This document shows, one piece after another, positions 1 to 58,635 of a stretch of 58,635 nt of DNA (position 1 is the first letter of the stretch; each line of letters starts with the position of its first letter). Below the pieces are notes generated by a model. It did no database searches, was not told the DNA's origin, and was given only the letters and a program-made list of their open reading frames with translations. The stretch is from [Clostridium] symbiosum. GTDB taxonomy: Bacteria; Bacillota; Clostridia; Lachnospirales; Lachnospiraceae. The stretch covers positions 1 to 58,635 of the forward strand of contig JAETSN010000022.1 of the NCBI GenBank assembly GCA_021769625.1. Direction: 5' to 3'. Made by a program: the position numbers and the translations under genes.

Positions 1-61
1 ATATATCTATATAATACCATATAATACTATATAATGCAACAATTAAATTGACAAAAAAATC

Positions 62-90
62 CAGGCCTGATGCGGCCTGAGAACTTTTTT
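62..90 (+). terminator. Intrinsic terminator of an upstream gene
   Basis: A 6-bp perfect stem (CAGGCC/GGCCTG, positions 62-67 and 74-79) with a 6-base loop is followed by a T run at 85-90. It would end a plus-strand transcript entering from outside the window. The first 60 bases are AT-rich with repeated TATAATAC-like units and hold no gene. Confidence 0.6.
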
Positions 91-176
91 CCTTTATGTA
101 GCTGTCAAACACCCGTCTTATTGCCATAAACTGTTTTATGAAACAATCCTGCATGCCGACAAATGCAGAAAAAATC

Positions 177-205
177 TTGAATCTTATTCCTTCATATGTT
201 ATATT
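177..205 (+). promoter_or_regulatory. Promoter of orphan antitoxin-type RNA (copy 1)
   Basis: TTGAAT (177-182), a 17-base spacer and TATATT (200-205). The same promoter, with almost the same spacer, occurs at 21962-21990 in front of the complete toxin-antitoxin locus, so the similarity is not chance. Confidence 0.65.
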
Positions 206-211
206 GAAAAA

Positions 212-303
212 GGGAAAGCCAGAGAAGCGGCTACCCTCAGATGATTTGACTAAACTTTACAGCTTAGCCGTCACTACTGCCGATAGTGTCGGCTATTTTC
301 TTC
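212..303 (+). ncRNA. Orphan type I antitoxin RNA (copy 1)
   Basis: This stretch is clearly similar to 21997-22096. Both begin with a GGGAAAGCCAGAGAAGCGGC block and end in a GCCGTCACTA hairpin followed by a T-rich run. Here the hairpin (267-276 with 281-290) has one mismatch. In the complete locus this RNA overlaps the 3' end of a 32-residue membrane toxin gene on the other strand. Here only the C-terminal half of that toxin remains, so the RNA appears to have no cis partner. It could still act in trans on the toxin mRNA at 22.1 kb. The RNA ends are inferred from promoter and terminator positions. Confidence 0.55.
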
Positions 304-346
304 CCCTGAAAATCTGATAGATCAGACCTGCAAGGGCGACAATGAA
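293..346 (-). pseudogene. C-terminal remnant of holin-like type I toxin
   Basis: The minus strand reads FIVALAGLIYQIFRGRK followed by TAG, nearly identical to the last 17 residues of the complete toxin at 22085-22183. No start codon or N-terminal half remains. Homology stops at position 346, where the leader of the alpha/beta hydrolase gene begins. This looks like a recombination breakpoint inside the toxin gene. Confidence 0.7.
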
Positions 347-359
347 AGAGGAATATACC

Positions 360-929
360 ATGTCCAAAATAGCTGTTTACTTCCCCGGCATCGGGTATCA
401 CTGTGACAAACCCCTTCTATATTACGGCAGGAAGATCGCCCGTGAACTGGGATATGAAAATGACAGAAATATAAATTATACCTACAAAGCCGGAAATATC
501 CGCGGCGATCAGGAAAAAATGGAGGCGGCTTACAAAGCGCTGTTCTCCCAGGCCGAAGCCTCGCTGGCAGATGTTGTCTGGAACGAGTATGACGATGTGC
601 TCTTTGTCTCCAAAAGCATCGGAACGATCATCGCGGCATCCTACGCGGAAAAATATCATTTAAGACAGGCAAAGCATATTCTGTATACGCCTTTGGCGCA
701 GACATTCCTGTCCGCGCCAAAAAACGCCGCCGCTTTTATCGGGACCGCTGACCCGTGGAGTGATATCGACAAGATCATTCGTCTCGCGGAAACAAACCAT
801 ATTCCGCTGGCCGTATATGAAGGCTGCAACCATTCACTCGAATGCGATGACGCCCTGAAAAATCTTGAGATCCTGACGGACGTTATGCGCAGGACGTTTG
901 ACTTTTTAAGAGGGGCATCCTTTAATTGA
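360..929 (+). CDS. Alpha/beta hydrolase-fold protein
   Basis: A soluble protein of about 189 residues. It begins with the hydrophobic strand IAVYFPGIGYH, which resembles the HG oxyanion strand of alpha/beta hydrolases. A nucleophile-elbow-like VSKSIGT lies near residue 90, FIGTADPW fits the strand carrying the acidic residue, and GCNHSLE near the C-terminus supplies the likely catalytic His. The elbow reads S-K-S-I-G, so the second Ser would be the nucleophile. I chose the ATG at 360 because GAGGA lies 7 bases upstream; the earlier ATG at 342 falls inside the toxin remnant. The substrate is unknown. The gene stands alone, between the toxin remnant and a regulator gene. Confidence 0.7.
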   Translation: MSKIAVYFPGIGYHCDKPLLYYGRKIARELGYENDRNINYTYKAGNIRGDQEKMEAAYKALFSQAEASLADVVWNEYDDVLFVSKSIGTIIAASYAEKYHLRQAKHILYTPLAQTFLSAPKNAAAFIGTADPWSDIDKIIRLAETNHIPLAVYEGCNHSLECDDALKNLEILTDVMRRTFDFLRGASFN

Positions 930-1154
930 ACGGCATACGCGATGGCTCCTGTCCTTTTCCTTGATCTCACTCCAGTCCGCCACGCTGATGCCGCCTGCAC
1001 TTCTTCCTCAAGCATGGCTCGCCTTTCGCATCCGTCATCAATTCCAATGATGCCGCACTCTCCCCGGGATCTGTTGCCAACTGTAAATCTCAGCTTCTTT
1101 TCCAGATACCGGCAAAAAGTATTCTGGTGACAGATCTGTTTTCCCAAATTTTGG
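930..1154. other. Intergenic stretch, no convincing gene
   Basis: About 225 bases between the hydrolase and the regulator promoter. A minus-strand reading frame crosses it and runs into the hydrolase gene, but it has no ribosome site or recognisable domain. Its GC-rich, codon-like texture (about 945-1130) could be the remnant of a lost gene. I could not identify a family. Confidence 0.4.
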
Positions 1155-1181
1155 TTGACATCTTCCCGCTAATGATATAAG
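1155..1181 (+). promoter_or_regulatory. Promoter of PerR-like gene with possible operator
   Basis: TTGACA (1155-1160), a 15-base spacer and TATAAG (1176-1181), the latter preceded by TG to give an extended -10. An AT-rich TTATTAAGAATTATT follows at 1186-1200. It partly matches the PerR box half-site (TTATAAT), which would fit autoregulation, but its right half is poor. Confidence 0.55.
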
Positions 1182-1218
1182 ATGCTTATTAAGAATTATT
1201 ACTGATAAGGAGGCTGTC

Positions 1219-1602
1219 ATGGTTCGTAGAACTACGATTCAAAAAGAGTTGGTACTGGATGCCGTAAACCATCTTCATGATCATGCCACAGCGGATGAAG
1301 TGTACGAAATGATACATCCCACATATCCCCGTATCAGCAAAGGGACCGTGTACCGGAACCTGAATTGCCTTGTCGAAGAAGGGAAGATCAGGAAGTTGGA
1401 GATCCCTGACGGTCCTGACCGTTTCGACCATATCTGCACACCGCACTATCACATACACTGCTGTAAATGCGGCCGGGCTTTTGATGTGGATATGGATGTC
1501 GTTTCCGGCCTGATGGACAGGGTGAAAGATAAACATGGTTTTGATTTTCTGGATTACGATATTATATTTAAAGGCATCTGCCCGGACTGCCGGAAAAAAT
1601 GA
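1219..1602 (+). CDS. Fur-family regulator, PerR-like
   Basis: 127 residues, normal length for the family. The N-terminal winged helix contains the typical ISKGTVYRNL recognition helix. C-terminal CCKC and CPDC pairs would form the structural zinc site. Ligands aligning with the regulatory site of Bacillus PerR are all present: His in HATAD, Asp in RFD, both His of HYH, and Asp in FDVD. This supports peroxide sensing by metal-catalysed His oxidation rather than simple iron sensing, though that is inference. AAGGAGG lies 6 bases before the ATG. The next gene, a QueD-like protein, starts 55 bases downstream with its own ribosome site and may be co-transcribed. Confidence 0.85.
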   Translation: MVRRTTIQKELVLDAVNHLHDHATADEVYEMIHPTYPRISKGTVYRNLNCLVEEGKIRKLEIPDGPDRFDHICTPHYHIHCCKCGRAFDVDMDVVSGLMDRVKDKHGFDFLDYDIIFKGICPDCRKK

Positions 1603-1657
1603 CGCTCATGCGGCAGCGTAATGGCCGTAAATATATGATACATAAGGAGAATTTGAT

Positions 1658-2221
1658 ATGAGAAGTATTACAACGTTTGATCTGCAGTATGCACACAGAT
1701 TCTATGGCTTCAGAGGGGAGGCGCAGTATTTGCACGGCCATACCGGCGTTCTGACGATCGAGGTGGAGGATGATGTCAATCCCGGCGTCAACATGGTATT
1801 CCCCTGCAACGAGATCCAGAAGACAGCGTGGAATGTCCTGAAAAACTTTGACCATGCCCTGATCTTGCGCGAGGACGACCCTCTTCTGCCCGCGGTTCTG
1901 GATGTCTATGAGAAACAGGGCATAAAGGACGGCGCGCCCCAGAACCAGATGAAGGGCGAAGCTTTCAAGACCGAACTGGCGACGGCTTACCCTGACTGCC
2001 GTCTGGTGGTCACCAAGGAGACCATGACGGTGGAAGGCATGATCAAGATCGTCTATGATCTTTTAAAAGATAAACTGAACATCGCCAAACTTACTTTCAC
2101 CAGCGGTGTCAATGCTGCCACGGAAGAATACGAAGTGAAGGGCACCGTGGAACGCTGCCCGCTCTGCGGGATCGCCCTCGACGAAAACGGCGCATGCCCG
2201 AAATGCGGTTACAGGAAGTGA
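1658..2221 (+). CDS. QueD/PTPS-like protein with zinc ribbon, lacking the Cys
   Basis: 187 residues of the 6-pyruvoyl-tetrahydropterin synthase/6-carboxytetrahydropterin synthase fold. The zinc-binding histidines are present (AHRF near residue 12 and LHGH near residue 27). The C-terminal half has TVEGM and FTSGVNAATEEY, corresponding to the conserved C-terminal strand with Glu. In QueD a catalytic Cys precedes HGH by four positions; here that residue is Ala (AQYLHGH). The C-terminus ends in a CPLC/CPKC zinc ribbon, uncommon in QueD. Canonical QueD activity is therefore doubtful and the substrate is open. AAGGAGAA precedes the ATG at normal spacing. No other queuosine genes lie nearby. Confidence 0.8.
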   Translation: MRSITTFDLQYAHRFYGFRGEAQYLHGHTGVLTIEVEDDVNPGVNMVFPCNEIQKTAWNVLKNFDHALILREDDPLLPAVLDVYEKQGIKDGAPQNQMKGEAFKTELATAYPDCRLVVTKETMTVEGMIKIVYDLLKDKLNIAKLTFTSGVNAATEEYEVKGTVERCPLCGIALDENGACPKCGYRK

Positions 2222-2328
2222 AATACTCCGCAGCAAGCTGCGGGATATTTTACCCTCGCGGCAGTCGCCAATATGCTCAAGCCAACCTTTGTTTGGCTGT
2301 AATGGCTCGTTGCTCGCGGAAATAAAAA
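2222..2328 (+). repeat. 3'-UTR structured repeat, family A (copy 1)
   Basis: It begins directly after the QueD-like stop codon. It contains a CCGCAGCAAGCTGCGG hairpin between AATAC and GTATT-like arms, a CCCTCGCGGCAGTCGCCAA block, a variable hairpin (AGCCAAC...GTTTGGCT), and a TGGCTCGTTGCTCGCGGAAA block. The same blocks occur in the same order and the same orientation relative to the upstream gene at 38399-38517 (minus strand). There the variable hairpin has a different sequence but still pairs. Confidence 0.75.
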
Positions 2329-2333
2329 CTTTC

Positions 2334-2374
2334 GGGGGCGATATGATTCATATGAGTCATATCGCCCCCTGTTT
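2334..2374. terminator. Bidirectional terminator between QueD-like and hsp20 genes
   Basis: A 13-bp stem (GGGGGCGATATGA with TCATATCGCCCCC, 2334-2346 and 2357-2369) has a short T-rich run after it on the plus strand and AAAGT before it. It can serve both converging genes. Confidence 0.8.
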
Positions 2375-2431
2375 TGGGCTATCTATTTTCAGACAGCCCT
2401 TTGCTTGCTATAAGTTATCTTCCTTTATTCA

Positions 2432-2905
2432 TTACTCAATAGAAATATACTTCTTGCTTTCGATCTCCGGCTTTTTCTCTTCTGCCTTCGGGATACTCAG
2501 TTTCAATACCCCGCTCTCATACTTCGCGTGAATATCTTCCTGTTTTACATCTTCCCCAACATAGAAGGACCTGCTCATGCTGCCCGCATAACGTTCTTTG
2601 CGGACAAATTTTCCGGTTTTCTTTTCTTTTTCATCCTTGTCAAACCCCTTTGCTGCGCTGATCACCAGATACCCGTCTTTCAGTTCCAGAGAGAGTTCGT
2701 CCTTCTTAAAACCGGGCAGGTCGATATCCACCTCATAATGGTCATCATGTTCCTGCACATCCGTTTTCATCATATTCGCCGCATGGCGCCCGTACAGTTT
2801 CCTCTGTGCTTTCTGCATCGCCTTATCATCAATCGCGGGAAGATCAAAAAGGTCATCAAAGAAATCGTCAAATAAGTTTTCTCCAAAAATGCTAGGTGTC
2901 ATCAT
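2432..2905 (-). CDS. Hsp20/alpha-crystallin small heat-shock protein
   Basis: 157 residues. The alpha-crystallin domain runs from about residue 50 (YEVDIDLPGFKKDELSLEL) to 145, with the conserved GVLKLSIPK motif near the end and a charged C-terminal tail carrying the IEI-like IES segment. It is an ATP-independent holdase of the cytoplasm. AAGGAGTGATGATTT precedes two tandem ATGs; the first has the better spacing. Regulation is visible: a perfect CIRCE operator overlaps the promoter upstream, so HrcA should repress it. The gene stands alone and converges with the QueD-like gene. Confidence 0.93.
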   Translation of the reverse strand: MMTPSIFGENLFDDFFDDLFDLPAIDDKAMQKAQRKLYGRHAANMMKTDVQEHDDHYEVDIDLPGFKKDELSLELKDGYLVISAAKGFDKDEKEKKTGKFVRKERYAGSMSRSFYVGEDVKQEDIHAKYESGVLKLSIPKAEEKKPEIESKKYISIE

Positions 2906-3019
2906 AAATCATCACTCCTTTTTTATAAGACTAATATCAACTCGTCACTCAGAACTTCCGGAAGGGAAGAAACCGCCAAATCTTTCATTCATTCTCTCCG
3001 TTCCATCTGTTCTGACTAT

Positions 3020-3061
3020 GTTATAGCACCATTGTTAGCACTCGTCAAGAGTGAGTGCTAA
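3020..3061 (-). promoter_or_regulatory. CIRCE operator overlapping the hsp20 promoter
   Basis: TTAGCACTC (3035-3043), a 9-base spacer and GAGTGCTAA (3053-3061) match the HrcA operator consensus exactly. On the minus strand, TTGACG (3043-3048) lies inside the CIRCE spacer and is followed after 17 bases by TATAAC (3020-3025), so bound HrcA would cover the -35 box. Confidence 0.95.
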
Positions 3062-3098
3062 CAATTTTTGTGAACTTTTTGTGTCCTCCTTCTTATTT

Positions 3099-3941
3099 TC
3101 ACTGATTGAAAAAGGCCTTTATCCGGTGCGCACTCTTCATTCCTTTACTGTAGAAGCGTCTCATTGCCTCTATATCTCTCGTCAGCGTGTCCATGCCGCA
3201 GGTATCGTCCGGTGCGAGGATCAGCAGCTTTCCCTCTTTCTCATACCGCTTCGCCAGCGCCACGCTCTCGTTATACTTCGCTGCCCGCCTGCACAGTTTC
3301 TCCGCAGCCAGAGGATACTTCCTCCTGATCGCCGCAGCCAGCTTTTCGTCCTTTTCCGGTGTCCGGATCACATTTTTCGGTTTAGAAAGGATCAGCACTA
3401 CCTTTTCGCACCCGCAGGAAAATGCTTTTTCTATCGGAACCGGATCGCTGAGCGCGCCGTCATAATACGGGATACCGTCCACATTGTAAGGACGGCACAC
3501 AAACGGGATCGCGGAGGAAGCCTTCAGAATATCATAACAGTCCTGCCTCATATCGCCCTTGTCGAAGTATGTTGCTTCACCGGTTTTTGCATCCGTCGCG
3601 ACGACCAGTATTTCGGAAGCGCTGTCCGTTATCTTTTGGAAATCCAGCGGATCCTCCCCATCGGAATTGCTCAAAGTCCCATACACATAATCCAGATCGA
3701 TAAATGACCTCTTCCGCAAAAATCTTCCTATCCCCATATATTGTCTTCGGAAAGAATATTCTGTATAAAAACGGTAATTTCTTCCACGCTGCTGCGCCAC
3801 ATATGCCGCCACATTCGCGCTCCCTGCAGAAACGCCTGCACACAGATCAAACCGTATATCCTGATCAAGACACCAGTCAAAGACCCCTGCCGCATAAATT
3901 CCGCGCATTCCTCCGCCTACATCTACAATCCCTGTCTTCAT
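3099..3941 (-). CDS. Patatin-like phospholipase/acyl hydrolase
   Basis: 280 residues with the complete patatin Ser-Asp dyad. The oxyanion loop GGGMRG is at about residue 9, the nucleophile elbow GVSAGS at about 37, and the catalytic Asp is in YYDGALSD at about 161. This matches the bacterial RssA/YjjU-like group, which hydrolyses lipid acyl esters. No signal peptide or membrane segment is seen, so it is probably cytoplasmic. It is transcribed alone. Its start region converges on nothing recognisable, and a 185-base AT-rich gap separates it from the next plus-strand fragment. Confidence 0.9.
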   Translation of the reverse strand: MKTGIVDVGGGMRGIYAAGVFDWCLDQDIRFDLCAGVSAGSANVAAYVAQQRGRNYRFYTEYSFRRQYMGIGRFLRKRSFIDLDYVYGTLSNSDGEDPLDFQKITDSASEILVVATDAKTGEATYFDKGDMRQDCYDILKASSAIPFVCRPYNVDGIPYYDGALSDPVPIEKAFSCGCEKVVLILSKPKNVIRTPEKDEKLAAAIRRKYPLAAEKLCRRAAKYNESVALAKRYEKEGKLLILAPDDTCGMDTLTRDIEAMRRFYSKGMKSAHRIKAFFNQ

Positions 3942-4126
3942 TTTACAGCCTCCAGCAAACCTTTATCTATAATTTTTTAGTCTATAATTTTCTCTCTCAT
4001 TTTTCAATAGACATACCGGTCCCGAGTGTTTAAAAAACAGTTAAACGTATAGCGATTGTCCGATTTTTGGATATTCCATCCCTGTTTGCCCATTTCGGAT
4101 TAGAAAAAACAGGCGTATTGTAACAG

Positions 4127-4408
4127 GTGTTCCACTTTATCTACAAGGATCCTGATAAAAATATGCTGAAGATCATGGACTGGGCGGATAAATTCGCGGG
4201 CGATGAGTTTGTCTCCCAGAGAAAGACGATCCGGGAGACGATCACAAACCCGGAACATCCTTATTACTCTTATGTACGCCGTCTTTTCACGGATATCGAC
4301 CCGAATGTCACCAAAACCCTCGCCGTCAACTTCTTCATCAACGCCGGCCTGGTAGGATGGCCCAAGGAGGAAGAGCTCCGCAAAAAAATGTCTTCATTTA
4401 TTACTTGA
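4127..4408 (+). pseudogene. Truncated radical-SAM protein, N-terminal fragment
   Basis: The 93 residues (GTG start) resemble the N-terminal extension of a Clostridia radical-SAM family, including the AVNFFINAGLVGWPKEEELR block. In that family this block lies just before the CxxxCxxC radical-SAM domain. Here the frame stops about 10 residues after it, so the whole catalytic domain is missing. There is no good ribosome site at the GTG. It is best read as the remnant of a deleted gene. The family assignment is from memory of related proteins, not a search. Confidence 0.6.
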
Positions 4409-4424
4409 AAATTACAGAAAAAAG

Positions 4425-4453
4425 ATGAAATCGAACAGACATTCTGTTATAAT
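4425..4453 (+). promoter_or_regulatory. Promoter with LexA-like box before the Y-polymerase gene
   Basis: ATGAAA (4425-4430), a 17-base spacer and TATAAT (4448-4453). CGAACAGACATTCT (4432-4445) lies between them and matches the Gram-positive SOS box (GAAC, 4 bases, GTTC) with one mismatch. LexA bound here would block the promoter, which fits a DNA-damage polymerase. Confidence 0.7.
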
Positions 4454-4485
4454 GTCTTTATCTGCTTTCGGAAGGAGGATCACAC

Positions 4486-6012
4486 ATGCAAAACAGCCAT
4501 ATTTATATTGCCATTGATTTGAAATCGTTCTATGCATCCGTCGAATGCAGAGAAAGGCTGCTTGATCCTCTTACCACAAATCTCGTGGTTGCGGATGCCT
4601 CCCGGACAGAGAAAACAATCTGCCTTGCGGTCTCCCCTTCCCTGAAATCATACGGCATCCCCGGGAGGGCAAGACTGTTTGAGGTGGTAAAACGGGTAAA
4701 AGAAGTTAATACTGAAAGAAGGAGCAAAGCACCTGGCAGACAGTTTACCGGCTCCTCATACTCTGCCCCTGAGCTGGCAGAACATCCTGAGTTGGAACTC
4801 TCCTATATTACAGCGCCGCCCAGGATGGCATTTTATCTGGAATACAGCACGATCATCTACAATACTTACCTGAAGTATATCGCTCCGGAAGACATCCATG
4901 TTTACTCCATCGACGAGGTATTTATGGATGTGACGCATTATCTGAAAACCTATGGAATGACGCCGAAGGAACTGGCCTCAACAATGATACGGGATGTATT
5001 TGACAGCACCGGTATCACTGCGACTGCAGGCATCGGAACCAATCTGTATCTGTGCAAGGTAGCAATGGATATTGTGGCAAAGCATGTGGAACCGGATGAG
5101 CACGGAGTCCGTATCGCGGAGCTGGACGAAATGCGATATCGGAAACTTTTGTGGAACCACCGCCCTCTCACTGATTTCTGGAGAGTCGGCCATGGATACC
5201 AGAAAAAATTGGAAGCCGCCGGGCTTTTTACCATGGGGGATATTGCGCGCTGTTCTTTAGGCGGGGACAATGAATACCATAACGAAGATCTTCTGTATAA
5301 TATGTTCGGCGTCAACGCGGAACTCCTGATCGACCACGCCTGGGGCTGGGAACCGACAACCATGGACTTGATCAAATCCTATAAACCGGAAACCAACAGC
5401 ATCAGTTCCGGCCAGGTCCTGCAGTGTCCTTATGACGCAGAAAAAGGAAAATTGATCGTAAAAGAAATGACAGACCTGCTGGTCCTCGATCTGGTAGAAA
5501 AGAAATTGGTGACAGATCAGATGGTTCTTACCATCGGTTATGACATCGACAACCTCGCTGATGCCAAAATCAGAAACAGTTACAAGGGAGAAATCACAAC
5601 CGATCATTATGGGCGAAAGGTTCCAAAACACGCCCATGGAACCGCTAATCTGCATCGGCAGACTTCATCCACACAAATCATCACGGACGCCGTCATGGAT
5701 CTGTATGACAGCATCATAAATCCCAACCTCTTGATCCGCCGAGTAACAGTTGTCGCAAACCATCTGGTGGACGAGACACAGGTGAGGGAGACGGAGCAGT
5801 TTGAGCAGCTCGACCTGTTTACGGATTATACCGCTTTGGAAAAGGAGCGGAAAGAGGAGGAGGAACGGCTTTCCAGGGAAAGACGATTACAGGAGGCAAT
5901 GCTTTCCGTCAAAAAGAAATTCGGTAAGAACGCAATCTTAAAAGGAATGAATCTGCAGGAGGGAGCGACTACCATAGAGCGGAACCGCCAGATCGGAGGA
6001 CACAGGGCATGA
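4486..6012 (+). CDS. Y-family DNA polymerase (UmuC/DinB-like)
   Basis: 508 residues. The palm carries the metal-binding motifs [13 protein letters not shown] (residues 6-18) and [10 protein letters not shown] (about 144), with ATAGIGTN following. A helix-hairpin-helix thumb region ([17 protein letters not shown]) and a little-finger domain complete the fold. The C-terminus has a QLDLF sequence near residue 445, a good beta-clamp binding motif, then a charged coiled coil. It is expected to copy damaged DNA. GGAAGGAGG lies 8 bases before the ATG. The downstream YolD-like gene overlaps by 4 bases (ATGA), the usual pairing for UmuC-type polymerases in Firmicutes. Confidence 0.92.
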
Positions 6013-6446
6013 AATATACCGACCAACACAACTATGACGACATTATCAACCTTCCGCACCATGTATCAAAAAAGCATCCGCAGATGTCACTGTCAAACCG
6101 TGCTGCACAGTTTTCACCATTCGCTGCTCTCACAGGACATGAAGACGCCATAAATGAAACCGCGCGCCTGACCGAATCTTTTATTGAGCTGGATGAGAAC
6201 AAGAAAGAGCAGTTAGATGAACAGCTTCAGCTGATCAGGGAAAATCTGGAACAGAAACCGGAGTGCGAAATCACATATTTCAGGCCGGACGAGATAAAAG
6301 ACGGCGGAGCCTATGTGACAGTCTATGGCAGAGTGAAGAAAATTGATGAATACGGACGCCGAATCATTTTTACCGATGGAACAGTTCTCCCCATAGAACA
6401 TATCTTTTCCATCGGAGGAGAACTGTTCCAAAATGCAGGTTTTTAG
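6009..6446 (+). CDS. YolD-like protein
   Basis: 145 residues, coupled by a 4-base overlap to the polymerase gene. It has the family pattern: an N-terminal [16 protein letters not shown] segment, a helical middle (residues 40-75) and a C-terminal beta-rich part ([26 protein letters not shown]). YolD proteins accompany UmuC-like polymerases and are thought to modulate them. It should share the LexA-type promoter upstream of the polymerase gene. A bidirectional terminator lies 70 bases after the stop. Confidence 0.88.
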
Positions 6447-6515
6447 ACATGCGAGTTCTCCTGTTTTATCACGAAACCGAAACCTCATTGGTGTAATTTT
6501 TCATACAATCATAAA

Positions 6516-6558
6516 AAATCCCCTGCCGCTTTTCTACAAAGTAACAGGGGATTTCTCT
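6516..6558. terminator. Bidirectional terminator between yolD-like gene and ppdK
   Basis: AAATCCCCTG (6516-6525) pairs with CAGGGGATTT (6545-6554), with A and T runs on both sides. It serves both converging transcripts. Confidence 0.85.
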
Positions 6559-6613
6559 TTATTAATACTTACAAATAATCAAACTGCTATTTATACAGCA
6601 CGCAACATCTTAC

Positions 6614-9241
6614 TTACTTCTTCTCAGCGATCGCCGCCTGTGCTGCCGCGAGGCGTGCAATAGGCACCCTGAACGGTGAGCAGGAAACATAGTCCAGTCC
6701 GATATGGTGACAGAACTCCACGGAAGAAGGATCTCCGCCGTGCTCGCCGCAGATACCGCAGTGCAGCTCGGGCCTCGTCTCCTTGCCTTTCCTGATAGCC
6801 ATTTCCATCAGCAGGCCTACGCCGTTCCTGTCCAGTTTCGCAAACGGATCGTTCTCGAAGATCTTTGCCTTGTAGTAAGCTTCCAGGAACTTGCCCGCGT
6901 CATCTCTGGAGAAGCCGTATGTCATCTGGGTCAGGTCGTTTGTACCGAAGCAGAAGAACTCAGCTTCCTTCGCGATCTGGTCCGCTGTCAGGGCAGCCCT
7001 CGGGATCTCGATCATCGTACCAACCTCATATTTCAGGTCAATACCAGCAGCCTTGATCTCGGCATCGGCCGTCTCCACCACGTTCTTCTTGACAAATTTC
7101 AACTCTTTGTCATCACCGATCAACGGGATCATGATCTCAGGAACAAGATTCCAGTCGGGATGCGCTTTCTTTACTTTGATCGCCGCGCGGATCACAGCCT
7201 GTGTCTGCATCTTTGCGATCTCGGGGAAGGTAACTGTCAGACGGCAGCCGCGGTGGCCCATCATCGGGTTCATCTCATGCAGTGTATCGATGAACTTCCT
7301 GATCTCCTCCATCGTCTTGCCCTTGGCATCCGCCAGTTTTCTGATATCCTCCTCCTCGGAAGGTACAAACTCATGCAGAGGCGGATCCAGGAAACGGATC
7401 GTAACGGGGTCGCCTTCCATAGCTTCAAACAGTTTCTCAAAGTCGCTCTGCTGCAGCGGAAGCAGTTTTGCCAGCGCTTCTTCACGTTCTTCCAATGTAT
7501 CGGAACAGATCATCTCACGGAACGCATCGATACGATGTCCGCCGAAGAACATGTGCTCCGTTCTGCAAAGGCCGATGCCTTCTGCGCCGAGTTCACGTGC
7601 CTTCTGCGCATCCGCAGGCGTGTCTGCGTTTGTGCGAACTTTCAGGACACGGTATTTATCTGCCCACTCCATAATTCTGCCGAACTCGCCGGCGATGGTC
7701 GCGTCCACTGTCGGGATCGGCCTGTCATAGATATTGCCGGTGGTGCCGTCGAAGGAGATCACATCGCCCTCATGGAATTCCTGTGCGCCGATGCGGAATA
7801 CTTTGTGCGCTTCATCCATCTCGATGGCGGAACATCCGGATACGCAGCAGGCGCCCATACCGCGCGCCACAACAGCCGCATGGGAAGTCATACCGCCGCG
7901 GACTGTCAGGATACCCTGTGCCGCCTTCATGCCTTCGATATCTTCCGGAGAGGTTTCCAGACGCACCAGGACAACCTTCTCGCCCTTTGCCGCCCATTTC
8001 TTCGCGTCATCCGCCGTAAAGACGATCTTACCGCAGGCTGCGCCGGGCGCTGCTGCCAGACCCTTTGCCACGGGGATCGCTTTGCTGATCACATAGCTGT
8101 CAAACTGGGGATGCAGCAGGGAATCCAGATTTCTCGGATCGATCATGGAAACCGCCTTCTCCTCGGAGATCATGCCTTCGTCCACCAGATCGCAGGCGAT
8201 CTTCAGAGCAGCTTTCGCCGTCCTCTTGCCGTTTCTGGTCTGCAGCATATACAGATGCTTGTCTTCGATCGTAAACTCCATATCCTGCATATCGCGGTAA
8301 TGGTCTTCCAGCTTCGCGCAGATGTCCACAAACTGATCATACACTTCCGGCATGCTCTTCTGCAGTTCCTTGATCGGCTGAGGTGTACGAACGCCGGCAA
8401 CCACGTCCTCACCCTGTGCATTTAATAAGAACTCGCCCATCAGCTCCTTCTCACCGGTAGCGGGATTACGCGTGAAGGCAACGCCCGTACCTGATGTATC
8501 GCCCATATTGCCGAATGCCATCATCTGCACGTTGACAGCCGTTCCCCAGGAATACGGGATATCGTTGTCGCGGCGGTATACATTCGCGCGGGGGTTGTCC
8601 CATGAACGGAACACGGCTTCGATCGCGCCGATGAGCTGCGCCTTCGGATCATCCGGGAAATCCGCGCCGATTTTTGATTTATATTCCGCTTTGAACTGGT
8701 TCGCAAGAATCTTCAGGTCATCAGCCGTGAGCTCCACATCCTGCTTGACGCCTCTCTCCAGTTTCATCCGGTCGATCAGCTCCTCAAAATACTTCTTGCC
8801 GACCTCCATAACAACATCGGAGTACATCTGGATAAATCTTCTGTAGCAGTCCCATGCCCAACGGGGATTACCGGATTTTCTGGACAGTACTTCCACCACT
8901 TCTTCATTCAGGCCAAGGTTCAGGATCGTATCCATCATACCCGGCATGGACGCCCTTGCGCCGGAACGTACAGATACGAGCAGCGGATTTTCCTTATCAC
9001 CGAATTTCCTGCCGGTGATCTCCTCCATCTTCTCTATATACTCCATAATCTGGCCGGTGATCTCGTCATTGATCTTTCTGCCGTCCTCGTAATATTGAGT
9101 ACATGCCTCTGTCGTGATCGTAAACCCCTGAGGAACCGGAAGACCCAGGTTCGTCATCTCTGCAAGATTCGCGCCCTTTCCTCCCAGAAGTTCGCGCATA
9201 TTTGCATTACCCTCAGTAAACAAATAAACCCATTTTGCCAT
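6614..9241 (-). CDS. ppdK: Pyruvate, phosphate dikinase
   Basis: 875 residues, the usual length for the full enzyme, which interconverts pyruvate + ATP + Pi with PEP + AMP + PPi. The N-terminal ATP-grasp domain starts with LLGGKGANLAEMTNLG. The swivelling phosphohistidine domain has GGMTSHAAVVARGMG (about residue 450), where the His in TSH is phosphorylated. The C-terminal TIM barrel has the CGEHGGDP motif near the end. I took the ATG at 9241 because AGGAGAGAGAG lies just upstream; the 13-residue longer form lacks a site. It is transcribed alone. In Clostridia this enzyme usually supports PPi-linked glycolysis. Confidence 0.97.
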   Translation of the reverse strand: MAKWVYLFTEGNANMRELLGGKGANLAEMTNLGLPVPQGFTITTEACTQYYEDGRKINDEITGQIMEYIEKMEEITGRKFGDKENPLLVSVRSGARASMPGMMDTILNLGLNEEVVEVLSRKSGNPRWAWDCYRRFIQMYSDVVMEVGKKYFEELIDRMKLERGVKQDVELTADDLKILANQFKAEYKSKIGADFPDDPKAQLIGAIEAVFRSWDNPRANVYRRDNDIPYSWGTAVNVQMMAFGNMGDTSGTGVAFTRNPATGEKELMGEFLLNAQGEDVVAGVRTPQPIKELQKSMPEVYDQFVDICAKLEDHYRDMQDMEFTIEDKHLYMLQTRNGKRTAKAALKIACDLVDEGMISEEKAVSMIDPRNLDSLLHPQFDSYVISKAIPVAKGLAAAPGAACGKIVFTADDAKKWAAKGEKVVLVRLETSPEDIEGMKAAQGILTVRGGMTSHAAVVARGMGACCVSGCSAIEMDEAHKVFRIGAQEFHEGDVISFDGTTGNIYDRPIPTVDATIAGEFGRIMEWADKYRVLKVRTNADTPADAQKARELGAEGIGLCRTEHMFFGGHRIDAFREMICSDTLEEREEALAKLLPLQQSDFEKLFEAMEGDPVTIRFLDPPLHEFVPSEEEDIRKLADAKGKTMEEIRKFIDTLHEMNPMMGHRGCRLTVTFPEIAKMQTQAVIRAAIKVKKAHPDWNLVPEIMIPLIGDDKELKFVKKNVVETADAEIKAAGIDLKYEVGTMIEIPRAALTADQIAKEAEFFCFGTNDLTQMTYGFSRDDAGKFLEAYYKAKIFENDPFAKLDRNGVGLLMEMAIRKGKETRPELHCGICGEHGGDPSSVEFCHHIGLDYVSCSPFRVPIARLAAAQAAIAEKK

Positions 9242-9406
9242 ACTCTCTCTCCTTTTCTTTACATACAGCTTTTTTAACATAAACAGTATATCATATTCTG
9301 CCTCGAATGCGTCTGTTTTTTTACAAAAAAGTAATATTTTCCCCCAAGTCGAGAAAATTTTACCAATTTCATGTACAGAAGAAACATTTTAAATATCGTT
9401 TTCTCC

Positions 9407-9434
9407 TTGAAAAAGCAAAAGGTTTATGTATAAT
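9407..9434 (+). promoter_or_regulatory. Promoter of ABC-F/HAD operon
   Basis: TTGAAA (9407-9412), a 16-base spacer and TATAAT (9429-9434), about 45 bases before the ABC-F start codon. Confidence 0.7.
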
Positions 9435-9480
9435 AGAGAGGTAGCCCCGTAACAGGTTGTAGAAAGGCATAGGTATAGAA

Positions 9481-11121
9481 ATGATAAGTGCAAATAATGT
9501 GACCTACAGAGTGGGAAAAAAAGCTCTGTTTGAGGACGTCAATATAAAATTTACGGAGGGGAACTGCTACGGCATTATCGGCGCCAACGGCGCAGGGAAA
9601 TCCACCTTCTTAAAGATCCTTTCCGGCGAACTCGAGACCACAAACGGCGATATCGCGATCACGCCGGGGGAACGCCTCTCCGTACTGGAACAGGACCACT
9701 TTAAATACGACGATTACACCGTGATGGACACGGTGATCATGGGCAATAAACGGCTCTATGAGATCATGAAGGAAAAGGACGCGATCTACGCCAAGGAGGA
9801 TTTCTCCGACGAGGACGGCATCCGCGTGAGCGACCTGGAAGCGGAATTTGCGGAGATGGACGGCTGGGACGCGGAAACAGGCGCCGCCATGCTCTTAAAC
9901 GGCCTCGGTATCGATACGGAACTCCACACCGCGCAGATGGCGGATCTCGACGGCAGCCAGAAAGTGAAAGTCCTTCTGGCAAAGGCGCTCTTCGGCAACC
10001 CGGATATCCTGCTGCTCGACGAGCCCACCAACCACCTTGACCTGGATGCCATCAACTGGCTCGAGGAGTTTTTGATCAATTTCCCCAATACCATCATCGT
10101 GGTCTCCCACGACCGGTATTTCCTGAACAAAGTCTGCACCCACACCGCGGACATCGACTACGGCAAGATCGAACTGTTCGCCGGCAACTACGACTTCTGG
10201 TACGAGTCCAGCCAGCTGATCTTAAAACAGCGCAAGGAAGCCAACAAGAAAAAGGAGGAGCAGATCAGGGAACTGCAGGAATTCATCTCCCGCTTCTCCG
10301 CCAACGCCTCAAAATCCAAACAGGCGACTTCCAGAAAGCGGGCGCTTGAAAAGATTCAGCTCGACGATATCCGTCCCTCCAGCCGCAAGTACCCCTACAT
10401 CGATTTCCGCCCCGAGCGCGAGATCGGCAACGACGTACTGCTTGTGGAAAACCTCTCCAAGACCATTAACGGCGAGAAGGTGCTGGACAATATCTCCTTT
10501 ATTGTGGGACATGATGACAAGATCGCCTTCGTGGGCGGAAACGAACTGGCAAAAACCACCCTGTTCCAGATCCTGACCGGCGAGATGGAACCCGACGAGG
10601 GCTTCTATAAATGGGGCGTGACCACATCGCAGGCTTACTTCCCCAAGGACAGCAGCGAGGAATTTGACAACGACTATACGATCACCGAATGGCTGACGGC
10701 ATACTCCCCGATCAAGGATGTCACCTATGTCAGAGGATTCCTCGGGCGCATGCTCTTCGCGGGGGAAGACGGCGTAAAAAAAGTGAAGGTATTGTCCGGC
10801 GGTGAGCGGGTGCGCTGCCTGCTGTCCAAAATGATGATCAGCGGCGCCAACTGCCTGATCTTTGACGAACCCACCAACCACCTTGACATGGAGTCCATTA
10901 CAGCTCTGAACGAGGGCATGAAAAAATTCCCGGGCGTGGAACTGTTCTCCTGCCATGACCATCAGGTAGTACAGACCACGGCAAACCGCATCATGGAGAT
11001 CCTGCCGGACGGTTCCCTGATCGACAAGATCACCACCTACGACGAATATCTGGAAAATGACGAAATGGCAAGAAAGAGGACGATCTACACCAAGACCGCA
11101 TCCGACGAGGAGGATAACTGA
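9481..11121 (+). CDS. ABC-F ATPase, YbiT-like
   Basis: 546 residues with two ATPase domains in one chain and no membrane segment, as in ribosome-associated ABC-F proteins. Domain 1 has Walker A GANGAGKST and Walker B LLLDEPTNHLDL. Domain 2 has LSGGERVRCLLS and LIFDEPTNHLDM. A charged linker follows domain 1 (about residues 245-300), as expected for the P-site tRNA interaction motif. Two deviations typical of the YbiT branch are seen: domain 1 has LDGSQ instead of LSGGQ, and domain 2 has a GGNELAKTT P-loop. It likely acts in translation quality control; antibiotic resistance is less likely. It overlaps the next gene at TGATG. Confidence 0.93.
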   Translation: MISANNVTYRVGKKALFEDVNIKFTEGNCYGIIGANGAGKSTFLKILSGELETTNGDIAITPGERLSVLEQDHFKYDDYTVMDTVIMGNKRLYEIMKEKDAIYAKEDFSDEDGIRVSDLEAEFAEMDGWDAETGAAMLLNGLGIDTELHTAQMADLDGSQKVKVLLAKALFGNPDILLLDEPTNHLDLDAINWLEEFLINFPNTIIVVSHDRYFLNKVCTHTADIDYGKIELFAGNYDFWYESSQLILKQRKEANKKKEEQIRELQEFISRFSANASKSKQATSRKRALEKIQLDDIRPSSRKYPYIDFRPEREIGNDVLLVENLSKTINGEKVLDNISFIVGHDDKIAFVGGNELAKTTLFQILTGEMEPDEGFYKWGVTTSQAYFPKDSSEEFDNDYTITEWLTAYSPIKDVTYVRGFLGRMLFAGEDGVKKVKVLSGGERVRCLLSKMMISGANCLIFDEPTNHLDMESITALNEGMKKFPGVELFSCHDHQVVQTTANRIMEILPDGSLIDKITTYDEYLENDEMARKRTIYTKTASDEEDN

Positions 11122-11933
11122 TGTATCTATTTTTTACGGATTTAGACGGCACACTGCTCAATGACGAAAAACAGATCACGCCGAAAACGCTGAAAGCCAT
11201 AGACGCCTATATCTCGGCGGGCAATAAATTTATCATCACTTCCGGCAGGCCCTTCAACAATATCCGGGAGGTGGCAAAACGGACCGGACTTGACAAGTAT
11301 CAGGATCTTCTGCTGATCTGCTACAACGGCTCCGTGATCTATGACTGCGGACAGGAAAAATATCTTGCGGACCTGCGGCTCGACCCGAAGGATGCGCTGC
11401 ACATCATCGACACCGCGGAAGAAATGGGCATCCACTGTCAGACCTACTCCTCCACGAAGGCAGTCTGCAGGCATCATGACCCCGAATCGGATTACTACGC
11501 GCACCAGACACAGATAGAATTTGTCTACGCCGATGATATTCTGGCACATCTGGACGAAGCGCCCCACAAGGCGTTAGCCATCTCCCTGGATGACAGAACA
11601 AAGCTGGAGCAGTTGCAGGAAAAGCTCGCCCCCTGGATGGAGGGCAGGCTGACCACTGTCTTCTCCTGTGCGGAATATCTGGAGTTTGTGGACTGCCGCT
11701 CCGGCAAGGGGAACGCCGTGAAATTTGTCTGTGACCTGTACCATGTGCCGGTCTCGGACGCCTACGCCGCAGGGGACGCCAACAACGACTTCTCCATGCT
11801 GACTGCGGTTGGCAACAGCATCGCCATGATAAACGGCAGCGATGAAGTAAAAGCGGTATCTTCCATCATCACCAGGGAAGACAACAACCACGACGGGCTG
11901 GCGGAAATCCTGTTTCGTCTTGCTGAAAATTAG
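11121..11933 (+). CDS. HAD-superfamily Cof-type phosphatase
   Basis: 270 residues, normal for Cof/YbiV-type hydrolases. Motif I is FTDLDGTLL at the N-terminus, motif II is ITSGRP (about 40), the Lys of motif III is in SGKGNAV (about 195), and motif IV is AAGDANNDFSML. The large cap domain between motifs II and III indicates a sugar-phosphate or flavin-type small substrate. The start codon overlaps the ABC-F stop by one base, so translation is coupled. A strong terminator follows. Confidence 0.93.
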   Translation: MYLFFTDLDGTLLNDEKQITPKTLKAIDAYISAGNKFIITSGRPFNNIREVAKRTGLDKYQDLLLICYNGSVIYDCGQEKYLADLRLDPKDALHIIDTAEEMGIHCQTYSSTKAVCRHHDPESDYYAHQTQIEFVYADDILAHLDEAPHKALAISLDDRTKLEQLQEKLAPWMEGRLTTVFSCAEYLEFVDCRSGKGNAVKFVCDLYHVPVSDAYAAGDANNDFSMLTAVGNSIAMINGSDEVKAVSSIITREDNNHDGLAEILFRLAEN

Positions 11934-11940
11934 TATCTGT

Positions 11941-11988
11941 AAAGCCCGCACCGGCGCAGAATCTGCGCGGCAGTGCGGGCTTTGTTCT
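11941..11988 (+). terminator. Intrinsic terminator of ABC-F/HAD operon
   Basis: AAAGCCCGCAC (11941-11951) pairs with GTGCGGGCTTT (11973-11983), enclosing a smaller GCGCAGA/TCTGCGC hairpin, and is followed by TTTGTTCTT. Confidence 0.9.
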
Positions 11989-12056
11989 TATTGGATCCTA
12001 AATCCTATGCCCATATCCGAAAATCTATCTCTGCCTGTCAAACTCAGAATATACAC

Positions 12057-13157
12057 TTACTTTCTTAATTCTTCCGGTATATAATCTCCAAACTTGTCTG
12101 TCAATCCACTTCTACAAGAATACCCTCTGGTAAAAACTGAAAAATTATTTAAAAATTCAATAAAGTCAGTGTGGCTATCCTCTTTAGAAAGATATTCTTT
12201 CATAAGTTCATCCACGGTATACATCTGCCGTCCAAGTCCTTTATACAGCAATTCAAATACTACGTCACACTTATAATCATTTTTTTCTGTCGATAACTCC
12301 AGTACACCTATCGACTCAATCCCTTCTCCTTTTACCGCATGAGGTACACTCTCCTTAAAAAACATCTTAAATCCTTTCGGGGGAACTACCGATTCTTTCG
12401 CCAAACTGCTCCTCCCAACCTGATTCCTGAAATGGAAATTCCATCCACTGTTAAAATCCAATCCTCCATCCAAAGTATATTTAGAATTCTTTTCTATTTC
12501 CTGCGTATCAAAAGAAGATATTTCCCATTTTGCCGCCATATCTCCGGCTATTACCCTTATTTTTTCTCTCATCTCTTCGCATTTGTAATAATAATCGGCA
12601 TTATAATATGTCCAATCGTCCGACCACCCGCCATAAGAAGAATTGATGGTCTCTCCTTCACGATAATTGACATATTGTGCCGCCCTCATATTTTCTTTTG
12701 CAAATATATCATACATTTCACTTACGATCTGTTTGTTATCATCTTCAGTTTTTCCGGATGTCTGCCGCTGCTGTACCCTGTATAACCTCATGGAAGAACA
12801 GCATACTTCAAAATACTCTTTTAAATCCTCCTCGCTAATCTTTCCTTCATAAAACTCCCGCATTCGATTTGAAATATCTTTTTGCATATCCCACCCAAAA
12901 CGGTCGCCAAAAATACTCTTGGGCATCCCTTTTATAACGCTGTTATCTGAATAGCATCCATACATATTTTCTATCGCTTCTATGGTTTCTGTCGACCTTT
13001 CATAAGAATCCCTCGAGTGAGATTCACTGCCGGATTTATCCTGTGCCGGATTAATATACTCGTATGTAGTTTTTGCTTCATACATGATATTTCTGCATTG
13101 TATATTTTCAGCTACAGGTTGTTTCAAGTAGCCTATGTGCAGTGTACTGCCTGTCAT
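12057..13157 (-). CDS. Uncharacterised accessory protein of ECF module 1
   Basis: 366 residues, not recognised as a known family. It is charged and rich in Tyr, Asp and Ser in the middle (a WSDDWTYYNADYYYK stretch near residue 185) with no signal peptide or membrane segment. I start it at 13157 (MTGSTLH), where GGAGGAGAGATAAT precedes the ATG; the longer frame has no ribosome site and begins inside a hairpin. It is the third gene after the module-1 target promoter, in the place where module 2 carries the 16334-17008 gene. That position suggests a parallel role, but I see no clear sequence similarity between the two. Confidence 0.6.
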   Translation of the reverse strand: MTGSTLHIGYLKQPVAENIQCRNIMYEAKTTYEYINPAQDKSGSESHSRDSYERSTETIEAIENMYGCYSDNSVIKGMPKSIFGDRFGWDMQKDISNRMREFYEGKISEEDLKEYFEVCCSSMRLYRVQQRQTSGKTEDDNKQIVSEMYDIFAKENMRAAQYVNYREGETINSSYGGWSDDWTYYNADYYYKCEEMREKIRVIAGDMAAKWEISSFDTQEIEKNSKYTLDGGLDFNSGWNFHFRNQVGRSSLAKESVVPPKGFKMFFKESVPHAVKGEGIESIGVLELSTEKNDYKCDVVFELLYKGLGRQMYTVDELMKEYLSKEDSHTDFIEFLNNFSVFTRGYSCRSGLTDKFGDYIPEELRK

Positions 13158-13185
13158 ATTATCTCTCCTCCATTGTCTCTTGCAT

Positions 13186-13235
13186 AAAAAGCGGCAAAAT
13201 CCCCGTCTCTTCCTTCCGTGGAAATTTCGCCGCCA
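13186..13235 (-). terminator. Hairpin with T run, repeated in module 2
   Basis: On the minus strand GGCGGCGAAATTTCC pairs with GGGGATTTTGCCGC and is followed by TTTTTATG. An almost identical hairpin lies at 16223-16270. Here it sits between the lipoprotein gene and the 12057-13157 gene, so it may act as a partial terminator or attenuator. In module 2 it sits at the end of the operon. Confidence 0.7.
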
Positions 13236-13390
13236 TCCTTGCTGAATCATAGTCATAAAATAGATTATATTTTTAATATCGACACTCTATGGTCATTTCT
13301 TAATCTTTAGCCTCAATATAATTCTTATATTTCATAAGCGAGTAAACCTCTATTCGATTTGAGGCTTTTCATCCTTCTCTTACTCATTTT

Positions 13391-13975
13391 TTATTCCGAT
13401 AGTATCTTTAAATCTTTTAACATTTGATCTGTATCACTGCAATTCATTATGTAAAAATAATAAGTCCCGGCTTCCCCGATCTCTATTGACTGCACCTCTT
13501 TCGTTTCCGTTATCTCCACCTCCGAGATAATATTTCCATTCAATACCACACCCCCGCGAAGATGCAGCTCTGCACCATCGGAAACAGACTGCAGGGAAAA
13601 ACTTACGGTGCTCCCTTCCTCCAATTCCCATCCTTCCGTGTTCTCGTGCATAAATACCTCCACCGTCCGCCCATACAGCGCGATCTGGGATAGTTCCACC
13701 ATTTCCCCACTCTTAATATAGGGACAGTCGAACAGTGTTTCTATCGCATATTCCTCTTTCAACTTATCGATGCTTTCCTTATTTAACGCCATGCTTCTGA
13801 ATTCCTCCACAGCAGGCTTCTCAGGAATCGTATCAGCCGTGATGATCCTGTTTTCATCCGTCTGTGATTCCGCAATTTCAGGCGTATTCGGGACTTCATT
13901 CTTCCTTCCGCATGCGCTTGATAAACATAATATAACACAAATAGCTGCAAATATTTTTCTCTGATTACGTTCCAT
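13391..13975 (-). CDS. Lipoprotein of unknown function (ECF module 1)
   Basis: 194 residues. A basic N-terminus (MERNQRK) and hydrophobic core lead to a lipobox LSSAC at about residue 22, so it should be lipid-anchored outside the membrane. The mature part is acidic. Its C-terminal half looks beta-rich (alternating hydrophobics, EVEITETKEVQSIEIGEAGTY), a texture like pre-peptidase C-terminal or other galactose-binding-like domains; this is only an impression. It follows the small membrane protein gene at 14061 in the same direction and probably shares its ECF-type promoter. Confidence 0.7.
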   Translation of the reverse strand: MERNQRKIFAAICVILCLSSACGRKNEVPNTPEIAESQTDENRIITADTIPEKPAVEEFRSMALNKESIDKLKEEYAIETLFDCPYIKSGEMVELSQIALYGRTVEVFMHENTEGWELEEGSTVSFSLQSVSDGAELHLRGGVVLNGNIISEVEITETKEVQSIEIGEAGTYYFYIMNCSDTDQMLKDLKILSE

Positions 13976-14060
13976 TGAATACCTCTCCTGTCAAAATGAT
14001 CGTATAGAATGAATTATTCCATACTCCGGGCGATGCTCCTCTTCATACTGTGTCATAGTA

Positions 14061-14270
14061 TCAATCCGGCGAGTTTAGGAAATATTCATGATCTACCGTA
14101 TCCCCATGTTCCTCATCTTCCTCAAAAATATATTTTTCATCCGGAGCATCAGCATTTTTTGAAACGTTTTTGATCACAAAGAAACCTGCTGTCATAAATA
14201 GTATTACCACAATAACTAATGACAAAATTACTTTACGCTTTATTTTTACTCCTTTTTTCATGCTTTCCAT
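14061..14270 (-). CDS. Small membrane-anchored protein, MESMKK type
   Basis: 69 residues. A basic start (MESMKKGVKIKRK) is followed by one transmembrane segment (residues 14-34) and a short acidic tail with many Asp and Glu residues. The gene start and leader are almost identical to those of the secreted protein at 17162-17572: the same ribosome site region, the same MESMKK start, and the same ECF-type promoter upstream. The exported portions differ completely. It is the first gene of the module-1 target operon. Function unknown. Confidence 0.65.
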   Translation of the reverse strand: MESMKKGVKIKRKVILSLVIVVILFMTAGFFVIKNVSKNADAPDEKYIFEEDEEHGDTVDHEYFLNSPD

Positions 14271-14286
14271 TCTTCTCTCACCACCT

Positions 14287-14333
14287 CCCCTACCAATAAA
14301 ACAATCAAACCGGCTAAAACCTTACAGGATTTT
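14287..14333 (-). promoter_or_regulatory. ECF-type promoter, module 1 target operon
   Basis: On the minus strand CTGTAAGGTTTT, then 13 bases, then GTTTTATTGGTAGGGG. The same two blocks at exactly the same spacing occur at four other places in this island (14881-14927, 17589-17636, 19052-19100, 21812-21861). The -10-like half deviates most in this copy. Confidence 0.75.
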
Positions 14334-14341
14334 CCAAAAAA

Positions 14342-14556
14342 TTATTTTTTTACTTTTATACCATCCTTTATTTTGAATAGATCTTCCTCACTTACCTCCG
14401 CATACATTGAAAACATAATATTTTCTTTTGAAACCCAGAGCATCGAATAGCTTCCATCTTCAAATACTTCATGCTGTAAAGCTCCGCCTCAAACATCAGC
14501 CTGACAATCCTCTCTATCCTCTGCTCTTTTTGATCTTTCGCCATGCTATATTTCAT
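14342..14556 (-). pseudogene. DUF4367 anti-sigma gene with internal deletion (module 1)
   Basis: The first 28 codons match the module-2 anti-sigma protein (MKYSM-KDQKEQ-IER and on to FEAELYSMK). The frame then jumps to the last 37 codons in another frame (FEDGSYSMLW to FKIKDGIKVKK) and hits a stop. About 475 bases are missing compared with module 2, including the membrane segment and most of the DUF4367 domain. The start codon still overlaps the sigma stop as ATGA. Confidence 0.85.
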
Positions 14557-14870
14557 CGCATCCCCTCTTCATCCAGCGCCTCCCCCAGCTTCTCCTTCAC
14601 CCTGTGCAGCCTGACCTGCGCCGCATTCTGTGATATGCCGAGGATTTTTGCCGCTTCTTTTACCGAAAATCCATAGTAATACCGCAGTACCAGAATATCA
14701 TGGTACGCGGCAGGCAGTTCCCTCAAAAGCCGGCGGATCAGTTCAGCCTCCTCCTTCTGACCCAGAATGCCTTGGGCAACGCAGTACATGTTCCCCCTGT
14801 TCCTTCCGTAGATCTCAATAAAATTTTTCTTTTGTTCCTCAGTCTCCAGAAGAGATAAATAAAAAAGCAT
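14553..14870 (-). pseudogene. ECF sigma factor with in-frame 81-residue deletion (module 1)
   Basis: 105 residues, starting at MLFYLSLLETEEQ, against 186 in module 2. The first 43 residues and the last 62 are nearly identical to module 2. The part between is gone: the rest of region 2, which binds core polymerase and the -10 element, and the linker. The junction falls in a GCCTCCTCCTTCT sequence that occurs twice, exactly 243 bases apart, in the module-2 gene, so recombination between short direct repeats explains it. Region 4 (residues 50-100, helix-turn-helix with SVKEAAKILGISQNAAQVRLHR) is intact. It cannot act as a normal sigma factor but could still bind -35 DNA or an anti-sigma factor. 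Confidence 0.85.
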
Positions 14871-14880
14871 GCTTTTTTCC

Positions 14881-14927
14881 CCTCTACTTATTAAACAAAT
14901 AAACACATCAAAACATTACAGGTTTTT
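14881..14927 (-). promoter_or_regulatory. ECF-type promoter of module 1 sigma gene
   Basis: On the minus strand CTGTAATGTTTT, 13 bases, then GTTTAATAAGTAGAGG, just before the sigma start. It belongs to the five-member motif set described at 14287. Confidence 0.8.
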
Positions 14928-14946
14928 CAAAATTTTTTTGCCTAAT

Positions 14947-15057
14947 ACTAACTAACGGCCACACGCTGCGCGAGTGCCCTTATGCTAACCAACGGTCACA
15001 CGCTGCGCGAGTGCCCTTATGCTAACCAACGGTCACACGCTGCGCGAGTGCCCTTAT
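14947..15057. repeat. Three tandem 37-bp direct repeats
   Basis: Units start at 14947, 14984 and 15021. The last two are identical and the first differs at three positions. Each contains CACACGCTGCGCGAGTG. They sit between the Rpn terminator and the module-1 sigma promoter, and the other two modules lack them. Confidence 0.9.
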
Positions 15058-15063
15058 GCTAAC

Positions 15064-15100
15064 AAAAAGACCGGAAATCCGTTTTTGGATTCCCAGTCTT
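15064..15100 (-). terminator. Terminator of module 1 rpn gene
   Basis: On the minus strand AAGACTGGGAATCC pairs with GGATTTCCGGTCTT and is followed by TTTGTTA. Near-identical hairpins lie before module 2 (19112-19148) and module 3 (21874-21914). Confidence 0.85.
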
Positions 15101-15109
15101 ACCATTCAC

Positions 15110-15970
15110 CTAAATTCCAAACTGCTTTCTTACCATTTCCACTTCTTTCAGTGTACAGCCTATGGATTCCGCTATCGCCTTATCATCTGTCTCTCCATCC
15201 TGTACCTTTTTGAAAATAAGAGCCGCATGTTTTATACCTTTCTCCACCCCAATCTCTTCTCCATTTTCTAAAAGTACCTGGTCATAAACTTCCTGATCAA
15301 ACTCATAGACACTCATCTCTACAATCTCCTCCTTATTTTTCTTAAAAAAATCCGTAAGGATATTCTCCGAAATACACTCATTCACCGCCTGATGCACCGC
15401 TTCTTCCAATTTCACCCCGGCGTCTCTCTTATCCCTGACTTTTCCCACAAAAGCCATATATCCTTGCAGGCTTTCACATTTCGCCAACAGTTCCCCGTTA
15501 CAGCCCGGATTGATATTAATTGTAGTAACGATCAGCTCAAGTTCCGGTTCTTTTTCCTCTCCGGAAAATAGATCCGAAAGCCTGCAAGCCGCCCTCTCCG
15601 GCTGCTCTGCAGTTCCATTATAGAACACCACAAACCTCGGTGCCGGAATCGTCACATTCGTTGTCCGGTGCAGTCTGCCGGGCGGCGTTATCTTTTTCAG
15701 TTCTTCTGTCACATAATACAAATTCCTGAGCGGCATGTTCGGATTGACGTTTGCCTGCTGCTCGTACAAATTTAATGTGGAATCTATCACAAACGCCGCG
15801 TCATTCCGCATCTTCATGCAGATTGCCTCCTCCAAAGTGACTACCTCCAGCTCATCCTCCTTCTCATAGTTTGTCCCGTTCATCGCATTGTACAGGGAAA
15901 GCAGGTTTTTCTTATCCCGGTACAAAAGGCAGAACACGTTGTCCTTATGGTTTCTTGCTGCATTTTACAT
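15110..15970 (-). pseudogene. Rpn-family PD-(D/E)XK nuclease gene, nonsense at codon 2
   Basis: The reading frame encodes a Rpn/transposase-like nuclease: LLSLYNAMNGTNY, a middle with MRNDAAFVID and LNLYEQQANVNPNMPLR, then FVVFYNG, and a C-terminal helix-turn-helix-like DDKAIAESIGCTLKEVEMVRK. AAAGGAG stands at normal distance before an ATG at 15968-15970, but the next codon (15965-15967) is TAA. With AAA instead of TAA the protein would read MKNAARNHKDNVFCLL, which fits the family. A GTG eleven codons further in might rescue a shortened product. Rpn proteins are DNA nucleases linked to recombination and phage defence. A terminator follows the stop. Confidence 0.75.
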
Positions 15971-16222
15971 AACAGTTTCTCCTTTCCGCAGGAGAAAGCA
16001 TATGTCATCTTCTATTCTCCCGCTCTTCACTTGATTTGATTAAATGTGAATTAAAGCAGGATTTCAAAGATGCCTTCCGGCTCGATGTGGTCAAAAGATA
16101 ACCACTTGAATGAATTTAAAGAATATACTTATGAAAATATCTGCTTTTATCTGACTATAACATGGTATGCGGTTTCTTTCAAGACTAAATATCTAAAAGT
16201 CTTGGTTTATTTATTTTCAGAC
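15971..16222. other. Rpn upstream region, no gene
   Basis: No coding sequence was seen. The part around 16065-16170 is similar to 19400-19500 upstream of the second rpn copy (shared TGCCTTCCG, GTGGTCAAAAG-like and GACTATAACATG segments), so the rpn duplication included its upstream region. Confidence 0.5.
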
Positions 16223-16270
16223 AAAAGCGGCAAAATCCCCATCTCTTCCTTCCGTGGAAATTTCGCCGCT
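16223..16270 (-). terminator. Terminator of the module 2 target operon
   Basis: On the minus strand AGCGGCGAAATTTCC pairs with GGGGATTTTGCCGCT and is followed by TTTGTC. It is nearly the same hairpin as 13186-13235. Confidence 0.8.
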
Positions 16271-16333
16271 GTCCTTGCTTAATCATCGTTATAAAATATC
16301 ATATTCCTGCTCATTCATAAATCCATCTCTCAA

Positions 16334-17008
16334 TCAGGATTCCAGGCTCTCCAAAAAGGTCCAAGCCAAATCATCGTGCAGGATATACTCTGACATCTTC
16401 TTTATATGGTCCGAGAAAAAATTCAGCAATTTATTTCCCCACAGGACAAGTTCCATCATCTTGATATCCCTACTGTCTTTGAATACATCCACGGTAAACC
16501 TTTCCGCTTTCGTCCAGTCCATCCTTCTGTTCGCAAACTGATCCCAGCTTGGCGGCTCTTCATTTAGTTCTCCTGTATAACCATTATATTTTGCCAACGC
16601 ACAGGACAGGCTTAATGTATGATAAGAACCAAGCGAATCGCCTGTGCCCTGTCCCATTTCATCCGCATAACTGCACAGTGCAAACATTTCCATTTCTGTC
16701 GCATTTCGGGGATCTATCTTGCTGATATCAATATTATATACTTCCCTTTTCCCTCCTACGCCTGATATGATCTGGATAATCGGGTTATCGGGTGTAGAGC
16801 TTTCCGGAAGCATGGCGATCAGCCCATAACCCATTCCTCCTTCACCCGCAACCACTGCTAGATTTAAATGCTTTCCTTTTTCTTCCTTTTCAGCCTTTGT
16901 CACGGCGTTGCCAAAACTTTTATCCTCGCCCTGTGACCCCGGAACTTTTTTGTTCATAGGGGTTTTTTGGTAATCGTATCTGCCATACGGCGTACTTGTC
17001 ACCTGCAT
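16334..17008 (-). CDS. Uncharacterised protein of ECF module 2
   Basis: 224 residues from the ATG at 17008. AGGAGG lies 11 bases upstream and the start overlaps the previous stop codon (TAATG). Features seen are a glycine-rich stretch (VVAGEGGMGYG), then KIDPRNATEMEMFALCSYADEMGQG, a pattern I associate with uncharacterised Lachnospiraceae proteins of the DUF6033 sort (low certainty). There is no signal peptide of its own. The same frame is open upstream as far as an A7 run. A one-base slip there would join it to the signal peptide encoded at 17008-17139, giving a secreted protein. It is the last gene of the module-2 target operon. Confidence 0.6.
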   Translation of the reverse strand: MQVTSTPYGRYDYQKTPMNKKVPGSQGEDKSFGNAVTKAEKEEKGKHLNLAVVAGEGGMGYGLIAMLPESSTPDNPIIQIISGVGGKREVYNIDISKIDPRNATEMEMFALCSYADEMGQGTGDSLGSYHTLSLSCALAKYNGYTGELNEEPPSWDQFANRRMDWTKAERFTVDVFKDSRDIKMMELVLWGNKLLNFFSDHIKKMSEYILHDDLAWTFLESLES

Positions 17009-17139
17009 TACATCAAATACCTCCTGATATATAAAATTTTTTTCCTGTCCGCTGCCATTGCATTGATACTGGCACCGCAGCACATAACCACAGCTAAAGC
17101 CAACACCAGTATCTTTTTTAAACCTTTCATTTTCTTCAT
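17008..17139 (-). CDS. Short signal-peptide gene coupled to the next gene
   Basis: 43 residues: MKKMKGLKKI, a hydrophobic core (LVLALAVVMCCGASI) and a signal peptidase site after NAMA. The remainder (ADRKKILYIRRYLM) is short and basic. AAAGGAG precedes the ATG. The stop overlaps the next ATG as TAATG. Two readings are possible. It may be a real small exported basic peptide, or it may be the first part of a longer secreted protein whose frame is split at a seven-A run (17037-17043). A -1 slip there leads exactly into the downstream frame. Confidence 0.55.
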   Translation of the reverse strand: MKKMKGLKKILVLALAVVMCCGASINAMAADRKKILYIRRYLM

Positions 17140-17161
17140 CTCAATTTCTCCTTTGCAATTT

Positions 17162-17572
17162 TCACTTTGAATCCGAAGCGCTCACATACTCCCCGCGCCC
17201 GTTCGCATCATACACATAGCCGCTGAATGACAAAGTAAACTTATGTCCTGCCGTTACTGTGGAACTCTTTGTCTCAGAACAATTCGCTCCATTGACGGAT
17301 ATAGCCCATACGCCAACATTGGTTCCCGTCGTATTATCGACAAGTTTCAGTGTTCCGGTTATTTTGGATGTACCTGATTTTCCCGTAACCGTCAATGAAG
17401 ATTTTGCCGTATTTCCGGAAATCTGTAAATTCGTTTTTACTGTATCCGCATTATCCCAGTATGGCTGAATTCCCGCCGCCTGTACCGACACTTTAGCGAT
17501 GCCAAAACACACAAAAAACGCCAGCAACAATATTGTGATGCTTCTCTTTATGCTCTTTTTCATGCTTTCCAT
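17162..17572 (-). CDS. Secreted protein, MESMKK type (ECF module 2)
   Basis: 136 residues. It has a signal peptide (MESMKKSIKRS, a hydrophobic core to about residue 27, SVQA cleavage site) and a mature part of about 105 residues. The mature part is rich in Thr, Ser, Gly and Asn with alternating beta-strand texture (KSSLTVTGKSGTSKITGTLKLVD), suggesting a small extracellular beta-sandwich. GGAGGTG lies 9 bases before the ATG. The gene starts just after an ECF-type promoter, shares its leader with the 14061-14270 gene, and is followed at 22 bases by the signal-peptide gene. Function unknown; likely a direct target of the adjacent sigma factor. Confidence 0.75.
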   Translation of the reverse strand: MESMKKSIKRSITILLLAFFVCFGIAKVSVQAAGIQPYWDNADTVKTNLQISGNTAKSSLTVTGKSGTSKITGTLKLVDNTTGTNVGVWAISVNGANCSETKSSTVTAGHKFTLSFSGYVYDANGRGEYVSASDSK

Positions 17573-17588
17573 TCTTCTCTCACCTCCT

Positions 17589-17636
17589 CCCTCTACTTAT
17601 AAAACAATCAAACCGGCTAAAACCTTACAGGATTTT
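17589..17636 (-). promoter_or_regulatory. ECF-type promoter, module 2 target operon
   Basis: On the minus strand CTGTAAGGTTTT, 13 bases, then GTTTTATAAGTAGAGG. The region is almost identical to 14287-14333 but with a better -10-like block. Confidence 0.8.
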
Positions 17637-17644
17637 CCAAAAAA

Positions 17645-18337
17645 TTATTTTTTTACTTTTATTCCGTCCTTTATTTTAAATATCTCCTCCTCAGTAACAT
17701 CCGCAGTCAAAGAAAATGTAAGTCCTTCTTTTGACCTCCACAGCATCGAATGGCCCCCATCTTCAAATTTGACCAGAAGCACCTCATTTCCTTCCTCATC
17801 CTGTATCACCGATATTTCACTGTGTTCATTGTCATACTGATGATTACCTCCGGACGGCGAATAATCAAAAAATATCACTTTTTCTTCATCTTCACATGAA
17901 AAATAGGAAAAACTTCCTCCAAATATTTCATCGCAATCCTCCATCTCCAACTCAAACCCCTCCGGCACATACGTAAGCTCATACATCGGCACAGGTCCCG
18001 TCCACTCCGCATCCGGCATATCCACTTCCAGATGTGTGCTGTGCCATTTCACCAGCACATCCCACGCCTTCGCGATATACTCCGGATTGGTCAGGCACAG
18101 AATGATAAACAGGATCGCCGCCGCGGACAGCACGTACCTCACCACAGTCCCGATCTGATACTTCCGCCTCTGCCAACCGATCAGCCGCTTCATCCTCCGC
18201 TCAAACCCCTCCGAAAATGCCACAGGTTCCCGCAGTTCTTCCATACATTTCATGCTGTAAAGCTCCGCCTCAAACATCAGCCGGACAAGCCTCTCTATCT
18301 TCTGCTCTTTTTGATCTTTCACCATGCTATATTTCAT
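17645..18337 (-). CDS. DUF4367-type membrane anti-sigma factor (module 2)
   Basis: 230 residues. The cytoplasmic N-terminal region (1-65) is helical and charged and would hold the sigma factor. One membrane segment spans about residues 66-84 (YVLSAAAILFIILCL). The outside domain (about 110-228) begins with the ELTYVPEGFELE motif typical of DUF4367 and ends with VTEEEIFKIKDGIKV. No zinc-binding HxxxCxxC motif is present, so it is not a ZAS-type anti-sigma factor. It should hold the 18482-19042 sigma factor until an envelope signal is sensed. Its ATG keeps the ancestral GAGGGGATGCG context. A 16-bp repeat array now separates it from the sigma stop. Confidence 0.8.
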   Translation of the reverse strand: MKYSMVKDQKEQKIERLVRLMFEAELYSMKCMEELREPVAFSEGFERRMKRLIGWQRRKYQIGTVVRYVLSAAAILFIILCLTNPEYIAKAWDVLVKWHSTHLEVDMPDAEWTGPVPMYELTYVPEGFELEMEDCDEIFGGSFSYFSCEDEEKVIFFDYSPSGGNHQYDNEHSEISVIQDEEGNEVLLVKFEDGGHSMLWRSKEGLTFSLTADVTEEEIFKIKDGIKVKK

Positions 18338-18499
18338 CGCATCCCCTCTTCAATTAATCCCTTCCCCGCCTGATCCTCTCTCCGCCCGATTTCCTCTCTC
18401 CGTCCGATTTCCTCTCTCCGCCTGATCTCCTCTTCACCTGATCTTCTCTCCATCTGATCCTCCCTCCACCCGATTCCCTCTTCACCTGATTCCCTCTTC
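18336..18499. repeat. Ten 16/18-bp tandem repeats at the sigma/anti-sigma junction
   Basis: Read on the minus strand, ten units of 16 bases (two of 18) run from the sigma gene end (GAAGAGGGAATCAGGT) to the anti-sigma start (GAAGAGGGGATGCGAT). The last unit equals the junction in module 1, where sigma stop and anti-sigma start overlap as ATGA. The array thus expanded from the tail of the sigma gene, changed its last residues and broke the overlap. Many units carry a GGAGAG-like sequence. Confidence 0.85.
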
Positions 18500-19042
18500 A
18501 TCCAACGCCTCCCTCAGCTTCTCTTTCGCCCTGTGCAGCCTGACCTGCGCCGCATTCTGCGATATGCCGAGGATTTTTGCCGCTTCTTTTACCGAAAGTC
18601 CATAGTAATACCGCAGTACCAGAATATCATGGTACGCGGCAGGCAGTTCCCTCAAAAGCCGGCGGATCAGTTCCGCCTCCTCCTTCTCCACCGCCATCTC
18701 CTCCGGGAAACGCACCTTCTCTGCATTTTCTTCCTGATACAGCGCCTCCATCGCGGCATCGCTAAACAGCAGGATCCTTTTTTGTCTATGCAGCAGGTTG
18801 ATCGCCGTATTTCGGGCAATCGTAATACACAGTCCGTCCATCTCCTTCTCAGACAGCCCTTCATAGCGCCGGAATTTATCCGCCAGTTTTGCAAACGCGT
18901 CATGCACCGCATTCTCAGCCTCCTCCTTCTGACCCAGAATGCCTTGGGCAACGCAGTACATGCTCCCCCTGTTTCTTCCGTAAATCTCTATAAAATTTTT
19001 CTTTTGTTCCTCAGTCTCCAGAAGAGATAAATAAAAAAGCAT
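18482..19042 (-). CDS. ECF-type RNA polymerase sigma factor (module 2, intact)
   Basis: 186 residues. Region 2 runs from about 10 to 80 (FIEIYGRNRGSMYCVAQGILG, AVHDAFAKLA, ITIARNTAINLLHR) and region 4 from about 125 to 180 (ELPAAYHDILVLRYYYGLSVKEAAKILGIS is the helix-turn-helix core). There is no region 3, as expected for group IV sigma factors. GGGG precedes the ATG by 10 bases. An ECF-type promoter with the island motif lies directly upstream, so it is probably self-activating. The anti-sigma gene follows after a repeat array. Confidence 0.9.
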   Translation of the reverse strand: MLFYLSLLETEEQKKNFIEIYGRNRGSMYCVAQGILGQKEEAENAVHDAFAKLADKFRRYEGLSEKEMDGLCITIARNTAINLLHRQKRILLFSDAAMEALYQEENAEKVRFPEEMAVEKEEAELIRRLLRELPAAYHDILVLRYYYGLSVKEAAKILGISQNAAQVRLHRAKEKLREALDEEGIR

Positions 19043-19051
19043 GCTCTTTTT

Positions 19052-19100
19052 CCCCTCTACTTATTAAACAAATAAACACGCCAAAACCTTACAGGTTTTT
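19052..19100 (-). promoter_or_regulatory. ECF-type promoter of module 2 sigma gene
   Basis: On the minus strand CTGTAAGGTTTT, 13 bases, then GTTTAATAAGTAGAGG. It belongs to the five-member motif set. Confidence 0.8.
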
Positions 19101-19111
19101 TAAAATTTAAC

Positions 19112-19148
19112 AAAAAGACCGGAAACCCGTTTTTGGATTCCCAGTCTT
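19112..19148 (-). terminator. Terminator of module 2 rpn remnant
   Basis: AAGACTGGGAATCC pairs with GGGTTTCCGGTCTT, followed by TTTGTTA on the minus strand. Same hairpin as 15064-15100. Confidence 0.85.
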
Positions 19149-19157
19149 ACCCTTTAC

Positions 19158-19406
19158 CTAAATTCCAAACTGTTTTCTTACCATTTCCACTTCTTTCAGT
19201 GTACAGCCTATGGATTCCGCTATCGCTTTATTATCTGTCTCTCCGGCATGTATTTTTTTATAAATACGCCCTCCAAGTTCTATTCCGATAGCCACTCCAT
19301 CTTCCCGCAGTGTCTGGTCATAAACTTCCTGATCAAATTCATAGCTGCCCATTTCTACAATCTCCTCCCTGTTTTCCTTAAAAAAATCCGTAAGAACATT
19401 CTCCAT
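19158..19406 (-). pseudogene. Rpn-family nuclease, C-terminal remnant (module 2)
   Basis: The encoded segment (MENVLTDFFKENREEIVEM to EMVRKQFGI) matches the last third of the 15110 gene, including the identical final helix-turn-helix-like segment. The nuclease domain is missing. The sequence upstream (to about 19500) resembles the rpn upstream region at 16065-16170, so an internal deletion removed the front of the gene. The reading frame is open from 19436 but without a good ribosome site. Confidence 0.8.
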
Positions 19407-19531
19407 GCCTTCCGTCCTGATGTAGTCAAAAGTCAATCGTTTATATAAATTTAATAAATATATTTATTAAAATATATACTTCTCTATGACTATAACATGA
19501 AATCCAGTCCCGTTCAAGCATATGTTTCCAT

Positions 19532-21265
19532 TTAATCCCCCCCTATCTCCTCCCCCGTCACCGCATCGAAAGTCCTCTGTACCGGATACCCGTCCTCAGC
19601 CTGTTCTCCGGTGCAGATCCATACCGGCGCCACAGTGCATGCTCCGTCTTCCTCCCCGATCGTCAGAGCGCAAAGCCTTATTTCTTTTATGATAACTTTT
19701 CCCCCATCTTCCCCGTCCTGATAATTTTCCGAAATCTTTCCGACCAGTTCCTGAAAGGGAAGCAATACTTCGAACTCCTCTGTCGTCTCGAAATCCAGTA
19801 TATCGGTCACGGTCAGGCTTACCAGTCCGTCCTTTCGATAAATTCCTGTGACCGGCGCTCTGCTTTCGTCCGCCACATAGAGCGGACCGATCTCGGCTGT
19901 CCAGACCGGCAGCCCCTGACATACCTGCCATATTCGGAAAGCATAGGCTTCCTGCTCTTTCCCCCACTCGGTCCTGAAATCGACATCGCCTTCCTCAAAC
20001 CCCCATTCATAGACTCTACGGGATTCCTCGCACAGAGTGGGGGCATCCAGCGCATACGCCTGACAGGTAAACTCTCCCGGAAAAAATCCTATCCCCTCCA
20101 AAGTCTCCTGCACCTTCCGTTTCGTCTCATCTCTTGTCATAAAGTCAAGTTCCTCCGTCAGGGAATAACTTCCCGCATTATACATTGTCGTATTCCCGAC
20201 GGTATCACAGAACCCGTAAAAATAACGATCCGCTTCCGCATTGACACTGTAGGACACCTGCGCCGGGTACAGACAGAGACTGCATCCGTCCTCCGACTGA
20301 TACGCATATCCCTCCTTCTCAGCGCCGCTCCTGTCAGGCATCTCATAGGTTATTCTGTCTTCTATCTCTTTCTCCCCGAAAAACATCTCGAAAGCGGCAT
20401 CTTCATCATACGCCTGATACTGCCCTCTCGTTTTATAAAAGATCCCGTTCCGAAAAGAATCGCTGACGACCACCTCCGCATCAAAAGACAGATTATCACT
20501 CACTTCCTCCCGGTAGGAGGACGGCGCCTCCCACTCTGCCTTCTCTTTTTCCCTGATCCCGTCTTTGACCTGAAACAACTCCTCCTCCGTACTGTCAGTC
20601 CCGAGCAGCAGGAAGGTCAGTTTATCTTTTTCCGAATACCACAGCAGGCTGATGTGCCCGTCCTCCTCTTTCACGCAGAACACCTCGTTCCCCTCTTTAT
20701 CTTTTCCCCGTGATGCCGCCTCACCGTTCTGAAAATATGAATGTGCATTCGAAGATCCGTACACAAGGGATATACTCTGCTGTGTCATGGCATCGCCTTC
20801 CAAAATGTATTTAAAACAGTGGATCACGCCCTCCGTCCCGTCATACTCATTAAACATCGCCTCAAACCCCTCCGGAAGATAGGTCAGTTCATACTCCGGC
20901 ACAGCGTTCTCCTTCTCCTCCTCCGGCATATGCACATGCAGTTCCGTGTGCTTTGGATACCGGTACCATTTCACAAGCGCCTCCCAGGCCCTAACCACCC
21001 TGCCGGGATCGGTCAGGCACAAAATGACCAGAAAAACCGCTGCCGCCGACAGGATATACAAGGCTGCCTTTTTGATCTGATACCCCCGCCGCTGCCTGCC
21101 GATCAGGCGCTCCATCCTCCTGTGAAACATCTCCGAAAATTCCGCGGGCTCCCGCAGTGTTTCATCCTGTTCCATACTCTGCAATTCCGCCTCGGACATC
21201 CATCTGACCAGTTCCCTTATCTCTTCTTCATCCCGCATTTCCGACATGTTGTATCCCATTTTCAT
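19532..21265 (-). CDS. Large DUF4367-type anti-sigma factor (module 3)
   Basis: 577 residues. Residues 1-260 match the module-2 anti-sigma factor in layout: a charged cytoplasmic helix region, one membrane segment at about 68-87 (ALYILSAAAVFLVILCL), then ELTYLPEGFEAMF and a DUF4367 domain ending TEEELFQVKDGIREK. Residues 260-577 form an extra extracellular part that module 2 lacks. It has repeated aromatic and acidic segments and resembles the two-domain YycH/YycI-like or PepSY-like proteins only in general texture, so I cannot name it. The start overlaps the sigma gene by 38 bases. AAAGGTGCTTT precedes the first ATG. Confidence 0.8.
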   Translation of the reverse strand: MKMGYNMSEMRDEEEIRELVRWMSEAELQSMEQDETLREPAEFSEMFHRRMERLIGRQRRGYQIKKAALYILSAAAVFLVILCLTDPGRVVRAWEALVKWYRYPKHTELHVHMPEEEKENAVPEYELTYLPEGFEAMFNEYDGTEGVIHCFKYILEGDAMTQQSISLVYGSSNAHSYFQNGEAASRGKDKEGNEVFCVKEEDGHISLLWYSEKDKLTFLLLGTDSTEEELFQVKDGIREKEKAEWEAPSSYREEVSDNLSFDAEVVVSDSFRNGIFYKTRGQYQAYDEDAAFEMFFGEKEIEDRITYEMPDRSGAEKEGYAYQSEDGCSLCLYPAQVSYSVNAEADRYFYGFCDTVGNTTMYNAGSYSLTEELDFMTRDETKRKVQETLEGIGFFPGEFTCQAYALDAPTLCEESRRVYEWGFEEGDVDFRTEWGKEQEAYAFRIWQVCQGLPVWTAEIGPLYVADESRAPVTGIYRKDGLVSLTVTDILDFETTEEFEVLLPFQELVGKISENYQDGEDGGKVIIKEIRLCALTIGEEDGACTVAPVWICTGEQAEDGYPVQRTFDAVTGEEIGGD

Positions 21266-21803
21266 AAAGCACCTTTCTCAGCCTTTCCTTTGCCCTGTAT
21301 AATCTCGTTTCCGCTGTTTTTTTCGATATGCCGAGGATCTGTGCGATCTCTTTTACGGAGAGATCACAAAAATACCGCAAAACCAGAATATCGTGATATA
21401 TCCCGGAAAGTTCTTTTAACAGCAGCCGGATCAGCTCCGCCTGCTCTTTTTCCATCGCCATCTCCTCCGGAATACTGATGTTCCCGGCGCTTTCCCGGCT
21501 TTGCCTTTCCATATCCTCCGGCTCCAGCAGGATCTCCCTTTTCCGCTTCTCCAAAAGATCCGCCACCGTATTTTTGACGATCGTGATGCACAGGGCATCC
21601 ATCTCCCTCTCAGAGAGCCTCTCATACCGCCCGAAATGATCCGCCAGCTTCATAAATGCATCATGCACCGCATTCTCCGTCTCCTCCTTCTGCCCCAAAA
21701 AACGAAATGCAATGTGATACATCCTGTCCCTGTTCCGCTCATATATTTCCACAAACCTGTCCTTCTGTTCCTCTGTCTCCAGAAGAGATAAACCGTAAAG
21801 CAT
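21228..21803 (-). CDS. ECF-type RNA polymerase sigma factor (module 3)
   Basis: 191 residues, clearly paralogous to the module-2 factor (LSLLETEEQK, AVHDAF-KLAD, YHDILVLRY, SVKE-AQILGIS) but much diverged in the linker and region 4 tail. The C-terminal extension (QHVGNAG) runs into the anti-sigma gene, giving a 38-base overlap. The promoter upstream carries the island motif with more changes, so module 3 may recognise a slightly different sequence. Its anti-sigma partner is the large protein downstream. No MESMKK-type target operon follows it. Confidence 0.9.
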   Translation of the reverse strand: MLYGLSLLETEEQKDRFVEIYERNRDRMYHIAFRFLGQKEETENAVHDAFMKLADHFGRYERLSEREMDALCITIVKNTVADLLEKRKREILLEPEDMERQSRESAGNISIPEEMAMEKEQAELIRLLLKELSGIYHDILVLRYFCDLSVKEIAQILGISKKTAETRLYRAKERLRKVLYENGIQHVGNAG

Positions 21804-21811
21804 GCTTTTTT

Positions 21812-21861
21812 CCTCCTCTGCCTATAAAACGGATCACCGCCCAAAAACACTACAGGATTTT
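21812..21861 (-). promoter_or_regulatory. ECF-type promoter of module 3 sigma gene
   Basis: On the minus strand CTGTAGTGTTTT, 13 bases, then GTTTTATAGGCAGAGG. Same arrangement and spacing as the other four copies. Confidence 0.75.
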
Positions 21862-21873
21862 AAAAAATTTCCA

Positions 21874-21914
21874 AAAAACAAGACCGGAAACCTGTCACCC
21901 AGATTCTCAGTCTT
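21874..21914 (-). terminator. Rpn-type terminator without an rpn gene (module 3)
   Basis: AAGACTGAGAATC pairs with GGTTTCCGGTCTT followed by GTTTTTT on the minus strand. The rpn gene that precedes this hairpin in modules 1 and 2 is absent, so the hairpin marks the old module boundary. Confidence 0.75.
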
Positions 21915-21961
21915 ATCCCTGGCCTTTTCCTCAAAAGCCATAATATACTGCAGAAAAATTC

Positions 21962-21990
21962 TTGAATCTTATCCCTCCATATGTTATAGT
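21962..21990 (+). promoter_or_regulatory. Promoter of type I antitoxin RNA (copy 2)
   Basis: TTGAAT (21962-21967), a 17-base spacer and TATAGT (21985-21990), matching copy 1 at 177-205. Confidence 0.8.
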
Positions 21991-21996
21991 AAAAAA

Positions 21997-22096
21997 GGGA
22001 AAGCCAGAGAAGCGGCCTACCCCCTAAACAACAAAGCTAAAACCTCAATACGAGGTATGCCGTCACTATCGGAAGTAGTGGCGGCTATTTCTTTCC
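21997..22096 (+). ncRNA. Type I antitoxin RNA (copy 2)
   Basis: An RNA of about 100 bases is inferred from the promoter above and a terminator hairpin (GCCGTCACTA 22059-22068 with TAGTGGCGGC 22076-22085, then a T-rich run). It converges on the toxin gene and overlaps its stop codon and 3' region. Its 5' block (GGGAAAGCCAGAGAAGCGGC) is nearly the same as the 5' block of the toxin mRNA, so the locus ends form an imperfect inverted repeat. A minus-strand hairpin at 22039-22055 (CCTC, 5-base loop, GAGG, TTTT) probably ends the toxin mRNA, leaving roughly 50-60 bases of antisense overlap. Confidence 0.75.
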
Positions 22097-22183
22097 CCTG
22101 AAGATCTGATAGATCAAACCCACAAGGGCGACAATGAATATTCCAATCTGAATCAAGTCAGAATATGTAACATACATTGGCAT
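22085..22183 (-). CDS. Holin-like type I toxin, 32 residues
   Basis: The minus strand encodes MPMYVTYSDLIQIGIF followed by IVALVGLIYQIFRGKK: one membrane helix of about 20 residues and a basic tail, the classic form of small toxins annotated as putative holin-like. AGGAGGGCG lies right before the ATG, a very strong ribosome site. Two CCCTCC sequences in the leader (22202-22222) can pair with its GGAGGG and hide it. An antisense RNA gene converges from the other side. Overproduction would be expected to depolarise the membrane (family knowledge). A truncated copy lies at 293-346. Confidence 0.85.
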   Translation of the reverse strand: MPMYVTYSDLIQIGIFIVALVGLIYQIFRGKK

Positions 22184-22267
22184 CGCCCTCCTTTCTTTCG
22201 TCTGGAGGGTAGCCCCTCCGAGATGGAGGGTAAGCCGCCTTTGGCTCTCTGGTTTTCCCATACCGGG

Positions 22268-22297
22268 ATTATAGCATATCCATCACCCCGCACACAA
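22268..22297 (-). promoter_or_regulatory. Promoter of type I toxin mRNA
   Basis: TTGTGT (22292-22297), an 18-base spacer and TATAAT (22268-22273) with TGC just before it (extended -10). The mRNA would start near 22260 with GGGAAAACCAGAGAGCC, giving a leader of about 75 bases. Confidence 0.75.
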
Positions 22298-22329
22298 TAT
22301 CTTTTTTCGACACCAGTTTATCGGACATA

Positions 22330-23307
22330 TTAAAGATAAACAATAGCCGTCAGCACCAACAAAAGCCCCATCAGGATGCTGATGATCCCCGATGCCATGT
22401 TAAAGCTTCTTTTATTGCAGTAATACTGGTTCTGCGCAGGCGGCACCGCCGCATAGGGCACCTGCATAGCGTCCAGCATCGCCAAAAAGTCCGCCGCCCG
22501 CTTGCTCATATACTCGTGCAGCCCGAAGCTGACGGTCTGGGCGAACCAGTGCTTCGCCACCTGCAGGTTGTTCATATTGTATTCCAGCCTGCCCATATAA
22601 TAACAGTATCTGACAAACTCATAGCGGCTTCCGAGACGCCCAGCCGCGTACAGGTTCATCATATCCGCCTTGATCCTGTCATTTTTGCCCGCAAACATCA
22701 TATCCCGGAAGTTCAGTTCCTGCAAAAGCGCGATCGCCTGCGCCTGGATCTTCCGTTTTACCTGGGGATTGTGGATCCAGTTGTTGCGGAAAGCGTCCAT
22801 ACACACATGGAAATTCTGCGTATCCTCCAGTTCCCCGTAAAAACGGCACCAGAAATAATCGTACATCATCCTCGTTCTGTTATTGCAGAGCTCGTACTGC
22901 GGCTTCATCTCCATCAGGTTCTGGTAAGCCGCGTCAAAGTCCCCCATCAGCAGATAGGCGTCGGTGCGGTTGATGCGCTGGCTGCGCCGCATGCCCGGAA
23001 ACTGAAATTTTTCCAGATATTTCACGCATTCCAGATAAGCGTCAAAGTCACACTCCTCGGTCGCTATCAGCTGCAGGTTGTAATTGCGCATCATGACCAT
23101 CATAAAATACACATAAAGCAACCAGAACAACAGCAGCATGATCCCCAAAGGATTATAGTAGGGCGTATAGGCCCTCTGATATGTACGATGCAGAAAACTC
23201 CCGCCGGATACCACAAACACCACTGCCACAGGCCAGATGAGCGTCATCAGCACATGAAGCACCTTGACCCGCCTGACATTTTTTTTCACCATATTTGTTC
23301 TTGTCAT
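22330..23307 (-). CDS. Membrane protein with TPR-like helical domain
   Basis: 325 residues. Two membrane helices (about 16-36 and 54-73) are followed by a large helical cytoplasmic domain (80-290). Its pattern of paired helices (DAYLLMGDFDAAYQNLMEM, YCYYMGRLEYNMNNLQVAKHWF) looks like tetratricopeptide repeats. A third membrane helix ends the protein (303-323). I do not recognise a named family. It is the last gene of the pheA-DUF815-ppx-ppk operon, 19 bases after the small acidic protein gene, so it is probably co-expressed with polyphosphate enzymes. No function is claimed. Confidence 0.7.
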   Translation of the reverse strand: MTRTNMVKKNVRRVKVLHVLMTLIWPVAVVFVVSGGSFLHRTYQRAYTPYYNPLGIMLLLFWLLYVYFMMVMMRNYNLQLIATEECDFDAYLECVKYLEKFQFPGMRRSQRINRTDAYLLMGDFDAAYQNLMEMKPQYELCNNRTRMMYDYFWCRFYGELEDTQNFHVCMDAFRNNWIHNPQVKRKIQAQAIALLQELNFRDMMFAGKNDRIKADMMNLYAAGRLGSRYEFVRYCYYMGRLEYNMNNLQVAKHWFAQTVSFGLHEYMSKRAADFLAMLDAMQVPYAAVPPAQNQYYCNKRSFNMASGIISILMGLLLVLTAIVYL

Positions 23308-23326
23308 CGATCTTTCTTCTATCCTT

Positions 23327-23593
23327 CTACCCTTCCACTATGAGATAGCGCCCGTCCCCGATATCGAAGACTTCCGAAGCTTCCAGAATGCTCTCCGCAT
23401 CCGACTCCTCCGTGTCTATCCCCTGTTCCTCAAAATATTCCAGTACCTCTTCCGCAGATTCGGCGATCACCGCCATGCATTCTTCCAGAAATGCCTCCGC
23501 TTCACTCTCGTTCTCCACCACGTCCTCCGGAAATAACTGCCTTTGATTTTCTAAAAAACAGAGAACGGCAGCATCATCATACTCGTAAGTCAT
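23327..23593 (-). CDS. Small acidic conserved protein
   Basis: 88 residues from the ATG at 23593 (MTYEYDDAAVLCFLE). The protein is strongly acidic and helical with a short strand at the C-terminus (VFDIGDGRYLIVEG). It has no signal peptide or membrane segment. I believe similar proteins occur widely in Lachnospiraceae but know of no function. The ATG follows AAAAGGT closely and GAAAGG at 12 bases; an upstream TTG is possible. It lies 63 bases after ppk in the same direction and 19 before the TPR-like membrane protein. Confidence 0.65.
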   Translation of the reverse strand: MTYEYDDAAVLCFLENQRQLFPEDVVENESEAEAFLEECMAVIAESAEEVLEYFEEQGIDTEESDAESILEASEVFDIGDGRYLIVEG

Positions 23594-23656
23594 ACCTTTT
23601 ACCAACCTTTCTTCGTTGTTTTGAAAAATATAAAATATACAGGCCTATATTCCCCT

Positions 23657-25789
23657 TCAGCCTTCCACATGCATCTCCGGAACGAATACCCGCTCCCCGG
23701 CGGCGCCCCTTTCCTGTTTCACGAGCTCGCCCGCCTCGAGGCAGAACGTAACCTGCGCGCAGAAGGGCTCCTGAATGCGCCGGTTTACCTTTTCGTAATT
23801 TCCCTCCGGCATCAGTATATGGGCTTTCATATTATCTTTCAACTGGCATTCCAGAATATGCATCGCTTTCTGTTTTAATCCCTCTTTTTCCACCGGGAAC
23901 ATGATCTCCACGCGGCGCTCCAAATTCCTCGGCATCCAGTCGGCGCTTGCGCAGTAAATTTCCGGCTTCCCGTCATTCTCAAAGTAGAAGATCCGGGCAT
24001 GTTCCAGGAAATTCCCGACAATGGAACGCACCGTGATGTTTTCGCTGACGCCCGGGATCCCCGTCTTCAGACAGCAGATGCCCCGCACGATCAGCTCGAT
24101 CTTTACCCCCGCTGCGGAAGCCTCGTACAGCGCCACAATGACATCCTGGTCACAGAGAGAGTTCATCTTCGCTATGATATGGCTGTGATGTCCCTTCAGC
24201 GCATAATCCCTCTCCCTGCCTATCAGGGAGATAAATCGATCTTTGAGCCACAACGGCGCCACCGCCAATTTATTCCAGCTTCTCGGTTCCGAATAACCGG
24301 AAAGCATATTAAACACTGCCGTGGCATCCTCCCCGATCTGCTCATTACAGGTCATCAGTCCCACATCCGTATAGAGTTTTGCCGTGGAATCGTTATAATT
24401 CCCGGTTCCGAGATGTACATACCGCCGGATGCCGTCCTCCTCTCTGCGCACCACCAGCGTGATCTTACAGTGGGTCTTAAGCCCCACCAATCCGTAGATC
24501 ACATGACATCCCGCCTTCTCCAGGCGTTTCGCCCAGAGAATATTGTTCTCCTCATCAAACCGCGCCTTTAATTCCACCAGCACGGTAACCTGTTTTCCGT
24601 TCTCCGCCGCCTGCTCTAAAGCCGCGATGATCGGCGAATTGCCGCTGACGCGGTAGAGGGTCTGCTTGATGGCGAGCACCTCGCTGTCCTTCGAAGCCTG
24701 TCTCACAAAATCCACCACCGGCTCAAAAGTCTGGTACGGATGGTGCAGGAAAATATCGTGCCGCCTGATCTGGGTGAAGATATCCCCCTCCTCCATAAAT
24801 TCCGGAATCGGCTTCGGTGTATATTTCGGCGTCTTCAGTCCATCATACCCCTCCAGACCGTAGAGTTTCATCAGCACTGTCAGATCCAGAGGCCCCTTGA
24901 TGGCGTAGATATCCTCCTCCTGCACCATCAGCTCCTCCTCCAGGATCTTGAGGAGCTTCTCATCCATGCCGGATTCCACCTCCAGGCGGATGACCTGCCC
25001 CCACTGCCTTTTCTTCAACTGTTTTTCGATCTCCTTCAGCAGATCCTCCGCCTCATCCTCCTCGATGCTCAGATCCGCGTTCCGCATGATACGGAAAGGA
25101 TAGACGCACTCTATATCGTAATTCAAAAACAATCTGTCAATATTCCGCTCAATGATCTGCTCCAGAAAGATCAGACATTTTTTCCCCTCTTCGTCCGCGG
25201 GGATCTCCACCACTCTCGCCAGCACGCCGGGCACCTGCACCGTGGCAAATTCCACCTCGCCTTTGCCCTGTTTTTTCTTTACAAGGGCGCCCAGATTCAG
25301 CGTCTTGTTCCGAACAAGGGGGAAAGGCCTCGACGAATCCACCGCCATCGGCGTCAGCACCGGATAAACGTTATCCGCAAAATAGCGGTCCACATATGCA
25401 GCCTGCTTTTCCGTCAGATCCTCATGGCGCTGCACGATCTTCAAACCTGTCTCCAAAAGAGCCGGCAGAAGCTGTTTATTGTAAACCTGATACTGCTCCT
25501 TGACAAGGGCATGGGTCACCTTGTTCAGCGCCTCAAGCTGTTCCTTCGGCTTCATCCCCGCGATATCCGGTTTATTGTATTTTGCATGCACCATATCTTT
25601 TAAAGACGCCACCCGCACCATGAAAAACTCATCCAGATTGGATGCCGTGATACTCAGAAATTTCAGCCGCTCAAACAGGGGGATCTTCACATCCTTCGCC
25701 TCGCTCAGCACACGTCGGTTGAACATCACCCAGCTCAATTCCCGATTTGTATAATAAGACGGATTTGTAAAATCCTTTTTCTCACCCAT
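23657..25789 (-). CDS. ppk1: Polyphosphate kinase 1
   Basis: 710 residues, the usual PPK1 length. The N-terminal helical domain starts NRELSWVMFNRRVLSEA and has SNLDEFFMVRVASLKD. The head domain is DLTVLMKLYGLEGYDGL. The two phospholipase-D-like catalytic domains carry RVSGNSPIIAALEQAAENGKQV and YVHLGTGNYND, whose His corresponds to the phosphorylated histidine of the E. coli enzyme. It makes polyphosphate from ATP reversibly at the membrane face. The start at 25789 follows GGAAGGGG by 8 bases. It sits 15 bases after ppx, so synthesis and breakdown enzymes are in one operon. Confidence 0.96.
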   Translation of the reverse strand: MGEKKDFTNPSYYTNRELSWVMFNRRVLSEAKDVKIPLFERLKFLSITASNLDEFFMVRVASLKDMVHAKYNKPDIAGMKPKEQLEALNKVTHALVKEQYQVYNKQLLPALLETGLKIVQRHEDLTEKQAAYVDRYFADNVYPVLTPMAVDSSRPFPLVRNKTLNLGALVKKKQGKGEVEFATVQVPGVLARVVEIPADEEGKKCLIFLEQIIERNIDRLFLNYDIECVYPFRIMRNADLSIEEDEAEDLLKEIEKQLKKRQWGQVIRLEVESGMDEKLLKILEEELMVQEEDIYAIKGPLDLTVLMKLYGLEGYDGLKTPKYTPKPIPEFMEEGDIFTQIRRHDIFLHHPYQTFEPVVDFVRQASKDSEVLAIKQTLYRVSGNSPIIAALEQAAENGKQVTVLVELKARFDEENNILWAKRLEKAGCHVIYGLVGLKTHCKITLVVRREEDGIRRYVHLGTGNYNDSTAKLYTDVGLMTCNEQIGEDATAVFNMLSGYSEPRSWNKLAVAPLWLKDRFISLIGRERDYALKGHHSHIIAKMNSLCDQDVIVALYEASAAGVKIELIVRGICCLKTGIPGVSENITVRSIVGNFLEHARIFYFENDGKPEIYCASADWMPRNLERRVEIMFPVEKEGLKQKAMHILECQLKDNMKAHILMPEGNYEKVNRRIQEPFCAQVTFCLEAGELVKQERGAAGERVFVPEMHVEG

Positions 25790-25804
25790 GATCGCCACCC
25801 CTTC

Positions 25805-27349
25805 CTAAAAGCTCTTCCTCTGCCGGATCACCGGCCTGATGCTGTATACCTCTTCGAAAAAATCCGCGCGCTTTGTGAAAAGCCCCCGCTCCAGCGTGAT
25901 ATCCTCCGCCGTATCCACCTGTATCACAAGCTGGCCGTCCTTCACCGCCATTTTAACGTCCTTAAATTTCTGCTTGTGGCTCCGGTCCAGCCCGTTCGCC
26001 ACCCGCAGGATCGCTGTCAGCTTCGCCACCACCAGATAGGCGTCCTCATCCAGAAGGCTTCTGCTGTCCGCATTATAATAGTACACGAAAGGCTCATGAT
26101 TGTATTTCACCACGTTCGCCACGATCTCCCGCTCTTTATGGGAGAGTCCGATGATCTCCGTAGACATGATGATGTTGTAGGAACACTCTCCCAGATTCAC
26201 CATACTGATATATTTGCCGCAGTCATGCAGCCTTGCGGCAAGCTGCAGGAGAAGTCTTTCCCGCTTTTCCAGTCCATGGATGCGCTTCATACTGTCAAAG
26301 ATCGTCAGCGCGATCCGCTCCAGAGTCTCTCCCCGCTTTTTGCTGCCCATATAGCGCTTACTGATATTTTCGGCGCTGGAGAGGATATCCGCCTCAAAAT
26401 CGTGCTCCACCCTGAATATCTTATGCTGTTCCGCATACTCATAGGCGATGCCGTCGCACAGCGTCACCCCCGGCGCCCATATAAGGGAAGCGTCCATCAT
26501 CTTCACGATCCGCTTTACAAGCACCGTGGAGATAAACAAAAGCAGCGCATTTTCCCGCGGAATATTCAGGGTTCCCGCGATCTCCGTCAAAGTCCTTGAC
26601 TGTACCGACTCCAGAAAACTCATGTACTGATCCGTGTCGATCACGCCGGGTCTGTCCCCGGTGATCGCCGGGTTCTGCAGGATCACGGAAAGATAATCAT
26701 CCACCACGATGATATGCTCTATCCCACAGTCCTTCAAGTACATTTTTTTAAAAACCGAAAGCTGCGCCGAGGCGATCTCATCGATCAGTCCCTCTATTTT
26801 AGAGGACGCGGCATCCAAATGGTTCAGACGCTCCTGCAGGCGCAGCACCCCCAGACGCATATTCTGGGTGGATATCAGTCTCCCCTTCTCAAACAGGGAG
26901 ATCTGAATGCTGCCTCCCCCTATATCCACAATGGCGGTTCCCTTTTCCAGTATCTTATTAAAATCCTCCGTCCTGGAGGCGATCGATTTATAATCCATGA
27001 AACGCTGTTCCGAATTGCTCAGCACATCGATCTTAATTCCGGTGCGCTGCCGGATCTGGTCAAGCAGTATCTTTGTATTCTTTGTCTCCCGCACGGCGCT
27101 GGTCCCGTAGGCTTTATAATCGCTGACTTTGTAGGCCTTCATAATATTCCGGAACTCTTTTAAAATGCCGCAGAGTTCATTTACCGTCCCGTAGGGAACC
27201 TTTCCCTCCGCGTAAGTATCGCTCCCTAAATCCAGCCGGTACCTGATATCGTCCACCTGCTTCATGCCGCCCTTGCCGGACATCTCGAATATCTTCATCT
27301 CCAGATCGTAGGAACCTATATCGATCGCCGCAAAAGTTGTTATCGCCAT
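25805..27349 (-). CDS. ppx: Ppx/GppA exopolyphosphatase with HD domain
   Basis: 514 residues. The N-terminal ASKHA fold has AAIDIGSYDLEMKIFEM and AIVDIGGGSIQISLFE (ATP-fold phosphate loops) and GTSAVRET. From about residue 320 a C-terminal HD-type helical domain follows, with ARLHDCGKYISM and SHKEREIVANVVKYN. This is the long form of the family; it removes terminal phosphate from polyphosphate and may also act on pppGpp. A 52-base gap separates it from the DUF815 gene upstream and 15 bases from ppk downstream. Confidence 0.94.
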   Translation of the reverse strand: MAITTFAAIDIGSYDLEMKIFEMSGKGGMKQVDDIRYRLDLGSDTYAEGKVPYGTVNELCGILKEFRNIMKAYKVSDYKAYGTSAVRETKNTKILLDQIRQRTGIKIDVLSNSEQRFMDYKSIASRTEDFNKILEKGTAIVDIGGGSIQISLFEKGRLISTQNMRLGVLRLQERLNHLDAASSKIEGLIDEIASAQLSVFKKMYLKDCGIEHIIVVDDYLSVILQNPAITGDRPGVIDTDQYMSFLESVQSRTLTEIAGTLNIPRENALLLFISTVLVKRIVKMMDASLIWAPGVTLCDGIAYEYAEQHKIFRVEHDFEADILSSAENISKRYMGSKKRGETLERIALTIFDSMKRIHGLEKRERLLLQLAARLHDCGKYISMVNLGECSYNIIMSTEIIGLSHKEREIVANVVKYNHEPFVYYYNADSRSLLDEDAYLVVAKLTAILRVANGLDRSHKQKFKDVKMAVKDGQLVIQVDTAEDITLERGLFTKRADFFEEVYSIRPVIRQRKSF

Positions 27350-27401
27350 TTCTTGCCCCCTGCTTATTTTATTATGTTTACGGAAATCCCCTGCCCATTA
27401 T

Positions 27402-28730
27402 TTACTCAGCCGCCGGCCGGGGCATTCCCAGCAGATAGTCTATAAACTGCTGCGCTGTCCGCCCGGATAACCCGCCGTGGGACAATTCCCATTTGTTGGC
27501 CTCCGAGAGCAGCTTTTCTTCTTCCATATCAATATCATAACGCTTCGCCAGCGTTCTGACAATATTCTGAAACTCTTTTGGCGCAGGTTTTCCGAAATAA
27601 ATCGTCACGCCGAACCGGTAGGAAAGGGAAAGCTTTTCCTGAACCGTATCATTGGTATGAAGTTCTTCGTCCCTGTCGTTTTTATCGGACACCGTCTCCC
27701 TGACCAGATGCCTTCTGTTGGAAGTCGCATAGATCAGCACGTTTTTCGGCTTTTTCTCCAGTCCCCCCTCGATCACCGCCTTCAGGTACTTATAATCCGT
27801 CTCAAAATCCTCAAAGCTCAGATCATCCATATAGATGATGAATTTGTAATTCCTGTTTTTGATCTGTCCGATCACATCGTTCAGATCCCGGAACTGGTGC
27901 TTGTATATCTCGATGATGCGCAGCCCCTTTTCATAGTATTCATTGGCGATGGCTTTGATACTGGAGGATTTCCCCGTTCCCGCATCCCCGAACAGCAGGC
28001 AGTTGTTCGCCTTTTTATTCCCCACAAATGCTTCCGTGTTAGCGATCAGCTTCCGCTTCTGGCTTTCGTACCCCACCAGATCGTCAAGATGCACATGGGC
28101 GATATTGGTGATCGGCACGATCCTCGCCCCGTCTTTGTCCGAAACGATGCGGAAGGCCTTGTGCAGCCCGAACTTGCCCACGCCGTAATCCTTATAAAAC
28201 TGCGTCAGCGTATCCTTCATCTCCTCAGGCGTATTATCATGGCCGAGCTGTCCTGCCAGATCGCAGATCCTCTGCCGTACCCTTGTATTGTATACCTTGC
28301 TCTCTTCGTTGCTGCTCTGGTAATTCTCGACCAGCGCCCAGCTCTCCGCCCCGAAGAGCTTCACCATCGGCGCAAAATCAAAATCGAAAAATTCTTTGAA
28401 GATCACGATATCATGCAGCACCGCCTGATTGATGCTGCCTTCCACCTCTCCCACCACCTCGCAGGCACGGCTGTAGCTGTTTTCGTCATTGACCAGCAGG
28501 TTAGCCAGATAACAATGCCACAGGTTTCCGTAGAAGCCGTGGTTGCCCGCCAGTTCCAGCAGTTCGTGGATGCAGGCGTAGAACAGCTCTTTCAACTCTT
28601 CCATCCTGCCGGATGTCTCCTTATAGTGATATATTTCTTTATAATGATCCGTTAAGAAGGACATATCCGAGAGGAGTTTTCCCTCCTCCCTGGACATATT
28701 CCTGTATACGATCAGTTCTTTTTCTCTCAT
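27402..28730 (-). CDS. DUF815-family AAA+ ATPase
   Basis: 442 residues. The N-terminal half (1-220) is helical and family-specific. The ATPase domain has Walker A LLFGDAGTGKSSS (about 250), Walker B KFIIYMDDLSFE (about 300), sensor-1-like LIYATSNRRHLV, and an arginine-rich region near SLSYRFGVTIYF. The family is common in Clostridia and proteobacteria but has no firm function. The C-terminus ends in a short helical lid (GLSGRTAQQFIDYLLGM). It starts 16 bases after pheA, so it is co-transcribed with aromatic amino acid synthesis and polyphosphate genes. Confidence 0.9.
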   Translation of the reverse strand: MREKELIVYRNMSREEGKLLSDMSFLTDHYKEIYHYKETSGRMEELKELFYACIHELLELAGNHGFYGNLWHCYLANLLVNDENSYSRACEVVGEVEGSINQAVLHDIVIFKEFFDFDFAPMVKLFGAESWALVENYQSSNEESKVYNTRVRQRICDLAGQLGHDNTPEEMKDTLTQFYKDYGVGKFGLHKAFRIVSDKDGARIVPITNIAHVHLDDLVGYESQKRKLIANTEAFVGNKKANNCLLFGDAGTGKSSSIKAIANEYYEKGLRIIEIYKHQFRDLNDVIGQIKNRNYKFIIYMDDLSFEDFETDYKYLKAVIEGGLEKKPKNVLIYATSNRRHLVRETVSDKNDRDEELHTNDTVQEKLSLSYRFGVTIYFGKPAPKEFQNIVRTLAKRYDIDMEEEKLLSEANKWELSHGGLSGRTAQQFIDYLLGMPRPAAE

Positions 28731-28746
28731 AAATATCTCCCCTCAT

Positions 28747-29877
28747 TTAATAGTTCCCGAGAATTCTCATATTTCTCGCTTCCTCCCGCAGTCCCCGCAG
28801 GGCGTTCTTCACTGCGGAATCCCCGAGATTTCCATCAAAATCGATAAAAAACCTGTACTCCCAGTTCCGCTCCTCGATGGGACGGCTCTCGATCTTGCTC
28901 ATATTCAGATTATTGTAGATAAAATGGGACAGCATATGGTACAGGGAACCGCTCTCATGGGGCACTTCAAAACAGATGCTGACTTTTTTTGCGTCCTTTT
29001 TAAATATTTTCTGGTTCGTTACGATAATAAATCGCGTGGAGTTGGAGCTGGACTGGTTGATGCCCTTTTCCAGCACTTCCAGCCCGTAAAGCCGCGCCGC
29101 ATATTCGCTGGCGATCGCTGCCTGGCTCTTGTCCTGATCCTCCTGCACCTTCTTTGCCGCAAAGGCATTGTTCTTCATGCTGATCTGTCTCCACGAAGGA
29201 TACTCCAGCAGAAACCTCGCGCTCTGCATCAGCGACTGGGGATGGGAATAGACGGTGTGGATATCCGAAAGCTTTGTCCCGTGAAGCGCCATCAGGCAGT
29301 GCTCTATTCTGATCACCTGCTCCCCCACGATATAGTTCTCAAACTCCGCGAGCAGGTCATAGATCTCGCTGACAATGCCCGCCGTGGAATTTTCGATCGG
29401 CAGCACTGCGAAATCCGCGCTGCCCTCGTCTATGGCGATCATGGCGTCCCGGAACGTGTCCACATGGAAGCTGCTGACCTGCTCCCCGAAGTACTGCATC
29501 ATCGCCGCCTGGGAATAGGCGCCGTCCGCCCCCTGAAAGACCACACGCGCCTTCTCCGTATCCAATTTATCCACGCCGATAAAGGGAAGTTTTCCGAGAG
29601 CCCCCCTGTCTGTGAGCATCTGGTACTGGAGCTTCCGGCTCATGGACATGATCTGCTCAAACAGCTCCGCGATGCCGTGCCTGTTAAAGTCATTGCCGGC
29701 AAGGGACTTGAGCACCGCCAGCTTTTCCTCCTCCCGCTGCTTGTCGAACACTTTTTTTCCGGTCTCTATCTTATATTCGGCCACCTGTGCCGAAATCTTC
29801 ATTCTCTTTTCATAGAGAGAGACGATCTCTTTATCGATCTCATCGATCTGTCCCCTCAGTGTCAGTAAATCTGTCAT
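28747..29877 (-). CDS. pheA: Chorismate mutase-prephenate dehydratase (P-protein)
   Basis: 376 residues in three domains. The AroQ-type chorismate mutase is at 1-90 (LRGQIDEIDKEIVSLYEKRM). The prephenate dehydratase is at about 105-285 (VVFQGADGAYSQAAMMQYFG, PIENSTAGIV, and the catalytic SSNSTRFII). A C-terminal ACT domain at about 295-375 has the GSLYHMLSHF and IESRP motifs for phenylalanine feedback. It makes phenylpyruvate from chorismate. It is the first gene of a six-gene operon with a promoter just upstream, and it carries no visible T-box or leader peptide. Confidence 0.96.
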   Translation of the reverse strand: MTDLLTLRGQIDEIDKEIVSLYEKRMKISAQVAEYKIETGKKVFDKQREEEKLAVLKSLAGNDFNRHGIAELFEQIMSMSRKLQYQMLTDRGALGKLPFIGVDKLDTEKARVVFQGADGAYSQAAMMQYFGEQVSSFHVDTFRDAMIAIDEGSADFAVLPIENSTAGIVSEIYDLLAEFENYIVGEQVIRIEHCLMALHGTKLSDIHTVYSHPQSLMQSARFLLEYPSWRQISMKNNAFAAKKVQEDQDKSQAAIASEYAARLYGLEVLEKGINQSSSNSTRFIIVTNQKIFKKDAKKVSICFEVPHESGSLYHMLSHFIYNNLNMSKIESRPIEERNWEYRFFIDFDGNLGDSAVKNALRGLREEARNMRILGNY

Positions 29878-29931
29878 TTTTCTTCCTCTTTTCCGTCCTT
29901 TGCCTGACCTGCCGTATTTGTATCATTTTAT

Positions 29932-29960
29932 ATTTTAGTACATTTATTTCCCGATAGCAA
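29932..29960 (-). promoter_or_regulatory. Promoter of the pheA-ppk operon
   Basis: TTGCTA (29955-29960), a 17-base spacer and TAAAAT (29932-29937) on the minus strand, 55 bases before the pheA start. Confidence 0.65.
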
Positions 29961-30034
29961 GGGGCGATTCGGGGGATGGATCCGCAGTTTTTCGGTCTAA
30001 GGCTGAACTCTAACAGAGATTTTTCTTATTCTGA

Positions 30035-30063
30035 TTGTTTTCTTTGTAAAAAAAGATTATAAT
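30035..30063 (+). promoter_or_regulatory. Promoter of DUF5050 gene
   Basis: TTGTTT (30035-30040), a 17-base spacer and TATAAT (30058-30063), 65 bases before the start codon and divergent from the pheA promoter. Confidence 0.7.
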
Positions 30064-30127
30064 TGTGGTGATAAACGGATGGGCAGACATCTGATCTCCA
30101 TCCGAAACAGGCAAAAGGAAAAGCATT

Positions 30128-31174
30128 ATGAAAAAAACAACAGTAAAACCCTTATATCTTATCATACCTGCAGTCCTGATCGTACTTTTGATCATTGCAG
30201 TCTTTTGGGAAAAACGGGGCGTCCGCCTCTCTCCCATTCCGGCGGACACGATCGGGAATACCGCCGGGAACCTGCGGGGGGAAGGAAAATTCTGTGAGTA
30301 TGACGGGAAAGTTTATTTTTCCAACCCCTATGACAATGACACGCTCTATGTCATGAATCCGGACGGGAGCGAAATGAAAAAACTGTTAAATTCCAGCGTT
30401 TCCTATATCAATGCCGGCGGAAATTACCTGTTCTATTATCTGGAGAGCAGAAACGGCGGATCAGGCCTCGGCTATATCCGCGCCACCACAGGCATTTACC
30501 GCGCCACTTTAAAGGGAAAAGAGAGTTCCTGTCTGGACAGCGATATGGCGACCATGATGGTGCTCGTGGGCGATGAGATCTACTGTCAGCACTACGACAA
30601 TACAGATTTCAGCACGCTGCATAAGATTCCTGCCGCGGGAAGCAATGAAGAGATAGAACTCAGTGAAGACATTGTGGAGACCGCCAGTGTCCAGAACGGC
30701 ACCATCTACTACAGCGGCGTCACACAGGACCATTTTCTGCACGCCTGGAATACACAGAACGATACCACCTCCATCATCTGGGAGGGCAATACCAGCTACC
30801 CCACGGTGATCGGCAATAATCTGTATTACATGGACGTCGACAACAATTACCGCCTGTGCCGCTACAATCTGGCGGAAGGCGATCTGACGGAACTGACAGA
30901 TGAAAGACTTGACTTTTATAACATTTACGAGAATGTGATCTTTTACCAGACAAACGGCTCCTCTCCTGCCCTGAAACGTATGAGCCTTGACGGCAGCAAT
31001 CAGGAAGTCGTGATGGAGGGCGTCTACCACAGGATCAATACGACCTCCGCCTATACCTATTTCCAGCCCTTTGATGACGACAGTGTCATTTACCGCACCA
31101 GCACCTTTGGGCCCGTGGCGGTCGATCATTTTCCGGAAGCGCAGGCGGCGGCGCTTCAGTATCAGGATGATTGA
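30128..31174 (+). CDS. Membrane-anchored DUF5050 beta-propeller-like protein
   Basis: 348 residues. One N-terminal membrane segment (9-27) anchors a large outside domain. That domain consists of repeated strands of the DUF5050 kind: FCEYDGKVYFSNPYDNDTLYVMNPDG, VLVGDEIYCQHYDN, VIGNNLYYMDVDNNYRLCRYNL and NVIFYQTNGSSPALKRMSLDG each combine a Y/F-rich strand with a turn, as in a beta-propeller. The ribosome site is weak (AGGAAAAGCATT). Function unknown; such proteins are common in Clostridia envelopes. A large palindromic repeat starts right after the stop codon. Confidence 0.8.
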   Translation: MKKTTVKPLYLIIPAVLIVLLIIAVFWEKRGVRLSPIPADTIGNTAGNLRGEGKFCEYDGKVYFSNPYDNDTLYVMNPDGSEMKKLLNSSVSYINAGGNYLFYYLESRNGGSGLGYIRATTGIYRATLKGKESSCLDSDMATMMVLVGDEIYCQHYDNTDFSTLHKIPAAGSNEEIELSEDIVETASVQNGTIYYSGVTQDHFLHAWNTQNDTTSIIWEGNTSYPTVIGNNLYYMDVDNNYRLCRYNLAEGDLTELTDERLDFYNIYENVIFYQTNGSSPALKRMSLDGSNQEVVMEGVYHRINTTSAYTYFQPFDDDSVIYRTSTFGPVAVDHFPEAQAAALQYQDD

Positions 31175-31181
31175 GGGCGAA

Positions 31182-31403
31182 ACCGGACGCCGCGAGGAAG
31201 ATCAAATCCTCCGTCGCCACGCTCTCGCTGGCTCTGTTTTTCAAGAGCCTGTGAAACAGCGCAGCGGTACTAGGCTCGCATGTGAAGTTTAGATTTTCTT
31301 GGACGCTGTGTTTTAGCGTCTTAGAAAATCTCTTCACATTGGCTAAAGTGCCGACGTTGCTGCAGGGGCTCCTTGAGGATTTGATCTTCCTCGCGGCTGG
31401 CTG
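31182..31403 (+). repeat. 3'-UTR palindromic element, family B (copy 1)
   Basis: It starts 8 bases after the DUF5050 stop. The outer arms CGCGAGGAAGATCAAATCCTC (31189-31209) and the matching arm at 31375-31396 form a stem of about 21 bp. Inside are conserved blocks: CACGCTCTCGCT, GCGCAGCGGTACTAGGCTCG, AAGTGCCGACGTT and GGGGCTCCTTGAGGA. An inner hairpin (31290-31333) has AGATTTTCTT paired with AAGAAAATCT-like arms. The same element lies after the HD gene at 38518-38679. The remaining 95 bases to the folBK gene hold nothing else recognised. Confidence 0.8.
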
Positions 31404-31497
31404 TTGGTATTAACTAGATGGTATAATGCCAGGGTCTTTCATACAATTAGTACAATTCCTGCTTGTAAGTAATTTTGACCCCCACATCGTGACATTT

Positions 31498-32307
31498 TTA
31501 TAATTCCTGCAGCAGCTCCTTCACAGTCTTCCTATAAACAGGGTGCACATAAGAGGGTGCAAGCTCCGCGAGGGGTTCTAAGACAAACCGCCGGTTCTTC
31601 ATATCCGGATGGGGTACGGAAAGTTCCCCGTCGGATATCACCAGATCATCATAAAACAGAATATCCAGATCCAGTGTCCGGGGACCCCAGTGGATCTCCC
31701 GCTTCCTCTCCGCAAGCTGTTCTTCCTCCTGCAGCCTCGCGAGCAGTTCTTTAGGGCTGTAGAGGGTTTCCGCCTCCAGCACGCCGTTTAAAAAATCATC
31801 CTGCTCCACGCCGCCGTAGGGCGCCGTCTCTATGTAATCGGAAACTTTGATGTCCCTGAAATGAACATCCTCCTGCAGGTTTGCGACCGCCCGTTCCAGA
31901 TATTTTAGCCGCTCGCCCATGTTGGAGCCCAGAGCGATAAAAACCCTGTGCCAGCCTCTTTCCGTCTTTACGGAGACGCTGTCGAACCGAAGGGGGATCG
32001 GCGCATCCGGCTTTTCCACTTCCAGTTCCACTTTCCGGATCGCCGGAAAGGCAAGCAGAAGTTCCTTTGTTGCATGCCTTGTCACAGCCTCCAGCAGGTC
32101 GAAACGGTTTTCCCTCATATAGTTATCGATAAACAGACAGACTGCGCCATAATCCACGGTATCCGCTATATCATCGCTTTTTCCCGCCCTCTCCGTATCG
32201 GTATGGAGCACCGCGTTGACCAGAAAATTCTGCCCCTGCTCTTTTTCCTGCTCGTACACGCCGTGGTAGGCAAATATTTTGAGATTCCTGATCCTGATCT
32301 GGTCCAT
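31498..32307 (-). CDS. folKB: FolB-FolK fusion (dihydroneopterin aldolase/HPPK)
   Basis: 269 residues from the ATG at 32307 (MDQIRIRNLK), which follows AAGGAGAT by 9 bases. Residues 1-120 are dihydroneopterin aldolase (IFAYHGVYEQEKEQGQNF, TVDYGAV, VELEKP-like VEVEKPDAPIPL). Residues 125-269 are 6-hydroxymethyl-dihydropterin pyrophosphokinase (FIALGSNMGER, HWGPRTLDLDILFYDD, VPHPDMKNRRFVLEPLAELAP). It catalyses two consecutive steps of folate synthesis. In related genomes this gene usually follows folP directly; here two histidine kinase genes lie between them. Confidence 0.95.
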   Translation of the reverse strand: MDQIRIRNLKIFAYHGVYEQEKEQGQNFLVNAVLHTDTERAGKSDDIADTVDYGAVCLFIDNYMRENRFDLLEAVTRHATKELLLAFPAIRKVELEVEKPDAPIPLRFDSVSVKTERGWHRVFIALGSNMGERLKYLERAVANLQEDVHFRDIKVSDYIETAPYGGVEQDDFLNGVLEAETLYSPKELLARLQEEEQLAERKREIHWGPRTLDLDILFYDDLVISDGELSVPHPDMKNRRFVLEPLAELAPSYVHPVYRKTVKELLQEL

Positions 32308-32365
32308 AGTCGTTACATCTCCTTCATCGTTATCCTTCATACCTTTTATAAAGCTGTACATAACC

Positions 32366-34951
32366 CTATTTCAGGTATTTCTTCAATTTCAGGGCAACTT
32401 CCTGCATATGGATGGGTTTTGCCAGGTGATCGTTCATACCGCACTCCAGACACTTTTGTATATCTTCCGAAAAAGCATCTGCAGTCATGGCGATAACAGG
32501 AATATCCGCATCCCCGCGTTCCAGCGCCCGGATCGTCCTTGTGGCTTCGTAGCCGTCCATCACGGGCATCCTCACATCCATAATGACCGCATCATAATAT
32601 CCGACGGGGGATCTCTCAAATTTCTCGACACAGATCTGTCCGTTTTCAGCCCAATCCAAATCTATCTCAAGGCCGGAGAGAAGTTCTCTCGCAACCTCCC
32701 AGTTAAGCTCATTATCCTCCGCCAATAAAATATGTTTTCCTTTCAGTTCCGGAATGGCCTCCTCCTTGGTGTCCTTCGTCTCCTCGCCGGAAACTCCCGC
32801 ATATACCCGCAGGGCATCGTACAATGTGGACCCGAATATGGGTTTTGAGACAAGCCCGGAAATCCCCGCATCTTTGGCGTCTTCTTCCAGCCCGCCCCAC
32901 CCGCATGCCGAGAGCAGCAAGATCGGACAGTCCTCCCCATAATCCGCACGGATCTTCCGCGCCGCCTCAATTCCTGTCATGCCGGGCAGTTCCCGATCCA
33001 GAAGAATGAACTGGTATCCCTCTCCCCGGCCGCGGCGTTCATCAGCCATTTCCATTGCCCGTTCCGCACTCAGACACCATTCGGAACGGATGCCGAGGGA
33101 CTCCAGAGAATGTGCCGCATTTGTGCACAACCGCTCATCTTCATTCACCACAAGCATATTAAAAGCGGGCAGCGCCGCACCGGCATTATCGTCTTTGGCC
33201 TTTTTCAGATCCAGGACAACATGGAACTCACTGCCTTTTCCCTGCTCGCTTTGGACAAAGATCGTACCTCCCATAGCATCCACAAGATACTTTGTGATCG
33301 CCATTCCCAGGCCGGAACCCTCTGTCTTCTGCACGCGGTCGTTGTCTTCCCTGCTGAAAGAGTCGAATATTTTCTCCTGGTATTCCTTTGACATCCCGAT
33401 GCCGGAATCTTTCACCGTAAAATGCGTGCGGACCAGGGAAGGATCCCCGGGCAGTTCTTCCTGATACAAAGACACGCTGACAAAGCCGTGGTCCGGCGTA
33501 AACTTGACGGCATTTCCCAACAGGTTGATCAGCACCTGATTGATCCGCACACTGTCACAGCATACATTCTCCGCAAGGATCTCATAGGCCGCCGCGTCAA
33601 ACTGCTGCTCTTTCGCCTTTACCTGGGGCTGGATGATATTGACGATGCTGTCCATGATCTCCCGCAGCGATGCCGGCCCAATATGGAGCGTCATTTTACC
33701 GCTCTCAATTTTGGACATATCCAGCACATCGTTGATAAGCCCCAGCAGATGATTGCTGGATAACGCGATCTTGCGCAGGCATTCCTGCACCTGTTCCCGA
33801 TTATTTATATTGGCTATGGCTATGGATGTCATACCGATCACCGCATTCATGGGCGTGCGTATGTCGTGGCTCATGCTGGAGAGAAATTCCTGCTTCGCAG
33901 CATTGGCGCATTCCGCCTCTTTCCGCGCCCTCTCGGCAGCTTCACGGGCCGCATCCATTTCCGCGTTCACCCGCTTCAATTCCGATACCTGTTCCCTGAA
34001 TATTCTTAAATAACGGAAGAATATGTACAGGAGCATGGCGATCACGGCAAAGGAAGCCGCATATAAGAGCATCAGCCAGTGGGCGCTCATGCCCGATATC
34101 GCATGATCCAGACTGTCAAAAGGAAAGACTGTCACCAGATACCATTCACAATAGGGGAGATCGGTACAGTACAGATGCCGGCGCGCCCCGCCGTTTTCCA
34201 GAATGACCGAATAGTCTTCCCCCGCATTCATGGCTGCCGTCAACTGTCCTATGTAGTAATCCGCCTCCTCACTCTGGCCGTCAAAAATACTGTAGAGCCT
34301 GTCAAAGTAGTTTTCGCGGTTACCCTCCCCGTTCCGGATAACATAACTGCCGTCGCTCCGTATGACAAAGGAATAGCTCAGGGAAGTATCCGAATCGAGA
34401 AAAAGTACCTCCTCCATATATCTGCACGAAAGCCCGACAATAATGGAAAGGCTCTCGCTCCCGTCAGACATGGGATATGCGCAGGGGACGCCGAACAAAA
34501 TAACGCCTTCCCCGCTGCTGTCAACGGCAGAAGCCACCTTGCGCTCCCCGTTTTTTAAGCTCTCCAAAAACGTATCCGGATGGTTCGGTTCCACCGGATC
34601 GCCGTAGATCATTTCCATTTTACCGTCGGCGGAATACAGCGCCGCACATAAAAAATGTCTTGCCCTCGCGCCGTACTCTATCTCTTCCTTCGAGCCGTAA
34701 ACGGAATTTTCCTCATCCACTGCGATATGCGCTATCGATTCCGCCATCGTCAGGCGGAGATCTATGATCGTCTCAAAATGTAAAGATACCTGTTTATTCA
34801 TTCCCGCCATATAAGCAGTGCCAATATCCCCGATCGTTTCCTTGCACGTTTTATTAACGGAAATTCCCAGAATCGAAAACACAAAAATATTCAAAAAAAT
34901 AATAACAGCTATGCTGATCTTCAGGGAACGCGGCAGAACCCTATCCTTCAT
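32366..34951 (-). CDS. Hybrid sensor histidine kinase, two receiver domains
   Basis: 861 residues. Membrane helix 1 spans about 10-30, an outside Cache-like sensor about 31-288, and membrane helix 2 about 290-313. A coiled coil leads to the HisKA domain (SMSHDIRTPMNAVIG, His at about 359) and the HATPase (NQVLINLLGNAVKFT, DSGIGMS, GSGLGMAI). Two receiver domains follow. The first (about 600-715) has the acceptor Asp in LLDRELPGM but an Asn where one acidic residue is expected (VVNEDE). The second (about 735-858) is complete (LAEDNELN, IMDVRMPVMDG, MTADAF, LAKPI). There is no DNA-binding output. It is 31 bases from the next kinase gene. Confidence 0.92.
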   Translation of the reverse strand: MKDRVLPRSLKISIAVIIFLNIFVFSILGISVNKTCKETIGDIGTAYMAGMNKQVSLHFETIIDLRLTMAESIAHIAVDEENSVYGSKEEIEYGARARHFLCAALYSADGKMEMIYGDPVEPNHPDTFLESLKNGERKVASAVDSSGEGVILFGVPCAYPMSDGSESLSIIVGLSCRYMEEVLFLDSDTSLSYSFVIRSDGSYVIRNGEGNRENYFDRLYSIFDGQSEEADYYIGQLTAAMNAGEDYSVILENGGARRHLYCTDLPYCEWYLVTVFPFDSLDHAISGMSAHWLMLLYAASFAVIAMLLYIFFRYLRIFREQVSELKRVNAEMDAAREAAERARKEAECANAAKQEFLSSMSHDIRTPMNAVIGMTSIAIANINNREQVQECLRKIALSSNHLLGLINDVLDMSKIESGKMTLHIGPASLREIMDSIVNIIQPQVKAKEQQFDAAAYEILAENVCCDSVRINQVLINLLGNAVKFTPDHGFVSVSLYQEELPGDPSLVRTHFTVKDSGIGMSKEYQEKIFDSFSREDNDRVQKTEGSGLGMAITKYLVDAMGGTIFVQSEQGKGSEFHVVLDLKKAKDDNAGAALPAFNMLVVNEDERLCTNAAHSLESLGIRSEWCLSAERAMEMADERRGRGEGYQFILLDRELPGMTGIEAARKIRADYGEDCPILLLSACGWGGLEEDAKDAGISGLVSKPIFGSTLYDALRVYAGVSGEETKDTKEEAIPELKGKHILLAEDNELNWEVARELLSGLEIDLDWAENGQICVEKFERSPVGYYDAVIMDVRMPVMDGYEATRTIRALERGDADIPVIAMTADAFSEDIQKCLECGMNDHLAKPIHMQEVALKLKKYLK

Positions 34952-34982
34952 GCTTTTTCATCTCCATTCTCAAAATTCTGTC

Positions 34983-37565
34983 TCAGTTGCAGCACAAATC
35001 TTTTTTATCCTTTCCGCCCCTGCCATACCTCAGGCGGCACATCACCCGAAACATCTTTCTCATGTCCACCGGCTTTGCCAGATGCTCATTCATGCCCGCA
35101 TCTTTCGCCAGTGCTACGTCCTCCTCAAACGCGTTCGCCGACAGCGCTATGATGGGCACTGTCTTTGCGTCCGGCCGATCCAGACTGCGGATCACCCGCG
35201 CCGCCTCGTATCCGCTCATGACCGGCATCATCAGATCCATGAGCACACAGTCAAAGTTTCCCGCTCCGGCTGCCGAAAAGGCATCTACGGCGGCTTTCCC
35301 GTCATGGGCCGTCACAACCTCCGCACCCGCTTCATTCAGCATAAACTCCATGATCTCACAGTTGATCTCATTATCCTCCACCAGAAGAATACGCATTCCG
35401 GCGATCCGGCTGTAATCATCCTGTTCCTCTTCCCCGGACTCTCCCGTCCGGCATCCGTCGACCTGAATGGGCAGGGTGATCCGGACCACGCTGCCCTCGC
35501 CGATCCGGCTGTCCACCGCAACGCTCCCTCTCATCTCGTCCACCAGATTCTTTACGATCGCCATCCCAAGGCCGATGCCGTTATAGTTGGTCCGCGCCCC
35601 CTGATGTTCCTGGGTAAACGGTTCAAAAATATGCTCCTTAAAATCCTCCCCGATGCCGATCCCCGTATCTTCGATCACAAACCGGTAGTCTGCAGTCCCG
35701 TTCTGGCATGCCATTTCCTCTACACGGACAAACACGGAACCGTCAGGCCGGTTATATTTGAGGGCATTATCTATGACATTCGTCAGGATCTGCGTCAAAT
35801 GCAGCGGATTTCCGACCACTTTGCTATGCTTAAGGCCCTCCGGTTCCAGCACCAGCCTGATCTTCTTCTCCTCCGCCTCAGGAGCGAGGACCGCGATGCA
35901 GTCCTTCAGCATATCACGAAGATCAAACGGCTCCTTCACCTGCGCCGTCCTTCCGCTCTCTAACTTGCTGACCTGAAGGACATCATTCACCAGAGACAAC
36001 AGATGCTTTGTCGATACACGGATCTTTTCCCGGCACTCCGCCTGTCTTGCCGGATCGTCCTTACTTTTTTCCATGATCTCCAGCATGCCGAGGATCCCGT
36101 TGATAGGCGTGCGGAGGTCATGGGACATATGGGAAAGGAACTCGCTTTTTGCCGAATTTGCGCGCCGCACCCTCTCCAGAAGCTCCATGATCGCCTGCTC
36201 CTGTTTCTTCCTCGCCATCATGGTTTCCGTAATATCCTGATGGTATCCGTTCAGGCTGGCGCCCGGCTTTTTAAACGTTCTATCCGGCACGCCCCCGCAG
36301 CGGACATAAATCCTCCCCAGCTCCGGGTGCTTCCATGGGTAGATCACCTCGGAACGCCCGCTGACAAGTATCTCCTGCACCGCTTCCTTCACCATCTCCA
36401 CATAGTCCGGCTCAATATTTTCAAACCAGTGACGGTAACATTCCTCCGGCCCGATTTCCTCAGATACGCCCAGAAGGATCCGCATGGTCCTGTCCGCATA
36501 CATCCTCGGCGCGCAGCCCTCCTCCAGCTCAATTGTCCAGATGCCGGTCCTCGCTCCCTCCAGAATATCCTCCAGGCTCTGCCTTGCCTCCAGTTTATTT
36601 TTCTCCTCCTGCTCCACCACCGCATTGATATCCCTCTGTGCAAAGATCACGCAGTGGGATTTTTCCGTGTTTTCCGTGGCGGAAAAATGAAGCTCCATAT
36701 TTTTCAGCCCGGAAGTGCTGTCCTTCACCTGATACCTGACGGAAAATTTTTTCTTTGTCCGAAGCTGGGAGAGTACATAATCTTTTTTCGTCGCCGAGCG
36801 GATCCTTTCCTGATCCTGTAGGACCACGTAGCGGGAAATATACTGCTCCATAGCGTTCTGATAACCGTTCTTAAAATTGACGGCAAGATCCGTGCCCATC
36901 CGCTCGTTGTCCCGGTAAATCTCGCATTCATCCGTGTCAAAATTCACCTGATAGATCCCCAGATAATCCACGCTGAGGGCATGGAGGACGTTATAGCTCC
37001 GCTTTTGCAGTTCCCGGAACAGATTTCGCCGCTTCAGGGAAGATACGATAAAATATGCCGCAGTCTGGAGCATATTTGACGCATATTCCAATGTTTTCAC
37101 CGGAGGATTGTCCACACCGTAAAATCCGATGATCTTTTTGCCGTCATAGAGAGGCACCACCACAAGGGAACGAATATTCTGGCGTTTCAGCGTGCTGTAC
37201 TGGAGAGGATCGCTCTCCCGGATATCTTCCAGGCTCTCGATAACGATATGCCTGCCGACATCGAACTTCCGATACCAGCTTTCACACACCTCCGGAGGCA
37301 CATTTTGAAGGTTCTCTTTTTCCGGTTCAACCCCGTCGGCCACCCATTCATAGGTATTGTCATCGCCGCCGGATATATTCTGTTCGAATATGTAGGTCCG
37401 CTCACCGTTTAACGCCCTTCCCAGATGCTCCAGCAGCACTTCCAGCGACTGGTCCGGCGTCTCCTCCTGCAGGGCAACGCGAAGTCCCTCGTTGATGACG
37501 GCCTCCAGAGTCTGAACACTCCGTATGCCTCCATGCTGCTCATAAAACTCTCTTGAATGATCCAT
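34983..37565 (-). CDS. Hybrid sensor histidine kinase with GAF and PAS domains
   Basis: 860 residues with no membrane segment. A GAF-like domain (about 25-175, with SLVVVPLYDGKKIIGFYGVDNP), a PAS-like domain (about 190-310) and a second PAS domain (about 340-455, ending YHQDITETMMARKKQEQA) precede HisKA (HMSHDLRTPINGILG, His at about 487) and the HATPase (LTNVIDNALKYN, DTGIGIG, GIGLGMAI). The C-terminal receiver (about 725-850) is complete (LLVEDNEINCE, LMDLMMPVMSG, ALSANAF, LAKPVD). It is a cytoplasmic sensor without a DNA-binding output, probably passing phosphate to or from its neighbour or an unlinked regulator. GGAGGAAAATT precedes the ATG. Confidence 0.92.
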   Translation of the reverse strand: MDHSREFYEQHGGIRSVQTLEAVINEGLRVALQEETPDQSLEVLLEHLGRALNGERTYIFEQNISGGDDNTYEWVADGVEPEKENLQNVPPEVCESWYRKFDVGRHIVIESLEDIRESDPLQYSTLKRQNIRSLVVVPLYDGKKIIGFYGVDNPPVKTLEYASNMLQTAAYFIVSSLKRRNLFRELQKRSYNVLHALSVDYLGIYQVNFDTDECEIYRDNERMGTDLAVNFKNGYQNAMEQYISRYVVLQDQERIRSATKKDYVLSQLRTKKKFSVRYQVKDSTSGLKNMELHFSATENTEKSHCVIFAQRDINAVVEQEEKNKLEARQSLEDILEGARTGIWTIELEEGCAPRMYADRTMRILLGVSEEIGPEECYRHWFENIEPDYVEMVKEAVQEILVSGRSEVIYPWKHPELGRIYVRCGGVPDRTFKKPGASLNGYHQDITETMMARKKQEQAIMELLERVRRANSAKSEFLSHMSHDLRTPINGILGMLEIMEKSKDDPARQAECREKIRVSTKHLLSLVNDVLQVSKLESGRTAQVKEPFDLRDMLKDCIAVLAPEAEEKKIRLVLEPEGLKHSKVVGNPLHLTQILTNVIDNALKYNRPDGSVFVRVEEMACQNGTADYRFVIEDTGIGIGEDFKEHIFEPFTQEHQGARTNYNGIGLGMAIVKNLVDEMRGSVAVDSRIGEGSVVRITLPIQVDGCRTGESGEEEQDDYSRIAGMRILLVEDNEINCEIMEFMLNEAGAEVVTAHDGKAAVDAFSAAGAGNFDCVLMDLMMPVMSGYEAARVIRSLDRPDAKTVPIIALSANAFEEDVALAKDAGMNEHLAKPVDMRKMFRVMCRLRYGRGGKDKKDLCCN

Positions 37566-37586
37566 AATTTTCCTCCATATAGCACA

Positions 37587-38390
37587 CTAATTCCTGAGCG
37601 CCTGCGCCATCTTCACTGCCCGCCGGTTCTGCTTTACATCATGCACCCTGATAAAACTGCATCCTTTCAGGACCCCTGCCGCCGTTGTGACGAGCGTGCC
37701 TTCCAGTCTTTCCGACACCGGCAGATCCAGCGTAAGTCCGATCACGGATTTTCTGCTGCATCCGAGCAGCAACGGATATCCCAATATCTGCAGCCCATCC
37801 AGTCTTCTGATGATCTCCAGATTCTGCTCATAGGTCTTCCCGAATCCCACGCCGGGATCCAGTATGATCCTGTCATCCGCAATACCTGCCTCTTTTGCCA
37901 GCGAAACACTTTCCTGCAAGTCATTGATAACATCTGTTATTAATGACTGGTAAACCGTGCTGTCCCTGTTGTGCATCAGACAGCAGGCAGCCTTCGCCTC
38001 CCCGATCACTTTCGCCATCCTGTTGTCATATTTCAGGCCCCAGATATCATTGATCAGATCCGCCCCCGCCAGGATTCCTGCCCTCGCCACATCTGCTTTG
38101 CAGGTATCCAGCGATATGGGAATATCAAACTTTTTTTTGATCTGCTCGATGACAGGCACAACGCGCTCCATCTCCTCCTGTGCCGGAACTTTCGCATATC
38201 CGGGCCTTGTGGACTCCCCGCCGACATCCACGATATCCATGCCTTCCTGTATCATCTCTTCCACACGAAAAAGCGCCTGATCCATCTCCTGAAACTTTCC
38301 GCCGTCGGAAAAAGAATCCGGCGTCACATTCAGGATGCCCATAATATAACAATGATGTTTTGTGTCAAAATCCCTGTTTCCTATCCGCAT
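37587..38390 (-). CDS. folP: Dihydropteroate synthase
   Basis: 267 residues, standard length. Pterin-binding motifs are present: IMGILNVTPDSFSDGG, DVGGESTRPGY, ISLDTCKADVARAG, DLINDIWGLKYD, ILDPGVGFGKT and GCSRKSVIG, and the C-terminus ends FIRVHDVKQNRRAVKMA. It joins p-aminobenzoate to the pterin pyrophosphate made by FolK. It is the enzyme blocked by sulfonamides; the loops look normal. Two structured repeats (38399-38679) separate it from the HD gene upstream, so it may have its own promoter in that region. Confidence 0.97.
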   Translation of the reverse strand: MRIGNRDFDTKHHCYIMGILNVTPDSFSDGGKFQEMDQALFRVEEMIQEGMDIVDVGGESTRPGYAKVPAQEEMERVVPVIEQIKKKFDIPISLDTCKADVARAGILAGADLINDIWGLKYDNRMAKVIGEAKAACCLMHNRDSTVYQSLITDVINDLQESVSLAKEAGIADDRIILDPGVGFGKTYEQNLEIIRRLDGLQILGYPLLLGCSRKSVIGLTLDLPVSERLEGTLVTTAAGVLKGCSFIRVHDVKQNRRAVKMAQALRN

Positions 38391-38398
38391 CTAAATTC

Positions 38399-38517
38399 CA
38401 ACCTTTACTATTCATTTCCGCGAGCAACGAGCCAAGTGTCGTGCTTGCACGAACATTTGGCGACTGCCGCGAGGGTGTAATACCCCGCAGCTTGCTGCAA
38501 GGTATTACACTTCAGTT
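38399..38517 (-). repeat. 3'-UTR structured repeat, family A (copy 2)
   Basis: Read on the minus strand it has, in order, AATACC-GCAGCAAGCTGC-GGTATT, CCCTCGCGGCAGTCGCCAA, a variable hairpin (GTTCGTGC, 2 bases, GCACGACAC) and TTGGCTCGTTGCTCGCGGAAA. This matches 2222-2328 in order and in orientation relative to the preceding gene. Here it follows a family B element instead of a stop codon directly. Confidence 0.75.
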
Positions 38518-38679
38518 AACACCTCAACCAGCCATGAGAATCATAAAATCCTCAAGGAGCGCCCTTGAAAAACGCCGGCACTTAGCGAGGTCCCTCACGA
38601 GCTTAGTACCGCTGCGTTTTTCACGGAGCGAGAGCGTGCCAACGGAGGATTTTATGATTCTCATGGCGTTCGGTTCAGT
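38518..38679 (-). repeat. 3'-UTR palindromic element, family B (copy 2)
   Basis: Outer arms ATGAGAATCATAAAATCCTC (38535-38554) and the complementary arm at 38646-38665 form a 20-bp perfect stem. Inside are the same blocks as at 31182-31403 (CACGCTCTCGCT, GCAGCGGTACTA, AAGTGCCG, GCTCCTTGAGGA on the minus strand), but without the inner hairpin insert. It begins inside the stop codon region of the HD gene, in the same orientation to its gene as copy 1. Confidence 0.8.
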
Positions 38680-39157
38680 ACTGCAACATAAGATTCTTCT
38701 TATCGCCCTTCCAGTCGCATTCCTTCTCCGCTTCACAGCAAAAGCAGCTCCTGCTCATCTTATCCGCACGGTACAAAATACCGCTCAGCGTCTGATCCTG
38801 CCTCACCGCCGCATTCCTGTGATCCAGGATGGCGGTAAGGATCTGCCCTGCCTCTTCCTCCGTAAAACCGCTCTCCGCCAGGATCTCCGGCGCCAACAGG
38901 GCGGAAGCCTTCTCATGGGGCGTCCCGTCCTCATACTGTTTCCATCTGCCGATATCATGGAGCAGCGCCGCCGCATAGATCGTCTCCTCCGGCAAAGACA
39001 GCCCCTCCTGCAGGGCAAAGATCATCGCCAGCCTCGCCACGTCCAGAAAATGTCCCATATCATGATGGCAGAAGCGCCTTTCCTCTTCCGCCATCATATT
39101 TTTCCCCAGATATTCCTGATACCGCTTATGATGTAATATTCTATTGACCCGTTCCAT
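38675..39157 (-). CDS. HD-domain protein of the folate cluster
   Basis: 160 residues. The HD metal-binding pattern is complete: an upstream His (HHDMGHFLDVARLA), ALLHDIGRWKQYED with the HD pair, HEKAS, and ILDHRN further on. Such HD phosphohydrolases regularly sit between folE and folP in Clostridia folate clusters. They are suspected to remove phosphates from dihydroneopterin triphosphate, but that is inference from context. The last residues (DKKNLMLQY) run up to a palindromic repeat. Confidence 0.85.
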   Translation of the reverse strand: MERVNRILHHKRYQEYLGKNMMAEEERRFCHHDMGHFLDVARLAMIFALQEGLSLPEETIYAAALLHDIGRWKQYEDGTPHEKASALLAPEILAESGFTEEEAGQILTAILDHRNAAVRQDQTLSGILYRADKMSRSCFCCEAEKECDWKGDKKNLMLQY

Positions 39158-39279
39158 CTTCTTCCGATCCCACCTTAACTTAACACAGCGCCCACTTTTA
39201 TTTATGGTGGTGCATATTTAACTGCATGGGCGTTTCGTTATCACCTCAGCCAGCCGGCAAGCATATCAAATACTTTATT

Positions 39280-39840
39280 TTATATTCTCGCCAGCATCCG
39301 GAAAAAGGCCTCCTGCAGCTGCGCATCTTCCCGGAAAACCCCTTTCACAGCATAAGTGACCGTCCTGCTGCCGGGCTTTTTGATCCCCCGCATAGTCATA
39401 CACAGATGCTCCGCCTCTGTCAGCACCATCACGCCCTTTGGAGAAAGGCACTCCATCACCGCCCCGGCGATCTGCTCCGTCAGGCGTTCCTGAAGCTGCA
39501 GCCTTTTCGCATAAACCTCCACGCATCTTGCCAGCTTGCTTAAGCCCACGATCTTTCCGTCAGGAATATAGGCGATATGGACTTTTCCGAAAAAAGGCAG
39601 CATGTGATGCTCGCACATGGAATAAAACACAATATCTTTTTCCAGCACCATCTCCGCTTTTGTCGTTGTGAAAGTTTTGGAAAGGATCTCCTTTACATCC
39701 ATTTCCATTCCGCCGCAGATCTCCCCGTACATCCGCGCTATCCTCTCCGGTGTCTCTGCCAGCCCTTCCCGGCCGGCATCTTCGCCGATCCCTTCCAGCA
39801 GCAGTTTAACGGCCTCTTTTATTTTTTCCTGATCTATCAT
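39280..39840 (-). CDS. folE: GTP cyclohydrolase I
   Basis: 186 residues, type IA. The zinc ligands and active site are visible: [20 protein letters not shown] (Cys and His), [27 protein letters not shown], and [13 protein letters not shown] with the second Cys. It opens GTP to dihydroneopterin triphosphate, the first step of folate synthesis. Its start lies 35 bases inside the end of folC, so the two are translationally coupled. Confidence 0.96.
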
Positions 39841-41140
39841 GTTTTCCGCTCCTGTCTCTTATGATCCTGCCGAGAGCCCCCAGATAGGAAAGGGAACCGA
39901 ACGCCAGTATGACCCAGTCTTTTTCCGCCAGCAGATACGCCATCTCCACAGCCTCCTCCAGGCTGGCTGCCTCTGTCACTTTGGGGTGATATTCCGATGC
40001 CGTAACCGCCAGCTCGTGGCCGGGCAGCGCGCGCTCCTGTTCCGGCGGCGTGACCGTGATGATCTGCTCCGCATAAGCGTAAGTGTGCGCTATAACTTTC
40101 TCATATTCTTTATCCTTTAACATTCCTATTATATAGAGAATCTTCTTATTTGTAAAATAAAACCTGATCCCTTCAGCCAGGCGCTTTGCCGCATCCTCAT
40201 TGTGGGCGCCGTCCAAGATGAACAGAGGTCTTTTTGCCGCGATCTCAAACCTGTAGGGCCACTTTGCCGATAGCAGCCCGTCCCTCAAGTTCTTTTCTGT
40301 CACAGAAAAACCTTTTCTCCCAAGAGCCTCCACGATCTCCACAGCCAACGCCGCGTTCTCCGGCTGCACCACCCCCGCCAGGGAAACCTCCAGACGCCTG
40401 TAAAATGTACCATCACAGGTAAGATAATCAAAACGCTGTTTTTCCAGGCCGTACCTGATGTGCTGCAGCCTCTCTTTTTCTACCGTCCGGCACTCTGCTC
40501 CCCCTGCCTGTCTCTTCAGGACATCCCACACCTCCGGCTGCTGGATCCCGCTCACCACTTCCGCCCCCGGTTTGATGATCCCGGCTTTATGGCAGGCTAT
40601 CTCCGTCAGCGTATTTCCAAGAAAAGCCATATGGTCCATACTGATCGAAGAAAACGCGGCAACCAGCGTATTTTTAATGATGTTGGTGGCATCCAGATCA
40701 CCGCCCATCCCGCATTCCAGCAGCACGATATCGCAGCGCTGTTCCTTAAAATATAAAAAGCTCACCGCCGTCTCCATCTCGAACACCGTGGGATGAGGCA
40801 TCCCCTCCGCAGCCATGGCATCCGCTTCCTCCCGCACCAGGCTCATCAGCGCCGCAAATTCCCTTGTCAGGATCTCCTTCCCGTTTACCTGTATCTTCTC
40901 CCGGTAGGCATACACCGCCGGGGAAGAATAATGCCCCACCCGATAGCCTGCGGTTTTCAGAACACTGTACACATAAGCGAGCACGGACCCTTTTCCGTTT
41001 GTCCCCGCGATATGCACAAAAAAGAGATCGTCCTGCGGATTCCCCAGCCTTCTGCAGAGCTCTGCCGTGCTCTCAAGCCCCGGCACGCTTCCAAGCCGAG
41101 ACATCTCCTCCATATAATCCATGCTCTCCCGATAGTTCAT
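39806..41140 (-). CDS. folC: Folylpolyglutamate/dihydrofolate synthase
   Basis: 444 residues from the ATG at 41140 ([10 protein letters not shown]), preceded by GGGGAG at 6 bases. Mur-ligase fold motifs: the P-loop [63 protein letters not shown] and [14 protein letters not shown]. The C-terminal domain ends [12 protein letters not shown]. It adds glutamate to folates. It is the first gene of the minus-strand folate cluster. Confidence 0.95.
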
Positions 41141-41232
41141 CCATCTCTCCCCATTCTCTGTCATATACAGGAATTCAAGACTCCTCTCCCGCAATAGGAT
41201 CAAAAAACAGATTCCATCATCAAAGTAATATT

Positions 41233-41721
41233 ATGAATAATCTTCCCCGATCTGTCCATACTTTTTCTATGAATATAAAAAAATCGACCGGAAAAACACA
41301 AAAAAACGAAGCCCCCATGCCGCTGTCAAGATTATTCCTTCACTGCGGCATCGCAGGCTGGTGCTTCGAGATCCTCTATACATCATTTAAAATGCTGCAG
41401 CGCCATGATTTTCAGCTGAAAGGAACCACTTCTCTATGGATGTTTCCGATCTACGGCTGCGCTGCCTTCCTGCGCCCGCTGTTTCGCATTACCCATACAT
41501 TATGGCTCCCTCTCCGCGGCACTTTATACGCGCTGCTCATCTTTTTGGGTGAATTCCTCTCCGGAAAGCTGCTCGATAAAAAGGGTTTTGAGCCCTGGGA
41601 TTACAGCAGGCACCGTCTCCGCATCGGCACCCATATCCGCCTGGACTTTTTCCCGAACTGGTTCCTCGCCGGACTGTTTCTGGAAAAATTCACGCTGAAG
41701 GACGGATTTCGGAAATTATAG
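41233..41721 (+). CDS. CmpB-type putative ABC permease-like membrane protein
   Basis: 162 residues, divergent from folC. The signature of the family is seen: LFLHCGIAGWCFEILYTSF, then TSLWMFPIYGCAAFLRPLF, LIFLGEFLSGKLLDKKGFEPWDYS and IRLDFFPNWFLAGLFLE. Four membrane helices are likely. No good ribosome site is found; starts at 41233, 41269 or the Met before PLSRLF are all possible. The family is called ABC-transporter permease-like but no ATPase is adjacent, so its role is unknown. A second, longer member lies at 51717-52649. Confidence 0.75.
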   Translation: MNNLPRSVHTFSMNIKKSTGKTQKNEAPMPLSRLFLHCGIAGWCFEILYTSFKMLQRHDFQLKGTTSLWMFPIYGCAAFLRPLFRITHTLWLPLRGTLYALLIFLGEFLSGKLLDKKGFEPWDYSRHRLRIGTHIRLDFFPNWFLAGLFLEKFTLKDGFRKL

Positions 41722-41785
41722 CGGGCGGATCAAAGCTGCCTTTAAAATCCGCACCGCAAAGCCGCCGCAGCCATATGCGCCCTGC

Positions 41786-42175
41786 TCAGTCCTCAAACCT
41801 GTCCGGTATGCCGTTTCCGTCTAAATCCACGTCGGCGTCAATGCTCAGGGTGTTCATCGTCCTGCGCTTCATCCTCGCCTCCTCGGACGCCTCCAAAATA
41901 AAATCTTTTATGGCTTTTGCATTTTTCACATGTTCTATGTACAGCTTAGGGTTTGTCGTATCGCCCGTATAACAGATGATCGTTCCGATTTTTAAGATCC
42001 TCTCCCACAGGGACGCGGATAGTTCCACATCCTGCACTTTGTACATATAACAATCGTTCTCCTTTGTGCTCAGAAACCCCGTATTGATCGTGATCATTTC
42101 ATCCCTGACCGTATATTTTGTGAAAGTCCAGGGCAGGCCAAAAAATAACAACCGTTTTCTTTCAATATATTCCAT
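41786..42175 (-). CDS. PH-like domain protein with EF-hand-like tail
   Basis: 129 residues. Residues 1-95 look like a bacterial PH domain (YIERKRLLFFGLPWTFTKYTVRDEMITINTGFLSTKENDCYMYKVQDVEL). The last 16 residues (DADVDLDGNGIPDRFED) form a single calcium-loop-like DxDxDGNGxxD motif as in EF-hand or dockerin-like proteins. There is no signal peptide. AGGAAGAG precedes the ATG. The combination suggests a calcium-dependent cytoplasmic adaptor, but this is speculative. Confidence 0.75.
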   Translation of the reverse strand: MEYIERKRLLFFGLPWTFTKYTVRDEMITINTGFLSTKENDCYMYKVQDVELSASLWERILKIGTIICYTGDTTNPKLYIEHVKNAKAIKDFILEASEEARMKRRTMNTLSIDADVDLDGNGIPDRFED

Positions 42176-42213
42176 TTTTCTCTTCCTTTCCTCGTTTATT
42201 ATGTCTCTGTATA

Positions 42214-42657
42214 TTATTTATCGCGCGAAGCTTTCTTGCTGTATTTTTCCTCACAGTATTTACACCGGTAAATTTCCTTCGCCTCATCGGCGAGTACAAA
42301 AATATGCGGAAGCTCCTGCTCTATGGAAGTAATGCAGCGGGGATTGTGGCAGTGGATCACATTTTTGATCTCCTTCGGCAGATGGAGCGCCATCTTCTCC
42401 ACGATCTCCCCTTTCTGTATCACATTGATCGTGATATTGTGATCGATATATCCCAAAATATCCAGATTCAGCATATTGATATCGCATTCCACCTTAATGA
42501 TATCCTTCTTTTTCATTTTATTGCTGCGGGCATTTTTGATGATCGCAACCGTGCAGTCCAGCTTATCAAGCTGCAGATACCTGTATATTTCCATACTTTT
42601 CCCGGCTTTGATATGGTCCATCACAAAGCCTTCTTCTATTTTTCCTACATTCAGCAT
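42214..42657 (-). CDS. pyrI: Aspartate carbamoyltransferase regulatory subunit
   Basis: 147 residues from the ATG at 42657 (MLNVGKIEEGFVMDHI), where GAGGAG lies 8 bases upstream. The N-terminal nucleotide-binding domain is followed by the zinc domain with its four Cys (CHNPRC and CKYC). It should bind ATP, CTP or UTP and regulate PyrB. It lies 100 bases after pyrB in the same direction. Confidence 0.95.
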   Translation of the reverse strand: MLNVGKIEEGFVMDHIKAGKSMEIYRYLQLDKLDCTVAIIKNARSNKMKKKDIIKVECDINMLNLDILGYIDHNITINVIQKGEIVEKMALHLPKEIKNVIHCHNPRCITSIEQELPHIFVLADEAKEIYRCKYCEEKYSKKASRDK

Positions 42658-42757
42658 GTCAAATTCTCCTCTTAGTTCCATAGATGCCAAATTTCTGCTG
42701 TTTAATTTCAGTTTTCAAGTAACCGTTCAGGCGTCCGGCTTTATCAACATAATAGCA

Positions 42758-43669
42758 TTACACCAGTCCCAGTAACGTCAAGATCAGCGCCATGCGGACA
42801 TATACCCCGTACTGTACCTGTTTAAAGTAGACCGCTCTCTCATCATCGTCCACCTCGACGGAGATCTCGTTCACCCTCGGCAGCGGATGGAGCACCAGGC
42901 AGTCTGGTTTTGCCAGATTCATCTTCACCTTATCCAGAATATAGAAATCCTTTAATCTCACATAATCCTCTTCGTTAAAGAAACGCTCTCTCTGTACCCT
43001 TGTCATATACAAAAGATCCAGCTCCGGGATACAGCTCTCCAGACTGATCACCTCCTCATAGGGGATCTTCTTTTCCTTCAGCATTTCTATAATATAATCG
43101 GGAACTCTCAGTTCCTCCGGCGAAATAAACTTAAAAGTGACATTCTCATAGCGCACCAGCGCGTGGATCAGGGAATGTACGGTACGCCCAAACTTCAGAT
43201 CCCCGCACAGGCCCACCGTAAAATTGCCGAGCCTCCCTTTCAGCGCGTGGATCGTCATCAGGTCCGTCAGCGTCTGGGTCGGGTGCTGGTGCCCGCCGTC
43301 CCCGGCATTGATGACAGGAATCGAAGAGTGGGAAGCCGCCACAAACGCTGCCCCCTCTTTCGGGTGCCGCATAGCACAGATATCCGCAAAACAACAGATC
43401 ACACGAATCGTATCGGAAACGCTCTCCCCTTTGGATGCAGACGAAGATGCCGCATCCGAAAACCCGATCACGCTCCCGCCCAAATTCAGCATGGCAGTCT
43501 CAAAGCTCAGCCTTGTCCTCGTGCTTGGTTCATAAAAACAGGTCGCCAGTTTTTTGCCTGCACAAGAGTGGGCGTACTTTTCGGGATTCCTTTCGATATC
43601 ATCCGCCAGCTCAAAAAGCGCGTCCAGTTCCTCCGTTGAAAAATCAAGCGGGCTCAATAAATGTTTCAT
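42758..43669 (-). CDS. pyrB: Aspartate carbamoyltransferase catalytic subunit
   Basis: 303 residues. The carbamoyl-phosphate loop [21 protein letters not shown], the SSASKGES loop (80s loop Ser and Lys), [20 protein letters not shown], and [12 protein letters not shown] are all intact. It makes carbamoyl aspartate for pyrimidines. With pyrI downstream the enzyme should be the allosteric holoenzyme. The 183-base leader up to the nitroreductase gene has several GC-rich hairpins (for example around 43755-43780) but no recognised PyrR-type site. Confidence 0.97.
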
Positions 43670-43852
43670 ATAACTACAGTACCTCCATTCCTGTTCCGCA
43701 GGCGGCCCCTGCGATATGTTTTAACCGGGCGGAAAAATTCTTCTTTCCCTGCCCGCCGCATCGGATGCGGTCGGCTTATACTGCCTCCCTCCTCCCCGCA
43801 CCCCGTGCGCACATGGAAAAGCGAAGGGATTAAGATCCCTCCGCCCTCATGA

Positions 43853-44392
43853 TCAACAAAATGATAATAATTCTTCCACCGGTTTTCTTCTCGGTGCGGC
43901 AGGCTCTTCCGCCGCATATCCCATCGGAATCAGGGCGGCTACTTCTCTGTCCTGCGGAATCTCCAAAATAGACGCTGCTTTTGCATCGTCAAAAAGACCC
44001 AGAATAACAGATGCTATCCCCTTTTCATAAGCTGCGAGGCAAAGTGTCTGGGATGCGATCCCCGCATCGTACATCTGCCACCTGTCGCCCTTTGCGGTGG
44101 AATAGGAACCGTCTCTCTCAAAACCGGAACGGTTTTTAATAATGGTGACTGCCATCACCATCGGGGCAGACTCCATGATCTTTCCGTTATTCGGCCACAT
44201 GTCGGTACATTCCTTCGCGAGCCTCTCTTTTTTCTCCCCCTCCACAGCAACAAATCGCACGATCTGCGTATGCTTCCAGCTTGGATAATAGGAAGCCGTC
44301 TCCACAATTTCGGAAAGAAGACTGTGATCGACAGCCTGATCCGTGAACTGCCGGACGCTCCTGCGCCCCAAAATACATTCTTTTGCGGTCAT
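43853..44392 (-). CDS. Nitroreductase-family flavoprotein
   Basis: 179 residues from the ATG at 44392, preceded by a GGGGGT ribosome site. FMN-binding patterns: RRSVRQFTDQAVDHSLL at the N-terminus, ASYYPSWKHTQ, then the SQTLCLAAYEKGIASVILGLFDD block and the C-terminal IPMGYAAEEPAAPRRKPVEELL. It is a short-form, probably dimeric enzyme using NAD(P)H; its physiological substrate is unknown. It ends 184 bases before pyrB in the same direction. Confidence 0.9.
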   Translation of the reverse strand: MTAKECILGRRSVRQFTDQAVDHSLLSEIVETASYYPSWKHTQIVRFVAVEGEKKERLAKECTDMWPNNGKIMESAPMVMAVTIIKNRSGFERDGSYSTAKGDRWQMYDAGIASQTLCLAAYEKGIASVILGLFDDAKAASILEIPQDREVAALIPMGYAAEEPAAPRRKPVEELLSFC

Positions 44393-44489
44393 TTCATACC
44401 CCCTTTTCCTGATATCCTGTTTGTGTTTCCAATTCCTATAAACAAGTATAACAAAAGGGGGTAAAGCTTTCAAGTTCCTTTTTCACAAA

Positions 44490-46217
44490 CTATCCTTCTA
44501 TGTAAAACTGTCCGGCAATGTCTTTCAGCTTATCCGCCTCATTCTGGCACCCTTTCACCATCTCCATATTTTCACCCATACGGTTCACCACGGCGGCGGT
44601 CTTTTCGGCAATATCCGATACGCCTATCGCAGACTCGTTGATCGTCTTGCTGATGCCCTCAAGCCCGTCGGTGATCACCAGAATCGTTTCGTTCAGCTGG
44701 ACGACGGATTGCTGAATGGATGTCATGCTGTTCTTCACCGCCACGGAATCTTCATTATACTGATTGCTCACATCATAGAACGCCTGATAATCCGGCACTA
44801 CCTGATTTTCCATGAACTGTGTCGTATCATGCAGCGTTGCGCCCATATCGCGCACCACCGTATTGACTTCCGCCACGATATTGTTGATATTCGCCACGGT
44901 CTCGGATGTCTGGTTCGCCAGATTGCCTATCTCCGTCGCAACCACCGCAAAGCCTTTTCCCGCTTCGCCTGCCCGCGCGGCCTCGATGGACGCATTTAAT
45001 GCCAGAAGGCTGGTCTGTGAGGATATCCGCATGATGACCTCTGTCAGCTCATTGATCTTTTCCACCGCCTTCGCTTCTTCTATCGTCTTTGCAGATTTTT
45101 TCTGCAGTGAGTCAAACATTTCCCGCGCCAGTTTTACGGACTCTGTTGCGGATCTCTTCAGGTCTGCCGCCCTGTTTTCGATCTCGCCCGACAGTTCCTC
45201 CCCTTCCACGGACATTTTCTGGATTTCGCCTGATTCATCTTTCATATCTTCTATGCTGGAAACAAGCGTCTGTGTGGTCGCCGTTGTCTCCTGCATGCCC
45301 GCCGCCAGTTCCTCGGTAGTGGCGGAATTATCCGTACAGGAATCGTTCACCTCCGAAGTGGTGAGCTGCAGCGTATGCACGATCTCATTCAGATGCTCGC
45401 TTGCACTGCTGATATCCCTGATCACATTCCGAAGGCTTTCCCGCATCGCCGCTACCGCTTTCGCCATGACGCCGCACTCATCCTTCCCCCTTGTGAGTTT
45501 TGTGCCCCACGGATGGTTGATAAATTTCAGCTCCGCCATCTCGTTGATCAGCAGCGTGATCTTCTTAAGCGGCTTCATCATAATCCCCGTCACGATAAAG
45601 ATCACCGCCGCGAGCAGGATCATCACCGCGAGCATTCCTTCACCGGAATTCACCACCATCGCCGTGATCCCGCTTAAGACTTCCTCCTCGTCCGTAGAAA
45701 TCACGATCACATCCTTCGTGGACAGTACGTAATATGAAGCATACTTTACCTTTCCGTTAAACTCATAGCTCACCACTTCCGGCTGCGGTATGATACCCGA
45801 CTGTATCTTTGCCACGACCTCTTTTATCACTTCATTCTCCACCGGCTCTCCAACCTTGCTCTGCGTCGGATGGTACAGCATGTTCCCGTCCGAGGAGACC
45901 ATATACGCGTAAGAAGACTCCGCCCCTTCCATTTTCGCATCCGCAAGGATCCTTGCATAAGCGTCATAATTTAATGCCCTGCCGTGCTGTTGGTACTCTG
46001 TGATCTCCGTTTCCATCCCGGCGGCATAAGCTTTGACAAGACTCAGCATAGAGTTCTGTGCCAGAGATGTCAGCTCCTCCTCGGCTCTCGGCACTGTCAT
46101 CTGCAGTACCATAAGGCAGGAGCAGAGCGCTCCGATCTGTACAAGCAGCATGATTTTGGTCCGCATGGAATGCAGTACGGACACTCTGTGTTTTGGTTTT
46201 GTCTGTTCGTTCGACAT
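44490..46217 (-). CDS. Methyl-accepting chemotaxis protein
   Basis: 575 residues. It has a short cytoplasmic N-terminus, membrane helix 1 (about 25-45), an outside Cache-like domain (about 50-190), membrane helix 2 (about 197-220), HAMP (223-275) and the signalling domain. The signalling tip reads SQTSLLALNASIEAARAGEAGKGFAVVATEIGNLA, as in all MCPs. No C-terminal CheR-tether pentapeptide is present (ends FYIEG). The start at 46217 is chosen over a near ATG that overlaps its own ribosome site. It is transcribed alone. Confidence 0.94.
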   Translation of the reverse strand: MSNEQTKPKHRVSVLHSMRTKIMLLVQIGALCSCLMVLQMTVPRAEEELTSLAQNSMLSLVKAYAAGMETEITEYQQHGRALNYDAYARILADAKMEGAESSYAYMVSSDGNMLYHPTQSKVGEPVENEVIKEVVAKIQSGIIPQPEVVSYEFNGKVKYASYYVLSTKDVIVISTDEEEVLSGITAMVVNSGEGMLAVMILLAAVIFIVTGIMMKPLKKITLLINEMAELKFINHPWGTKLTRGKDECGVMAKAVAAMRESLRNVIRDISSASEHLNEIVHTLQLTTSEVNDSCTDNSATTEELAAGMQETTATTQTLVSSIEDMKDESGEIQKMSVEGEELSGEIENRAADLKRSATESVKLAREMFDSLQKKSAKTIEEAKAVEKINELTEVIMRISSQTSLLALNASIEAARAGEAGKGFAVVATEIGNLANQTSETVANINNIVAEVNTVVRDMGATLHDTTQFMENQVVPDYQAFYDVSNQYNEDSVAVKNSMTSIQQSVVQLNETILVITDGLEGISKTINESAIGVSDIAEKTAAVVNRMGENMEMVKGCQNEADKLKDIAGQFYIEG

Positions 46218-46393
46218 GACCCGCATCTCCCTTTTCTCAATAGTGTCGGTTACGAAAATAACCCATAAAAAAATTATAAACTATTTTTTCCCGGAAGACT
46301 ACTGTTTTTTCTCGAAAGGCCACCATTTTTTCAAATATTTCCATAAATTCGCAGCAATTTATCCCGCCATACCGTATTTCCTGCCGCCAACAG

Positions 46394-47206
46394 TCAGCGT
46401 CCTTCTCCTGCGGAGAGCAGGATCCTGTCGTTATTCAGGCCGCTCCCCGCCTGCGCCCAGAATTTTTTTAGCAGGCCGTCCACGGTCATGTTTTCCCTCT
46501 CTTTTCCCGTGATGTCCAGAATGATCCGCCCGTCGTCCATCATCAGCGTGCGGTTTCCCGTCTCCAGCGCCTGATGCATGTTGTGGGTTACCATAAGACA
46601 GGTGATCCCCCGCTCCGCTACGATATCCTTTGTCAGTTTCATCACGTTCCCGGCGGCAGCCGGATCCAACGCTGCGGTATGTTCATCCAGCAGGAGGAGT
46701 TTCGGGGTCACCACCGTTGCCATCAAAAGAGTCAGAGCCTGCCTCTGCCCGCCGGATAAAAGCCCCACCGGTTTTTTCATCCGATCTTCCAGCCCCATAT
46801 GAAGAAGCACCAGCTTTTCCCGAAACAGCGCTTTCTCCTTTTTTGTGATCCTGCCGAAGGGGGAATGCTTCCCCGAAACGCGCATATAGGCGAGCGCCAT
46901 ATTTTCCTCTATCGTCATATGGGGCGCCGTGCCCAGAAGCGGGTCCTGAAACAGCCTGCCGATATTTTTGCTGCGCTGATATTCTTTCTGGAAGGTAATG
47001 TCCTCGCCTCCCAGGATGATCTGCCCCTCATCCACATAAAAGGCGCCGGTGACGGCATTGAACAAGGTTGTCTTTCCCGCCCCGTTGCTGCCCACGATCG
47101 TCGCAAAATCCCCGCTCCTCAGCTCCAGCGAGACGTTTTTCAGCGCAGCCTTCTCGTTCACCGTGCCGGGATGGAATGTTTTACTGATATTTTTGATAGA
47201 TAACAT
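46394..47206 (-). CDS. trpZ: ABC transporter ATPase (tryptophan-type, TrpZ-like)
   Basis: 270 residues. Walker A is VGSNGAGKTTLF, the signature is LLSGGQRQALTLL, Walker B is LLLDEHTAALDPAA and the switch His is in VTHNM. It is the third gene of a T-box-controlled operon, 7 bases after the permease gene. The family is the one paired with BPD_transp_2-type permeases and ABC_sub_bind lipoproteins. The name follows the trpXYZ convention and depends on the Trp specifier in the T-box. Confidence 0.88.
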   Translation of the reverse strand: MLSIKNISKTFHPGTVNEKAALKNVSLELRSGDFATIVGSNGAGKTTLFNAVTGAFYVDEGQIILGGEDITFQKEYQRSKNIGRLFQDPLLGTAPHMTIEENMALAYMRVSGKHSPFGRITKKEKALFREKLVLLHMGLEDRMKKPVGLLSGGQRQALTLLMATVVTPKLLLLDEHTAALDPAAAGNVMKLTKDIVAERGITCLMVTHNMHQALETGNRTLMMDDGRIILDITGKERENMTVDGLLKKFWAQAGSGLNNDRILLSAGEGR

Positions 47207-47213
47207 GTGTTCT

Positions 47214-48155
47214 TTATTCTCCTGTTCTGACTGCCGCTTTTTTCCGTATTTCCATCCTCTTTTTTGTGAATCCGGCCTTCTCTTTCAAATAAGGGAAAGA
47301 TATCGCCGCCGCCACGATAACGGCGCTCACCAGTTTCACCGCTTCCGCCGGCAGGCTGAGCCGCAGGGCGACCGCCATGATAAACCGATACAGACAGCTT
47401 CCGAGCACCACCCCCAGGATCCGTTTCAGCATGCCGCCCCTGCGGACCAGCGTATTGCCGATCATCAGGCTGGCCAGCGCGATGGTCACCTGCCCCGTTC
47501 CGAAATTGATATCGCAGGACTTCTGATACTGCCCCAGGACAGCGCCGGAAAGTGCCGTCAGGGAGCCGGAAATGCAAAGCCCCACCGTGATCATACGTCC
47601 GGGATTGATGCTCGAAGCCCTCACCATATGGGCGTTATCCCCTGTGGCGCGAATGGAAAGCCCCAGGGAAGTATTGAAAAACCATCCGAGGATCAGACAG
47701 GCTGCCAGCACGATCAGCCCTGCGATACCAAACTCATACCAGTCCCTGTATACCCCGTTCTCCGAAACTTCTTTCGCCATGCTGAACAGGGTCTCGCATT
47801 GAAACAGATTAATGTTGGAAGAAAAGCCCATCACCGCCAGATTGACGGTGTAAAGCCCGGTGTTGACGATAATGCCCGCCAGAATGGACTGCACCCCCAT
47901 CTTTGTCTGGAGAAAGGCTGTGATGAAGCCGGAGCAGACGCCGGCGCCCATCGCCATAAATAAGGCGAGTATCGGGTGCCCCGCCATCGTCACCACGGCA
48001 CCTGCCGCACAGCCCAAAGTAAAGCAGCCGTCCGTGGACAGATCCGCTATATTTAACAGATCAAACGATATATACAACGCTATGGCGATCAGGGAATAGA
48101 TGCATCCCAGCTCCAGCGCGCTCTGCAGGATAGACAATGTAAAAATGGTTGACAT
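47214..48155 (-). CDS. trpY: ABC transporter permease (tryptophan-type, TrpY-like)
   Basis: 313 residues with about eight to nine membrane helices, of the BPD_transp_2 (branched amino acid/sugar) type. Typical segments are LQSALELGCIYSLIAIALYISFDLLNIADLSTDG, FNTSLGLSIRATGDNAHMVRASSIN (cytoplasmic coupling loop) and ALASLMIGNTLVRRG. GGAGGAGGTCATC precedes the ATG. It follows the binding-protein gene by 67 bases. Confidence 0.9.
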   Translation of the reverse strand: MSTIFTLSILQSALELGCIYSLIAIALYISFDLLNIADLSTDGCFTLGCAAGAVVTMAGHPILALFMAMGAGVCSGFITAFLQTKMGVQSILAGIIVNTGLYTVNLAVMGFSSNINLFQCETLFSMAKEVSENGVYRDWYEFGIAGLIVLAACLILGWFFNTSLGLSIRATGDNAHMVRASSINPGRMITVGLCISGSLTALSGAVLGQYQKSCDINFGTGQVTIALASLMIGNTLVRRGGMLKRILGVVLGSCLYRFIMAVALRLSLPAEAVKLVSAVIVAAAISFPYLKEKAGFTKKRMEIRKKAAVRTGE

Positions 48156-48222
48156 GATGACCTCCTCCTCAGCCGGGACCGGTGCGGTTTTCCGTTCCCC
48201 GCCCCGGCCTGTTCTTTTTTGT

Positions 48223-49377
48223 CTACTCGAATTCCTTCGCTGTGGTGATCTCTTTCAGCTCGCTGCACATTCCCTCAAACATACTGTAGTCCAGCCCGAT
48301 CGCCTCCGCAGTATCCGTATTGATCGTGGCAATACCGTTATCCAGAGATATCACCGGGACTTCCCCGGGGTCTTTCCCGTTTACCAGAATATCAGCCACC
48401 ATATCGGCGGTGGCCTCACCCAGTTCCACATAGTTTACGCCGTAGCCGCAAAACGCACCGTTTAAGGCGAAGGAATCCGCCCCACCGAAGTGGGGGATCC
48501 CCGCTTCGATAAACTTTTCATAGATCGCCAGTTCCGCCGTCATGACGGTATTGTCGGTGGGTGTAAATACCGCGTCCACGCCAGCCGCCGCCAGCGCATC
48601 CGCCGCCAGCATCACTTCATCGTTGGTGGTTCCCGTTTTTTCCACCACTTCCACATTCTTTTCCTGACAGTATGCCTTTGCATCCTCTATCGGCACTCTG
48701 GAGGAATCTTCGCTCTTGTTGTAGAGCAGTCCCACCGTTTTGATCTCAGGGTCCGCCGCGAACATCAGATCCATGACCGCCCTTGTGTTGAGCGCATCCG
48801 ACGTACCGGTCACATTGGAACCAGGCGCCTCTAAAGAAGCCACCAGCTTTGCTCCCGCCGGATCGCTGACCGCGGAAAATACGACCGGTATCCGGCTTTC
48901 TTCCGTCGCAGCCTGCATGATCACCGCCGCCGGTGTGGCGATCGGCACGATCACATCCACCTCCTCTGCGATCAGCTGTTCCGCAATCTGATTCAGCATG
49001 GTGGAGTCCGCCTGCCCGTTAAAATTATAATCCTCATAATCAAAAGTGATGCCGAGCTCCGCGCCTTTTTCATCGAACCGCGCACAGAGGGCACTGTTGA
49101 TCTGGTTTAACGACGCGTCGTCCACAAACTGCACGATGCCGACTTTATAAACCGTCCCGCCGTCTGCCGCCTCGTTTGTGCCCTGTGAGGTTTCCGCCTC
49201 CGCTGTCTCCGTATTTCCGCTTTTTCCCGCGACGAACACAGAGGTCGGGCCGTCAGCACCGCCGATCGTATCCGCATGTTGGCAGCCTGCAAGCAGACCC
49301 GCCGCCGTCACCGCCGCCAGAAATATCCTGCCCGCTTTTCTCTCTGCCGTTTTCCGCAACATAGATTTTTCTCTCAT
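48223..49377 (-). CDS. trpX: Substrate-binding lipoprotein (tryptophan-type, TrpX-like)
   Basis: 384 residues from the ATG at 49377, after GGAGGC. A signal peptide ends in the lipobox LLAGC. The mature protein has an acidic linker (about 30-65), then an ABC_sub_bind domain: YKVGIVQFVDDASLNQI, the two lobes with VIVPIATPAAVIMQAAT, PVVFSAVSDP and NVTGTSD, and PHFGGADSFALNGAFCGYGVNYVELG. This family binds aromatic amino acids in several Firmicutes. Expression should depend on uncharged tRNA-Trp through the T-box upstream. Confidence 0.92.
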   Translation of the reverse strand: MREKSMLRKTAERKAGRIFLAAVTAAGLLAGCQHADTIGGADGPTSVFVAGKSGNTETAEAETSQGTNEAADGGTVYKVGIVQFVDDASLNQINSALCARFDEKGAELGITFDYEDYNFNGQADSTMLNQIAEQLIAEEVDVIVPIATPAAVIMQAATEESRIPVVFSAVSDPAGAKLVASLEAPGSNVTGTSDALNTRAVMDLMFAADPEIKTVGLLYNKSEDSSRVPIEDAKAYCQEKNVEVVEKTGTTNDEVMLAADALAAAGVDAVFTPTDNTVMTAELAIYEKFIEAGIPHFGGADSFALNGAFCGYGVNYVELGEATADMVADILVNGKDPGEVPVISLDNGIATINTDTAEAIGLDYSMFEGMCSELKEITTAKEFE

Positions 49378-49557
49378 AATTTTTGCCTCCATTCCAGTTC
49401 CGCAGATGCCGCTTCCAGTACACACTTTGGGCATCCGCTGTTTTCCGCATTCCGTCTTTGAAAGTTGTATGATGTTCAATCGAGCCGAGGAGATTTCCCC
49501 TGCTCGCCGCGGGGGGCGCACGCTGCGCAGACAACCAATTCCCCTGTGCGCCCCTGC

Positions 49558-49855
49558 GCATAAAAAAACGCCCCGGACATATTGTCCGAGACGGTAATAA
49601 ACAAAGTTATTATCGCGGTACCACTCGACTTGGTGTAAAAACACCCACTCTGTCATGTACTATCATACATGCCGGATTGATAACGGGTTCGGTTCCCGTC
49701 GCTCCCTACTGGCGGACATGCCGCTTTCCGAAGCGCCCTCAGAAGTCCATTCCATAACGTTCCCCGTACTGCAATCCCACCACCTGCAGCTCTCTGTGCC
49801 AGTTCCGGCTACTTACTACTCTTCCTCAACGGTTTGCAATATTTAATTCGGAAGT
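49558..49855 (-). promoter_or_regulatory. T-box riboswitch, tryptophan specifier
   Basis: The T-box core GAGTGGTACCGCGA (minus strand, 49614-49627) matches the conserved antiterminator sequence. In Stem I the specifier loop reads GAA-UGG-AC (49745-49752) with UGG at 49747-49749, the tryptophan codon. A terminator hairpin (GTCTCGGAC with GTCCGGGGC) and a run of seven T lie at about 49560-49592. Binding of uncharged tRNA-Trp should form the antiterminator and allow transcription of the transporter. The leader beyond the terminator (49378-49557) has GC-rich palindromes but no gene. Confidence 0.92.
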
Positions 49856-49882
49856 ATGCTCTTTTGATCCTTCCTGTTCTAT

Positions 49883-49911
49883 ACTTTAGTACGACAAAGT
49901 ATTTTTGTCAA
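49883..49911 (-). promoter_or_regulatory. Promoter of the T-box transporter operon
   Basis: TTGACA (49906-49911), a 17-base spacer and TAAAGT (49883-49888) on the minus strand, about 25 bases before the T-box Stem I. Confidence 0.7.
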
Positions 49912-50067
49912 CCCTTTTTCTCTGCAGATCACGATCAATACAGCACTTTTTGCAACTTTTTTCTCACTTTATGCCATTGTATTCCTTTCCGCATTTTTTT
50001 ATACTTTATACAACGTTATATTTACGGGCTCAAATTTACAGATGCAGCTATGATAAAGGAGGCAGTT

Positions 50068-51609
50068 ATGGAACATATTTTTGAAATGATCAACAACGTA
50101 TTTTCTTTTGTCATCCCGGTTTCCGATTTTTTCTGGGACTTTCCCACAAATTTCGACTGGTATGCAAATATTCCCATCCTCGGAAACTTTTCCCTTGCGA
50201 TCATCCTGCTGGTGGGATCGGGCATTTTCTTTACGATAAAACTCGGATTTATACAGGTGACACACTTTAAAGAAGGAATCCGGATCCTCGCCAAAAAGAA
50301 AAGCGATGAGATCGGCATCTCCTCGCTCGGGGCTTTCTTCCTGAGTTCCGCCATGCGGGTGGGCCCGGGCAATATCTTAGGCGTCACCGGCGCCATCTCC
50401 GTGGGCGGCCCGGGAGCCCTGTTCTGGATGTGGCTCTCCGCATTTTTCGGCATGTCCACCGCCTACACGGAAGCTGTGATGAGCCAGATGTTCAAAGAAA
50501 AGAAAGGGGACGAATTCGTGGGCGGCCTGCCCTACTACGGCAAAAAACTGCTGGGCAACAAAAAGGGCGCCGGCATCTTTCTCTCCGTCATGTTTATCGT
50601 CTATGCGATGTGCTGTCTTCCCGCACAGGGCTTTAACGTGGTGAGTTCCATCGGACAGATGGGCGAGATCCTCAGCGGCAGCACCATCGCCACCACATCG
50701 CCCCTGTATTACATAACGGCTGCTATTTTAATTCTGCTGGTTGCCTACATCGCTTTCGGCGGCATCAAAAAAGTGACAAAAGTCACGGATACCGCTGTTC
50801 CCGTCATGGCTGTCATCTATATCGTCACCGTATTATTGCTGGTGCTGATGAACTTAAACGCAGTTCCCTACTTCTTCGCCTCTGTCTTCGGCGGCGCTTT
50901 CACACCGCAGGCGATCTTCGGCGGCGTATTCGGTACGGTGCTGGCGCAGGGCATCAAGCGCGGGCTGATGAGCAATGAAGCCGGCCAGGGTACCATCACC
51001 ATGGCGGCGGGCGCCGCCAACACCGATCACCCCTGCGAGCAGGGCTGTGTACAGTCCATCGGCGTTTTTCTGGATACAATCGTCATCTGCACCCTGACCG
51101 GATTTGTGATCGTCATGGCACATCTCTGGACTGGGGAAGGCGCTGAAGCATGGATGGAGCTTGACAGGCTGCCCAAATTCCTTACTTCCGCCTCCGCACT
51201 GACACCCGGCACAGGCATCTTTGACAATATTGTGATCTTTTTGATCACCGTCTGCTTCTGCCTGTTTGCTTTCACCTGTGTGATCGGCTTTTTCAGCTTT
51301 TCCGAGATCGCCGCCAGCAGGATCACCCAGAAAAGATCCTTTATCAACGGTGTCCGCATCCTCGGTATCTTCATCACCCTCTTCGGCATCTTCTGCTCCA
51401 TCGCTGGCCTTGATCTGGGCAACATGTGGGCAATATCCGATCTGGGCAATATCCTGATCGTATTTGCAAACATCCCGCTGTTATATCTGGGATGCAGATA
51501 TGTATTCAGGGCCACCGACCACTATAAAAAGAACGACGGCACTCCCTTTACTTCAAAGACGGCGGGCGTTGTCTGCGAATACTGGGATGAAAGGGCTGGG
51601 AAGAAATAA
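50068..51609 (+). CDS. Alanine/glycine:sodium symporter (AGCS family)
   Basis: 513 residues from the ATG at 50068, after AAGGAGG at 5 bases. About eleven membrane helices. Family signatures are GPGNILGVTGAISVGGPGALFWMW near residue 105 and the MSNEAGQGTITMAAGAANTDHPCEQG motif near 305. It imports small neutral amino acids with Na+. It is divergent from the Trp transporter operon and followed by a strong terminator. The 210 bases between the two promoter regions hold no other feature. Confidence 0.95.
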   Translation: MEHIFEMINNVFSFVIPVSDFFWDFPTNFDWYANIPILGNFSLAIILLVGSGIFFTIKLGFIQVTHFKEGIRILAKKKSDEIGISSLGAFFLSSAMRVGPGNILGVTGAISVGGPGALFWMWLSAFFGMSTAYTEAVMSQMFKEKKGDEFVGGLPYYGKKLLGNKKGAGIFLSVMFIVYAMCCLPAQGFNVVSSIGQMGEILSGSTIATTSPLYYITAAILILLVAYIAFGGIKKVTKVTDTAVPVMAVIYIVTVLLLVLMNLNAVPYFFASVFGGAFTPQAIFGGVFGTVLAQGIKRGLMSNEAGQGTITMAAGAANTDHPCEQGCVQSIGVFLDTIVICTLTGFVIVMAHLWTGEGAEAWMELDRLPKFLTSASALTPGTGIFDNIVIFLITVCFCLFAFTCVIGFFSFSEIAASRITQKRSFINGVRILGIFITLFGIFCSIAGLDLGNMWAISDLGNILIVFANIPLLYLGCRYVFRATDHYKKNDGTPFTSKTAGVVCEYWDERAGKK

Positions 51610-51623
51610 TGATATAACCGGAC

Positions 51624-51660
51624 GGCCGGACAGAAAAATATTCTTTCTGTCCGGCCTGTT
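51624..51660. terminator. Bidirectional terminator after the AGCS gene
   Basis: GGCCGGACAGAAA (51624-51636) pairs perfectly with TTTCTGTCCGGCC (51644-51656), followed by TGTT. It also lies behind the converging CmpB-type gene. Confidence 0.85.
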
Positions 51661-51716
51661 CTATCAATATTTTTACTAAATATTCTCACTAAATATTCTT
51701 ACTAATATACTTACTC

Positions 51717-52649
51717 TCATTCTTTATTATATCTCAGCTTTCCCTTCACCGCTTCTTTCAGTTCATCCAGGCTGTAGCGCACTTTCCTGCTGCCTTTCAT
51801 TGTCGGGTTGCCGAGGATCATGCCCCGCTTCCAGTGATCTTTGATGGTTTTCAGTTCCGAGGCATGGTATCTGATGTTCATGAATCTGTCGCGGATCTCC
51901 AGTGCTTCACTTTTGGCGCTCTCCAGATATTCTCCCGGATGGATCTGCATCCGCTCACGCATGCTGCGCAGCTTTTCCTCAATGCTGTCCGCAAGTTCCT
52001 CGATCCGCATCTCAGCCGCATTGCGGTACTGCCCTATTTCTTCCTCCGTCAATGCCGCGATCACATCCAGCCTCTTCTGCATATGGGCCATTTCTTCCTT
52101 GGCTTTTTCCATTGCCAGCAGGATATCCCTGATATCCAACGCCGCCCGGAAGGAGAGGGCAAAATCTCCCGCGATGCCGACTGTCAGGATAAATACGAAT
52201 ACCGCCAGCAGTCCATCCGGTATCATATAGAGCATTCCTTCTATCGGCTTATGTATTACGCGGGTCATCAGAATGGTCAAAAATCCCCATGCCAATGTGG
52301 TGCCGAGGCAGATATGCCCCTGAAAATTAAGCGGCTGGTCAGAATAGTCCCAATACCGTACTTTAAAAAGCGCCTCCATCGTAACACCTGTTACGTATTC
52401 TAAGATCGTCGCTCCGATACATCCCGCCACGTAGGTAAGCACAATATTATGTCTAAAAGGCGCAGAGACTACCAGCATCATGATCGCCCCGCTGCCATAT
52501 AATGGCAGAAATGGTCCCCGTATAAATCCTCTGTTGATCCAGTGGGGCGGTTTCTCCTTCAGACTGACATAAGTGGATTCCACACACCAGCCTAAAAAAC
52601 AATAAAGATAAAACAGAAACAGCCACTGCGTCATTGTATAAGGATACAT
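51717..52649 (-). CDS. CmpB-type putative ABC permease-like membrane protein, long form
   Basis: 310 residues. The N-terminal 190 residues contain about five membrane helices with the family signature: FLFYLYCFLGWCVESTYVSLK, RGFIRGPFLPLYGSGAI, TILEYVTGVTMEALFKVRYWDYS and GHICLGTTLAWGF. From about 190 a long helical, probably coiled-coil cytoplasmic region follows, ending in a basic tail (MKGSRKVRYSLDELKEAVKGKLRYN). Function unknown. It starts 15 bases after the YlmH-like gene ends, so the two may be co-transcribed. Confidence 0.85.
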   Translation of the reverse strand: MYPYTMTQWLFLFYLYCFLGWCVESTYVSLKEKPPHWINRGFIRGPFLPLYGSGAIMMLVVSAPFRHNIVLTYVAGCIGATILEYVTGVTMEALFKVRYWDYSDQPLNFQGHICLGTTLAWGFLTILMTRVIHKPIEGMLYMIPDGLLAVFVFILTVGIAGDFALSFRAALDIRDILLAMEKAKEEMAHMQKRLDVIAALTEEEIGQYRNAAEMRIEELADSIEEKLRSMRERMQIHPGEYLESAKSEALEIRDRFMNIRYHASELKTIKDHWKRGMILGNPTMKGSRKVRYSLDELKEAVKGKLRYNKE

Positions 52650-52664
52650 TACACCTTTCCTCCT

Positions 52665-53429
52665 CTACTGGTACAACAATACTCCCACGCCCAGTTTCCC
52701 TTTCTTTGTCTCTCTGTCCGCACCGTCATAGACAAATTTTCCTTTTCCCCGCACGCTGACTGCATCCCCCTTTTTTAAACAACAACTGTTGTTCTCACAT
52801 ATTCTGCCGTTGATAAATACTTTCTGCGCGCGGAAAAGATCCATACTCTGGGTGCGGGAGAGATGATACAACGAGGCGACGACCACATCCGCCCGCTCCG
52901 ACGAAACAGTCAGGCTCTGCCTGATCTTTTCACTTTTTTCCAGTATTTTGTCCGCTTCTGCCCTGCTGCACTTTACATCCGTATGCCTGACCTTCTGCAG
53001 TTCCTCCAAAATAAAATCCGCAATGGAATCCAGACAGAAAAGATATCCGCAGTTATCCCTGATAAAAATATCTCCCAGCGTACTTCTCTCTATTCCGAGA
53101 TTCATCAGCGCACCCAGAAAATCCCTGTGCCCCAGCTTATCCGCATATTTCTGCAAAAGAGGTTCTATTTTAAGCAGTGTGATCGGAAATGCTTCCTCAT
53201 ATCCCATCTCATCCGGATCGCCGAACCGGATGACCAGCCTCTCCGCCTCTTCGCCGCCGCCAAAAAGCTCCGGATGCGCATAGGAAAGCTCCCGCTCCAT
53301 CTGATGGAAGATATCCAGTTCCGCCATCCCGAGAAATCCGGTATACGTATAAATATTCTGTCTGTCGCTTCGCTCTGCCAGTTCTTTCAGCCGTCTTTGA
53401 AGCTGCCTTATCTCTTTTTCTCCATCCAT
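52665..53429 (-). CDS. YlmH-like S4 RNA-binding protein
   Basis: 254 residues from the ATG at 53429, following GAGGGG. The N-terminal region (20-100, with YTGFLGMAELDIFHQME and RFGDPDEMGYEEAFPITLLKIEP) and middle (FLGALMNLGIERSTLGDIFI) match the YlmH family. A C-terminal S4 domain (about 185-240, RAQKVFINGRICENNSCCLKKGDAVSVRGKGKF) binds RNA. YlmH proteins have been linked to rescue of stalled ribosomes and to division gene clusters. Here the gene is not next to ftsZ or divIVA but upstream of a CmpB membrane protein gene. Confidence 0.9.
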   Translation of the reverse strand: MDGEKEIRQLQRRLKELAERSDRQNIYTYTGFLGMAELDIFHQMERELSYAHPELFGGGEEAERLVIRFGDPDEMGYEEAFPITLLKIEPLLQKYADKLGHRDFLGALMNLGIERSTLGDIFIRDNCGYLFCLDSIADFILEELQKVRHTDVKCSRAEADKILEKSEKIRQSLTVSSERADVVVASLYHLSRTQSMDLFRAQKVFINGRICENNSCCLKKGDAVSVRGKGKFVYDGADRETKKGKLGVGVLLYQ

Positions 53430-53668
53430 CCGTATCCCCTCTGAACCGCACCGGTAATTTGCGCCGATATGATACGCCAAAACCTACCAAACATCGGGCA
53501 TTTACAACACCTGCACACCAAAACAAGATCCGCCGATCTATCATCAAACCCGAATATGAGCAAGACAGACAACAAAACCAGACTGCTTCACACACAAATC
53601 CCTGCTGTCTATCCTGCTCAACTCCATCGTCTCCTTATTTCTGCGGTCAACGGGCCGAGTAGATGCGC

Positions 53669-54598
53669 TCACATAAAAGAAATGATCTCGTCCCTGGGCG
53701 CTTTCGTCTTCTCCACTTTTTCCGCATAAAGCACCGGTCCTTTTCCGTGATAATCCTCCCGGTACTCCTCTTTTACCACCGCGGTCACTTTAACCCAGTC
53801 GCGCTGCTCTAATGCCGCAGCCCCCGCATATTTACAGACATAGCCGAGAAAACTCATATCTTCAGCGCAGCATGTCATCGCCATCCTTCCCGGCACAAAA
53901 CAATCCGGCTCGAAGTTCTCCGGCTTCAGCACCTGCGCCGTGAACTGAACTCTCTTATCCAGATACCGTTCCACACGATCCATGGAATCGATATACCAGA
54001 TACCATAACCATTGTTATCTAATACAATAGGATCATCCTGCAGGCTGTAGGGCAGGTCATCCTCAAATATCTCATCGATCTCACCGTTTGAGTCCTCAAA
54101 AATAATTTCCGCCTGCCGGTTCACCGCTTTGATATTGCGCTTATAGGAAGCAAGATCCTCAATGCCGTCACATCGGTTAAAAATGATCATCTCGGATTTT
54201 CTCACCATCTCAGCCAGCAGAGATTTCATGTTGGTATAGTACATCGGAAATGTGGACGCATCGATACAGGTGATCTGCTGCTCTATACTCCAGTGCCAGG
54301 GCAGCTTCATATTCTTGAAATTCCACATGCCGTTGTACTCGATGATGATACGTTCCGGTTTATATTTTTTGTCCAGTTCCATCAGCGCGGAGGGCGTAAA
54401 GTCCTCCTCCTCTTCTATCAGTTCCAGGATCGTATTCGTGTCTTTGAGCAATTTTTCATCATACTCGATCTCGCCCTCCTCGCAGAGCAGTAGCAGTGTC
54501 TTTCCCCTTACCCTGAAATAGGGCTGTGCCAGCGTATAGATGATAAACTCCGTTTTTCCGCTCTCCAGAAATCCATTGATGATATACACAGGTCTCAT
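53669..54598 (-). CDS. CobW-family GTPase with TIGR03943-like C-terminal domain
   Basis: 309 residues. The N-terminal P-loop is VYIINGFLESGKTEFI and a nucleotide-specificity motif lies in IIFNRCDGIED. The CxCC metal motif of classical CobW proteins is missing; IIEYNGMWNF stands in the corresponding region. The C-terminal 90 residues (VQFTAQVLKPENFEPDCFVPGRMAMTCC and on to WVKVTAVV) resemble the OB-like C-terminal part of TIGR03943/YcgQ proteins, which accompany metal-related permeases. It is probably a metal-handling GTPase. It follows the His-rich CobW gene by 82 bases. Confidence 0.82.
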   Translation of the reverse strand: MRPVYIINGFLESGKTEFIIYTLAQPYFRVRGKTLLLLCEEGEIEYDEKLLKDTNTILELIEEEEDFTPSALMELDKKYKPERIIIEYNGMWNFKNMKLPWHWSIEQQITCIDASTFPMYYTNMKSLLAEMVRKSEMIIFNRCDGIEDLASYKRNIKAVNRQAEIIFEDSNGEIDEIFEDDLPYSLQDDPIVLDNNGYGIWYIDSMDRVERYLDKRVQFTAQVLKPENFEPDCFVPGRMAMTCCAEDMSFLGYVCKYAGAAALEQRDWVKVTAVVKEEYREDYHGKGPVLYAEKVEKTKAPRDEIISFM

Positions 54599-54680
54599 AG
54601 CAACATCCTCGCCTCTTAGCTTTCAAACATTCTACCCTTGCAGCTTTTCAATACTTACAGCTTTTCATTATGATGCGGGC

Positions 54681-55898
54681 CTATTTCTGCAAAAACAACG
54701 CTTTCAGCGCATCCTCCTTCAGCTTGGAACCGATCACGCAGAATTTTCCCGTCACATCCGGGGCTCCTGTCCGCACTTCCGCTTCACCGGGCACATAGTC
54801 AAAATAAATCCAGCTTCCGTCTGCGGAAGGTACCATTCCCTTCGCCCTCAGGACAATACCATATTCCTTCTCCCTGTCCAGTTCATCCAGAATATCTTCG
54901 ATCTGCTCTTTCTCATAGGTCGCAGGCGTCTCCATTCCCCAGCTTGTAAATACCTCATCCGCATGATGATGGCCATGGTGATCGTGATCATGGTCATGGC
55001 AGCCGCAGCCGCATTCCTCTCCGTGATCATGATGATGCTCATGGTGTTCTTCCTCGTGATGATGATGGTGGTGCTCCGGACCTTCTTCCTCGTGATGGTG
55101 GTGATGGTGTTCCGGGCCTTCCTCCTCATGATGGTGGTGATGGTGTTCCGGGCCTTCCTCCTCGTGATGGTGGTGATGGTGCTCAGGGCCTTCCTCCTCG
55201 TGATGGTGGTGATGGTGCTCCGGGCCTTCCTCTTCGTGATGATGATGGTGTTCTTCCTCGTGGCGCGCCAGCACTTCCGCCATCAGTTCTGCCTCCAGGT
55301 CCGTTGCTCCTTCTATCGTCTCCAGGATCTTTGCCCCCTTGAGTTCCTCCCAGGGCGTCGTGATCACAGCAGCCTTTTCATTGTGCTGTCTGATCAGCGC
55401 AACCGCTTCCTCGATCTTCTCCTGCTTCATGGATCCGGTACGGCTCAGTATGATCGTTCCGGCGTATTCGATCTGATTGATAAAAAATTCACCGAAATTC
55501 TTCATATACATCTTACACTTGGAAGCATCTACCACAGCCACCGCACTGTTTAAATGCGTCTCGCCGCCAGCCTTTACATTTTCCACGGCCTTCATCACAT
55601 CGGAAAGCTTGCCCACGCCCGAAGGCTCTATCAAGATCCTCTCCGGATGATAAGTTTCCAGTACCTCCACCAGCGAAGTCCCGAAATCTCCCACAAGGGA
55701 GCAACAGATACAGCCGGAATTCATCTCCTTGATCTCAATACCGGACTCCTTTAAAAATCCGCCGTCGATCCCGATCTGTCCGAACTCGTTCTCGATCAGT
55801 ACAACCTTTGTTCCTGCCAGCGCCTCCTTTAACAACTTCTTAATCAAAGTAGTTTTCCCTGCGCCTAAAAATCCTGAAACAATATCAATCTTTGTCAT
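54681..55898 (-). CDS. CobW-family GTPase with histidine-rich tandem repeat
   Basis: 405 residues from MTKIDIVSGFLGAGKTTLI. Walker A is GFLGAGKTT, the metal motif GCICCS is at about 63, and the guanine motif region is near LSRTGSM. Residues about 215-310 are an insert of five EEEGPE-HHHHHH units flanked by further His stretches, then CGCGCHDHDHDHHGHHH. The CobW C-terminal domain follows (ILDELDREKEYGIVLRAKGMV and WIYFDYVPGEAEVR). Such insertions bind Zn, Ni or Co and suggest a metal-delivery GTPase with storage capacity. The start is 12 bases inside a longer frame whose first ATG overlaps the ribosome site. Confidence 0.9.
   Translation of the reverse strand: MTKIDIVSGFLGAGKTTLIKKLLKEALAGTKVVLIENEFGQIGIDGGFLKESGIEIKEMNSGCICCSLVGDFGTSLVEVLETYHPERILIEPSGVGKLSDVMKAVENVKAGGETHLNSAVAVVDASKCKMYMKNFGEFFINQIEYAGTIILSRTGSMKQEKIEEAVALIRQHNEKAAVITTPWEELKGAKILETIEGATDLEAELMAEVLARHEEEHHHHHEEEGPEHHHHHHEEEGPEHHHHHHEEEGPEHHHHHHEEEGPEHHHHHHEEEGPEHHHHHHEEEHHEHHHDHGEECGCGCHDHDHDHHGHHHADEVFTSWGMETPATYEKEQIEDILDELDREKEYGIVLRAKGMVPSADGSWIYFDYVPGEAEVRTGAPDVTGKFCVIGSKLKEDALKALFLQK
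55050..55260. repeat. 36-bp tandem repeats coding for EEEGPE-HHHHHH
   Basis: Five in-frame 36-bp units, each with a CCGGRCC or CAGGGCC block (55075, about 55111, 55147, 55183 and 55219), nearly identical at DNA level. The high DNA identity suggests recent expansion; unit number probably varies between strains. Confidence 0.88.
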
Positions 55899-56056
55899 CT
55901 CAATACACACATCCTTTCCAAACAGGCAGTTCCTTTTATCCCTAATCCCTGCTTTCCTGATCTTTACAATTCATTCTTCCCTATTTTCCTCCAAATCTTC
56001 CAACCTGTCAAGTTTACAGACAAACAGTTAATGGATTCTTTAGAAACCCGCCGGTC

Positions 56057-57085
56057 CTATTTTCCTGCAAATTTCCATACCGGCACAGCCGCAAACCCTT
56101 CCCTGCCGTCCCCTCCGGCGAGGATTCCCAGGAGATGCCCCTGCCTGTCAAAGACACCGCTGCCGGACATCCCGGCATCCACCGCGCCCCTCTCCGGTAT
56201 CTCTCCGCCCTCTTCACTGCTGTCCGCTGTATCATGACGATCTGCTCCGCCATTTTCACCACCGTCCTGCCTTTCTATATCCGTCCTGTTCCTCTCACCC
56301 GAAATGTCTTCGCCTGCTCCGTTTTCCTCCTGCAAAATTCCCCCGAGCATGAGTCTTTCCGCGCTCTCGTATCCCTCAAGCTGCATCTCCCGCTCTGCTT
56401 CCACCAGATATCCCTTCACAAAATTTCCCGCCGCATAGTCCATCGAACCATAGACAGCCAGCTCTTCTCCCCGTATCAGCTCTTCCGCATTCCGCACACA
56501 GGGTTTGGCCGCCGTCAATTCCACTTCATCCTCCTGCAGTGCTTTCACAGGAAATACCGCAAAGCCGATATCACAATCCTCAAGCACCTGCTCCACCTTC
56601 GCCTCATAGTAGATACCTGCATAGCACTCAACCTCACAGGTTTCCCCATACTTCAGAAGATGCCCGCTGCTCACAACCCTCACCTCATCCTCCGTTATCT
56701 CCCATACCACGCCGCTCCCAGCATACCTGCCGCAGGTGATACGCAAAACGGAAGGGCGCAGCGTCTCCTCCAGCGTGGGCCAGTCAAGCTCCGCTTCCTC
56801 TGATGATCCGCCCTCCGTCGTTCCCGCCTCCGAAGTAAACGGCTTTTTATCTGCTTCTGCCGCTTCTCCCGTTCCTTCCGATACACAACCGTCACTCTTT
56901 TCTTTTTCAGTATCTTCCCCGGCGAGCGCCCCTATGACGGATTCCTCTCCGGATATTCCATCCCTTTCATCCGGATTCCTTCCGCAGCCTGTCAAGATTC
57001 CCGCCGAGATGACAACCGCCGCAACAGCTGTCAAACAGAATATCATTACATGTGCTATTCTATTTTTACATCCCTTTTCCCGCAT
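56057..57085 (-). CDS. Trypsin-like serine protease lipoprotein
   Basis: 342 residues. The signal peptide ends in the lipobox GILTGC. A Glu/Gly/Ser-rich linker covers about 35-100. The protease domain has all three catalytic residues in context: His in VRVVSSGHLL (about 143), Asp in LEDCDIGFAVF (about 172) and Ser in GMSGSGVFD (about 315). An unusual, very acidic and Gly-rich insert (about 250-305, ENGAGEDISGERNRTD, HDTADSSEEGGE) sits between the Asp and Ser strands. No PDZ domain follows, unlike HtrA. It likely cuts proteins on the outer membrane face. GGGGGAG precedes the ATG. Confidence 0.85.
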   Translation of the reverse strand: MREKGCKNRIAHVMIFCLTAVAAVVISAGILTGCGRNPDERDGISGEESVIGALAGEDTEKEKSDGCVSEGTGEAAEADKKPFTSEAGTTEGGSSEEAELDWPTLEETLRPSVLRITCGRYAGSGVVWEITEDEVRVVSSGHLLKYGETCEVECYAGIYYEAKVEQVLEDCDIGFAVFPVKALQEDEVELTAAKPCVRNAEELIRGEELAVYGSMDYAAGNFVKGYLVEAEREMQLEGYESAERLMLGGILQEENGAGEDISGERNRTDIERQDGGENGGADRHDTADSSEEGGEIPERGAVDAGMSGSGVFDRQGHLLGILAGGDGREGFAAVPVWKFAGK

Positions 57086-57111
57086 AACTCCCCCTGTCAG
57101 AAATTCCTATA

Positions 57112-57145
57112 ACGAAAAGAATCCTGCGTGCAGGATTCTTTCATG
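57112..57145 (-). terminator. Terminator after rnpB
   Basis: On the minus strand AAAGAATCCTGC pairs with GCAGGATTCTTT over a 2-base gap and is followed by TCGTTAT. It lies between the RNase P RNA gene and the protease gene. Confidence 0.75.
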
Positions 57146-57211
57146 CGAAGCTTTGGAATTTCCTGACCTGCCGCTTTGACGGTCCGAAATTCTCTCCGCA
57201 TTATATTATGA

Positions 57212-57595
57212 TAATAAGCAGGCCGATAAGCCGGGTTCTGTTCCCTGCAAAGCAGGGCAATGGCCATCTATCTGGTACTGCTGTCGCCAGCAGTCTCAAG
57301 CGACCTACCTGAGAACAAACCGGGCCGGTTTATCGTTCTCTGCTTGGTCTTGCTTCGGATGGGGTTTACATGGCTCCGCCTGTTGCCAGACGGACGGTAG
57401 TCTCTTACACTGCCTTTCCACCCTTACCAGTCTCAACACGGCAAGCCGTATCGGGCTGGCGGTTTATTTCTGTTGCACTTGCCTTGGAGTCGCCTCCACC
57501 GGACGTTATCCGGCATCCTGCCCTGTGAAGCCCGGACTTTCCTCACCTGTCTCTGCAAGCAGATCACAGGCGCGGCCATTTGGCCTACTTATAAA
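57212..57595 (-). ncRNA. rnpB: RNase P RNA
   Basis: The minus strand begins AAGTAGGCCAAATGGCCGC, soon followed by the universally conserved GAGGAAAGTCCGGGC block (57530-57544). It ends with ACAGAACCCGGCTTATCGGCC, the other half of the P4 and closing region. The length of about 380 bases fits the bacterial catalytic RNA that trims pre-tRNA 5' ends. The exact ends are estimated. Confidence 0.96.
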
Positions 57596-57632
57596 TCATC
57601 GTTACATCATTAAATTAATTCGCTTTTCATAT

Positions 57633-57661
57633 ATATTATGCGAAGCCTGCTATTTTTTCAA
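57633..57661 (-). promoter_or_regulatory. Promoter upstream of rnpB
   Basis: TTGAAA (57656-57661), a 17-base spacer and TAATAT (57633-57638). The -35 box overlaps the end of the YhfC-like gene. The start point would give about 30 extra bases before the mature rnpB 5' end. Confidence 0.65.
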
Positions 57662-58477
57662 GTCTGGCAAGACATCATTATTTATAATATTCCTATTTCC
57701 CTCCCCCGTATACATCTTCCAGACGGCCAGAGCCAGGACTGCCACCACAACAAGAAGGATCACTTCCAACGTCACGATGGAAACCGCATTAGACAGAAGA
57801 ATCGTAAGCGCATCCACGAAAAAATGCAAGCCGACTGCCAGAAAATAAAATTTCTTCATCCCGTATTTTACAGCCCTGTAAACAAGATACGACAGACAGA
57901 TATGCAGGGCGATCGCCGAGATCCGCTCCACGCCCGCGAGGAAAAACTGATATCCCGGCGTTGTCCAGAGTACAGACAGACCCTGGATCGCCGCTTCCTT
58001 TCCCACGCCGTCTTCTATCCCCGAGAACGCGCTCTCGATCTGCCCCGAATTGATCATAAATGCCGTGATCAGATTGGAGATACTTGTAAATCCGACGATC
58101 AGCATCGCCTCTATCCCGCCGTGCCCCACGCCGTACATAATGGAACTTTCCTTTGAAAGCCGCTTTTTCATCCAGGACTTCATCGCGATAAACCGCCCTG
58201 TCTCCTCGAACAATCCGGCCGCGAGACCACCGTAGACCGCATACAGCCATATATTTCCAGTCAGCGTCTCTCCCAACAAATTCAGCATAACGCCGTGCAG
58301 TATCTGTTCCAGAACCAGTGCAGACAATACGAAAGTGATCGCTCCTATCCCCGCATCAGCGATCCTTGTATGCAGTTTTGCCTTCACCGTGATCAGCAAA
58401 GCAACCGGCAGTCCTATCGAGATCACCGCCGAAAAAATAATACCTGCTATCGCAACTGTTGAAACCTCTCCAACCAT
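57650..58477 (-). CDS. YhfC-family intramembrane protease-like protein
   Basis: 275 residues from the ATG at 58477, which follows AAGGTGAAGGAT. About eight membrane helices. The conserved patterns of the YhfC family are present: FEETGRFIAMKSWMKKR, the GVGHGGIEAMLIVG helix and LHFFVDAL. These resemble the Glu/His motifs of CPBP-type glutamic intramembrane proteases, so it may be a membrane peptidase; no substrate can be named. It is transcribed toward rnpB. Confidence 0.85.
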   Translation of the reverse strand: MVGEVSTVAIAGIIFSAVISIGLPVALLITVKAKLHTRIADAGIGAITFVLSALVLEQILHGVMLNLLGETLTGNIWLYAVYGGLAAGLFEETGRFIAMKSWMKKRLSKESSIMYGVGHGGIEAMLIVGFTSISNLITAFMINSGQIESAFSGIEDGVGKEAAIQGLSVLWTTPGYQFFLAGVERISAIALHICLSYLVYRAVKYGMKKFYFLAVGLHFFVDALTILLSNAVSIVTLEVILLVVVAVLALAVWKMYTGEGNRNIINNDVLPDLKK

Positions 58478-58545
58478 ATCCTTCACCTTTTTGTCACACT
58501 TCCCGACATGCCGCTTACAGCGGCACAAACAATCCGTGAAACTTG

Positions 58546-58635
58546 TGGAAGAATCGCTTCAGCGATTCTTCGAGGAATGACTTAGATTTTCTTAGGCAGC
58601 GTCCTTTGCGGCCTTAGAAAATCTTCATTCCTTTC
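58546..58635 (+). repeat. Possible third family B element, cut by window end
   Basis: AAGAATCGC-TTCA-GCGATTCTT forms a small hairpin at 58551-58573. It is followed by GAATGACTTAGATTTTCTTAGG and a matching CCTTAGAAAATCTTCATTC arm. The second hairpin closely resembles the inner hairpin of the family B element at 31290-31333. The conserved blocks of that element (TACTAGGCTCG and others) are not recognisable before the window ends. Confidence 0.5.

What the first reader, a model, noticed from the sequence alone, without database searches (positions are those of the whole stretch)
12057..21861. Triplicated ECF sigma/anti-sigma island with its own promoter code and exported targets
Three paralogous minus-strand modules each show an Rpn-type terminator, a promoter, a sigma gene and a DUF4367 anti-sigma gene. 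Modules 1 and 2 also carry a target operon starting with a MESMKK-type exported protein. Module 2 is intact, module 1 is eroded, and module 3 is diverged with a much larger anti-sigma ectodomain. The repeated layout suggests a membrane-signalling system that expands by segmental duplication and drives small secreted or membrane proteins of unknown function.
Basis: partly seen in the sequence, partly recalled or inferred. Interest (0 to 1): 0.8.

Follow-up and report, generated by a model that had tools for sequence, protein, structure and literature searches.

The report
Sigma switch with exported protein cargo
A bacterium related to gut Lachnospiraceae carries three copies, one older and two recent, of a membrane-controlled gene switch that probably turns on small exported proteins beside it, and the same pairing of switch and exported protein recurs in many Clostridia.

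Summary
The three minus-strand modules are real. Modules 2 and 3 encode an ECF sigma factor and a DUF4367 anti-sigma factor; module 1 is a decayed copy. "Triplication" needs correcting. Module 3 is a diverged paralogue whose large "ectodomain" is a gene fusion: its outer part is a separate lipoprotein gene in a congener. Modules 1 and 2 are a recent duplication of one operon (sigma, anti-sigma, t1-t5) that decayed in complementary ways. The "MESMKK" genes share only a leader; module 1's gene is t3, not t1.

The promoter claim largely held: five near-perfect sites in the 4.08-Mb genome, all here, and the t1 promoter is kept in the four congeners where I saw t1.

The main new result is linkage. 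t1 is an exported beta-sandwich without a family name in the libraries searched. A DUF4367-type anti-sigma gene lies within 1.5 kb of 28 of 30 t1 loci in the family and 20 of 30 examined across the class. A low-confidence model of the anti-sigma ectodomain best matches the C-terminal domain of RseB/MucB. Cargo elsewhere includes RHS-repeat giants and papain-like peptidases. I read this as a dedicated ECF switch for exported cargo. Signal and cargo function are unknown; nothing was tested by experiment.

The parts
21823..21856 (-). module 3 sigma promoter, CCTGTA-N2-GTTTT-N13-GTTTNATA, 0 mismatches
21228..21803 (-). module 3 ECF sigma factor (191 aa; 63% to module 2)
19532..21265 (-). module 3 anti-sigma (N-terminal part, TM 67-85, DUF4367) fused to a lipoprotein-type domain that is a separate gene in L036
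19115..19148 (-). terminator-like hairpin upstream of module 2
19062..19095 (-). module 2 sigma promoter, 0 mismatches
18482..19042 (-). module 2 ECF sigma factor (186 aa), intact
17645..18337 (-). module 2 anti-sigma: cytoplasmic part, TM 64-82, conserved IAKAWDVLVKW juxtamembrane stretch, DUF4367 domain 118-225
   Evidence: the anti-sigma role is inferred from position and layout
17598..17631 (-). module 2 target promoter, 0 mismatches; kept upstream of t1 in four congeners
17162..17572 (-). t1: exported 136-aa protein, signal peptide plus seven-strand beta-sandwich
17008..17139 (-). short ORF with a signal-peptide-like leader at the t2 position; only the first codons align to t2
15067..15100 (-). 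terminator-like hairpin upstream of module 1
14889..14922 (-). module 1 sigma promoter, 0 mismatches
14553..14870 (-). module 1 sigma remnant: 105-aa open frame; module-2 codons 39-119 (most of sigma2) missing in frame, sigma4 kept
14392..14556 (-). module 1 anti-sigma fragment, no TM or DUF4367
14295..14328 (-). module 1 target promoter, 1 mismatch
14061..14270 (-). t3: 69-aa single-TM protein, t1 leader codons joined to the congeners' t3 gene
13391..13975 (-). t5: 194-aa lipoprotein (lipobox-like LSSAC, by eye), dN/dS 0.19 against L023
12057..13157 (-). t6: 366-aa protein beyond a repeated inverted-repeat-like element (by eye; not listed by the terminator scan); conserved at the same place in L023; membership of the operon uncertain

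Best explanation
This is a dedicated ECF sigma / anti-sigma switch whose regulon is mainly its own locus. The sigma drives its own operon and a second promoter of the same kind in front of a run of exported genes led by t1. The anti-sigma holds the sigma at the membrane and reads the outside through its DUF4367 domain; when the anti-sigma is removed the sigma is released and the cargo is made. Inferred steps: DUF4367 acts like the C-terminal domain of RseB/MucB, but in cis, shielding a signal-peptidase-like site just outside the membrane, and a ligand opens it for proteolysis. In this genome the switch exists as a diverged paralogue (module 3, with a lipoprotein domain fused onto the anti-sigma) and a newer operon that duplicated and decayed in complementary ways. 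The one intact newer pair (module 2) therefore probably serves two half-operons, t1 in module 2 and t3/t5 in module 1. Shown by sequence: architecture, promoter sites, duplication, fusion, linkage. Inferred: that the partner is an anti-sigma, regulation, proteolysis, cargo function.
Against: No expression or binding data. L035 has no recognisable promoter before its sigma, and L036's has 4 mismatches by my count and is not among G403's hits at 3 or fewer. Off-locus sites: two at 2 mismatches in G400 and two in G403, and two loose-pattern sites in G399 and G400. Two of the three sigma-less genomes are only 85-86% complete. Upstream regions in other genera, read by eye, show no obvious shared motif. 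Reciprocal linkage is looser: 14 of 26 DUF4367 anti-sigma loci have t1 within 1.5 kb. Eight of 30 examined class loci have t1 with no sigma pair even in a wider look (three on short or cut contigs). The ectodomain model is weak: mean pLDDT 59.4, the other four models 43-45, blocks over the domain 53-84. Foldseek puts PsbP chains first (E 0.004-0.02) and RseB fifth (E 0.069). No MucB_RseB_C sequence match in this genome.
Confidence: 0.65

Rival explanations
1. t1 is not output but part of sensing: a secreted ligand or co-receptor that binds the DUF4367 domain and sets or resets the switch, the variable downstream genes being the real output.
For: t1 recurs while the genes after it vary; its beta-sandwich is of a kind used for protein contacts; in module 3 an exported-type domain is fused to the anti-sigma itself, which hints that cargo-type proteins touch the anti-sigma.
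Against: t1 has its own sigma-type promoter in the genus; 12 of 26 DUF4367 anti-sigma loci have no t1 within 1.5 kb; some t1 genes stand alone.
Confidence: 0.3
2. The switch is an arm of inter-bacterial competition: it controls exported effectors, with t1 as an accessory such as a surface scaffold or immunity-like protein.
For: Giant RHS-repeat proteins follow t1 in G526 and G594 (RHS_repeat) and a similar giant, not scanned, in G634; Amidase_6 in 4, Peptidase_C39_2 in 2 and Peptidase_C70 in 2 of 54 downstream proteins scanned.
Against: None was seen in the window or the genus loci; most downstream proteins match no family; no enrichment was tested; RHS proteins may have other roles.
Confidence: 0.25
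3. The island is mostly decay: a duplicated locus being lost, with module 1 and module 3 non-functional and only sigma/anti-sigma/t1 of module 2 active.
For: Module 1 lacks most of sigma2 and most of the anti-sigma; t2 and most of t4 are missing from the window. Three of nine genomes of the genus show no sigma.
Against: t5 in module 1 keeps dN/dS 0.19; the module-1 sigma frame shows 8 silent to 4 replacement changes on its own branch, though a recent deletion would explain that too; both module-1 promoters are kept.
Confidence: 0.25
4. The repeated layout is an assembly artefact of a draft genome.
For: The contig is from a 145-contig draft and the copies are 95-96% alike over four pieces.
Against: The copies differ by distinct deletions and about 5% of bases, and the same chromosomal slot (ppk-like side, HAD/ABC-F-like side; gene names recalled) holds such modules in L033, L035 and L036.
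Confidence: 0.05

Closest known systems
sigma-V / RsiV and sigma-P / RsiP of Firmicutes (PMC4183432 abstract and outline; PMC6066255 passages; RsiP only in the listing)
   Same: ECF sigma with a single-pass anti-sigma; a signal-peptidase-like [AV]xA site with an amphipathic-looking stretch straight after the TM segment (IAKAWDVLVKW in 5 of 7 genus proteins, near variants in 2).
   Different: Ectodomain is DUF4367; no RsiV-type domain (DUF4179 named in PMC6066255; DUF3298 recalled) was matched by Pfam. Cargo is exported proteins without family names, not lysozyme-resistance genes (recalled).
sigma-E / RseA / RseB and AlgU / MucA / MucB (PMC7400510 passages)
   Same: The DUF4367 model best matches the RseB/MucB C-terminal domain, the part that binds the anti-sigma outside the membrane.
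   Different: Here the domain is part of the anti-sigma itself; no lipid-sensing N-terminal domain was seen; no sequence match to MucB_RseB_C in this genome.
sigma-I / RsgI paralogues of cellulolytic clostridia (PMC6056542 passages)
   Same: Several paralogous sigma/anti-sigma pairs in one genome, with stringent promoters and exported cargo.
   Different: Those have a sigma-I-C domain and, as recalled, carbohydrate-reading anti-sigmas; here ECF with DUF4367, and the paralogues share one promoter core.
Pfam PF14285 DUF4367
   Same: All 11 aligned anti-sigma proteins match it at E up to 10, best 1.2e-12; L036's scores just under the cut-off (21.6 against 22.1).
   Different: The Pfam entry carries no function; no paper in the searched library holds the term in its text.

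Membership tests
ECF sigma factors | Sigma2 and sigma4 regions only, about 170-200 aa | tested here: met
   Modules 2 and 3: Sigma70_r2 and r4_2, TIGR02937 above cut-off, 186 and 191 aa. Module 1 remnant lacks most of sigma2.
ECF sigma factors | Adjacent membrane anti-sigma gene | tested here: met
   Gene directly downstream with one TM and an outer domain; a sigma within 1.5 kb of 24 of 26 DUF4367 loci. Binding not tested.
ECF sigma factors | Autoregulated promoter | tested here: inconclusive
   Same motif before sigma and target genes, but not seen before the sigma in L035 and poor in L036; activity not testable.
DUF4367 anti-sigma proteins | PF14285 above its cut-off | tested here: met
   Modules 2 and 3; the module 1 fragment was not scanned and lacks that stretch.
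RsiV-type anti-sigmas | RsiV-type outer domain | tested here: not met
   Pfam at E up to 10 gave DUF4367 only for module 2; no RsiV-type domain in the family tally of the 11 proteins.
RsiV-type anti-sigmas | Signal-peptidase site just outside the TM | tested here: inconclusive
   [AVILSTG]xA near the TM end in 32 of 33 rows against 46 of 125 control windows, but rows are redundant and the control is not matched for composition.
RseB/MucB C-terminal domain | Fold of the domain | tested here: inconclusive
RseB/MucB C-terminal domain | Sequence match to PF17188 | tested here: not met
   No match at E up to 10 in this genome; the E. coli control was found.
sigma-I / RsgI | RsgI N-terminal domain or carbohydrate-binding sensor domain | tested here: not met
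   No such family among the Pfam hits of the anti-sigmas.
Rpn nucleases / putative transposases | Match to an Rpn or PDDEXK model | tested here: not met
   Window copy 15110-15937 none in Pfam or NCBIfam; copies in L024 and L035 none in Pfam, L024 none in NCBIfam. The label is recalled by analogy.

The most novel reading that the evidence does not exclude
A Clostridia-wide, so far unnamed signalling triad: ECF sigma, an anti-sigma that carries an RseB/MucB-like shield in cis over a signal-peptidase-type site, and a dedicated exported beta-sandwich protein (t1) that is the switch's usual product or its ligand, with interchangeable exported cargo behind it. In this genome the triad has been rewired by a fusion (cargo domain joined to the anti-sigma) and by a kept sigma4-only protein that could compete for -35 elements or for the anti-sigma.
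Probability: 0.25. Interest if true: 0.75.

Novelty: new variant of a known kind. Interest (0 to 1): 0.57.

Why it matters
ECF switches are a main way in which bacteria sense their surroundings, and many in gut Clostridia have, as far as I know, no known signal or output. Here is one with a short, fixed promoter found almost only at its own locus, and one exported product that recurs in many Clostridia. That gives a testable handle (t1) on a little-studied signalling family. If the RseB-like reading of DUF4367 is right, it would link Gram-positive anti-sigma factors to the sigma-E stress pathway of Gram-negatives. The split operon and the anti-sigma fusion show such a switch being rewired in nature.

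Tried and rejected
Rpn as a functional part: the Rpn-like genes and remnants lie beside the modules, but no family model matched and relatives carry the modules with or without them; treated as neighbours.

Wider regulon: a 3-mismatch scan gave near-noise sites (nine against five in the reversed control; 6 to 15 sites in each of nine genomes, sigma or not).

Naming t1-t6 by family: no curated match (in A8 no family matched more than 1 of 30 members); t1 not found by sequence in the PDB. Fold matches of t1 (transglutaminase barrels, RsgI4 sensor, RbmA) are ordinary for an Ig-like sandwich and were not used to assign function.

Sigma tree: module 3 against L036 is unresolved, so their kinship rests on gene content and the fused domain.

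RNA families: none at E 0.1 in 11500-23000. Literature: DUF4367 0 papers; ECF with Lachnospiraceae and anti-sigma 0; ECF with polymorphic toxin 7 listed, none on this by title; gut/ECF/secreted proteins 0; RsgI sensor-structure search 0. These bound only that open-access library.

Rows dropped: two weak t1 hits (G037, G272:C1) before the second profile; of 60 downstream proteins found 54 were scanned, leaving out two of L082 and one each of L101, L119, L120, L125. The module 3 dN/dS row was in the wrong frame and is not used. The Fisher line is mislabelled; only counts are used. The binomial 0.0036 assumes a neutral replacement share of 0.74.

On checking, odds were lowered (best 0.70 to 0.65, novel case 0.30 to 0.25) because the ectodomain model is weaker than first written.
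Full report
WHAT IS THERE. The window is contig 125 of a 4.08-Mb, 145-contig draft genome. Three near relatives of its sigma lie in named records, two titled Lachnospiraceae bacterium and one uncultured bacterium. On the minus strand between 21.9 and 12.0 kb lie three sigma modules. Module 3 has sigma 21228-21803 and a 577-aa partner; module 2 has sigma 18482-19042, anti-sigma 17645-18337 and t1 17162-17572; module 1 has a 105-aa sigma remnant, an anti-sigma fragment, t3, t5 and t6. Sigma2, sigma4 and the ECF superfamily model are matched by modules 2 and 3, and DUF4367 by both partners. Each partner has one predicted TM segment. That the partner is an anti-sigma is inferred from this layout.

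HOW IT AROSE. Of nine genomes of the genus (own included), six have this sigma at E 1e-12 or better; the other five have one copy each, 62-91% identical. In four of those five (G400, G402, G399, G397) the order is sigma, anti-sigma, t1, then further exported genes where the contig goes on; in G403 it is sigma, anti-sigma, lipoprotein. G402, G397 and G403 have it in the window's chromosomal slot; G400 has it elsewhere. Window 19251-17111 aligns to the G400 operon start (88%) and window 14024-12010 to its far end (85%). So modules 2 and 1 are two partial copies of one operon: t1 is left in one, t3 and t5 in the other, and t2 and most of t4 are missing. Modules 1 and 2 are 95-96% alike over four pieces and 86% over a fifth, closer than either is to G400, so the duplication is recent. 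Module 1's sigma lost module-2 codons 39-119 in frame. Its first target gene is the t1 leader joined to t3. Module 3's outer domain aligns at 66% over 355 aa to the G403 lipoprotein, and the DNA shows about 0.26 kb missing at the joint: a gene fusion. The sigma tree does not resolve module 3's nearest kin. A second genus, G056, has two tandem sigma/anti-sigma pairs before t1.

THE PROMOTER. CCTGTA-N2-GTTTT-N13-GTTTNATA occurs four times without and once with one mismatch in the whole genome, all at this locus; none has two. Nine more have three, against five sites in all for the reversed pattern. Composition alone predicts 0.007 sites at one mismatch and 2.8 at three. In the other genomes, G400 has both its sigma and t1 sites at one mismatch; off-locus sites at two mismatches occur twice each in G400 and G403. 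A looser, variable-spacer pattern gave 11 sites in the nine genomes: 9 at the sigma locus, 2 elsewhere (G399, G400), none in the three genomes without the sigma and none in G403, which has it; the reversed control gave 3. The t1 promoter is kept in the four congeners where I saw t1, three of them with a spacer one base shorter. Against this, L035 shows no such promoter before its sigma and L036 one with 4 mismatches by my count, and in other genera I saw no shared motif by eye. A T-tract near -35 fits ECF promoters as mentioned in PMC6056542 (passages).

THE LINKAGE. The sigma itself at E 1e-30 is rare: 4 of 397 family genomes, own included. A t1 profile of five sequences found 8 of 397 family genomes at E 1e-3. 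Of nine places outside the window, seven (six genomes) sit beside a sigma/anti-sigma pair and two weak ones do not and look false; these two were left out of the next profile. A 12-sequence profile found 30 places in 26 of 397 genomes at E 1e-5: 28 of 30 have a DUF4367-type anti-sigma, found with my own profile, within 1.5 kb, and 20 of the 22 places new to that round. A 30-sequence profile found 59 places in 47 of 371 class genomes. Thirty loci were handed out and examined: 20 have the anti-sigma, 19 the sigma too; two of the thirty were already known (own, G108). Of the 12 loci unlinked at 1.5 kb, a wider look linked four more within about 5 kb, one by anti-sigma alone, leaving eight class loci unlinked, three of them on short or cut contigs. 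Forty-five of the 48 linked t1 genes lie on the anti-sigma's strand, downstream. Controls: 0 of 13 unrelated loci; among 13 other ECF loci of this genome t1 in 0 and a weak anti-sigma hit in 1 or 2. In the reverse direction the link is looser: 26 DUF4367 places in 18 of 200 genomes, sigma beside 24, t1 beside 14; the rest include lipoproteins, other exported proteins and tandem anti-sigmas. The searches score only the best candidates per genome, so genome counts are lower bounds.

WHAT THE PARTS ARE. t1 is modelled with confidence (block pLDDT 94-98 over residues 41-136) as a seven-strand sandwich behind a signal peptide; its PDB matches are the common Ig/FnIII kind. No Pfam or NCBIfam family matched more than 1 of 30 t1 relatives. 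Behind t1 elsewhere come RHS-repeat giants, and, among 54 downstream proteins scanned, Amidase_6 in 4, Peptidase_C39_2 in 2 and Peptidase_C70 in 2. Sigma, anti-sigma, t1 and t5 evolve under purifying selection against L023 (dN/dS 0.12-0.19).

VERDICT. The wider linkage of ECF sigma, DUF4367 and an exported beta-sandwich family without a name is the part a specialist would want to follow.

Noticed in passing
22085-22177 (-): 30-aa ORF matching Hol_Tox (putative holin-like toxin, E 1.1e-5, above cut-off), with an 11-pair hairpin on the other strand at 22059-22085: a possible type I toxin-antitoxin pair next to module 3.
   Followed up: partly
14941-15063: 37-bp tandem repeat, 3.3 copies, 95% matches, between the module 1 terminator and its promoter.
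   Followed up: no
18341-18497: 16-bp degenerate tandem repeat filling the gap between module 2 sigma and anti-sigma; in L024, L025 and L035 the two genes overlap instead.
   Followed up: no
13214-13262 and 16250-16298: Inverted-repeat-like element (by eye), 90% alike in two places, with further copies in L032 and L035; the terminator scan did not list it.
   Followed up: partly
15110-15937, 19158-19436: Copies and remnants of one Rpn-like gene (no family match) around the modules here and in several congeners, suggesting repeat-driven rearrangement of the slot.
   Followed up: partly
L128 1886-7318, L129 1910-7204, L136 552-6068: Giant exported proteins (1765-1839 aa) behind anti-sigma and t1 in other Clostridia; RHS_repeat confirmed for L128 and L136, L129 not scanned.
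   Followed up: partly
L134 6111-9390: G056: two tandem sigma/anti-sigma pairs followed by one t1, a duplication in another genus.
   Followed up: yes
L066 887-1947: G299: t1 itself is duplicated in tandem behind one anti-sigma.
   Followed up: no
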